DNA from: a virus
Reading direction: 5' to 3' (one strand)
IMG/VR virus record: IMGVR_UViG_3300020735_000042
Span: 1 to 30,900 of that record
Length of the DNA: 30,900 bases
Below are positions 1 through 30,900 of this stretch, piece after piece; position 1 is the stretch's first letter; every line of letters starts with the position of its first letter. The notes beneath the pieces were generated by a model. It saw nothing but the letters and a program-made list of their open reading frames with translations, had not been told where the DNA came from and made no database searches. The position numbers were made by a program, and so were the translations under genes.

Positions 1-23
1 ATCTCTTCAAAAGTCAACTTCAT
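1..23 (-). CDS. 5' end of a gene cut by the window edge
   Basis: An ATG at 23 reads leftwards as M-K-L-T-F-E-E and leaves the window after seven codons. It lies 14 bases beyond the stop of the neighbouring minus-strand gene, the spacing usual here. The upstream sequence is A-rich with no clear Shine-Dalgarno. Too little is visible to name it. Confidence 0.35.
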
Positions 24-37
24 TTTTTTAACTTTCA

Positions 38-271
38 TTACTTTATCTTTTTTGAAAATACATCATGTTCAATAGGACTTATATTAATACGCTCTGAAGT
101 ATAATTTTTTCTTAATCGAATATGAGCATTATGCCAGCTCCAACATTCACCAGTATCATCTTGAAAACAAACCCACATTAGATCGTGTTCCGTACCATAA
201 TCAATAACAAAGTAAGCCATCGCATCTCCCTTTGGAGTTTGTAATGGAATGGGTGGATCTAATCTTGTCAT
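38..271 (-). CDS. conserved small phage protein, unknown function
   Basis: A 77-residue protein. The N-terminal pattern PPIPLQTPKG followed by FVIDYGTEHDLMWVCF and DDTGECW matches, from memory, a small protein recurring in large phages; no role is known to me. The start at 271 keeps the PPIP...TPKG segment that I remember as conserved. An internal ATG at 220 has the better Shine-Dalgarno (AGGGAG) and would give 60 residues, so both starts are possible. The ATG at 271 abuts the stop codon of the SET-domain gene, consistent with co-transcription. Confidence 0.7.
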   Translation of the reverse strand: MTRLDPPIPLQTPKGDAMAYFVIDYGTEHDLMWVCFQDDTGECWSWHNAHIRLRKNYTSERINISPIEHDVFSKKIK

Positions 272-643
272 TTAAAAACCTTTACCGTTATCGCACACTA
301 AGTCGTAATCAATTGTTAATTCTTCGCCAGAATATATGTCCATAGCAGCATAATGAATATACTTAGTAGGTGCTGTTAAATTAGGTTCACTATTGTGATT
401 AATGAACCTAACATTGTCTGCGAAATGAATAATTTTATCTAAATCTTTATCATAACAATACATATAATCAAAGTTTTCTCTGGTTATACTGTCATAGTTA
501 TAATTATGTAGGGCTGGTAGCCAACCATCAATAATTGAATCATGTTCCCAAATTAATTGACCTTTGGTAATGAATTCACCGGCAAATAACCCAATACCAT
601 GAAGAAGACTCTTATCAAGATAAGTTTTAACTTTCATTGTCAT
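272..643 (-). CDS. SET-domain protein (putative protein lysine methyltransferase)
   Basis: A 123-residue protein with the SET-fold hallmarks in order: HGIGLFAGEFITKGQ (about 15-29, the SET-N strand region), RFINHNSEPNL (79-89, the NHxxxPN SAM-binding/pseudoknot motif) and GEELTIDYD (106-114, with the catalytic-type Tyr). SET enzymes transfer methyl from S-adenosylmethionine to lysine; the target here is unknown. The protein is short and has no cysteine-rich post-SET tail. Its ATG overlaps the nrdA C-part stop (ATGA), tying it to the nrdA transcript. A second ATG at 637 is possible. Family assignment is firm; activity is inferred. Confidence 0.82.
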   Translation of the reverse strand: MTMKVKTYLDKSLLHGIGLFAGEFITKGQLIWEHDSIIDGWLPALHNYNYDSITRENFDYMYCYDKDLDKIIHFADNVRFINHNSEPNLTAPTKYIHYAAMDIYSGEELTIDYDLVCDNGKGF

Positions 644-1662
644 ATTTTACAACTTTCGCAATCTTCATCGGGTACTTCGCCAGCAGCCAAAGGTGCTTCT
701 TCATATTCTCCTGCCAAATCGTTTGTTTGAAAATAGTATAGCTGTTTGCCACCCAACTTATAAAACATCAACAAATGACCAATCATCTCACTCATCGGTA
801 TCTTTTCATCTTCGTAGAACTTAGGGTTGTACGAGGTGTTAACGGATATTCCTTGATCAATGAATTTCTGGAGAACGGCGCAGATTTTGAGATAACCCTC
901 TGGTGATTTTTGGTCCCAAAGAAGGTCGTATTTTTTCTTGAGCTTTCGTACTTCAGGTACAACCTGCTTAAGTACGCCATCTTTAGACTGTTTGACAGAG
1001 ACCAACGATCTTGGCGGCTCAATACCATTCGTTGCGTTGCTAATCTGTGCCGATGTTTCTGATGGCATGAGAGCCATAAGAGTTGAGTTCCTGATACCAT
1101 ACTTGCAAGCTTTAGCGCCCAACGAAACCCAGTCCATCCGATATGCTGGCGATACGATTTCGTCCAGTTCTCTCTTGTAGGTGTGTATGGGGAACGCACC
1201 TTGGCTGTATTTTGTTTCATTACTCTTCGGACAGGCACCTTTTTCCTCCGCTAGATCAACTGATGCTTTAATCAAATAATAAGACCAAGCCTCTGCAAAC
1301 GCATGAAGCTTATTCAATCCATCGTAATCAATGTGCTGATAGCTAAGATCATTGCGAGCCAACCAATAAGCGAGGTTAATAATACCGACACCAAGAGGTC
1401 GTCTGGCCATAGTGGAATTTTTAGCAGCTTTGACAGGGTAATCCTGATAATCAAGAAGCTCGTCAAGAGCACGTACAGCAAGTGTACAAGGTCGTTCAAA
1501 GTCAGCAGGATCACGAATTTTTCCCCAGTTTATGGCACTCAAAGTGCACAGACTAATTTCTGCATCTGATTCACTCTCAAACTCTTCACCAAGAACATAA
1601 ATATACTCATCATCGTCATTTCCTATTTCTGTTACAACTTCAAAGTTAAATGGTAGATTCAT
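640..1662 (-). CDS. nrdA: ribonucleotide reductase class Ia large subunit, C-terminal fragment (split NrdA)
   Basis: This 340-residue protein matches the E. coli NrdA C-terminal third: ISLCTLSAINWG (C39, equivalent to C462), ALDELLDYQDYPV, NSTLMALMPSETSAQISNAT, the radical-transfer pair Y309-Y310 (Y730/Y731) and the terminal D-C-E-S-C-K-I with C335/C338, the cysteines that pass reducing power to the active site. It lacks C225, C439 and E441, which lie in the separate upstream gene at 2293-3756. The first ~33 residues have no counterpart I recognise. It has its own ribosome site (AAGGAAAAAAGAAA) and starts inside the end of the GIY-YIG gene. Function requires assembly with the N-terminal half; the same arrangement is known from Aeromonas phage Aeh1. 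Confidence 0.93.
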   Translation of the reverse strand: MNLPFNFEVVTEIGNDDDEYIYVLGEEFESESDAEISLCTLSAINWGKIRDPADFERPCTLAVRALDELLDYQDYPVKAAKNSTMARRPLGVGIINLAYWLARNDLSYQHIDYDGLNKLHAFAEAWSYYLIKASVDLAEEKGACPKSNETKYSQGAFPIHTYKRELDEIVSPAYRMDWVSLGAKACKYGIRNSTLMALMPSETSAQISNATNGIEPPRSLVSVKQSKDGVLKQVVPEVRKLKKKYDLLWDQKSPEGYLKICAVLQKFIDQGISVNTSYNPKFYEDEKIPMSEMIGHLLMFYKLGGKQLYYFQTNDLAGEYEEAPLAAGEVPDEDCESCKI

Positions 1663-2257
1663 TTTCTTTTTTCCTTAAATGTTTTGCCAAATTGCCAAGA
1701 TCAAATTCTCTCTTACAACACAAGCAACTAGCTTTTTTTCCTTGTAGATGTTTTGTTCCATGTGGTTCTTTATGTAGTGTATATTTTCCACGTTTCTGAC
1801 CTGTTCTAGCTAGTGTATGTTTCTTTTTAGTTTCTTCACTAACAGGACCAGTTTTTTTACCTTTATTCCAAGGAGTTTGACCTAAATGACCTAAAGAATT
1901 ATTTAACCTATGAGTTTCTGACTGTGGTCCTTTAGACACACCTTTTGTTTTTTTACTCATTGCTTCATAATCTCTATAAGCAGAAGTATCACCACCAGAA
2001 CCATTTTCTTCTATGAAATTAGCCCATTCATCAGATTCTACTATATCCCATAGCTCAGAATAATACAATCCTTTTTCTCTAATGTCTTCAAGATTTTCAG
2101 ATTGAAACAATACTTCAGTTTCAACATCATCACCATACTTGTTTAATTCTCTTTTCCATCTAATACCAGAACCAGAATAGGTATATGGGTTTCTTTCTGT
2201 TTTACCAAGGTATTTTAATCCCGTAACTCTGTGTGTTTTAACGTAAAGTGTAATCAT
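1646..2257 (-). CDS. GIY-YIG homing endonuclease inserted in nrdA
   Basis: A 203-residue protein with an N-terminal GIY-YIG nuclease domain: the two motifs appear as LYVK (4-7) and KYLGKT (15-20), followed by the Arg-bearing helix GIRWKREL and an acidic E/N segment FIEENG. The middle has NUMOD3-like DNA-binding repeats (NSLGHLGQTPWNKGKKTG, then a KKHTLARTGQKRGK segment). The C-terminus carries a CLCC...LAKHLR zinc-finger-like end. It sits exactly between the two nrdA fragments, overlaps the start of the second by 17 bases, and has a strong ribosome site (GGAGGAGG) and its own late promoter, typical of T4 free-standing seg-type genes. Its expected activity is cutting uninterrupted nrdA in a co-infecting phage. 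Confidence 0.88.
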   Translation of the reverse strand: MITLYVKTHRVTGLKYLGKTERNPYTYSGSGIRWKRELNKYGDDVETEVLFQSENLEDIREKGLYYSELWDIVESDEWANFIEENGSGGDTSAYRDYEAMSKKTKGVSKGPQSETHRLNNSLGHLGQTPWNKGKKTGPVSEETKKKHTLARTGQKRGKYTLHKEPHGTKHLQGKKASCLCCKREFDLGNLAKHLRKKENESTI

Positions 2258-2280
2258 AGTTGTGCCTCCTCCTTCACAAC

Positions 2281-2288
2281 TATTTATA
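2281..2288 (-). promoter_or_regulatory. T4-type late promoter for the GIY-YIG gene
   Basis: TATAAATA on the minus strand, 23 bases upstream of the GIY-YIG start and within the 35-base gap after the nrdA N-part. T4 sigma gp55 recognises this octamer. It would give the endonuclease late expression independent of nrdA. Confidence 0.6.
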
Positions 2289-2292
2289 TCCG

Positions 2293-3756
2293 CTATGAAT
2301 TGGGGAGCGGTGTATTTGGGTTATTTTTACGCCAAATCAGATATTTTTGATAATTTTCTTTGGTCATCTTAATATTTTTCTTTACTGGTTTGCCATCATT
2401 GATATCATTTAGTGGTTTAGTGGGAAGGTCGATTTCGCAGCAAAGATTAGACTGATGAATAGGCGCTAGTTCTTTGATGAACGATCCGTGATCATTAGCG
2501 TGATCTACATTCTGCAGATAAATACGTCCGGTATCCTTCCTCTCTTGCATGAATCCTGAGAAGAGTTCAATTGCTGGTATTGTTTTCTTTCTAATTGCTG
2601 AGTTTTGTTCTGCAGACTCGTATAAATTTCTAAACCTGTCAGTATCAATAAAAAAAGAGTCATACAAGTCAGGAACGTCGTTAGGAGAAAAGAGGGTAAT
2701 GTTACCTCCTGTGAGAAGTCTTTCATACATCACCTTATTAAATTGGACACCATAGTCCAAGCCACGAATACGATTGTCTTCTGTACCCTTGTTGTTCTTC
2801 AGTACCAGTAGGTCTTCAACCTCCAAATGCCAAATAGGATAATAAAGAGTTGCTGCACCGCCTCTGACACCGCCCTGTGAACAAGACTTAACCGCACTCT
2901 GGAAGTGTTTGTAAAAGGGTATAACGCCAGTATGCGTAGTATCGCCAGAGCGAATAGGAGAGCCGATAGCACGAATACGACCAGCGTTAATACCAATGCC
3001 AGCTTTCTGAGAAACATACTTAACGATAGAGGAAGCTGTCGCATTAATTGAATCAAGAGAGTCATCTGATTCGATAAGTACACACGAACTGAATTGCTTT
3101 TGAGGGCTACGGAGACCTGCCATAATAGGAGTCGGCAACGAAATTTCAAAAGTAGATGTTGCATCGTATAAATCCCTAACCCATTTTAGCCTTGTTTCTT
3201 TTGGATAGTTGCGGAAAAGAACCATTGCAATAAGCATGTAACAGAACTGAGGTGTTTCGTACACCTGTCCTGTTGAACGGTTCTTGATTAGATACTTGCC
3301 ACGAAACTGCTCCATACCGACATAAGCGATTGAGAAGTCTCGCTTGTGATCAATGTAGCTATTAAGAGTAGCAAGATCAGCAGCAGAATACCATTCTTTA
3401 ATATTACTGTCATAATATCCTGCGCTAACAACATTATCAATATGAACACTAAGATTAGGAACATTATAATCTCCGTAAACCTGCTTTCTGATATGATAAT
3501 TAATGAGACGACCAGCAACATACTGATACCCAGGAGTGTCCTCACTGATAAGATCAGCAGCTGCCTTGATCAAAGTCTCTTGAATGTCTGTAGTCTTAAT
3601 ACCATCGTAAAACTGAATATGCGACTTGAGTTCAATTTCTGATTCAGATACAGCATTGATACCTTCACAAGCCCATGCTACCACTTTGTGGAATTTATTC
3701 AGATCAAGGTGTTCTCGTTTACCGTTTCTTTTTGTTACTTGAATACTCGCCATCAT
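2293..3756 (-). CDS. nrdA: ribonucleotide reductase class Ia large subunit, N-terminal fragment (split NrdA)
   Basis: This 487-residue protein starts with an ATP-cone-like regulatory domain (VTKRNGKREHLDL...KLINYHIR region, ~5-90), followed by the NrdA barrel. Active-site residues fall at E. coli numbering: C225 in QFSSCVLIES, and N437, C439 and E441 in SNLCCEIDLPTKPLNDIND. Colinearity ends at D454; the last 33 residues (lysine/asparagine rich, ending NNPNTPLPNS) match nothing I recognise. C462 and the tyrosine pair are missing and are supplied by the 640-1662 gene. The tandem ATG at 3756/3753 follows TAGGAGAATAAAA. Transcription is from a sigma70-type promoter at 3777-3805. The enzyme reduces ribonucleoside diphosphates for phage DNA synthesis; nrdB is not in the window. 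Confidence 0.95.
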   Translation of the reverse strand: MMASIQVTKRNGKREHLDLNKFHKVVAWACEGINAVSESEIELKSHIQFYDGIKTTDIQETLIKAAADLISEDTPGYQYVAGRLINYHIRKQVYGDYNVPNLSVHIDNVVSAGYYDSNIKEWYSAADLATLNSYIDHKRDFSIAYVGMEQFRGKYLIKNRSTGQVYETPQFCYMLIAMVLFRNYPKETRLKWVRDLYDATSTFEISLPTPIMAGLRSPQKQFSSCVLIESDDSLDSINATASSIVKYVSQKAGIGINAGRIRAIGSPIRSGDTTHTGVIPFYKHFQSAVKSCSQGGVRGGAATLYYPIWHLEVEDLLVLKNNKGTEDNRIRGLDYGVQFNKVMYERLLTGGNITLFSPNDVPDLYDSFFIDTDRFRNLYESAEQNSAIRKKTIPAIELFSGFMQERKDTGRIYLQNVDHANDHGSFIKELAPIHQSNLCCEIDLPTKPLNDINDGKPVKKNIKMTKENYQKYLIWRKNNPNTPLPNS

Positions 3757-3776
3757 TTTTATTCTCCTATACCTAA

Positions 3777-3805
3777 ATAATACTATATATACTTCATTTT
3801 GTCAA
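3777..3805 (-). promoter_or_regulatory. sigma70-type early promoter for nrdA
   Basis: Minus strand TTGACA (3800-3805), 17-bp spacer, TATTAT (3777-3782), placed 21 bases before the nrdA ATG. The -35 is a perfect consensus match and the -10 has one mismatch, so it should be read by unmodified host RNA polymerase. Confidence 0.72.
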
Positions 3806-3826
3806 TGATAATTTTGATTTTATTAT
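3799..3826 (+). promoter_or_regulatory. sigma70-type promoter for the plus-strand island
   Basis: Plus strand TTGTCA (3799-3804), 16-bp spacer, TATTAT (3821-3826), 30 bases before the ATG at 3856. Its -35 overlaps the oppositely directed -35 of nrdA in the shared TTGTCAA, forming a back-to-back divergent pair. The match is moderate in AT-rich DNA. Confidence 0.45.
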
Positions 3827-3855
3827 GTAATAATTACAAACATAAGGAAAGTCAA

Positions 3856-4374
3856 ATGATACCTTTAGACCCAAATAAAGCTGCAAAACTTGGCGAATCA
3901 TGGGGCAAAACTGTAACCAATTCTATATTTGGGATCGTCGATGTTGTAGATAAAGCCAAAGCTAAACAAGTCCATATTAACGCTGTTAACGAAGCCAACA
4001 AAGGCGCTTTGGATCACAATAAAAAAGTATCCGATCAAACTAAAATCCTAAAACAAATGGCTATAGATGAAGAAGCTAAAGCCCAAGAAATTGCTATGTT
4101 ACAGGCTATGAGCCCAAAACAACGTGATGAATATTATAAAGCTAAAATTGCAGCAGGAAAAGCTAAAGCTAAAAAAGAATTAGAAGAAGCAGAAGCTGCT
4201 GCTGAAACTGCTGCTATTATACAATTATTTTCATTGATATTTATTGGTGTTCCATTAATCATTTATTTTTTCTTGTTTTTTACGGTAACTATTTTTGCAT
4301 ATACAGATCGAGCTTCATACAGAGAATTAGCTAAATTTGTACCGTTCGCAACATCTGTATACGGAAAATACTAA
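3856..4374 (+). CDS. coiled-coil membrane protein, unknown function
   Basis: A 172-residue protein, first gene of the plus-strand island. The start at 3856 (MIPLDPNKAAKL) is chosen because AAGGAAAG lies just upstream; an upstream ATG at 3799 has no ribosome site and lies in the promoter. Residues ~25-120 are charged and alanine/lysine/glutamate rich (KAKKELEEAEAAAETAA), likely helical or coiled coil. A hydrophobic segment, LFSLIFIGVPLIIYFFLFFT, lies near 125-145, followed by a short tail. No family is recognised. Its stop overlaps the next start (TAATG), so the two are co-translated. Confidence 0.75.
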   Translation: MIPLDPNKAAKLGESWGKTVTNSIFGIVDVVDKAKAKQVHINAVNEANKGALDHNKKVSDQTKILKQMAIDEEAKAQEIAMLQAMSPKQRDEYYKAKIAAGKAKAKKELEEAEAAAETAAIIQLFSLIFIGVPLIIYFFLFFTVTIFAYTDRASYRELAKFVPFATSVYGKY

Positions 4375-4601
4375 TGGCCGATCATGATTACGAATCTTAT
4401 CCATGGTTAATTGAATTTGACAAAAAAACTGATAAACAAAAAATGGATATTATTGTTTATCAGCTCAAACACTTAGAAAGTTTAATTGGAACATTATCTG
4501 TTATTATAATGTTTAGTATATGTGTATTTATTGTTCTTTTTGGCATGTCTATAATTGGTGGGAATATAAATATCAGTTCATTAATATCAATAATAAAATA
4601 A
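4374..4601 (+). CDS. small single-pass membrane protein
   Basis: A 75-residue protein: a polar N-terminal half (MADHDYESYPWLIEFD, then DKQKMDIIVYQLKHLESL) and one hydrophobic helix (IGTLSVIIMFSICVFIVLFG) at about 38-57. The start overlaps the previous stop as TAATG, with a weak GGAAAAT ribosome site, suggesting translational coupling. No homologue is recognised. It is probably an inner-membrane partner of its two membrane-protein neighbours. Confidence 0.7.
   Translation: MADHDYESYPWLIEFDKKTDKQKMDIIVYQLKHLESLIGTLSVIIMFSICVFIVLFGMSIIGGNINISSLISIIK
4565..4572 (+). promoter_or_regulatory. possible T4-type late promoter before the DUF4337-like gene
   Basis: TATAAATA on the plus strand inside the end of the preceding gene, 39 bases before the ATG at 4612. 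Position and direction fit, but the octamer also encodes protein and the DNA is AT-rich. Confidence 0.4.
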
Positions 4602-4611
4602 GAGGCAGAAA

Positions 4612-5145
4612 ATGTCTGAAGAAAAAAAACTATCTCGTTCTGAAAGAGAAGCTAGTATAAAAGATAAAGCTGGATTTGTTATAAGTGTTTTTGCATTATT
4701 TCTTGCATTCAATACATATATTGGTAATGGTTTAAGTGGATTAATATTAACCAATACTATAAAAGCCAATGATACTTGGTCGTTTTACCAGGCTAAATCA
4801 ATCAAACAAACGATGAATGAAACGGCTGCAGATGAAGCTGAATCTCGTGGTGATAGAGAAAAAGCCAATAAATATAGAGCAACAGCAATCAGATACGAAT
4901 CTGAACCATCAACTGGTGAAGGTAAAAAAGAGTTAATGGCAAGAGCTATTGGTCTTGAGGCAGAAAGAGATTTAGCAAAACAAAAATCTCCATGGATTTC
5001 AATTGCAGGTTCGACAATGCAACTTGCTATTGTTCTTATATCAGCATCAATTATAGCTGTAAGCTCATTAATGTTTTGGAGTAGTTTTGGTGTAATGGCA
5101 ATTGGTATTTTTCTTATGGTTCAAGGATTATTTTTGTTTTTTTAA
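4612..5145 (+). CDS. DUF4337-like membrane protein
   Basis: A 177-residue protein with a hydrophobic helix near 21-47 (AGFVISVFALFLAFNTYIGN), the segment LTNTIKANDTWSFYQAKSIK at ~50-69, a charged middle, and two C-terminal helices (~130-177). The order 'helix, NxxxA-x-D-x-W-x-FYQAKSIKQT, charged linker, two helices' matches my memory of DUF4337, a family of unknown function in bacteria. The ribosome site is GAGGCAG. It is the third consecutive membrane protein of the island. A role in host-envelope alteration or superinfection exclusion is only an inference from context. Confidence 0.75.
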   Translation: MSEEKKLSRSEREASIKDKAGFVISVFALFLAFNTYIGNGLSGLILTNTIKANDTWSFYQAKSIKQTMNETAADEAESRGDREKANKYRATAIRYESEPSTGEGKKELMARAIGLEAERDLAKQKSPWISIAGSTMQLAIVLISASIIAVSSLMFWSSFGVMAIGIFLMVQGLFLFF

Positions 5146-5158
5146 TTAAGGATATATT

Positions 5159-5899
5159 ATGTTACCAGCTCTTAAAAATGTAAAATTTGATAATATTGAA
5201 TATATTTTATTTGATACGAATGATTTAATTTCTCGATGTCTTTGTCAAAATGGTGATTGGGATAAACACATATTAAATTTGCTAAAACAGTTTTATGAAA
5301 ATGAAGAAGCACCAATAATTTTAGATATTGGTGCTAACTTTGGCGCTTATACATTACCAATTGCAAAAAATATTCAGGAGCGTGGTGGGACTGTAGTATC
5401 ATTCGAACCACAAAGAATTGTTTATTATCAACTTTGCAGCAATGTGATGTTGAATCGTTTAGATAATTGTTATCTTTATAATCAAGCCGTTGGTGATTAT
5501 GATGGAATAATAGATTTGCCAGATATCGATTACAATACTATTGAAAATATTGGTGCTTTTTCATTTAATAAAGAATATAGAGAGAAGCATGGTATCGAAC
5601 AATCTATGGCATTAACTAGATCTTCTGTACCTATTATAACGTTAAATTCATTAGAATTTTCTAAACCACCTGCATTAATTAAAATTGATGTAGAAGGTTA
5701 TGAACTGAATGTAATCAAAGGCGGAATAAATTTTCTTGAAAAATATAATTATCCAACACTTTCATTCGAAGCTTGGAACGATGATTGGTTTAAAACAGAA
5801 AAAGAAAATTTGATGCAAACTATACAAAATTTAGGTTATGAAATTTACAATGTATATAATGACGATTATATAGCTATACATATAAATAAAGGATATTAA
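5159..5899 (+). CDS. FkbM-family SAM-dependent methyltransferase
   Basis: A 246-residue protein with a class I methyltransferase fold: motif I IILDIGANFGAYTLP (53-67), the acidic ribose-binding strand VVSFEPQRIVYYQL (~80-93), and the FkbM signature LIKIDVEGYELNVIKGG near 178-194. Family members O-methylate sugars or other small molecules, and such genes occur in several cyanophages. The ribosome site is AAGGATATATT. Lying among membrane-protein genes, it may modify a surface glycan or lipid; the substrate cannot be read from the sequence. Confidence 0.88.
   Translation: MLPALKNVKFDNIEYILFDTNDLISRCLCQNGDWDKHILNLLKQFYENEEAPIILDIGANFGAYTLPIAKNIQERGGTVVSFEPQRIVYYQLCSNVMLNRLDNCYLYNQAVGDYDGIIDLPDIDYNTIENIGAFSFNKEYREKHGIEQSMALTRSSVPIITLNSLEFSKPPALIKIDVEGYELNVIKGGINFLEKYNYPTLSFEAWNDDWFKTEKENLMQTIQNLGYEIYNVYNDDYIAIHINKGY
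5881..5888 (+). promoter_or_regulatory. possible T4-type late promoter before the 33-aa peptide gene
   Basis: TATAAATA within the last codons of the methyltransferase gene, 13 bases before the ATG at 5902. That leaves almost no leader, so it may be a coincidental coding match. Confidence 0.3.
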
Positions 5900-5901
5900 C
5901 A

Positions 5902-6003
5902 ATGGATATAATAAAACTTTTCACATATACAGTATATGCATTTGTAATAATGTCTTTTGGTCTTGTGTTATTAGCTGGATATTCAGTAACACATGGAGGT
6001 TAA
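5902..6003 (+). CDS. 33-residue single-pass membrane peptide
   Basis: A short open frame reading MDIIKLFTYTVYAFVIM followed by SFGLVLLAGYSVTHGG, which is almost entirely one hydrophobic helix. AAAGGA lies about ten bases before the ATG, and the start follows the methyltransferase stop by two bases. Its stop codon overlaps the convergent thyX stop on the other strand (TTAA at 6000-6003), an economical junction suggesting both ends are real. Resemblance to other phage mini-membrane proteins is generic; function unknown. Confidence 0.55.
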   Translation: MDIIKLFTYTVYAFVIMSFGLVLLAGYSVTHGG

Positions 6004-6671
6004 ATATCTAGTGCATCCTTAAGAGATGGAAATGCAGCGGTAATCTCATTCCATGCTTCGCGAGCAATTTCACGATGTTCCTTCTGAGTACCTTCAGTCA
6101 TCCTAAGATTGCAGTAATGTATCCAGCTACGTAAGCTACCAGCCATATACATACGAGACATAATGAGTCCTTCAGGGAGAACTGCCCGTGCCTGTTCCTT
6201 GGCAATGCCGTTATCGATAGCCCACTGGTAGGCATATTTTGTTTTTTCAATGAGGGTTTCTTGGATAAATCCCCAGTCTGATTGTAGTGTTTCATCGGAA
6301 GTTTCGATGGAATTTTGGCGATTGGCTGTATCTTGCAAACGGGCATCACGAGTAACGAACCCCATATCTTTGGTTGGATCAGCATAGCGTTGACTAAACT
6401 CCTGAAAGGTGAAGGAACGATGACGAAGGATTTGGCGTCCAATGTCACGAGTCGTTTCAATAGACATTGTAATACTAACTGTTTCAAAAATTGACCAGTG
6501 TTTATTTTTAGCGCAATACCTCAACAATTTTGGTGCAGTCAAGCTATTCATTTGATTTGTAGGGTTAGAAACTCTGGCGCAATAAGCAATGAATTCATCC
6601 GGGGTCATTCGCACCCCATTTTCATTATCAATAAGCGGTTGTGTAACTGCTACGATTTTTGCTGTATTCAC
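6000..6671 (-). CDS. thyX: flavin-dependent thymidylate synthase ThyX
   Basis: A 223-residue protein of normal ThyX length. The signature RHRSFTFQEFSQRY (83-96) corresponds to RHRxxSxNExSxRY with conservative S-to-T and N-to-Q changes seen in phage members. The C-terminal ARAVLPEGL and RSWIHYCNLR segments carry the substrate-binding Arg region. ThyX makes dTMP from dUMP using methylene-tetrahydrofolate, FAD and NADPH. It replaces the T4-type td (ThyA) and complements the split NrdA nearby in supplying deoxynucleotides. Its start overlaps the upstream gene's stop by four bases. Confidence 0.95.
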   Translation of the reverse strand: MNTAKIVAVTQPLIDNENGVRMTPDEFIAYCARVSNPTNQMNSLTAPKLLRYCAKNKHWSIFETVSITMSIETTRDIGRQILRHRSFTFQEFSQRYADPTKDMGFVTRDARLQDTANRQNSIETSDETLQSDWGFIQETLIEKTKYAYQWAIDNGIAKEQARAVLPEGLIMSRMYMAGSLRSWIHYCNLRMTEGTQKEHREIAREAWNEITAAFPSLKDALDI

Positions 6672-6919
6672 TTCTTCACTCCATTAACAATTTTCACAGC
6701 CTCGGCAAGACCTTCCTCGACATACCATGTATCTCCGCGAATACCATAGACAGCTGTCTGCAAACTACCGCCTTCTGTAGGAACCTCAAAAACAGAAATG
6801 ATATGTTCCGTCATTAGGTAAATCGGCATACCCTTCAAGTTTTCATTATTATTTGTCAATTTAATCAGCATATTTTGATTCCACTTCTTCAATAAATCGT
6901 TCGTTTCAGTATTAATCAT
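6668..6919 (-). CDS. small conserved phage protein, FlbD-like fold possible
   Basis: An 83-residue protein: LIKLTNNNENLKGMPIYLMT, then EHIISVFEVPTEGGSLQTAV, GIRGDTWYVEEGLAEAVKIV. The alternation of an 'LT-x-PIY' strand, an acidic 'E-x(3)-V' strand and a terminal 'W-x-V-x-E-x(3)-A-V' helix resembles the small FlbD-type beta proteins found in many phages, but no function follows. It has ATGA overlaps on both sides (with the 52-aa gene and thyX), so it belongs to the thyX operon. Confidence 0.7.
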   Translation of the reverse strand: MINTETNDLLKKWNQNMLIKLTNNNENLKGMPIYLMTEHIISVFEVPTEGGSLQTAVYGIRGDTWYVEEGLAEAVKIVNGVKK

Positions 6920-7074
6920 TTATTTTTGTCAAAATTAGGTAGTAGTGATATAGATAATATCATCCACCAAACGTTCCAATCTTTCCATCCAATAAGATAT
7001 ACAGTTCCACCAAGAATAAACATAGAATATATTAAAAATAAAGTTATTACAATAATCATTTTAAAAGTAATCAT
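6916..7074 (-). CDS. 52-residue membrane protein
   Basis: The open frame reads MITFKMIIVITLFLIYSMFI then LGGTVYLIGWKDWNVWWMIL and SISLLPNFDKNK. It has two hydrophobic segments separated by GWKDWNVWW, so a two-helix hairpin or one long helix. Both ends overlap neighbours as ATGA: the start with the stop of the gene at 7071, and the stop with the start of the gene at 6919. It thus fills what would otherwise be a 150-base gap in a tightly packed operon. No family is recognised. Confidence 0.65.
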   Translation of the reverse strand: MITFKMIIVITLFLIYSMFILGGTVYLIGWKDWNVWWMILSISLLPNFDKNK

Positions 7075-7361
7075 TTTAACACACTATCCCTGTATTCTTC
7101 AAACGTATCATATTTCGATTCCACTTCTTCAATCAATCGTTGAGACATATTATGTAGTGAGCAAATATACTCTGCCATAAGAATGTTATCCATACGACAA
7201 ACTAGTTCATTATTCTTAGTATAAATGTGAATATCATTGTTATCCCAGCTACAAAACCACTTTGTGTTGCTAGAATTTGTACGATCCTGAAATACCTTCA
7301 GGTGACGAAGATTATAGAACAAATCAGGGTTTGCTTTTTCCATTCGAATATCTCTTGTCAC
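7071..7361 (-). CDS. hypothetical phage protein
   Basis: A 96-residue soluble protein with Trp/Asp/Asn-rich centre (TKWFCSWDNNDIHIYTKNNE) and a helical acidic C-terminus (EEVESKYDTFEEYRDSVLK). The likely start is GTG at 7361, overlapping the previous stop as GTGA; an internal ATG at 7343 is possible. No homologue is recognised. It lies in the run of small genes between gp61 and thyX. Confidence 0.6.
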   Translation of the reverse strand: MTRDIRMEKANPDLFYNLRHLKVFQDRTNSSNTKWFCSWDNNDIHIYTKNNELVCRMDNILMAEYICSLHNMSQRLIEEVESKYDTFEEYRDSVLK

Positions 7362-7645
7362 TTGTAGTGCCTCTCATAAAGTTGTTTGATTCGTTTTAGA
7401 TCTGGATGATTAACAATCCATTGACCTGTATGTGGTTGGAAGTTTTCTCGAAACCATTTATCCATATCTGATCGAGATGTATTAACAGACAAGTCTACCT
7501 TAGCACACATTTCATCAAAGTCACCATCTGACATAATTGAATCAGATTCAAACTCATAAGCATAAGCAGCAATAGACAGCTTGATACGCCTATGAGTTTC
7601 TTTGCAGAACAATACTGGTTCTTCAAAAAATGCTTCTAAGCTCAT
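7358..7645 (-). CDS. hypothetical phage protein
   Basis: A 95-residue soluble protein. The middle and end read SIMSDGDFDEMCAKVDLSVN and FQPHTGQWIVNHPDLKRIKQ, a pattern I associate with small uncharacterised phage proteins of the 'SDxxYDxL...HP' type, without a function. ATG at 7645 overlaps the previous stop (ATGA) and is preceded by GAGGCAG. Confidence 0.65.
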   Translation of the reverse strand: MSLEAFFEEPVLFCKETHRRIKLSIAAYAYEFESDSIMSDGDFDEMCAKVDLSVNTSRSDMDKWFRENFQPHTGQWIVNHPDLKRIKQLYERHYK

Positions 7646-7839
7646 CTTGCTGCCTCATAATCTGCAATAGCTTGTTTCACTATACGGATGTAATCTTCTA
7701 CTTCTTCATATTTGAAAGAAGACATATTGTATGCCATATCTCGGAAAACATGAAGCTGTTCATTTTCTTTCTCTAACCACTTGACATAATCAGCATCATT
7801 ATATCCGAACTGATTAGGCTTCTTTGGTTCTTTTGCCAT
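7642..7839 (-). CDS. hypothetical small phage protein
   Basis: A 65-residue charged protein (MAKEPKKPNQFGYNDADYVK...). The start at 7839 is preferred over an upstream in-frame ATG at 7854 because GGAGCAAAG sits at the right distance and the ATG overlaps the gp61 stop as TAATG. The C-terminal half looks helical. No family is recognised. Confidence 0.6.
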   Translation of the reverse strand: MAKEPKKPNQFGYNDADYVKWLEKENEQLHVFRDMAYNMSSFKYEEVEDYIRIVKQAIADYEAAR

Positions 7840-8867
7840 TACACTTTGCTCCATTTTGTAAGCGCCAACTTCGCAGCTAGATCACGGTAGGTGTTTGTTT
7901 TCAGGATATGTGTAACAAATTCAGAACTCATACCAGCAAGAACCATATCATTAATGTCTTTATGATCAAGATTTTCAGGCCATATAACTACATTATACCC
8001 CTGCATAATCGCTTTGTCAAGCTTTTTTATTGTTTCTTTGGAACGAGGTTCGTTATCATAAACAATAACCATGGAAGATTTGGAGGCGCTGAGAGGAGCC
8101 AAAGCAGAAACCAAATCACCGCCAGCAGTAGCAATACTGTTAGGAACAAACATAGAGTCAATTGGACCTTCCATTACGTAGGTAGTTCGATCGAAGTTAA
8201 CTGTATCTAGACCATAAACCTTTGGAACACTCTCGTCCAGAACGATCGTAATGTATTTGACTTTTGATTCACCAATAGCTCTTCCTTGATATGCATGAAC
8301 ATTTTTATTTGCATCGATAAAAGGAATCAACAAACGTGTTTCATCACGAATAAGTGAATCAGCATCAAATTTATGTGGAACCAAATTGTTGGTGTAATTT
8401 TTAAAATTTGGACAACTGAATAGCTTTGCATGATATGGTGTAGGTATTTTTCTCGCCTCGATTAATTTCTTAACTCTATGATCTGGTGATAATTGGCTAA
8501 CCTTTTTCAACCCTTTAAGTGGACCCATTTTTAGGAACACTGGCTTTTTCATCTTATCAACGAAAGCTTCTAGATCTGTTTGTTCAGGAGGCTTTTCACC
8601 CTTGAGCTTTTCCATTTGCATTTCATTGTATGCACTTTGGTCAACAGATTTGATGAAATTACTCAGGCTCATTGTCGCAGTGCAATTATGGCAATGGAAA
8701 AATGACTTGCCTTTCTTCTCGTAGATGTAACCACGAGTTTTGCCCTTATGTGTTTCTGAGTCACCACAGAGAGGGCAACGAAAGTTAAACACATTTCCTG
8801 ATTTTCTCTTGAATTTTTCTAGTCGACCTGAAATCGACATCAGGTATTTGTTCTCGATCCAATCCAT
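7839..8867 (-). CDS. 61: DNA primase, T4 gp61-like
   Basis: A 342-residue protein, the length of T4 gp61 as I recall it. The N-terminal zinc ribbon has C31/C34 (FRCPLCGDSETHKG) and C59/C62 (FFHCHNC). The TOPRIM core includes YVMEGPIDSMF (~230-240, catalytic Glu) and MVIVYDNEPR (~267-276, the DxD-type motif). It makes RNA primers on the lagging strand as part of the primosome with helicase gp41, here encoded about 13 kb away. It is the first gene of the early operon that runs into thyX; its promoter is at 8902-8930 and GGGAGAG precedes the ATG. Confidence 0.93.
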   Translation of the reverse strand: MDWIENKYLMSISGRLEKFKRKSGNVFNFRCPLCGDSETHKGKTRGYIYEKKGKSFFHCHNCTATMSLSNFIKSVDQSAYNEMQMEKLKGEKPPEQTDLEAFVDKMKKPVFLKMGPLKGLKKVSQLSPDHRVKKLIEARKIPTPYHAKLFSCPNFKNYTNNLVPHKFDADSLIRDETRLLIPFIDANKNVHAYQGRAIGESKVKYITIVLDESVPKVYGLDTVNFDRTTYVMEGPIDSMFVPNSIATAGGDLVSALAPLSASKSSMVIVYDNEPRSKETIKKLDKAIMQGYNVVIWPENLDHKDINDMVLAGMSSEFVTHILKTNTYRDLAAKLALTKWSKV

Positions 8868-8901
8868 AACTAACTCTCCCTATATCACAGTCTCATATAG
8901 A

Positions 8902-8930
8902 ATTATACTGACATATTAGATAAAGGTAAA
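8902..8930 (-). promoter_or_regulatory. sigma70-type early promoter for the gp61-thyX operon
   Basis: Minus strand TTTACC (8925-8930), 17-bp spacer, TATAAT (8902-8907), 35 bases before the gp61 ATG. The -10 is perfect; the -35 resembles the GTTTAC version common among T4 early promoters. Confidence 0.65.
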
Positions 8931-8936
8931 GGAATA

Positions 8937-9317
8937 TTATTGAAGAAGTTTTAAATAATTAGCTAGGTTGGTGAGGAGCCATGTAAGGACCATTCCACCA
9001 CCAATTGCCATCCAGATATATCTTTCTAGTTGATTTATTTTTCCAGATAGGATATTATGCTGTTCTGTTGATTCTTTACGAAGTTTGGCGATTTCTTCCA
9101 GAACATTGTTATCTTGTGCTCTCATGGTTTCATAAACGTCTTTCAATTTATCATCCATCAATTCCCTGCGTTTTTCAAATTTTGTTTCAAGTGATTCGGA
9201 TGTTTTTTCTTGTTGAGAAATACGCTGATCATGAACAGCAATCATTTGTTTCAAGTCAACCGAAACATTAGTTAATTTTTCTATGGCTGCTTCAATACGA
9301 TCAGTTACTGGTACCAC
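8937..9317 (-). CDS. coiled-coil protein with C-terminal membrane anchor (XhlA-like layout)
   Basis: A 126-residue protein: a long amphipathic heptad-like region from ~5 to 95 (e.g. LETKFEKRRELMDDKLKDVY) and one C-terminal hydrophobic helix, YIWMAIGGGMVLTWLLTNLA. Such a cytosolic coil plus tail anchor is the layout of XhlA-type holin partners, but similarity in sequence is not evident. The GTG start at 9317 is favoured by GGAG seven bases upstream and lies inside the metalloprotease gene end (17-base overlap). The gene ends just before the gp61 promoter. Confidence 0.65.
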   Translation of the reverse strand: MVPVTDRIEAAIEKLTNVSVDLKQMIAVHDQRISQQEKTSESLETKFEKRRELMDDKLKDVYETMRAQDNNVLEEIAKLRKESTEQHNILSGKINQLERYIWMAIGGGMVLTWLLTNLANYLKLLQ

Positions 9318-9825
9318 GGATAACTCCTAAAGATTTTGAGCTAACAATTTCACCTAACTTTTTTTTCTTTACCCAAGTCATATTTTTAGTATCATCACCA
9401 GTACCAACAACAGCTGGACCTGTAGAATTAACTGCAGCGGGTGCTACTCCCGCTGCAGCGCCATCTTCTTTTAATGGAGGAGCTTTAAACATAAAACCAT
9501 GACTATTGTCATAGTTTCTCATTATCTTACCAGCCATTTCATGTGCATAATTTTCAGATGCACCACCTGGTTTGTTATCGCCCGTTTTACCTTGGAGTTT
9601 CCATTTATAATGTGCTAGTTCGTGAGCGAGTGTGCGCATAACGTCAATAGGATGACGGTCAACAGTTCTTACTCTAATCTTATTATCGCTCTGAGTAAAG
9701 TCCCCAAATGCTTTTTTAGCGTCTTCTTTATGACCGACGTAATGAATTTCAGGAAGCTTTTTAAGTCCAAGTTGAGCAGCTACATATTTTTCGAATTTTG
9801 CTAATTCGGGTGGTTTTTTAAACAT
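9301..9825 (-). CDS. zinc metalloprotease, HExxH type
   Basis: A 174-residue protein with TLAHELAHYKWKLQGKTG (66-83): the HExxH motif gives H68, E69 and H72, and the downstream ENYAHEMAGKIMRNY (91-105) offers the third zinc ligand (E91 or H95). The pattern resembles IrrE/SprT-like minimal gluzincins. The C-terminal ~60 residues are Ala/Gly/Pro rich, probably disordered. It is encoded next to structural genes, so a virion or host-protein target is plausible but unproven. The start overlaps the preceding stop by eight bases. Confidence 0.75.
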   Translation of the reverse strand: MFKKPPELAKFEKYVAAQLGLKKLPEIHYVGHKEDAKKAFGDFTQSDNKIRVRTVDRHPIDVMRTLAHELAHYKWKLQGKTGDNKPGGASENYAHEMAGKIMRNYDNSHGFMFKAPPLKEDGAAAGVAPAAVNSTGPAVVGTGDDTKNMTWVKKKKLGEIVSSKSLGVIRGTSN

Positions 9826-10219
9826 TAGTTACTGCTCTTAAAATTTTGACAATATTGTCGTCCATAGGGATTAAATTTGTATCAATAATTTTTTCATCTT
9901 TGACATTTAATAATTTCTCAGGCATAATATTTAGTAATATTAAAAACGGTTTAATAAAACTATACTGTGACTTCATTTTTAGGTATAATATTCTACAAAG
10001 ATGTTCAGCACCAAAAACATTATAGAGAATAGTAAGATGATTGAGTATTAATCTCTCTTTCAAATTACCACTCTCTACATATCTTGTAATCAATTTTTTA
10101 ATATATTTAATACGTTTCAAATCATCCATAAACTCTTCTGTCGAATGACATTGAGGATTATCATAATGTTTTGCACAATAAATTAAAAAATTTTCATCAG
10201 TTAAAATTTGTAACGACAA
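9818..10219 (-). CDS. conserved phage protein of unknown function
   Basis: A 133-residue helical protein. The core LILNHLTILYNVFGAEHLCR...LYLKMKSQYSFIKPFLILLN is a pattern I recall from T4-like marine phages near structural genes; its role is not known to me. The start is TTG at 10219, directly after the fibre-type gene's stop and preceded by AGGTTATTAA; no in-frame ATG occurs until residue 28, inside the conserved part. Confidence 0.7.
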   Translation of the reverse strand: MSLQILTDENFLIYCAKHYDNPQCHSTEEFMDDLKRIKYIKKLITRYVESGNLKERLILNHLTILYNVFGAEHLCRILYLKMKSQYSFIKPFLILLNIMPEKLLNVKDEKIIDTNLIPMDDNIVKILRAVTNV

Positions 10220-11440
10220 TTAATAACCTATTGCAGTGTAATAACAATTGGCAGTTGTAGTTGTTGATGCAGAATAAATGTTTGCCGTTGTTGTATTGGA
10301 AGTAAACACATATGGAGTATTAGCACCAACATAAACGTTATTTGCTGGTGTTACTGATACAGATACAACAGCTGTTGAAAATGCACTAGAGAATACAACT
10401 TGACTTGTTGTATTGCAAACAAAATGACCCCAAACCATCTTCATACCATTATGAAGGTATGAATAACCATTAGCAGAAATAGTAGAAGTACCAACATTTA
10501 AAGTATTACTTGCTAATGTAAAAGATGTAGTGTTAATAGAAGCAATCTTATTACTTGTTAGTGTGCCATTGGCAAAAAAGATAATGCTATTATCTGAATC
10601 AGTACCAATGATTAAATTGTTAGCACCACCAGCGTACATATAAGCATCTGATGGACCAAACAAAGAATAAATTGTATTAGAGTAAGTAGAACTATCAACA
10701 CCCATATCAACATATGGGCCAGTACCAGTTACATAGCTACCTTGATCGTTGTATACAACAAAGTCTCCGGAAGCATCTTGTCCAGTGTTAGCGTTTTGAA
10801 TAACAACCTGGTGATATGTATTAGTTGTTGTATAAAAAATAGGAGCGGAACGCTGAGTAGCAGTATCACGCCATACATTGCCATTACGAATCCAAGTTTC
10901 GCCTTCACCAGATTCTGATAATGTATAACTTACAGCAAAATTATGAATTATAGGATCTTCAATAAGAGGAGAACCGAAATTTACACCATTAGCCGTTGTA
11001 ACGTTCACGTTCCAGCCGGGATTAATGCTAATGTTTTTGACAAAAACTTCTTTACCTTCAATTGCTGTATCAATTGGCAATATTATAGTGATATCAGAAC
11101 CAATCGAATATGGATCAGCAAAAATAATAGCATCAGTATCAGAAACATTATATGTAGCTGTTGTAATAGTAGTTATATTATAAGTTCCTGATGGTAAAAT
11201 TGAAGTACTTATAACACCCGAAGTATCAATAAAAATGTTATTACCACCACCTTTTACAACACCAAGTTGTGTAGAATTAGCAGTTGGAAATGCATTCGAA
11301 ATACTATTGATAAAATTATTTAATGCAATAGTTTGTGTTTGCGCCGCCGTTGCTGGGTTGGTAATTACTACTACCCTATCATTAGCTGATACAGTAGTAG
11401 TAATACCTAATTGCGAAACTCTTCTTGAATCATTAGCCAT
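10220..11440 (-). CDS. virion structural / tail-fibre-type protein
   Basis: A 406-residue protein rich in Thr, Ser, Asn, Ala and Gly with almost no Cys or Lys. The N-terminus (VSQLGITTTVSANDRVVVIT...QTIALNNFINSI) is the adapter-like opening used by many large-phage fibre and decoration proteins ('SQL...D-x-VVVITNP...T..I.LNNF'). The rest is short beta-prone repeats. Such proteins sit on the outer virion and often bind host surfaces, hence low complexity and rapid change. It is adjacent to another low-complexity virion-type protein upstream and the metalloprotease downstream. Confidence 0.7.
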   Translation of the reverse strand: MANDSRRVSQLGITTTVSANDRVVVITNPATAAQTQTIALNNFINSISNAFPTANSTQLGVVKGGGNNIFIDTSGVISTSILPSGTYNITTITTATYNVSDTDAIIFADPYSIGSDITIILPIDTAIEGKEVFVKNISINPGWNVNVTTANGVNFGSPLIEDPIIHNFAVSYTLSESGEGETWIRNGNVWRDTATQRSAPIFYTTTNTYHQVVIQNANTGQDASGDFVVYNDQGSYVTGTGPYVDMGVDSSTYSNTIYSLFGPSDAYMYAGGANNLIIGTDSDNSIIFFANGTLTSNKIASINTTSFTLASNTLNVGTSTISANGYSYLHNGMKMVWGHFVCNTTSQVVFSSAFSTAVVSVSVTPANNVYVGANTPYVFTSNTTTANIYSASTTTTANCYYTAIGY

Positions 11441-11456
11441 CAGTAAAGCCTAACTA

Positions 11457-12458
11457 TTAAATGAACGGATCGGCGATGCTATTTGCTGTTACAGTATCAG
11501 GATTACCAACCACTCCAATCGAAGTAGCAGTATTAACACCAAGAGAACCCATAGCCACTAGGGTTTCGTACTGGACACGACCTGCACGGCCACCAGTTCC
11601 TTCGCGACGAACAACCCATCCAGCATGAGTTGCAGCTGGGAAAATAGCATTAATATCAACATAACCAGCTGCAGTATCGCCTTGAATTGTATGACCAGCA
11701 TGCTCTGATGAAGAAGCATTAGCAGTCAACTGAAGATTAGCACCACCCTGAGTAGCAGAAACAGCCAAAGCAGTACTGTTTGCGAATGAAACATAATAGT
11801 AAGTATTGCCTACTAATCCAACGATAGAAGTATTACCAGTTGCAACACCATAATAAAAACGATCATTTGCTTGCCAGATAGTATTTGCAGAACTTAAAAG
11901 AATAGTATTTGCAGAGCTATTAATATATGTAGAATTGGCGCCAATTTGAATGGCTGCAGGTGCTGGTAAATTCGAAAGCGATGGTGGAGTAATATATCCC
12001 GAACCAGCAACAACAATGTTAAATCCTGTGATATGACCAGCATTTGTTGTGTTATTTGAAATAGCATTAAGAGATGCACCAGTGCCACCATTAACAACGA
12101 CTGGAGTGAAGTTGGCGGTATTCTGAGCATAGCCAGAACCAGGAGTTGTTACATAAGCAATAACAACGTTACCACCAGTTACGTTCATCGCAACTGCATT
12201 AACAGCAAATACACCAACTGCCATGTTAGGAATGAAAGCGCCAATAGTTGTATTACCATACATAGCAAAATCTACGCTCGCACGTGAACCAGCTGATGTA
12301 TTGCCAAAGTGTGCATTAGAATCCATTGAAATTGGATTAGTGCCTCCACCGCTACCCTTTACAAGAGCGTAGGTGCCCATTGGTGCACCATTCGAAGATT
12401 CGTAGGTTGTGGTGCTATTTGCTGTAACACCAGTATCATTTCTACCCCATTGTGCCAT
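11457..12458 (-). CDS. virion structural protein with GSGY-type repeats
   Basis: A 333-residue Asn/Thr/Ala/Gly-rich protein. It contains two related blocks, VTTPGSGYAQNTANFTPVVV and FNIVVAGSGYITPPSLSNLP, a repeat type seen in structural proteins of marine T4-like phages, and a C-terminal domain with HAGWVVRREGTGGRAGRVQY. The opening MAQWGRNDTG is also, from memory, typical of this group. It likely forms an outer capsid or tail appendage. There is a strong ribosome site (AGGAGGATATCTAA) and a late-promoter-like octamer ~30 bases upstream. Confidence 0.72.
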   Translation of the reverse strand: MAQWGRNDTGVTANSTTTYESSNGAPMGTYALVKGSGGGTNPISMDSNAHFGNTSAGSRASVDFAMYGNTTIGAFIPNMAVGVFAVNAVAMNVTGGNVVIAYVTTPGSGYAQNTANFTPVVVNGGTGASLNAISNNTTNAGHITGFNIVVAGSGYITPPSLSNLPAPAAIQIGANSTYINSSANTILLSSANTIWQANDRFYYGVATGNTSIVGLVGNTYYYVSFANSTALAVSATQGGANLQLTANASSSEHAGHTIQGDTAAGYVDINAIFPAATHAGWVVRREGTGGRAGRVQYETLVAMGSLGVNTATSIGVVGNPDTVTANSIADPFI

Positions 12459-12488
12459 TTAGATATCCTCCTAGAGAAGTGTTTTTTC

Positions 12489-12496
12489 TATTTATT
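12489..12496 (-). promoter_or_regulatory. late-promoter variant AATAAATA before the structural gene
   Basis: AATAAATA on the minus strand in the 42-base gap upstream of 12458, one base off TATAAATA. The same variant occurs before two other genes here, at 15731 and 28405, but it also occurs inside genes. Confidence 0.42.
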
Positions 12497-12500
12497 GTTT

Positions 12501-12701
12501 TTAATTTGTTGTCATATGTTGAACGAACAATGAAACTTTCTTTTCTCTTGTTCTTGTTTTTTCGGGTATAACGTCAGGAGCTGGCACATATTGAAATTTT
12601 TCTTTTATTTCACTTTGAACAGTAACGTTATTAGCAGATTGTAAAGAGGGAATGATATTCCCCCTATTCTGAACAACAATATTGTTAGCTATTATTGCCA
12701 C
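12501..12701 (-). CDS. hypothetical protein
   Basis: A 66-residue protein (MAIIANNIVVQNRGNIIPSL...). The start is GTG at 12701, overlapping the previous stop as TAGTG with AAAGGTAAT upstream. It is Asn/Val/Lys rich with no hydrophobic segment. No family is recognised. It closes the operon that begins with the DUF6321-like gene. Confidence 0.55.
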   Translation of the reverse strand: MAIIANNIVVQNRGNIIPSLQSANNVTVQSEIKEKFQYVPAPDVIPEKTRTREKKVSLFVQHMTTN

Positions 12702-13705
12702 TACATTACCTTTGGTGGTTTAGGAACGCCCATTGGTTTAACTTCTGGCGCTGATTGAGGTTTAGGAGCAGCTACCTTACGGGCTGCAGCTGACTGATTT
12801 CTTTTCGCAATTTCATCTTCTGCTGCTTTTTTCTTTTGATTTGCTTCTTTTTCAGCATTAGCTTGTAATTGTGCTGATCTATTAGTAGCAGCTGTTTGCG
12901 AAGGACCAGAAGAAGCTGGGGCGTTGGTAGATTTGCTGTGAGCAGATTTAGAAATAGTTACATGAGGAATAGGAGTTTTTGGAGATACGTCAACAAAACC
13001 TTCTTTCTGAGTACCAGTAATTTTGCCAGCAAGACTAATTTTTGGTTTATGAACTTCCGCCTTACCAGACATAGCATCATGCATAGAAGCTGCACTGCGA
13101 TGTAATCTTTTAGCATAAGCATCTTTTTCAGCTGATGTTTTTAAATTATCATGATGGGCAAGAGCCTTGTGCGCCTGTGCAGGAGTTACATCAGATTTTT
13201 CGCCAGAAACATGAGTTATTTTATGATTACCACGAAGAGAAATTACCTTACGCATCTGCATCATAACGTGTTCTGAACCTGGATCATCTTCAGTTGCATT
13301 TTTCTTAGGGCGACCAGCACGTGCTTCTTTAACAACACCGACTTTAGAAGCAATCCATTTTTTAGCCACAGCATTACTTAATGTTTTTTTAGCTTCAGGA
13401 GTTTTGCTTGGCTTATCACCAATTGTTCTTTCTTTATTAACCTTACCAACTAATTCTGGTGAAAGTTCTGCAAGAGCTGCTTCTTTAAATGGTTGAATAA
13501 CTTTATTAACAATATTTTTAGTTTTGCTATATGGCATCTTACCATCTGGACCTTTAGTCACAGTACCATCACCAACTTCATCAGTAATATTAACTGTTGG
13601 AACTGTATCATTTTTTGTATTTACACCAGATTCGTCCCCACGTTTTGCATCGGGACGAATTGATGAGCGTCTAGCTTCTTTAATAATTTGAACTAGGGTT
13701 TTCAT
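12701..13705 (-). CDS. lysine/alanine-rich protein, candidate internal head protein
   Basis: A 334-residue basic, low-complexity protein. The start is placed at 13705 (MKTLVQIIKEARRSS), seven bases after the previous stop; an upstream ATG at 13738 would overlap that gene by 26 bases and neither has a strong ribosome site. The first 11 residues resemble the capsid-targeting N-terminus of T4 internal proteins (MKTYQEFIAEA), with IIKE|A fitting the (I/L)xE cleavage rule of prohead protease gp21. The middle contains VTPAQAHKALAHHDNLKTSA; the end is a Pro/Lys/Ala-rich coil. No enzymatic motif is recognised. Confidence 0.65.
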   Translation of the reverse strand: MKTLVQIIKEARRSSIRPDAKRGDESGVNTKNDTVPTVNITDEVGDGTVTKGPDGKMPYSKTKNIVNKVIQPFKEAALAELSPELVGKVNKERTIGDKPSKTPEAKKTLSNAVAKKWIASKVGVVKEARAGRPKKNATEDDPGSEHVMMQMRKVISLRGNHKITHVSGEKSDVTPAQAHKALAHHDNLKTSAEKDAYAKRLHRSAASMHDAMSGKAEVHKPKISLAGKITGTQKEGFVDVSPKTPIPHVTISKSAHSKSTNAPASSGPSQTAATNRSAQLQANAEKEANQKKKAAEDEIAKRNQSAAARKVAAPKPQSAPEVKPMGVPKPPKVM

Positions 13706-13712
13706 ACTATTA

Positions 13713-14822
13713 TTACCAGCCACTATCTTGTCCTTCATGGTCCGTTTTCATAGCTCTTCTCCAAGAAGTTTCGATATGTTTTGGATGAGCCTTACCTTTA
13801 ACTACAAATACACCAGCATTTTGATGTCCACCGCCATGTGTCATAAATGTGTGTGTAGTTTTTCCATCTTTTTTCTTATAATGTACAGTTACATGGTCGT
13901 CATTATCATTATGTAAATCAATATGATGATCTGGTTCTTGATCGTGTTCATCAGGAGAATCGCCGTGTTCGTCAGGATCATATTCATGCATGTGATCATC
14001 TAAATGCTTACCGCTCTTTGAAGTATATGGATCTTTTGAATCTTCATTGATGATTGACTCGATATGAGCCAGTTCAGCTGCTGAGAAACCTGGATCAATT
14101 TCTTCTTCCATACGGTCCTTACCAGACATCTTTTCACGACCACGGATCTTATCAGCAACGCTAGTTTTCATTCCTCTAGAACCAAGATGCTTTTCATCTC
14201 TATTTTTTGCGCCAACACTAGCAACGGCAGCATCTTTTTTAGTCTTGTTACCCATATCACGTTCATCAATTGATTCGCACATGCATGGCTTTTTACCACA
14301 CTTAGTGCATTTGCCCATAGCTTCTGCGACTGTCTTAATAAGATCAGCTGGCAATCCGAAATTAGTTTTAATCATTGTTTCCTCCTTGACGCCAGCTTGT
14401 GCATTGGCTGCTTTTGTTGATTTTTTTGAATCGTCTTTAATTTTTTTGCCGTTATCATCACGTTCATCAGTAGATGGTTCTAATTCAACTTCTGTTTTAC
14501 CACCCATGATAGTACCTGGCTCGACCAAATTTTTTTGGTTGCTTTTCTTTTGTTTGCCCGAATCTGGTTGTTCTTTTGGAGTATCTTTTGTTGATACACC
14601 TGCAACAGCATCTTCATCAATAATCTTAGTTTTAATTTCACCCAGTTTAGCAAGTTCAGATTTTGGATCTTTTACATTTTTATCAACGTCTTTTTTGTCA
14701 CGTTTATTAAATGTGTTACGATCAACAGTTTCAACATCTCTCATACGAATTTGAGAATTGCGAGCCATAGCTGCTTCGTGTACTAATCTAATTTTATGTT
14801 CTAAACTAAGATTGTCTTTCAT
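13713..14822 (-). CDS. acidic low-complexity phage protein with Cys cluster
   Basis: A 369-residue, very charged protein. A CTKCGKKPCMCE cluster lies near residue 177 and could bind one metal ion. The C-terminal ~110 residues are Asp/His rich (SGKHLDDHMHEYDPDEHGDS, then HHIDLHNDNDDHVTVHY), followed by a more folded end. Its opening MKDNLSLEHKIRLVHEAAMA is helical. Function unknown; the position among candidate internal proteins and Dps suggests a virion or assembly role, which is inference. The ribosome site AAGGCGTAAG overlaps the end of dps. Confidence 0.62.
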   Translation of the reverse strand: MKDNLSLEHKIRLVHEAAMARNSQIRMRDVETVDRNTFNKRDKKDVDKNVKDPKSELAKLGEIKTKIIDEDAVAGVSTKDTPKEQPDSGKQKKSNQKNLVEPGTIMGGKTEVELEPSTDERDDNGKKIKDDSKKSTKAANAQAGVKEETMIKTNFGLPADLIKTVAEAMGKCTKCGKKPCMCESIDERDMGNKTKKDAAVASVGAKNRDEKHLGSRGMKTSVADKIRGREKMSGKDRMEEEIDPGFSAAELAHIESIINEDSKDPYTSKSGKHLDDHMHEYDPDEHGDSPDEHDQEPDHHIDLHNDNDDHVTVHYKKKDGKTTHTFMTHGGGHQNAGVFVVKGKAHPKHIETSWRRAMKTDHEGQDSGW

Positions 14823-14823
14823 C

Positions 14824-15261
14824 TTACGCCTTTATAGTTGCTTTAAGCATCCAGCCATTTCTTTCATGGGCGTCGATGCGATCCTGAAGGTAATTAGCAA
14901 TACCCATTTTTTTATTCTTTTCAGCAAGAGCCTGAGCTTTTGTTAGTTGTTCGATCATAGCTGTATTATCAACTAGTAGTTTAGAAATCATAGACATAGC
15001 AGGTGGAATATTCAATTCATCTTTAATAATAGATAATTCTGTATAACGTGCAAAAGATCCAGGAGCATATGAACCTAACGTACGTAGATGTTCGGCAATA
15101 CCATCAACAGCATCAAATGCATCTTCATAAATTTTAAGAAAAAACTTATGGTACTGTGGAAAGTTTGCACCTTCCACATTCCAGTGAAAATAATGAGCTT
15201 TCAAATAAAATGCAAAGGTACTCGCAAGAGATACCTTCATTTGCTCAACTAATTCATCCAT
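14824..15261 (-). CDS. Dps-like ferritin (DNA-protection / iron-storage family)
   Basis: A 145-residue protein with a Dps/ferritin four-helix pattern: KAHYFHWNVEGANF (21-34), QYHKFFLKIYEDAFDAVDGI (36-55), AEHLRTLG. H26, H38, D53 and E57 reproduce the spacing of the Dps ferroxidase ligands (E. coli H51, H63, D78, E82). Dps proteins form 12-mers that oxidise Fe(II) with peroxide and can coat DNA; this one lacks a long basic N-terminal tail, so DNA binding is uncertain. ATG at 15261 follows AAGGCGAAGAAGA and overlaps the previous gene by eight bases. Hypothetically it guards phage DNA or is packaged. Confidence 0.85.
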   Translation of the reverse strand: MDELVEQMKVSLASTFAFYLKAHYFHWNVEGANFPQYHKFFLKIYEDAFDAVDGIAEHLRTLGSYAPGSFARYTELSIIKDELNIPPAMSMISKLLVDNTAMIEQLTKAQALAEKNKKMGIANYLQDRIDAHERNGWMLKATIKA

Positions 15262-15697
15262 TCTTCTTCGCCTTTGTTTTCTTAACTGCAGCTGCTAATT
15301 TTTCAGTTTTCGCTTCAACTACAGCTTCAACAGCCTTTGCTTTAGTTTTAACTTTTTTAACAGCAATAGTACTTTGTTCAACTACCACAACCGGAATTTC
15401 TTCAACTTTTTTAACTTCTTCTACAGCCGTTTTAATAAAAGCTTCTTCGATTTTATCATCGATATTGGCTTTAATTTCTTGTCTTGCAACATTTTCAACC
15501 TTAGCTAGTTCATCAACAGCTTCTTTAACTTCTTCAACTACAGCAGTTTCAACCTTAGCAACAACTACTTCAGCTTCTTTCTTAACTTCAACAACAGCTT
15601 CTTTAATTTCTTCTTTGATAGTTTCACCTTTAAATACCCACTTCAAAACAAAATAACCAGCTACTGCTACAATAATCGAACCAAATAATGTATCCAT
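15254..15697 (-). CDS. membrane-anchored Lys/Glu/Val/Ala-rich coiled-coil protein
   Basis: A 147-residue protein. Residues 1-20 (MDTLFGSIIVAVAGYFVLKW) form a hydrophobic helix or signal anchor. The rest is repeated EVKK/VAKVE/AVVEEVKEA heptads, giving a long helical region and a basic end (KLAAAVKKTKAKKNG). The composition recalls apolipoprotein-like or histone-like tails. It has a strong ribosome site (AGAGGAG). Function unknown. Confidence 0.65.
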   Translation of the reverse strand: MDTLFGSIIVAVAGYFVLKWVFKGETIKEEIKEAVVEVKKEAEVVVAKVETAVVEEVKEAVDELAKVENVARQEIKANIDDKIEEAFIKTAVEEVKKVEEIPVVVVEQSTIAVKKVKTKAKAVEAVVEAKTEKLAAAVKKTKAKKNG

Positions 15698-15730
15698 AAT
15701 TTTCTCCTCTTATAGGGTTATACCCAATTG

Positions 15731-15738
15731 TATTTATT
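15731..15738 (-). promoter_or_regulatory. late-promoter variant AATAAATA before the 15697 gene
   Basis: AATAAATA on the minus strand, overlapping the stop of the DUF6321-like gene, 33 bases upstream of the next ATG. Same variant as at 12489 and 28405. Confidence 0.42.
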
Positions 15739-16528
15739 TGTCTCTAAATTCTTTGATTGCAAACTTAATTGTTTTTGTATAACCAGGTGTTTCTTTTTTC
15801 AACACATTAGTTAATGATGTTGTGCCAACAAATCTGCTTGATGGATCATCAGAATTTTTTGATACCTTTTCGGCGCCAGTATATTCTTCACAATTCCACT
15901 TGCGTAATGCTAATGCCTTACGAGTAGGTTCGCCATTAGGTTTCTTCATTGGACCTTCAACACCACTCATGCGTGCGCAAAATGATTTGCGACGCCCAGC
16001 TGCTTTACTACCAGGTTTCAATTCTGACGGAGGTGTAGTTACTGGAGCTTTTAAATGACCGCCGATTTCTCTGTTATAATGATCACGACCTTTTTGTGTC
16101 AACCCACCAGTTGGATTTTTATATCCTTTAGCATCTTCTTCGACTTGAGAAGCTTTTAATGCTGATTTTGTTGGTGCACCTTTAGATCCAGGCTTACGCA
16201 TGTGCTCGCCCGAGCCATGTTTAATACGTTCTTGTTTAGCATGGATATTATCCCAAAGACCACGTTTTTCTATTAAATCTTGATCTATTTCCATAGCTGC
16301 ACCACCTGAGATAAATGAATTAACTCTATTATATGCGATTTGTTCTGATAAACTCTGTGTGTAGCCTCTTTGATACACTTCTCTTAGCGTATCAAATGGT
16401 ATACCAGATTGTTCGGATTTTTTAAACAGGGATATTACCTGTTTCGGCGAAAGGGCTACGACAACCCCTTGTTGCTCAACAAGAACTAGCTGAGGACTAG
16501 ATTGGAGACTTGTATCTTTCTTAGACAT
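15734..16528 (-). CDS. DUF6321-like phage protein
   Basis: A 264-residue protein with two recognisable blocks: GLWDNIHAKQERIKHGSGEH (90-109) and the basic Cys-containing block from GGLTQKGRDHYNREIGGHLK (141-160) to ALRKWNC (207-213), including PGSKAAGRRKSFCARMSGVE. The second block matches my memory of DUF6321, a domain found in many phages and sometimes fused to other enzymes; its activity is unknown. Residues 10-75 (SLFKKSEQSGIPFDTLREVY) look like a separate helical domain. Its own late promoter lies 65 bases upstream. Confidence 0.75.
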   Translation of the reverse strand: MSKKDTSLQSSPQLVLVEQQGVVVALSPKQVISLFKKSEQSGIPFDTLREVYQRGYTQSLSEQIAYNRVNSFISGGAAMEIDQDLIEKRGLWDNIHAKQERIKHGSGEHMRKPGSKGAPTKSALKASQVEEDAKGYKNPTGGLTQKGRDHYNREIGGHLKAPVTTPPSELKPGSKAAGRRKSFCARMSGVEGPMKKPNGEPTRKALALRKWNCEEYTGAEKVSKNSDDPSSRFVGTTSLTNVLKKETPGYTKTIKFAIKEFRDK

Positions 16529-16592
16529 TGGTGTTTCCCATAGGCTTAACCAAGAACAATTGCAGGGTTGCCGTAGCTTTCTGCGAACGATA

Positions 16593-16600
16593 TATTTATA
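16593..16600 (-). promoter_or_regulatory. T4-type late promoter for the DUF6321-like gene
   Basis: TATAAATA on the minus strand in the 74-base gap between 16528 and 16603. It leaves a leader of about 55 bases. I see no terminator hairpin in this gap. Confidence 0.58.
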
Positions 16601-16602
16601 AA

Positions 16603-18426
16603 TTATTTCTTTTTGACACTTTTAATAGGAGCAAATTTCTTCTGGCCAGCCTGTACGTCTTTCATCATATCATCTTTTTCTTTAGGAGTCATAGTATCAG
16701 GTGCACCAGCATGGAAAGTTTTACGATCATTTTCAGCAGCAGCGGCTCTCATTTTTGTTCCTGAAATACCTTCAGTACCTTCGGCATCAGGATCTCTTTC
16801 ACCAGCAGAATGAACTGCGATATTTTTAAAATTATAATAACCGTGTCTAGATCTAACACCGTTATATTTATCGAGCAATTCTTTATATTGCTTAGCTCTA
16901 TCACCGCCAGCAACAACGTGTAAATGTGTGGCACCAGCAGCATGAGCAGCTGCTGCATGATGAAGAATACTGGGCTGTGCTTCTGATGATGCAGTTATGT
17001 TAGCACCAGGAAATGCTTTTTTAGCATGTTTTATCTTCTGTTCAGCTGTTAGTGGATTTTTAGCATCATGCGAGTGAGAGAAGATAATACTGTGTGTACC
17101 GCCTGCAGCATTAGCATCATCTCTTGTTTTATTAATACCTTTTTCATGACCTTTGGTAATAGGTTGACCACGACCCCACCACATCCAATGATGTTTATCT
17201 TCAGGCTCTTTATTTTTAGTAGCCTGCATTTTACCTTTTAGAAAATTCTGGCGAGAAAATTCACCACGATCAACAAATTTAGTCATATCGCCATCTTTAT
17301 TAACAGCAACTGCACCTTCAGGAGAAGTAGCCTCGCCAGCAATAGAATGACCGAAATGATTGTTTTTTGCCATCACATGAGTAAGAACATCTTTGGCTTT
17401 TTGAAGATGGTGATGTAATTCAAGAGCCTGTTGAAAATCTTTCTTGTGTTGTGTGATATGACCGATATCGTCAGCATGCGATTGCATTAATTTTTCACGA
17501 GCAGCAGGTGTTTTTAATTTAGCAATAGCTTTTTCATGTTTATTAGTAAGATGTTGCATATAACCTTCAACAGAAGGCTTACCACCTGTTTTAATCATAT
17601 TGTTGACATGAGCTTCAAGATCAACACCATGGCCAGCAAGAGAATCTAAACTATCTGGTTTCATTCTCTTATAAAGTTGACGAGCAGCTTCTCTGTGCTG
17701 CTCAAAATCAGCCTGTTCTTTTGGTGTATAATTTGCTGGATTAACTTGTTCTGATGGATCAATATTATTGACATCTGGATGCTGTTGAAATTGCGAACGT
17801 CTTTTAGCATCAAGAGGTCCAGCTTTCATGTTTTCTAAATCACCCTTACCTTTATATTCGGTATGAGTAACAACACCAATTTTTGAATTGGAAATTCTTC
17901 TACCTTCAGCGCTATCTGCTGGTGTAGAATACGTAATGGTATTTGGTGTAAAGTTATGCTGACCACCTTTAGTTTGTACATCACCTTTACCATACATCAA
18001 GTCGCCTTGAAATACACCACCAGATTTTGGCATAATTTTAGGTAGGTGGTGTAATGCTTCTTTTAATTTAGTAACAAGACCAGGTGCATGGCCATGATTT
18101 TTTTCGATGTCTTCATCGGTGTAATTAATTTTAGGATCTTTGTTAAAAGCTGATTTAGTAGCAACGAAAAATTTACCTGACTTAGGATGAATACCATAAA
18201 CAATAGAGGGAGAACCATCATACTTTGTTGAGAAATGAGTATCAGTATCTTTACCAAGAAGATGATCATGAGCATCAGAAAGGAATTGATCTGCACGACC
18301 AACACCTTCGTTACCACCATGAATTACTTCATCGTCAAGATGAGGTAAGTGTGTTAACTTACCTTTTTTAGGATTGGTAGCTGGTTTATCAGCTTCTTCT
18401 TTTAAAAATTCTGCAAAACTTTTCAT
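16603..18426 (-). CDS. KxDG ligase-like domain fused to a nucleotidylyltransferase-like domain
   Basis: A 607-residue protein. Residues ~24-215 resemble the phage DUF6267 family, a covalent nucleotidyltransferase/ligase-like fold: FSTKYDGSPSIVYGIHPKSG (66-85) has the K68-x-D-G lysine motif, then FFVATKSAFNKDPKINYTDE and GGVFQGDLMYGKGD. Residues ~400-600 carry a HIGH-type nucleotidylyltransferase pattern: WWGRGQPITKGHEKGINKTR, VVAGGDRAKQYKELL and GISGTKMRAAAAEND. The order 'adenylate-forming lysine domain plus cytidylyltransferase-like domain' suggests RNA or nucleotide chemistry; the substrate is unknown. The N-terminus MKSFAEFLKEEA resembles a T4 capsid-targeting sequence. TAATG overlap with the upstream gene. 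Confidence 0.75.
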   Translation of the reverse strand: MKSFAEFLKEEADKPATNPKKGKLTHLPHLDDEVIHGGNEGVGRADQFLSDAHDHLLGKDTDTHFSTKYDGSPSIVYGIHPKSGKFFVATKSAFNKDPKINYTDEDIEKNHGHAPGLVTKLKEALHHLPKIMPKSGGVFQGDLMYGKGDVQTKGGQHNFTPNTITYSTPADSAEGRRISNSKIGVVTHTEYKGKGDLENMKAGPLDAKRRSQFQQHPDVNNIDPSEQVNPANYTPKEQADFEQHREAARQLYKRMKPDSLDSLAGHGVDLEAHVNNMIKTGGKPSVEGYMQHLTNKHEKAIAKLKTPAAREKLMQSHADDIGHITQHKKDFQQALELHHHLQKAKDVLTHVMAKNNHFGHSIAGEATSPEGAVAVNKDGDMTKFVDRGEFSRQNFLKGKMQATKNKEPEDKHHWMWWGRGQPITKGHEKGINKTRDDANAAGGTHSIIFSHSHDAKNPLTAEQKIKHAKKAFPGANITASSEAQPSILHHAAAAHAAGATHLHVVAGGDRAKQYKELLDKYNGVRSRHGYYNFKNIAVHSAGERDPDAEGTEGISGTKMRAAAAENDRKTFHAGAPDTMTPKEKDDMMKDVQAGQKKFAPIKSVKKK

Positions 18427-19742
18427 TACTTCTCGCTTCTGCTTTTAAACTTTACGCCACCAACTTCACCAGTAGCTTCTTTTTGTTTCCAATTAGGATT
18501 ACTTCTAGAACCAATAGCACTACCACCACCTTCCGAAGTAAATCTATCTTCATCATTTGGTTCTGAAATTTTTGATTTGCGAGGTTTACTTGTTACTGGT
18601 GCTTTAGGCGCTACGTGCTGTACGAATGATTGTCTAACTCTTTTTGGACCTGTCGTTTTAACTGGCTCAGTTTCTCTTTTTGGCGCTGGGCCATAAGCTT
18701 TAGAAGCATAAGGAGCTTTTGTCGAAGAAGCGAAACCTTTTGTTACCCCACTAACTTTTTTAATAGCTTGATCTAAAACTGGTTCGTATTTTTCTGATCC
18801 TATTCTTCTACCTTCAATTTTAGCACTGATACCACCTTTATGAGGAACAACTCTGAAGTGTTCGAAATGATCTAACTTTGCTGCATCATCTTGTATATCG
18901 TTCATATGATGAGTCGCACCGCCAGAGTTATCAGTTCTTGTATGAATTCTGTAGTGTTTAAATTTAGTTTGTGGAGCAACTCTGTCTTTTACATATTGAC
19001 GAAGATCTTCTGAACTTAAATTATTAGCAAGACCATTAGTTAGATGTTTCGCCATTTCTCTTTGTGTATTTAATGCTGATTCGTCAGCTGCTGCTACACT
19101 TTTCTTTTCATCTGGCGTACCTTCATCTCTCATTCTTTTATATTCATCATGATTATGAATGCCAAGATTATGAGTAAGAGTTTGATGACGTTCACGAGCG
19201 CCAGTTAATTCTCCGTTTTTCAACTTCGCCATATCTTCAAGAGAATCAAGACCATTATTACGAAGGTTCATATCTTTATTACCACCATATTTCATACTGA
19301 TACCAATATGACCCTGATTAGTTTTTAACATAATGTCTGCATCGCTGTTAGGATCGTCTTCTTTCGTAAATCTTTTGTGGTCGCCAGCTTGAGAAGTCCA
19401 AGCGCCTTCGTGAATAGTGTGATGGCCATCGGCAGCTAATTGGTTTCGCATATGTTCTGCTGCAGCTGCTGCATGTTGGTTAATTGTATGATACATACCA
19501 GGATGAAGTTCATCTAATTTACTTTTTATGTAGTTATGAACGTCTTGAGGCGATTTACCTTCTTCATCTCGATAAGATGAAAGAAATTTGTTTGGCGCTC
19601 CTGATTTGTGTGTTTTATGAATTAAATGAGATCCAGCAAGGATTTCATATAACTTTCCTTTTGCATCATTTAAATTAAATGCTTTTTCTTTTTTTGGCTT
19701 TTTTGAAGCTTCAATTAAAAACGATACGAACTTTAACATCAT
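18426..19742 (-). CDS. possible PD-(D/E)xK-type nuclease, candidate internal head protein
   Basis: A 438-residue, His-rich protein. The N-terminus MMLKFVSFLIEASKK fits a capsid-targeting sequence with LIE|A as a gp21-type cleavage point. GKLYEILAG (29-37, Glu on a helix), then SDADIMLK (133-140) and HIGISMKYG (145-153) form an E...D...(S)xK pattern resembling PD-(D/E)xK nucleases, with Ser in place of the usual acidic residue of ExK. C-terminal ~110 residues are Lys/Pro/Ser rich and probably disordered. Nuclease activity is a hypothesis. The tandem ATG at 19742/19739 follows AAGGAAAG and overlaps the HAD gene stop. Confidence 0.6.
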   Translation of the reverse strand: MMLKFVSFLIEASKKPKKEKAFNLNDAKGKLYEILAGSHLIHKTHKSGAPNKFLSSYRDEEGKSPQDVHNYIKSKLDELHPGMYHTINQHAAAAAEHMRNQLAADGHHTIHEGAWTSQAGDHKRFTKEDDPNSDADIMLKTNQGHIGISMKYGGNKDMNLRNNGLDSLEDMAKLKNGELTGARERHQTLTHNLGIHNHDEYKRMRDEGTPDEKKSVAAADESALNTQREMAKHLTNGLANNLSSEDLRQYVKDRVAPQTKFKHYRIHTRTDNSGGATHHMNDIQDDAAKLDHFEHFRVVPHKGGISAKIEGRRIGSEKYEPVLDQAIKKVSGVTKGFASSTKAPYASKAYGPAPKRETEPVKTTGPKRVRQSFVQHVAPKAPVTSKPRKSKISEPNDEDRFTSEGGGSAIGSRSNPNWKQKEATGEVGGVKFKSRSEK

Positions 19743-20371
19743 GCTTTCCTTGTAGTAACAATTGTTTCCCCAGTATCGGGATGGTGTTTAACGTGGTGAG
19801 CATGAAACTCAACGTCGGGATGTTTGCTTTTTAATGATAAAAATGCGTCAAGATTATCTTTCGAATCATCATAAAGATGAACTTTTTTATATCCTTCTTT
19901 ATTTATTAAATCATGGATAATTTGTTTCTTAGCTTCTGGAGGCTTCTTACCAAGATTACCAGCTCTACGTACATGAATTTTACTAATATCGATTCCATAT
20001 TTTTTCATAACATGAGCGAATTTGTCTTTATCATCAAGATCAGAACGAGCAGTTAATAATTCTACATTCTTATTATGCTTATGTATAGCTTTCATTTTAG
20101 CAATCATCTTACGAATAGGATGAGCCGATTTATCAAATAAATCAGCTGACTTGAACTCATGGAAATCATAGCTATGACCAGGAGGCAGCTGATGTGTGTT
20201 AAATTCTTGGTTGGTAAGAGTTTGTACTCTATTACCATGAGGATCTTTTACATGCACTCGAACCTTAGAATTATCATGAGTGAATAAAGTTTCATCAATA
20301 TCGAATGCATGAAGAGTTGGATGTTTTGGATCTAACATCTCAATCAGTTTGTGTTCTTTAAATGAAATCAT
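19739..20371 (-). CDS. HAD-superfamily phosphatase
   Basis: A 210-residue protein. HAD motif I is FDIDETLF (23-30, nucleophile D24, D26), motif II VELLTARS, the conserved Lys in NLGKKPPEAKKQII, and motif III/IV VHLYDDSKDNLDAF. This is close to the phosphatase module of polynucleotide kinase/phosphatases, and many phages carry similar stand-alone proteins. The start at 20371 (MISFKEHKLIE) is chosen over the ATG at 20383 because GGAAAGAAAA lies just before it. It is first in the run HAD, PD-(D/E)xK-like, ligase/nucleotidylyltransferase, all linked by stop/start overlaps, suggesting a joint nucleic-acid-end or nucleotide task. Late promoter at 20399-20406. Confidence 0.85.
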   Translation of the reverse strand: MISFKEHKLIEMLDPKHPTLHAFDIDETLFTHDNSKVRVHVKDPHGNRVQTLTNQEFNTHQLPPGHSYDFHEFKSADLFDKSAHPIRKMIAKMKAIHKHNKNVELLTARSDLDDKDKFAHVMKKYGIDISKIHVRRAGNLGKKPPEAKKQIIHDLINKEGYKKVHLYDDSKDNLDAFLSLKSKHPDVEFHAHHVKHHPDTGETIVTTRKA

Positions 20372-20387
20372 TTTTCTTTCCATAGTT

Positions 20388-20546
20388 CTATATTAACCTA
20401 TTTATACAAAAAGTAAATGAAAAAGGGAGGACCTTTCGATCCTCCCCCAAAACAGATAGATATGGTTGAGCGGAACCCCACCGTTTTCTCTCAACTATTC
20501 CGTAGCCTAATAAGCCTCGTGCCTCATACGTTATAACGTAATACAT
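20388..20546 (-). CDS. uncertain 52-codon ORF overlapping the candidate RNA
   Basis: A minus-strand frame opens at ATG 20546 (MYYVITYEARGLLGYGIVER...) and closes at TAG 20388, filling the gap before the HAD gene. It has no convincing Shine-Dalgarno, and its 3' part would have to encode the perfect terminator stem and the TATAAATA promoter. I think it more likely fortuitous, but a small protein cannot be excluded. Confidence 0.2.
   Translation of the reverse strand: MYYVITYEARGLLGYGIVERKRWGSAQPYLSVLGEDRKVLPFSFTFCINRLI
20399..20406 (-). promoter_or_regulatory. T4-type late promoter for the HAD-led operon
   Basis: TATAAATA on the minus strand, 27 bases upstream of the ATG at 20371 and immediately downstream of the terminator at 20420-20446, so the operon is insulated from upstream transcription. 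Confidence 0.62.
20420..20446 (-). terminator. intrinsic terminator
   Basis: On the minus strand GGGAGGA, an eight-base loop, TCCTCCC, then TTTTT: a perfect 7-bp GC-rich stem (20425-20431 with 20440-20446) with a U tract at 20420-20424. It ends transcripts from the gp41 side and any transcript started at 20561. Confidence 0.85.
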
Positions 20547-20555
20547 ATCATTTCT
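20420..20555 (-). ncRNA. candidate late small RNA, about 135 nt
   Basis: The 205-base space 20384-20588 holds no recognised gene but does hold, in transcription order, TATAAATA (20561-20568), this stretch, an intrinsic terminator and another TATAAATA. The stretch is more GC-rich than its surroundings and structured: a 14-base perfect palindrome TACGTTATAACGTA (20527-20540), repeated AGCCT/GCCTC units (20513-20526), and a nested hairpin GTTGAG...CTCAAC enclosing CGG...CCG (20464-20495). No tRNA or known RNA family fits. The 5' end is inferred from promoter spacing. Confidence 0.45.
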
Positions 20556-20560
20556 GAGAT

Positions 20561-20568
20561 TATTTATA
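20561..20568 (-). promoter_or_regulatory. T4-type late promoter of the candidate RNA
   Basis: TATAAATA on the minus strand, 20 bases past the stop at 20589, pointing into a gene-free stretch that ends in a terminator. Confidence 0.5.
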
Positions 20569-20588
20569 CAAAGAGTATAAGTTTTTTT

Positions 20589-20798
20589 CTACTTTGCAAA
20601 AATATTTTTTAAAAAGAAAGATGGTGTCCAAGAATCGAATCCACCACCAAGGTTTAAATGACGCATAAAAGCTCTTGCTTCAAGAAATTTATCGCCGGGG
20701 AATGACTTAATTACCTGATGAGTTGTTTCTTCGAATACATCATACTTTGTTTTATCCTGACCTTCAACGAGGTTATATGTCATCTTACGCTTGCTCAT
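20589..20798 (-). CDS. conserved small phage protein
   Basis: A 69-residue protein (MSKRKMTYNLVEGQDKTKYD...). The start at 20798 is set by GGAG seven bases upstream; longer versions would run through the neighbouring gene. The core YDVFEETTHQVIKSFPGDKF followed by EARAFMRHLNLGGGFDSWTP resembles a small protein found downstream of gp41 in T4-like phages, with a terminal hydrophobic SFFLKNIF. Function unknown. It overlaps the previous gene by 14 bases and is the last gene before the terminator. Confidence 0.68.
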   Translation of the reverse strand: MSKRKMTYNLVEGQDKTKYDVFEETTHQVIKSFPGDKFLEARAFMRHLNLGGGFDSWTPSFFLKNIFAK

Positions 20799-21156
20799 TC
20801 TTATACTCCATATAATGCTTGCTACAAGTACGACGGTATCCATTATCTGTAGGAAATCCAGATGAAATATAGTCGCCGCATCCCTCAACATCACAAAGGC
20901 CAATGATATCTTTGATCTTGCTCATATCGTTTTCAACAACAGCTTCACGAATATTTTCCCTCAAGTTTAAATCAAACTCATTGGAAATAGTAAGACCATC
21001 TGCACACAGAGGAACATATGCATCAGCACTAAACCGAAGACGATTATAGATCAGGTATCTGTACGAACCGCCTTCCTGAGCGTGTTCGACAATATGCTTC
21101 ATCACCCATTCAGTAACGAGTAGCTTGATGTCGTAATCAATATCTTCAATATTCAT
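20785..21156 (-). CDS. hypothetical protein with C-terminal zinc-ribbon-like motif
   Basis: A 123-residue protein. The C-terminal third reads GLCDVEGCGDYISSGF then RRTCSKHYMEYK: C-x4-C, and C-x2-H about 20 residues on, a likely single zinc site. The N-terminal part is helical and acidic (MNIEDIDYDIKLLVTEWVMK). The start overlaps the gp41 stop (ATGA) with GGGG upstream, so it is co-translated with the helicase. A replication-related role is inferred only from position. Confidence 0.65.
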   Translation of the reverse strand: MNIEDIDYDIKLLVTEWVMKHIVEHAQEGGSYRYLIYNRLRFSADAYVPLCADGLTISNEFDLNLRENIREAVVENDMSKIKDIIGLCDVEGCGDYISSGFPTDNGYRRTCSKHYMEYKNEQA

Positions 21157-22556
21157 TTGAACCCCGCAAACTTAGCCTTATCGAACTTGCTTACTTTCTT
21201 ATTACGTTCTGTATCTTCGTTCATAAACTTACCATTGTCCATAACTGGTCCATCATCAACTAAATCCTGAGCTGATTCTTCTACATCATAGAGACGCATT
21301 TTTGCACGATCAATGCCAACAACAAACCTACGATGCATCCCTGGGTCATTATAGCGATTCTTGAGCTGCTTAACCATAATTTGATTGACTGCTTCCAACT
21401 TTTCGTTGGAGTGAATCCCAAACATAAAATCAGCTGTGGCTGGGAGTCCAAAGGATTCTGATGTATCTTCCAATCCCAAGTCGCTGTTCGAATATCCGCT
21501 TCGAGTTGTTTGAGTCGCACTGACGACAGGGACATTAAACTCCACTGCGAGACCTCGTAACTCTTCTGCGATTGCCTTGACAAGGGTATAACTATTGACG
21601 TTGGCTCCATTTTTAATCCTTGATGACATACAAATATTTAGATAATCAATGTAAATAATGTCTGGAACAAATTTCTTTTTCAGTTGAAGTTCGTTGAGAA
21701 GATGACGGAAGTTAGCAGACCCTGCGCATGCTGTAGGATATTCCTTGACAATCAGCTTACCATTGGTTTTACCACGAACACGCTGAACTTTCTTATCGTA
21801 GACATCCTTAGGCAATAGTGCTAATTGATCAATGGTTGTATCAAGCAGGTTTGCGTCAATACGTTCTGCAATTTTTTCTTCCGCCATCTCCAACGTAATG
21901 TACAACACATTCTTGCCACTTACAAGATTAGATGCTGCACAATGACACATAAACAATGATTTACCTACGCCAGTACCCGCTAGGCATATGTTGAGCGTTT
22001 TACGAGGCAACCCGCCCTTAGTGATTTTGTTGAAGTACTCAAGATCGAACGGGAGCTTAACTTCCTTGGCGTGGTAGAAGTCATAGCGTGAATCCGCATC
22101 TTCAAGGAAGTCATGACCAATGTGCGTGTCAAACGATACAGCAAGTGCGTCCGAAAGGATTTGAGGTATACTGCCCTTTGAGGTTTTCCCAGTGCTGTCA
22201 TCAAGAATCCCGATTGACGCCATGATCGCATTATAGATTGCTTTGTCCTGACAGAATTTCTCTGTCTGGTCCATGAGCCAATCAATTTTGGTTTCTGGGT
22301 CTTGTTTGAGGTCGCTGACGACCAAACACGCTTGTCTGAATGTTTCTTCACCCATACCATCCTTTTGTGTAAGATCAATAGCCAATGCTTCCTTGGAAGG
22401 AAACGCATTGTACTTGTTTACGTATTCGGCGATGAGTTTGAAGATAATTCTATCTTGTTGATTTGTAAAGTAGTCGTCTTTGAGGAACGGAATAACCTTG
22501 CGACCATAATCTTCATTGAATACCAAGTTACTAAGAATCGTAGTTTCAATCGCCAT
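21153..22556 (-). CDS. 41: replicative DNA helicase, T4 gp41-like
   Basis: A 467-residue DnaB-family protein (T4 gp41 is of similar length). The N-terminal domain reads FLKDDYFTNQQDRIIFKLIA. The RecA-like core has Walker A CLAGTGVGKSLF (~191-202), then VLYITLEMAEEKIAERIDAN, Walker B IIYIDYLNIC, and the H3-type segment VVSATQTTRSGYSN. It unwinds the fork 5'-3' and works with gp61 primase and gp43. The ATG at 22556 is preferred; a TTG two codons upstream directly follows an in-frame stop. The leader carries a 12-bp hairpin. Confidence 0.94.
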   Translation of the reverse strand: MAIETTILSNLVFNEDYGRKVIPFLKDDYFTNQQDRIIFKLIAEYVNKYNAFPSKEALAIDLTQKDGMGEETFRQACLVVSDLKQDPETKIDWLMDQTEKFCQDKAIYNAIMASIGILDDSTGKTSKGSIPQILSDALAVSFDTHIGHDFLEDADSRYDFYHAKEVKLPFDLEYFNKITKGGLPRKTLNICLAGTGVGKSLFMCHCAASNLVSGKNVLYITLEMAEEKIAERIDANLLDTTIDQLALLPKDVYDKKVQRVRGKTNGKLIVKEYPTACAGSANFRHLLNELQLKKKFVPDIIYIDYLNICMSSRIKNGANVNSYTLVKAIAEELRGLAVEFNVPVVSATQTTRSGYSNSDLGLEDTSESFGLPATADFMFGIHSNEKLEAVNQIMVKQLKNRYNDPGMHRRFVVGIDRAKMRLYDVEESAQDLVDDGPVMDNGKFMNEDTERNKKVSKFDKAKFAGFK

Positions 22557-22599
22557 TTCCAATCATCCATCCCTACGTTACGTGCATAAATTTCTTCAG

Positions 22600-22630
22600 A
22601 CTCGACCATTGTTGCTTTCAATGGTCGAGT
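22600..22630. repeat. perfect 12-bp hairpin in the gp41 leader
   Basis: ACTCGACCATTG (22600-22611), seven-base loop, CAATGGTCGAGT (22619-22630). It lies in the 96-base gap between 22653 and the gp41 start at 22556. No U tract follows on the minus strand, so it is not a standard terminator; it could be an mRNA stabiliser, processing site or operator. Confidence 0.7.
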
Positions 22631-22652
22631 GCTATAATCATACTTTACTGAG

Positions 22653-22886
22653 CTAGGCTGTTTGCTGTACATTCAAAATACCCATTGTGAAATTTTCAGC
22701 GCAATCTTCTGCCCAACGTAGGCTTTTGCCTGGATATGCTACTGATTTGATGCAGCATTCTTCTTCAAAGTAGTCAACGAAATAACAGCAACGTGCTCTG
22801 TCAACATTGACATTTGCTTTCTTTGAACGGTCATCGCTCCAAACAGTTGACAGAGTTGTCCAAACATCATTGCTCGTTATCGTCAT
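22653..22886 (-). CDS. hypothetical Cys-rich protein between uvsX and gp41
   Basis: A 77-residue protein (MTITSNDVWTTLSTVWSDDR...). The start at 22886 is set by GGAG eight bases upstream, within the uvsX end (20-base overlap). It has a cysteine cluster (ARCCYFVDYFEEECCIKSVA) and SLRWAEDCAENFTMGIL at the end. It occupies the position T4 gives to gp40, but I see no sequence resemblance to gp40. Function unknown; it is part of the uvsX-gp41 operon. Confidence 0.65.
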   Translation of the reverse strand: MTITSNDVWTTLSTVWSDDRSKKANVNVDRARCCYFVDYFEEECCIKSVAYPGKSLRWAEDCAENFTMGILNVQQTA

Positions 22887-23919
22887 TATCAGTCTCCATA
22901 ATAGCGCCAGTTGCCATCTTGTACTTGTTTTCAATATACTTCGCGAAGTCAGTATCAGAAAACATATCCATCCAGAACTTCTTATTGTCTACAATATCAC
23001 CAGCTCTCATTGAGGGCTGACGAACTTCGCCAGTATCTCTATCCACCGTAGCATACCATCCATTTTTAGGTTTAACAATGTAGCCACCATCAAGAGCGAC
23101 ATCGAGCAAGCCAGACCAGCGATTAATACCTCCCTCGAATGAAACAGTGATAGGAATTCTAGACTTTTCCTTAACATAACGTGACTTCTCCACATTAATT
23201 ACGAAATGATACCCACTGATGCCATCAGCATCCTTTTCCTGCTGACGGCCAAGGATCCAGATGTTGTCTGATCCATAATAGGAACCAGTACCGCCACCAA
23301 CAATATCCTTCGGATAGAGGCCAATTTCCTTATAGGTATGATTGATTACAACCATAGGAATATCCTTCAATGAAAGATGTGGTGTAATCATACGGAACAA
23401 TGACTTTAGCTGCTTGGCTCGTGTCATATCAGCAACGCTCTTACCATCAAGAGCATCTTCAACTTCTTTCTTCGAAGCAAGATTACCAATTGAATCGATA
23501 ACAATCATCACATGATCATCGCGATTCAATTCCTTCATCTGCTGCATAATATCAAACTTCAGCTCCTCGATGTCTGTGATGGGAGTATGAACCACAGAAT
23601 CAAAAGGAATACCAAACGTTTGAAAATAAGACTGAGGAGTACCAAACTCAGAATCATAAAATAATACGATACCATCATTATACTTCTTCAAAAATGCAGA
23701 TGCAAGGAGTAGAGCGAAACCAGTTTTGAAATGCTTAGATGGTCCAGCAAGCATGGTCAGACCAGGAGTGATACCTCCATCAACTGATCCAGACAATGCT
23801 ACGTTGATCATTGGTACAGAGGTTGGAATCATATCCTTCTTGGTAAAGACTTTTGAATTTTCAAGAGTAGCGGTTAGGTCTATGGTGCTATTTTTTATAA
23901 GGCGATCTTTAAGCGACAT
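22867..23919 (-). CDS. uvsX: RecA-like recombinase UvsX
   Basis: A 350-residue protein. Walker A is the T4-type GPSKHFKT (59-66), Walker B HVMIVIDSIGNLASKKEVED, and the L1/L2 regions include AKQLKSLFRMITPHLSLKDI, IPMVVINHTY and GGGTGSYYGSDNIWILGRQQ. It forms presynaptic filaments for recombination-dependent replication. The start at 23919 (MSLKDRLIKN) follows AAGGAAATAAT; longer frames would run into the leader. The acidic C-terminus ETDNDDNEQ is typical. A consensus sigma70 promoter lies at 23976-24004. Confidence 0.94.
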   Translation of the reverse strand: MSLKDRLIKNSTIDLTATLENSKVFTKKDMIPTSVPMINVALSGSVDGGITPGLTMLAGPSKHFKTGFALLLASAFLKKYNDGIVLFYDSEFGTPQSYFQTFGIPFDSVVHTPITDIEELKFDIMQQMKELNRDDHVMIVIDSIGNLASKKEVEDALDGKSVADMTRAKQLKSLFRMITPHLSLKDIPMVVINHTYKEIGLYPKDIVGGGTGSYYGSDNIWILGRQQEKDADGISGYHFVINVEKSRYVKEKSRIPITVSFEGGINRWSGLLDVALDGGYIVKPKNGWYATVDRDTGEVRQPSMRAGDIVDNKKFWMDMFSDTDFAKYIENKYKMATGAIMETDNDDNEQ

Positions 23920-23975
23920 ATTATTTCCTTTAGTGTGTGGATTTCTATAAATGAACCAATCCCTTAGCATAATAT

Positions 23976-24004
23976 ATTATACCGTACATTACAGTAGTTG
24001 TCAA
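23976..24004 (-). promoter_or_regulatory. consensus sigma70 promoter for uvsX-gp41
   Basis: Minus strand TTGACA (23999-24004), 17-bp spacer, TATAAT (23976-23981): both hexamers and the spacing match the consensus. It overlaps the stop of the gene at 24001. A 12-base AT palindrome ATAATATATTAT (23969-23980) covers the -10. The leader is about 50 bases. Confidence 0.85.
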
Positions 24005-24231
24005 GAACTAATGTAGTCGTCCATCTTTTTGATAAACGCTTTAATTTTCTTTTCTCTATCTGGCCAAACGATTGTATCCTTCTCAGGATTCTTCATAAGG
24101 TTATTGAGTAGAGGCATGATCATATTTTTCAAACCCTGCACTTTATCATCTGCAAGCGCACGAGATTGTGCTTCCAATTCTTCAGTGTGTGCAAATGAAA
24201 AACCAAAATCGTTGTCTTCAATTATTTTCAT
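24001..24231 (-). CDS. conserved small phage protein between gene 43 and uvsX
   Basis: A 76-residue protein. MKIIEDNDFGFSFAHTEELE at the start, and NMIMPLLNNLMKNPEKDTIV followed by WPDREKKIKAF, match a small protein I recall beside gene 43 and uvsX in cyanophages and other T4-like phages. Its function is unknown. AAGGATTATAAAAA precedes the ATG, which overlaps the upstream gene by 14 bases. Its stop codon overlaps the uvsX promoter. Confidence 0.75.
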   Translation of the reverse strand: MKIIEDNDFGFSFAHTEELEAQSRALADDKVQGLKNMIMPLLNNLMKNPEKDTIVWPDREKKIKAFIKKMDDYISS

Positions 24232-24454
24232 TTTTTATAATCCTTACAGTTTCTGGATTAGGAGAATATGACAAATATTCTTCAATAGATAAAGAAACAC
24301 ATTTACTTGCAGCACCGAACGATTGTGGCGTTCTAAAAGATTTAGTGGTTACTGCTTCTTTCCTCATTTTTTCTCTATATTTTTCTCTTTTTTCAAAAGA
24401 CATTTTATCAAGTTGATTAAGAGTTAATTTTTTGTTTTTCTTTTTTTTAGCCAA
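24218..24454 (-). CDS. small basic phage protein, TTG start
   Basis: A 78-residue protein (MAKKKKNKKLTLNQLDKMSF, then EKREKYREKMRKEA). The start is TTG at 24454, set by GGAGG six bases upstream and the natural M-A-K-K-K-K opening; no good ATG is nearby. The basic N-terminal half is helical and could bind nucleic acid; the C-terminal half reads TPQSFGAASKCVSLSIEEYL. The start lies within the end of gene 43. No family is recognised. Confidence 0.6.
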   Translation of the reverse strand: MAKKKKNKKLTLNQLDKMSFEKREKYREKMRKEAVTTKSFRTPQSFGAASKCVSLSIEEYLSYSPNPETVRIIKNENN

Positions 24455-25748
24455 AGAAATCCTCCAATGTTGCTCTCTGTTCAACTTCCCAATCGATAAC
24501 TTCTGTGATGGAACGTAATGGTTCTACAAAGCTTTTACTGAACTGCATTTCACGATCAATGTACTTATCAAGTTTAAATTCCTTTGGCAATTCATCAGGA
24601 GTTGCAATAACAGTATCGCCAATAGGATTAGGTTCTTTCAGATAGGCGAACTTAATCTTGTCGCCATCTTGAATCGGTGGAATAGTTTTGATGTTGTTAA
24701 TTTTCAACAAAGAATTAAACATCAGTGCACCCTTTACATGAATAGGAGTGCCCTTGATATATATCTCACGTTTGCCAGCGTATTTAGTCATACCCTTGAC
24801 ACCACGAGGAAATGCTACATCTTCGAAAGGTAAATTCATAAATTCGTTACGAAAGTTTGTGACGAATGTTTGTAGATCAAGCTCAGAACCATTCATAATA
24901 AGAGACAGAGCTTCCTTAATCTTCACACGGCATGCATGAGGAGTTGATGAACGAACAGCTTCAATACCTTGAATTTTCAGCTTCGGCTTATCATACTGTA
25001 CGCCTTCCACGTTCCAAGCATTAAGAATATACATCTTCTTACCACGCCAAATACCTTTGTTGGCGATAGTTTCACGCTTCATTTGCATCTTCTGCTGATA
25101 AGCATTCATCATTCCAGCAAGTTCATCATAACAAAAGTCTAGGTATGGCTGAATCTTTTTTTCACAGAACTGATCAATAAGCTTTACAGCTTCAAGCTCG
25201 TCAGAGTTAGCTGGGATAAGCTTCTCAAACGTGACGTAAATCGAATCTGTATCAGATGCGATTACATAATCAACATCTTTAGTTTTACAGATTTTATTCA
25301 TATATTCATTCATTTTATTTGCAATGTATATAATTGTTATTTGTCCAGAAGTTGTTATAGATTCTGCATTATCGAAATTGAACCATCTGAACCATTGGTT
25401 TGATAGTGCACCATAAAGACTGTTGAGTTGAATTTTTTTAGCCATTTGAAAATTCTTATATCTAGCAACAAGATTTTCATCTTCTTTGCTTTTTGATTGT
25501 TCGTATCTTTGTTGAGATTCTAACATCAATTTTTTATATTTAATTCTGTCATTAAACAGTTTTTCCATAAGAGAAGTCAAAAACCCGTGAGAATCATTTT
25601 TATATAAACAACCATTTGCTGTTGAAGAATATCCTTCGATTTCAGGAATTTTTTTTAAATTTTCTACAACATATTCGGGATTGAAACCATCGATGATATT
25701 TTCAAAAATCAGCAATTGTTCATCAGACACATTTTCAAACAATATCAT
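24447..25748 (-). CDS. 43: DNA polymerase gp43, C-terminal fragment (split gene 43)
   Basis: A 433-residue protein: the fingers, rest of the palm, and thumb of a T4-type family B polymerase. Motif B is KKIQLNSLYGALSNQWF (104-120), motif C VIASDTDSIYVTFE (162-175, with D166/D168), then thumb region ANKGIWRGKKMYILNAWNVE. The end EQRATLEDFFG fits a clamp-binding (PIP-like) tail. Motif A and the exonuclease are absent; they are in the gene at 26413-27687. Its ATG overlaps the end of the HNH gene by 14 bases, with GGAG upstream. Activity must come from assembly of both halves, as reported for split gp43 of some Aeromonas phages. Confidence 0.93.
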   Translation of the reverse strand: MILFENVSDEQLLIFENIIDGFNPEYVVENLKKIPEIEGYSSTANGCLYKNDSHGFLTSLMEKLFNDRIKYKKLMLESQQRYEQSKSKEDENLVARYKNFQMAKKIQLNSLYGALSNQWFRWFNFDNAESITTSGQITIIYIANKMNEYMNKICKTKDVDYVIASDTDSIYVTFEKLIPANSDELEAVKLIDQFCEKKIQPYLDFCYDELAGMMNAYQQKMQMKRETIANKGIWRGKKMYILNAWNVEGVQYDKPKLKIQGIEAVRSSTPHACRVKIKEALSLIMNGSELDLQTFVTNFRNEFMNLPFEDVAFPRGVKGMTKYAGKREIYIKGTPIHVKGALMFNSLLKINNIKTIPPIQDGDKIKFAYLKEPNPIGDTVIATPDELPKEFKLDKYIDREMQFSKSFVEPLRSITEVIDWEVEQRATLEDFFG

Positions 25749-26388
25749 TTCTCCATTTTATAGCTCTAGAAATATTTGAATTGACTCTACCATCTTTTGC
25801 ATAATAATTTTGTCTCGATAACCATTGGTCAAACTCTTGTTTACTCATAGAACAAAACTTTTCTTTAGTTTTTTTTCTTGATTCTGATATTTTATGTGAT
25901 TTTTCGGCAGAACAAGGTTGAGATTTTCTGTTTTTAGGATAATTTATTTTCATTCCTATCTTTTTCGACCTCATTTTTTCTATGCCAATTTTTATTGTTT
26001 CTTCTTTCGCACCAAAATATGATTTGCCTATCATGTCATTTCTTTCTTTTCCTTTTCTGGCTTCATACACAGCCTTTCGCGCTGATTCATACAAAAAGGA
26101 ATTGTTATACGATGGTCTATATGTATCACCTTTACCATAAATCATTATATGAAAAGCTGATGCCATTTTTCTAGTTTTTTGATGTTTCCACCCATATCTT
26201 TTCTTAAATGCTTTCCAAAGCAATTTATGTGCTATGTAATGTTCTCTACATGTAAGATTGACAAGATTTGTGTTTTCACCATATATGGATTTTGGAAAAA
26301 TATGGTGTTTTTCGTATGTGTTATTCTCATCAATGATTCTGTATTTTGCTTTTCTCATCAAAGCAATATAATGTTTTAGATAATTCAT
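25735..26388 (-). CDS. HNH homing endonuclease inserted in gene 43
   Basis: A 217-residue basic protein. The HNH core YEKHHIFPKSIYGENTNLVN (25-44) followed by LTCREHYIAHKLLWKAFKKR gives the His-His, Asn and His of the beta-beta-alpha metal fold. After it lie a basic linker and a C-terminal helical DNA-binding part (SAEKSHKISESRKKTKEKFC, then MSKQEFDQWLSRQNYY). It lies exactly between the two halves of gene 43, with a strong ribosome site (AAAAGGAG) of its own. It probably cuts uninterrupted gene 43 alleles, spreading the insertion. It is unrelated in family to the GIY-YIG enzyme in nrdA. Confidence 0.9.
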   Translation of the reverse strand: MNYLKHYIALMRKAKYRIIDENNTYEKHHIFPKSIYGENTNLVNLTCREHYIAHKLLWKAFKKRYGWKHQKTRKMASAFHIMIYGKGDTYRPSYNNSFLYESARKAVYEARKGKERNDMIGKSYFGAKEETIKIGIEKMRSKKIGMKINYPKNRKSQPCSAEKSHKISESRKKTKEKFCSMSKQEFDQWLSRQNYYAKDGRVNSNISRAIKWRNDIV

Positions 26389-26409
26389 AATAATACTCCT
26401 TTTACAGAG

Positions 26410-26417
26410 TATTTAGG
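26410..26417 (-). promoter_or_regulatory. weak late-promoter-like octamer before the HNH gene
   Basis: CCTAAATA on the minus strand, two mismatches from TATAAATA, overlapping the stop of the gene-43 N-part and 21 bases before the HNH ATG. The position parallels the better octamer before the GIY-YIG gene. Confidence 0.25.
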
Positions 26418-27687
26418 TCAAACCTCTTCTTTTTTTCTCTTTTGCAATCATTATTTTAACAGTTTTTTTGTCTATCATTTTTTCTGGGCTAATGTTGTAC
26501 TGTTGAATCAGGCTAGGATATAGTGATGTCAAGTCAAACGATACAACCCACTTGGACAATCCAATCTTTGGCTCCTTAACATAACCACCAACTAGAGCTT
26601 GATCAACTGACTGCTTTTTGAACTGAGGAATAACAATACGGCGATCCAAGAGATAATTATGAATGATAACATCCCATGGACGAACAGTAGTCATAGTGTC
26701 ATGATAGTTTACCTTAGCATCATATGCTAGCGCCATCACCTGTTCAATAAATTTCAGCTTCTCATCAAGACGATCAACAAGCACACAGTCATAGATATTA
26801 TACTCAATAAACTTTTGAAAGTTATTCTTATACAACTCGAGCAATGAACCATACTCAGAGTAGTCAATTTTCTTCTCGCCCAATTCAATCTGGGAAATAT
26901 AATCTAGCTTATAGCTCTCTTGATTACCGAAGCTGAACTTGCGATACAGTTGATAGTAATCCAAAACAGCAATACCAGCTGGGCTGAATGTTTGATTTTT
27001 CTTACCTTTAAATTCGACTTCCTTCTCATCAAGGATACCCCATGGCGAAAGCTTCTTAGCATATTCGCTACCAAGTATGTTTTTGATACGATTGACTGTA
27101 TACGGGATATCGAAGAACTCGATATTCCATCCAGTAACAACATCTGGTTTCCAAGTAGGATGATTCCACACCTTGACAAACTTATCAAGTAGTTCAAACT
27201 CATCTTTACAACGGATATAATTTGTCTTTTCGTCAGATGTAACAAACTCACCACAGCCGAACACAACGTTCTTGCCATTCTTGCGCAGAGTAATAGCTGT
27301 AATTTCCTTGTCAGCCTTCTGAATATCGGGGAATCCCTCATCAGCTGCACACTCGATATCGATCGTAACTACTGAAACAATCGATGGATCATATTGAATT
27401 TCGCCGTTGTAATAATCATACATGAACACATATTGGTAGTTGTTCAATCCATAATAATCGAAGTTCGATACATCCTTATACTTTTCGCAGAAATCTCGCG
27501 CATCCGAGATAGAATCGAACTGCATCTTATCAACTTGCTTGCCATCCAATGTACGATAAAACCCATCCTTCTTAGGAAGGAAGAGGTATGGCTTATACTT
27601 TTCAATAAACTCTACACGTTGTCCATCTTCATAACCACGTACATAAATTTTATCTCCACGCTGGTAAACGCTGGTGTAAAACTTCAT
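26413..27687 (-). CDS. 43: DNA polymerase gp43, N-terminal fragment (split gene 43)
   Basis: A 424-residue protein: the N-terminal and 3'-5' exonuclease domains and the start of the palm. Exo I is VVTIDIECAADEGFP (106-120, D110/E112), Exo II DVVTGWNIEFFDIPY, Exo III IEYNIYDCVLVDRLDE. Motif A SFDLTSLYPSLIQQYNISPE (383-402) holds the first catalytic Asp (D385). The last ~20 residues (KKTVKIMIAKEKKRRGLT region) do not match family B polymerases I know, and motifs B and C are missing. GGAGTTATA precedes the ATG. Promoter at 27723-27751. Confidence 0.94.
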   Translation of the reverse strand: MKFYTSVYQRGDKIYVRGYEDGQRVEFIEKYKPYLFLPKKDGFYRTLDGKQVDKMQFDSISDARDFCEKYKDVSNFDYYGLNNYQYVFMYDYYNGEIQYDPSIVSVVTIDIECAADEGFPDIQKADKEITAITLRKNGKNVVFGCGEFVTSDEKTNYIRCKDEFELLDKFVKVWNHPTWKPDVVTGWNIEFFDIPYTVNRIKNILGSEYAKKLSPWGILDEKEVEFKGKKNQTFSPAGIAVLDYYQLYRKFSFGNQESYKLDYISQIELGEKKIDYSEYGSLLELYKNNFQKFIEYNIYDCVLVDRLDEKLKFIEQVMALAYDAKVNYHDTMTTVRPWDVIIHNYLLDRRIVIPQFKKQSVDQALVGGYVKEPKIGLSKWVVSFDLTSLYPSLIQQYNISPEKMIDKKTVKIMIAKEKKRRGLT

Positions 27688-27705
27688 TATAACTCCAAAT
27701 GTGAG

Positions 27706-27735
27706 TGTAGGGCATTACTCTAATAATACCCTACA
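27706..27735. repeat. 12-bp dyad across the gene 43 promoter
   Basis: Minus strand TGTAGGGTATTA, six-base loop, TAATGCCCTACA: 12 pairs including one G-T. It covers the -10 and the expected start point of the gene 43 promoter and also lies just beyond the endolysin stop. It could be an operator or, in read-through RNA, a hairpin; no U tract follows. Confidence 0.65.
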
Positions 27736-27751
27736 ACTACGGAAATGTCAA
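27723..27751 (-). promoter_or_regulatory. sigma70-type early promoter for gene 43
   Basis: Minus strand TTGACA (27746-27751), 17-bp spacer, TATTAT (27723-27728). It lies across the endolysin stop codon, 36 bases upstream of the gene 43 ATG, leaving a leader of about 30 bases. Confidence 0.75.
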
Positions 27752-28362
27752 GCGAAAATTTTGAGTGCTTCTTCGTAAAGTTCTTTACGTTCTTCAAGAC
27801 CGATAGTACCACCATTGATCTTCTTTGTTACTGTAAGAACATCACCTTCATCTGAAGGATCGTTAAGATCGTGCTGATCCCAGAACCAAGCAGCTGATAG
27901 AATAGCACCTTCAGGAGTTTCTAGCCAGTCTGGATTAGCATCCAAATCAACTTCAAGATCCTTACCGCATGCAAGGTAATTCGACTTTCCAGTTAGTTGA
28001 ATCGCTCCACGCCCACGGAATTTATAGCCATCGCCAGAATCTTGATCACCATTCCCCATGCGATTAGCATAGACACGATTAGCAATCTTTTCTGGGTTAT
28101 GTGCATACTCAGATGTATCAACATCTCTAAAATACTTTGGAAAAATTTGAGCAAGTCTATCTGCCTTGTAGTTTAGGTTCTCATGAAGCTTCGTCAAGCC
28201 ACCAGACTCATGACCTACCTGTGCAAGAAACATAGAGAGTCGTTGTGGTGTATTAATTTCAAAGTCGGCGATAACTTTATTGATAGGATCAATAAAATTG
28301 GCAAGAACTGAATCATCTGTGTCTTCAAAAAAATTGCTGATTTGTTTTAGTGTAATTTCCAT
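27748..28362 (-). CDS. endolysin, glycoside hydrolase family 19
   Basis: A 204-residue protein. The GH19 (chitinase/lysozyme) core shows FLAQVGHESGGLTKLHENLN (45-64) with general acid E52 and second Glu E61, then KYFRDVDTSEYAHNPEKIAN and YKFRGRGAIQLTGKSNYLAC. GH19 phage enzymes hydrolyse the peptidoglycan sugar backbone. There is no signal peptide, so a holin is expected; none is obvious in the window. The start at 28362 (MEITLKQISN) rather than 28374 is set by GGAGG seven bases upstream. Confidence 0.9.
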   Translation of the reverse strand: MEITLKQISNFFEDTDDSVLANFIDPINKVIADFEINTPQRLSMFLAQVGHESGGLTKLHENLNYKADRLAQIFPKYFRDVDTSEYAHNPEKIANRVYANRMGNGDQDSGDGYKFRGRGAIQLTGKSNYLACGKDLEVDLDANPDWLETPEGAILSAAWFWDQHDLNDPSDEGDVLTVTKKINGGTIGLEERKELYEEALKIFA

Positions 28363-28383
28363 AATAACCTCCATAAATGATGA

Positions 28384-28405
28384 AACGAGGAATTTCTTCC
28401 CCGTT
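28384..28405. repeat. 9-bp hairpin at the start of the endolysin leader
   Basis: Minus strand AACGGGGAA, GAAA tetraloop, TTCCTCGTT, one G-U pair. It abuts the late-promoter-like octamer at 28405-28412, so transcripts begun there would lose part of the stem whereas read-through RNA from hsp20 would form it completely. Confidence 0.55.
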
Positions 28406-28412
28406 ATTTATT
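28405..28412 (-). promoter_or_regulatory. late-promoter variant AATAAATA for the endolysin
   Basis: AATAAATA on the minus strand, 42 bases before the endolysin ATG and directly after the stop of the DUF1127-like gene; one base off the T4 late consensus. Confidence 0.45.
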
Positions 28413-28413
28413 G

Positions 28414-28608
28414 TTAAAAAGACTGACTTGGGATTCTCTGTTTCAGAGTATTCGCAACAACATAAGGTAATTCACAACGGTGAACGCCCAAGTCAGCTAG
28501 CTCTTTATCGGTTAGCTGATCAAGCTCTTTATATGCAGAGTTGAAAGCTAACGTTCTACGTAACCAAGTCGTAGCCTGGTTAGTATAATACTCAAAAATA
28601 TTAAACAT
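28414..28608 (-). CDS. DUF1127-like small protein
   Basis: A 64-residue protein. The core YKELDQLTDKELADLGVHRC (~27-46), preceded by TTWLRRTLAF, fits the DUF1127 pattern 'RR...EL..L.D.eL.DiGl.R.di', followed by a short tail. DUF1127 proteins are small Arg-rich bacterial proteins, abundant in alphaproteobacteria, where some affect RNA turnover and nutrient responses. The start at 28608 follows the hsp20 stop by one base, with AAGGA upstream. Its presence in a phage suggests capture of a host regulator. Confidence 0.75.
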   Translation of the reverse strand: MFNIFEYYTNQATTWLRRTLAFNSAYKELDQLTDKELADLGVHRCELPYVVANTLKQRIPSQSF

Positions 28609-28609
28609 T

Positions 28610-29077
28610 TTAGTCCTTAATAGTAATTTTCTTTGGCTTTTTGCTTTCTGGAATAATATGTTCCAGCCAAATTCGAAGCATGCCATTTACCATCTGCGCA
28701 TTATTCACAACAACATTATCAGCAAGCGAGAAGGTACGAGTAAATGGGCGATCTGAAATTCCCTTATGAAGGAATTGAGAATTGATGCCGTCATCAGTAA
28801 GAGTTTCGACTGTGGTATGACCAGCAATCTTCAACTTGTTTTCTTCGAGTGTAAGTTCGATATCTTGCTTACCAAAACCAGCCACAGCCATTTCAATTAC
28901 ATAAACATTCTCATCGGTCTTCTTCAAATTGAATGGTGGATAACCAGATGTAGCTGCTGTATTAGCAAGATATTCAGCAGTTTCTTGGACCTTTGCCAAA
29001 AATTTATCATGACCAACAAAAAACTTATCAAACTTGGCAAGGTCAGAAAACGAGTGGTCGAATTTAAAATTAGTCAT
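28610..29077 (-). CDS. small heat-shock protein Hsp20 (alpha-crystallin)
   Basis: A 155-residue protein like bacterial IbpA. It has an N-terminal arm with FDKFFVGHDKFLAKVQETAE, an alpha-crystallin domain from YPPFNLKKTDENVYVIEMAV through FTRTFSLADNVVV to the signature MVNGMLRIWLEHIIPE (the A/G-x-L motif), and the C-terminal I-T-I anchor (KKITIKD). It is an ATP-independent holdase for unfolding proteins; T4-like cyanophages also carry hsp20. The start at 29077 follows AGGAGA. Upstream lie an 11-bp dyad and a sigma32-like promoter. Confidence 0.92.
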   Translation of the reverse strand: MTNFKFDHSFSDLAKFDKFFVGHDKFLAKVQETAEYLANTAATSGYPPFNLKKTDENVYVIEMAVAGFGKQDIELTLEENKLKIAGHTTVETLTDDGINSQFLHKGISDRPFTRTFSLADNVVVNNAQMVNGMLRIWLEHIIPESKKPKKITIKD

Positions 29078-29105
29078 TATAGTTCTCCTGTGAAGCGAGA
29101 GTTTC

Positions 29106-29139
29106 ATATAGTGAGACCCTTCATGGCATCTCACTATAT
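29106..29139. repeat. 11-bp inverted repeat in the hsp20 upstream region
   Basis: ATATAGTGAGA (29106-29116), 12-base loop, TCTCACTATAT (29129-29139): a perfect dyad 29-62 bases upstream of the hsp20 ATG. Its promoter-proximal arm overlaps the expected transcription start. No U tract; the ribosome site is outside the stem. Confidence 0.72.
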
Positions 29140-29172
29140 TATATAGGGTGCGTCGCAATATTTTTAAAGGGG
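29140..29172 (-). promoter_or_regulatory. possible sigma32-like heat-shock promoter of hsp20
   Basis: Minus strand CCCCTTTAAA (29163-29172), 14 bases, CCCTATATA (29140-29148). Against the sigma32 pattern CCCTTGAA-N13-17-CCCCATnTA each half has one mismatch. The same bases also contain TATAAT, so a plain sigma70 -10 with a poor -35 is the alternative. Confidence 0.4.
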
Positions 29173-29382
29173 TTAGTGTAACTTTTTTCCAAAAGTTTCT
29201 TGGGCAACAACAACCAATTGCATTTTCAGTTGATCCAACAAATATACAGGCGTCATACCAGCCGATTTAAATCCTTGTCCAGTATTCCAAATTTTAAAGA
29301 AACTGTTGTCGGGATCATCGCCACAAATACTAGCTGCTTGTTCAACAACATCTTCTGGGATAGTTATATATTGAGTTTCCAT
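29173..29382 (-). CDS. hypothetical small phage protein
   Basis: A 69-residue protein: METQYITIPEDVVEQAASIC, then GDDPDNSFFKIWNTGQGFKS, AGMTPVYLLDQLKMQLVVVA. The 'G-x-TPVYLLD' segment resembles small uncharacterised phage proteins. No function is assigned. Its start overlaps the stop of the next upstream gene by one base, and it ends right at the hsp20 promoter. Confidence 0.62.
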   Translation of the reverse strand: METQYITIPEDVVEQAASICGDDPDNSFFKIWNTGQGFKSAGMTPVYLLDQLKMQLVVVAQETFGKKLH

Positions 29383-29939
29383 CAGTCCCAGAGTCCACGA
29401 TAATACTTACCGAACAGCTTGAAGCCATTATGCTGACGATCGTGAATAGCACTCACAGCATCATAGTTACCGCTGCTGTAGTATTCCATTTCCCAATCGT
29501 CGTCACTAATCTCAAGACCGAAAGCGAAGATCATTTCGTCAAGAATCCATTCCCAACGCTTATGGAACAGAGCATCAGGAGCACAAACAGCCTTCTGTTC
29601 CTCAGTCAATGCAGGAGCGTTAGTTGAACGCAGTTCTTCAGGTACATCTTCATCATAAACATGAGGAGAACCGTGCTTGCTTGCCTTCAGCTGAAGAAGC
29701 ATAGGATGAATGATCAGAGACAGTGTATGATCCATCGACCAAGTATCGTACTCGTCAATTCGAACCTGCACCTTACGAGGCGGATGATCATAGAACCACT
29801 GACAAATTCTATTGACCCATTCAGGAAACATACCACCAATATCAAAACAACGATCTGCAGATACCCCAACGTGCTTGAGCAAATCAGCAATCTGATAGGG
29901 TCCATACCAACGTTTATAGGGTCCGATATTCACTTTCAT
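29382..29939 (-). CDS. conserved T4-like phage protein of unknown function
   Basis: A 185-residue protein. The segments MKVNIGPYKRWYGPYQIADL, KVQVRIDEYDTWSMDHTLSL, LKASKHGSPHVYDEDVPEEL and HKRWEWILDEMIFAFG are strongly reminiscent of a widespread protein in large phages that I know only as hypothetical. The invariant-looking DTWSMDHTL and W-x-W-x-LDEMI-x-AF suggest a folded, probably ancient core protein. AAGGATTATTTAT precedes the ATG. It is divergent from the spanin pair, with only 30 bases between. Confidence 0.78.
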   Translation of the reverse strand: MKVNIGPYKRWYGPYQIADLLKHVGVSADRCFDIGGMFPEWVNRICQWFYDHPPRKVQVRIDEYDTWSMDHTLSLIIHPMLLQLKASKHGSPHVYDEDVPEELRSTNAPALTEEQKAVCAPDALFHKRWEWILDEMIFAFGLEISDDDWEMEYYSSGNYDAVSAIHDRQHNGFKLFGKYYRGLWD

Positions 29940-29946
29940 ATAAATA
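29939..29946 (+). promoter_or_regulatory. T4-type late promoter for the spanin pair
   Basis: TATAAATA on the plus strand, 23 bases before the ATG at 29970 and overlapping the divergent ATG at 29939. Late timing suits lysis genes. Confidence 0.62.
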
Positions 29947-29969
29947 ATCCTTAGCTTATGGAGGTTATC

Positions 29970-30323
29970 ATGTTTGGACGTTTACAACTTTACATATTTA
30001 TTGGTATACTAGTATTTGGTTCATTAACAGCAGGTTATTATGAATGGCGTAAGGGAATCGAGCGTGAAGCCCTTCTTGCATACAATGAACTACAGCTTGA
30101 ACAAGATATGCACGATCAAGAAACTATGAAGCAACAACTTGAAGACATTAATGCGAAACAAAAAGAAGTTCAAGTTGCAAATGATGCAGAAAAGAAAGCT
30201 CTCAAAGAAAAATTAGAAGCTATCAGCGCTGATCTAAATTCAAAAGAAACAGCGGCTAATGATAGACCAGCTTCTGATGTTTTGAAGAAAACCGTGAACA
30301 AATTAAAGGATGCTGTGAAATGA
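29970..30323 (+). CDS. inner-membrane spanin subunit (Rz-like)
   Basis: A 117-residue protein with one N-terminal signal-anchor helix (LYIFIGILVFGSLTAGYYEW, ~7-26) and a long charged periplasmic coil (GIEREALLAYNELQLEQDMH, QKEVQVANDAEKKALKEKLE), the layout of lambda Rz. The start at 29970 (MFGRLQ) rather than 29958 is set by GGAGG seven bases upstream. Its stop overlaps the lipoprotein start by four bases. With that partner it would bridge and fuse inner and outer membranes at the last step of lysis. The call rests on architecture and pairing, not on sequence identity. Confidence 0.78.
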   Translation: MFGRLQLYIFIGILVFGSLTAGYYEWRKGIEREALLAYNELQLEQDMHDQETMKQQLEDINAKQKEVQVANDAEKKALKEKLEAISADLNSKETAANDRPASDVLKKTVNKLKDAVK

Positions 30324-30604
30324 AATTACTAGTAGCTATTATAGCAACATTATCATTGGCAGGATGTGCAACTGCACCACCGCCACAATTTATTACCAAA
30401 ACAGAACTGCAGGTTGTTGTACCTGATCGCACAATGTTTTATTGTCAGGATGTTAGACGTTTCCCCAATCCTGATACTCTAACAGACGTACAGGTAGCCA
30501 AACTACTGGTCGAGTTGCATGAAAAAAATACAGAATGTCAGAAGAATATGAACGCTGTATACAAGTTTTTGGACGAAGCCAAAAAGAAAACAGAAAAGAA
30601 GTAG
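30320..30604 (+). CDS. outer-membrane lipoprotein, spanin subunit (Rz1-like)
   Basis: A 94-residue protein with a lipoprotein signal: KLLVAIIATLSLAGC, lipobox LAGC with lipidated C16. A short Pro-rich stretch (ATAPPPQ) follows, as in Rz1, then a periplasmic part with two more cysteines and a helical Lys-rich end (YKFLDEAKKKTEKK). It overlaps the Rz-like gene (ATGA) and is co-translated. It should sit in the outer membrane inner leaflet and bind the Rz-like coil, implying a Gram-negative host. Confidence 0.82.
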   Translation: MKLLVAIIATLSLAGCATAPPPQFITKTELQVVVPDRTMFYCQDVRRFPNPDTLTDVQVAKLLVELHEKNTECQKNMNAVYKFLDEAKKKTEKK

Positions 30605-30617
30605 TGGCTCGGGGTGA

Positions 30618-30693
30618 TGGCTGGGGAAGAAGGACTCGAACCTTCAGCCTTGGGATTCAAAGTCCCCTGCGCTACCAATTGCGCCATTCCCCA
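30618..30693 (-). tRNA. tRNA-Gln (anticodon TTG)
   Basis: 76 nt including an encoded CCA (30618-30620). Acceptor TGGGGAA/TTCCCCA (7 bp), D-arm GCGC...GCGC, anticodon loop CTTTGAA with anticodon TTG, variable loop AGGCT, T-arm GAAGG-TTCGAGT-CCTTC, discriminator G. The anticodon stem GGGGA/TCCCA has a G-A mismatch at its outer pair. A late promoter lies ~55 bases upstream. It reads CAA, useful in AT-rich phage genes. Confidence 0.95.
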
Positions 30694-30704
30694 ATACCCT
30701 ACCA

Positions 30705-30726
30705 CGATACCAGTTTTCTGGTATCG
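30705..30726. repeat. perfect 9-bp hairpin upstream of the tRNA
   Basis: CGATACCAG, TTTT loop, CTGGTATCG. On the minus strand it lies in the tRNA precursor leader, 11 bases before the mature 5' end; on the plus strand it lies ~100 bases past the spanin pair, without a U tract. It may be a processing or stabilising structure, or a plus-strand terminator. Confidence 0.6.
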
Positions 30727-30747
30727 AATCTTCAAGTTTTATACGTT

Positions 30748-30755
30748 TATTTATA
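30748..30755 (-). promoter_or_regulatory. T4-type late promoter for the tRNA
   Basis: TATAAATA on the minus strand between the tRNA and the stop of the gene at 30816. The rest of 30756-30815 shows nothing I recognise. Confidence 0.55.
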
Positions 30756-30815
30756 ACAAACTTACTTTTAAACTAACCCCGAATAAACTATAATAACAAC
30801 GCTACTTATTATATG

Positions 30816-30900
30816 TTACCAACCAAGAATTAACTTTTTTGCTTTGCTATCAAAGTGCGTAAGCAGATCATCAATTTCAGCAACACGCTCTTGAAGAACA
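30816..30900 (-). CDS. 3' end of a gene cut by the window edge
   Basis: An open frame enters from the right edge and ends at TAA 30816-30818. The visible residues VLQERVAEIDDLLTHFDSKA then KKLILGW form a helical, charged C-terminus. It is minus strand like most neighbours. Too short to identify. Confidence 0.5.
   Translation of the reverse strand, partial: VLQERVAEIDDLLTHFDSKAKKLILGW

Follow-up and report, generated by a model that had tools for sequence, protein, structure and literature searches.

Very probably, the T4-type family-B DNA polymerase (gp43) of the virus described here is made as two chains, the split in its gene having been spread by a free-standing HNH gene that homes into gene 43. 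The window, by which we mean the whole stretch of DNA analysed (a 30.9-kb fragment of 30,900 nt, positions 1 to 30,900 of IMG/VR record IMGVR_UViG_3300020735_000042), carries on its minus strand the gene 43 N-part, an HNH nuclease gene and the gene 43 C-part, in this order (Table 1). A preliminary description of the sequence had claimed that gene 43 is split between motifs A and B by an HNH gene; the coordinates hold, and the same arrangement recurs in relatives.

Anatomy of the split gene 43

The N-part contains the exonuclease motifs (D110-I-E112, D193 and D300) and motif A (D385), and stops 22 codons past NISPE (E402), as the preliminary description had it and as sequence and alignment bear out. 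Motifs B and C (D166/D168) are on the C-part, so that the catalytic sites lie on different chains, which had likewise been read correctly. The exonuclease motifs together with motifs A, B and C identify a T4-type family-B polymerase, and all catalytic residues are intact: those of the exonuclease, D385, motif B and D166/D168. Both parts together span PHROG 262 (gp43, 856 positions) from 7 to 852, with matches that overlap slightly at the break (Table 1), meaning that almost no polymerase sequence is missing. The alignment with RB69 and T4 gp43, proposed earlier as a check, places the break in the palm, before the fingers: homology of the N-part to RB69 gp43 stops at residue ~428-431 and that of the C-part restarts at the YSxxxNG segment, ~20 residues downstream. 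This placement uses domain limits of RB69 gp43 that we take to be ~383-468 and 573-729 for the palm, with the fingers between.

Twenty-four nucleotides separate the N-part stop from the start of the HNH gene, which has its own AGGAG. The ATG of the C-part (25748) lies within the last 14 nt of the HNH gene, two bases 3' of a GGAG. This is the layout of a nuclease-split gene, in which the nuclease gene stands between the halves without an intron and the start of the C-part overlaps the end of the nuclease. The nrdA gene of the window is also split.

Table 1. Features of the split gene 43 locus in the window
Feature	Position	Strand	Evidence
Gene 43 N-part, 424 aa: N-terminal and 3'-5' exonuclease domains, palm to motif A/NISPE	26413..27687	-	Pfam PF03104 and PF00136; PHROG 262 positions 7-429; RB69 gp43 alignment
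Motif A catalytic D385 codon (FDLTSLYPS)	26533..26535	-	Invariant across aligned split N-parts
New 22-residue N-part tail, codons 403-424, KMIDKKTVKIMIAKEKKRRGLT; absent from intact alleles	26416..26481	-	
AGGAG, ribosome-binding site of the HNH gene	26396..26400	-	Sequence
HNH homing endonuclease gene (putative), 217 aa	25735..26388	-	PHROG 655, E 5e-31; HNH core kept in five relatives
GGAGAA, C-part ribosome-binding site within the HNH gene end	25749..25754	-	Retained in HNH-less L005, L016 and L154
Gene 43 C-part, 433 aa: remaining palm, fingers, thumb	24447..25748	-	PF00136; PHROG 262 positions 420-852; RB69/T4 gp43 alignment
39-residue C-part head; start replaces the post-NISPE stretch of intact alleles	25632..25748	-	
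Motif B KKIQLNSLYG, C-part residues 104-113	25410..25439	-	
Motif C SDTDS, C-part D166 and D168	25242..25256	-	
Co-conversion tract	25266..26532	-	99.6% identity to L005 (678 aligned nt, 3 mismatches)
Direct repeat TTTGACC, copy 1, left edge of L005 deletion	26416..26422	-	
Direct repeat TTTGACC, copy 2, right edge of L005 deletion	25827..25833	-	

Split and uninterrupted relatives

Searches that used the nuclease and both parts of gene 43 as queries yielded a comparison set of about 100 related viral contigs from uncultured T4-like phages; a near-identity DNA search of a phage collection with the window gave no match. Uninterrupted alleles in related phages had been suggested as a means of examining the split, and about 90 loci do carry gene 43 in one piece, against a smaller set of split loci. 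Among the latter, L004, a separate contig, has the same arrangement with 100% protein identity, and L007-L011, L015 and L018/L019 have the same three-gene order with 66-81% identity per protein. This recurrence rules out chance or misassembly as the source of the split. L153 has the same break and nuclease as far as it reaches, the contig ending inside the nuclease gene.

Intact alleles have roughly 25-35 residues between NISPE and AANGC. In split alleles, 22 residues are added to the N-part past NISPE and the C-part opens with a 39-residue head, so the split adds sequence and removes none. Overlapping tblastn alignments had raised the idea that the C-part head duplicates the NISPE segment; this was rejected, a later stretch of the intact alleles, SIDELL, fitting the head better.

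Both halves are under purifying selection: between split lineages, pN/pS is about 0.03-0.36 in the N-part and about 0.10-0.37 in the C-part. The added segments evolve faster than the bodies of the proteins (in distant pairs, pN/pS is ~0.4-1.0 for the N-tail and ~0.6-0.9 for the C-head); the N-tail end KxRRG(L) is retained despite this fast evolution.

The HNH nuclease and the mobility of the split

The nuclease matches the homing-endonuclease family PHROG 655, and its HNH core residues (HH...LT.REHYI.H) are present and conserved in relatives (Table 1); none of the curated HNH models of Pfam scored above its own cut-off for this protein. Like the genes of free-standing homing endonucleases, it is inserted in conserved DNA of an essential gene: when segments of the intact alleles are ordered by nucleotide conservation, the 8-codon one at NISPE comes 21st out of 395.

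Comparison of the window with L005, a split allele, reveals a tract of near identity with abrupt edges around the break (Table 1). Outside this tract, identity is about 56-83% over most of gene 43, and the synonymous sites of the N-part are saturated. Such a co-conversion footprint is expected of homing and has been reported for T4 endonucleases (PMC2988022). The window is mostly 72-95% identical in the N-part to its nearest intact kin (L095/L096, L013 and L028), and ~51-75% identical to the same alleles from roughly 26650 to 25270. By this measure, the block around the break is foreign in the window relative to its nearest intact kin. Spread with co-conversion of the flanks, a property of free-standing homing endonucleases, is thus apparent by comparison.

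Phylogenies agree with this. When the tree is built from gene 43 without the block, split alleles are scattered among intact ones: the window groups with L095, L028, L012, L013 and L017; L005 with L030, L026, L038 and L069; L015 with L058 and L064; L154 with L077 and others; and L007, L016 and L018 stand together. Five changes are required, and a single clade of split alleles is rejected (AU p=5.6e-35), with the reservation that the tree outside the block may itself carry effects of other recombination. In trees of the block only, all seven split alleles form one clade, with SH-aLRT 99 in a quick tree and bootstrap/SH-aLRT of 87/93 in a careful one. A scattered gene tree combined with a block of single origin was interpreted as meaning that the split spread horizontally with the nuclease and that intact polymerases were converted several times. 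The best deposited matches of the mobile block are cyanophage gp43 proteins, at 52-54%.

We propose that gene 43 would encode a T4-type family-B replicative polymerase as two chains and that the free-standing HNH gene, directly 3' of the motif A/NISPE codons, would move between related phages. During mixed infection, the putative HNH endonuclease of the window, whose ability to cleave DNA we infer from its sequence, would cut the intact gene 43. Repair from the split copy would then bring in the HNH gene along with several hundred bases of gene 43 on its flanks, so that a single conversion would be enough to replace a polymerase of one chain by one of two. The N-part, the nuclease gene and the C-part are presumably co-transcribed; both chains and the nuclease would probably be translated from one message, the C-part from the ribosome-binding site within the end of the nuclease gene. 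Once assembled, the enzyme would resemble the RB69 polymerase, with motif A contributed by one chain and motifs B and C by its partner.

The split outlasts the nuclease

In three lineages the nuclease gene has decayed or gone, and gene 43 is still split. A deletion bounded by two TTTGACC copies (window 26422 and 25833) has removed the nuclease gene of L005. The last ~76 codons of the nuclease remain in L016, behind a shortened tail, and ~50 nt of its end remain in L154. Since the breakpoints differ among the three, these are separate losses. The spacing between the parts is ~37-50 nt in L154 and 48 nt plus an extended tail in L005. All three retain the N-part stop at the split, an own start codon for the C-part and the GGAG that precedes it. 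The N-parts of L016 and of L007, whose nuclease is intact, are nearly identical (dN 0.001, dS 0.04). No fused revertant was recognised among the relatives, where such an allele could pass as intact.

Tail, head and assembly of the two chains

The preliminary description had suggested that the novel ends may hold the enzyme together. Among the split genes compared here, N-chains mostly finish with a basic segment (KKRRGLT, EMKKRGIFLT, ELEKRGITVPQ) and C-chains mostly start with an acidic one (xLTDEELxxL). For nine roughly independent pairs compared with 283 other phage proteins, mean charge is -4.3 versus +0.3 for the heads, with 0 of 20,000 resamples as low, and 2.3 versus 0.4 for the tails (p=0.016), in a test that was run after the pattern had been noticed. 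Among cases fetched later, nrdA of phage Aeh1 fits the charge pattern and T4 39/60 does not. These added ends may hold the two chains together, a role that the charge pattern would fit. It is also possible, if somewhat doubtful, that the mobile unit brings its own docking pair (a basic N-chain tail and an acidic C-chain head) along with the neighbouring portion of the active site; homing would then install a working two-chain polymerase in one step, and the same solution would have been reached at three gene 43 break sites and in nrdA.

A structure was modelled for the L005 read-through, with two TAA codons read as Gln, as a single-chain stand-in for the two-chain complex. Its best PDB matches are RB69 gp43 (TM 0.79-0.84), so that the model has the RB69 gp43 fold. 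Helices are predicted in the tail and head with a pLDDT of 34-57, a junction without confidence. Both the assembly of the chains and the polymerase activity of the putative two-chain enzyme are presumed.

Other ways to account for the broken gene

The preliminary description had named RNA splicing and another complete polymerase gene as findings that would speak against a two-chain enzyme; neither an intron match nor a second polymerase turned up in the sequences searched. A group I or other self-splicing intron could carry the HNH gene, splicing restoring one polypeptide; introns with HNH genes are known in phage polymerase genes, in 43B of Aeromonas phage 25 and, as annotated, in Salmonella phage maane. 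This is very unlikely here, since the window and the loci of 11 out of 11 tested relatives have no Rfam intron match at the gathering level, nor does one appear around the break at permissive E-values. The ~90 nt that lie outside the HNH gene between NISPE and the C-part start could not accommodate a group I core, except one encoded by the gene itself, and no such core was found in the insert; moreover, the gaps of L154 and L005 leave no room for an intron, yet both are still split. Joining of the halves after translation by a split intein, like the Aes123 PolB1 intein of Aeromonas phages, is less likely still. Although split inteins occur in T4-like polymerase genes (PMC11923092) and an intein-like insertion is present in nrdA of the related L007 contig, the 22-aa N-tail has neither Cys nor Ser, the C-head lacks a His-Asn plus nucleophile end, so that the nucleophile and intein motifs are missing at the junctions, and intein profiles of Pfam, PHROGs and NCBIfam gave no match.

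Translation itself might restore one chain, if ribosomes read through or bypassed the insert: the N-part and the HNH gene of the window are in the same reading frame, interrupted by one TAA, and ribosomes are able to bypass 50 nt, as they do in T4 gene 60. The C-part, however, is in another frame in the window, the relative frame of the parts varies among relatives, and every nuclease-less relative retains the GGAG and start codon of the C-part, making a fused chain extremely improbable. Finally, gene 43 could be a broken pseudogene, the genome being replicated by another polymerase, either the host's or one encoded elsewhere in the phage, for which incomplete contigs leave room. This too is very unlikely, in view of the intact catalytic residues and of the purifying selection that both halves show among lineages whose synonymous sites are saturated. 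In addition, no second family-B polymerase was found in the window and nine related contigs of up to 141 kb, nor a family-A polymerase in those nine contigs, all of these being fragments. A two-chain polymerase spread by homing remains the preferred explanation.

Comparison with known split genes

Gene 43 is also broken elsewhere. L152/L157 have their break close to that of the window, but the gene inserted there is of the GIY-YIG type and not HNH; L103/L130 have a break in the fingers with a GIY-YIG (Seg-like) gene, and L139/L149 a fingers break with another HNH gene. The fingers are also the site of the break in Aeromonas phages 44RR, 25, 65 and AS-yj and Acinetobacter phage DP45; in Pseudoalteromonas phage XG4 (an unverified record), it lies in the exonuclease domain near residue 286. 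In a spread of 60 out of about 2,600 deposited gp43 records, fingers splits and the one exonuclease-domain break of XG4 were seen, and no palm-site split was recognised. Several break sites and unrelated nucleases among relatives and known phages show that fragmentation of gene 43 is recurrent.

Split enzymes left by homing endonucleases were previously a few single cases. Here, natural relatives present several stages of one gene side by side: intact, recently converted, with a decaying nuclease, and nuclease-free yet split. This makes it a testable question whether a selfish gene can permanently fragment an essential replicative enzyme, and what joins the pieces. It also provides a family-B polymerase that is naturally split in the palm, at a site not used by the split polymerases described before.

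The closest counterparts are Aeromonas phages 25, 44RR2.8t, 65 and AS-yj and Acinetobacter phage DP45, whose T4-type polymerase likewise is in two chains, with motif A apart from motifs B and C. The precedent drawn from Aeromonas T4-like phages in the preliminary description therefore stands as regards the existence of a split gene 43, but their break is at another place. In the Aeromonas 43A/43B type, 43A has ~498-508 aa (498 in 44RR and phage 25) and ends in the fingers, whereas the window breaks ~70 residues upstream, in the palm just past NISPE. A homing endonuclease gene also lies between the parts in phage 25, but it is of the GIY-YIG (Seg-like) type and not HNH. The gp43A and gp43B of this phage co-purify with polymerase activity, and whether the nuclease caused the split was left uncertain (PMC2988022); the lineage of the window, by contrast, has intact kin and a conversion tract for comparison. 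A split gp43, active in two pieces, was thus already known from phage 25 (PMC2988022). What is new is the break site in the palm, the HNH nuclease there, the comparative evidence for a mobile and repeatedly acquired split, and its survival past loss of the nuclease.

Polymerase genes of T4-like phages are also interrupted in the case of Aes123 PolB1 and of fractured genes with split inteins, where the intein ligates the chains; the window has no intein sequence. Such fractured genes were reportedly described by Dassa in 2009. T4 genes 39/60, beside mobA, are another core replication enzyme made as two chains with the remnant of an HNH gene between them, but mobA is defective and the tail/head charge pattern is absent. 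The layout of the window is shared by nrdA-a/mobE/nrdA-b of Aeromonas phage Aeh1, where a free-standing HNH gene also splits an essential enzyme gene without an intron, with a gap of a few tens of nucleotides before the nuclease gene and an overlap of 14 nt between the nuclease 3' end and the start of the C-part. Gene and enzyme differ from those of the window, but the basic tail and acidic head are shared, and in Aeh1, according to the title of Crona et al. 2011 as cited in PMC3267527, the enzyme is assembled by interaction domains that stem from the mobile element.

Breaks and nuclease genes of gene 43 in related phages

The position at which gene 43 is interrupted, and the nuclease gene found there, vary among the phages compared with the window. 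In some relatives of the window the gene is broken in the fingers, by a GIY-YIG gene in loci L103 and L130, and in L139 and L149 by an HNH gene other than that of the window. Near the palm site, where the window's own break lies, the HNH gene is replaced in loci L152 (6299-6964) and L157 by a LEM-3-like GIY-YIG gene. A third position is provided by Pseudoalteromonas phage XG4 (L170; the record is marked unverified), whose gene 43 is interrupted near residue 286, within the exonuclease domain.

Among deposited sequences, the HNH protein of the window is matched most closely by a protein of Synechococcus phage S-SRM01 (L092, 4947-5648), with 55% over the first 107 residues of the window protein. 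The S-SRM01 gene is placed in a sugar-modification gene cluster, outside gene 43.

The alleles of two loci split at the palm site, L007 and L016, are about 100% identical except in a short patch (C-part codons about 178-217) directly downstream of motif C. This patch looks like a small recombination event.

A second split gene, nrdA

Besides gene 43, the window carries a split nrdA, encoding the ribonucleotide reductase large subunit. The conserved cysteine motifs SNLC and LCTL flank the break.

Split nrdA of the window
Feature	Positions	Strand	Remark
nrdA, whole	640-3756	-	
nrdA N-part	2293-3756	-	
GIY-YIG-like homing endonuclease gene	1646-2257	-	between the nrdA parts
nrdA C-part	640-1662	-	17-nt overlap with the end of the GIY-YIG-like gene

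On the contig of L007, nrdA (L168) carries an intein-like insertion directly after SNLC, and the gene is uninterrupted on the contigs of L015 and L017 (L166, L167). Among close relatives nrdA is found in three states: nuclease-split, bearing an intein-like insertion, and intact.

The window nrdA is broken at about position 221 of the PF02867 profile, the identical position at which the nrdA of Aeromonas phage Aeh1 is broken. The interrupting gene is of the HNH type in Aeh1 (mobE) and GIY-YIG-like in the window.
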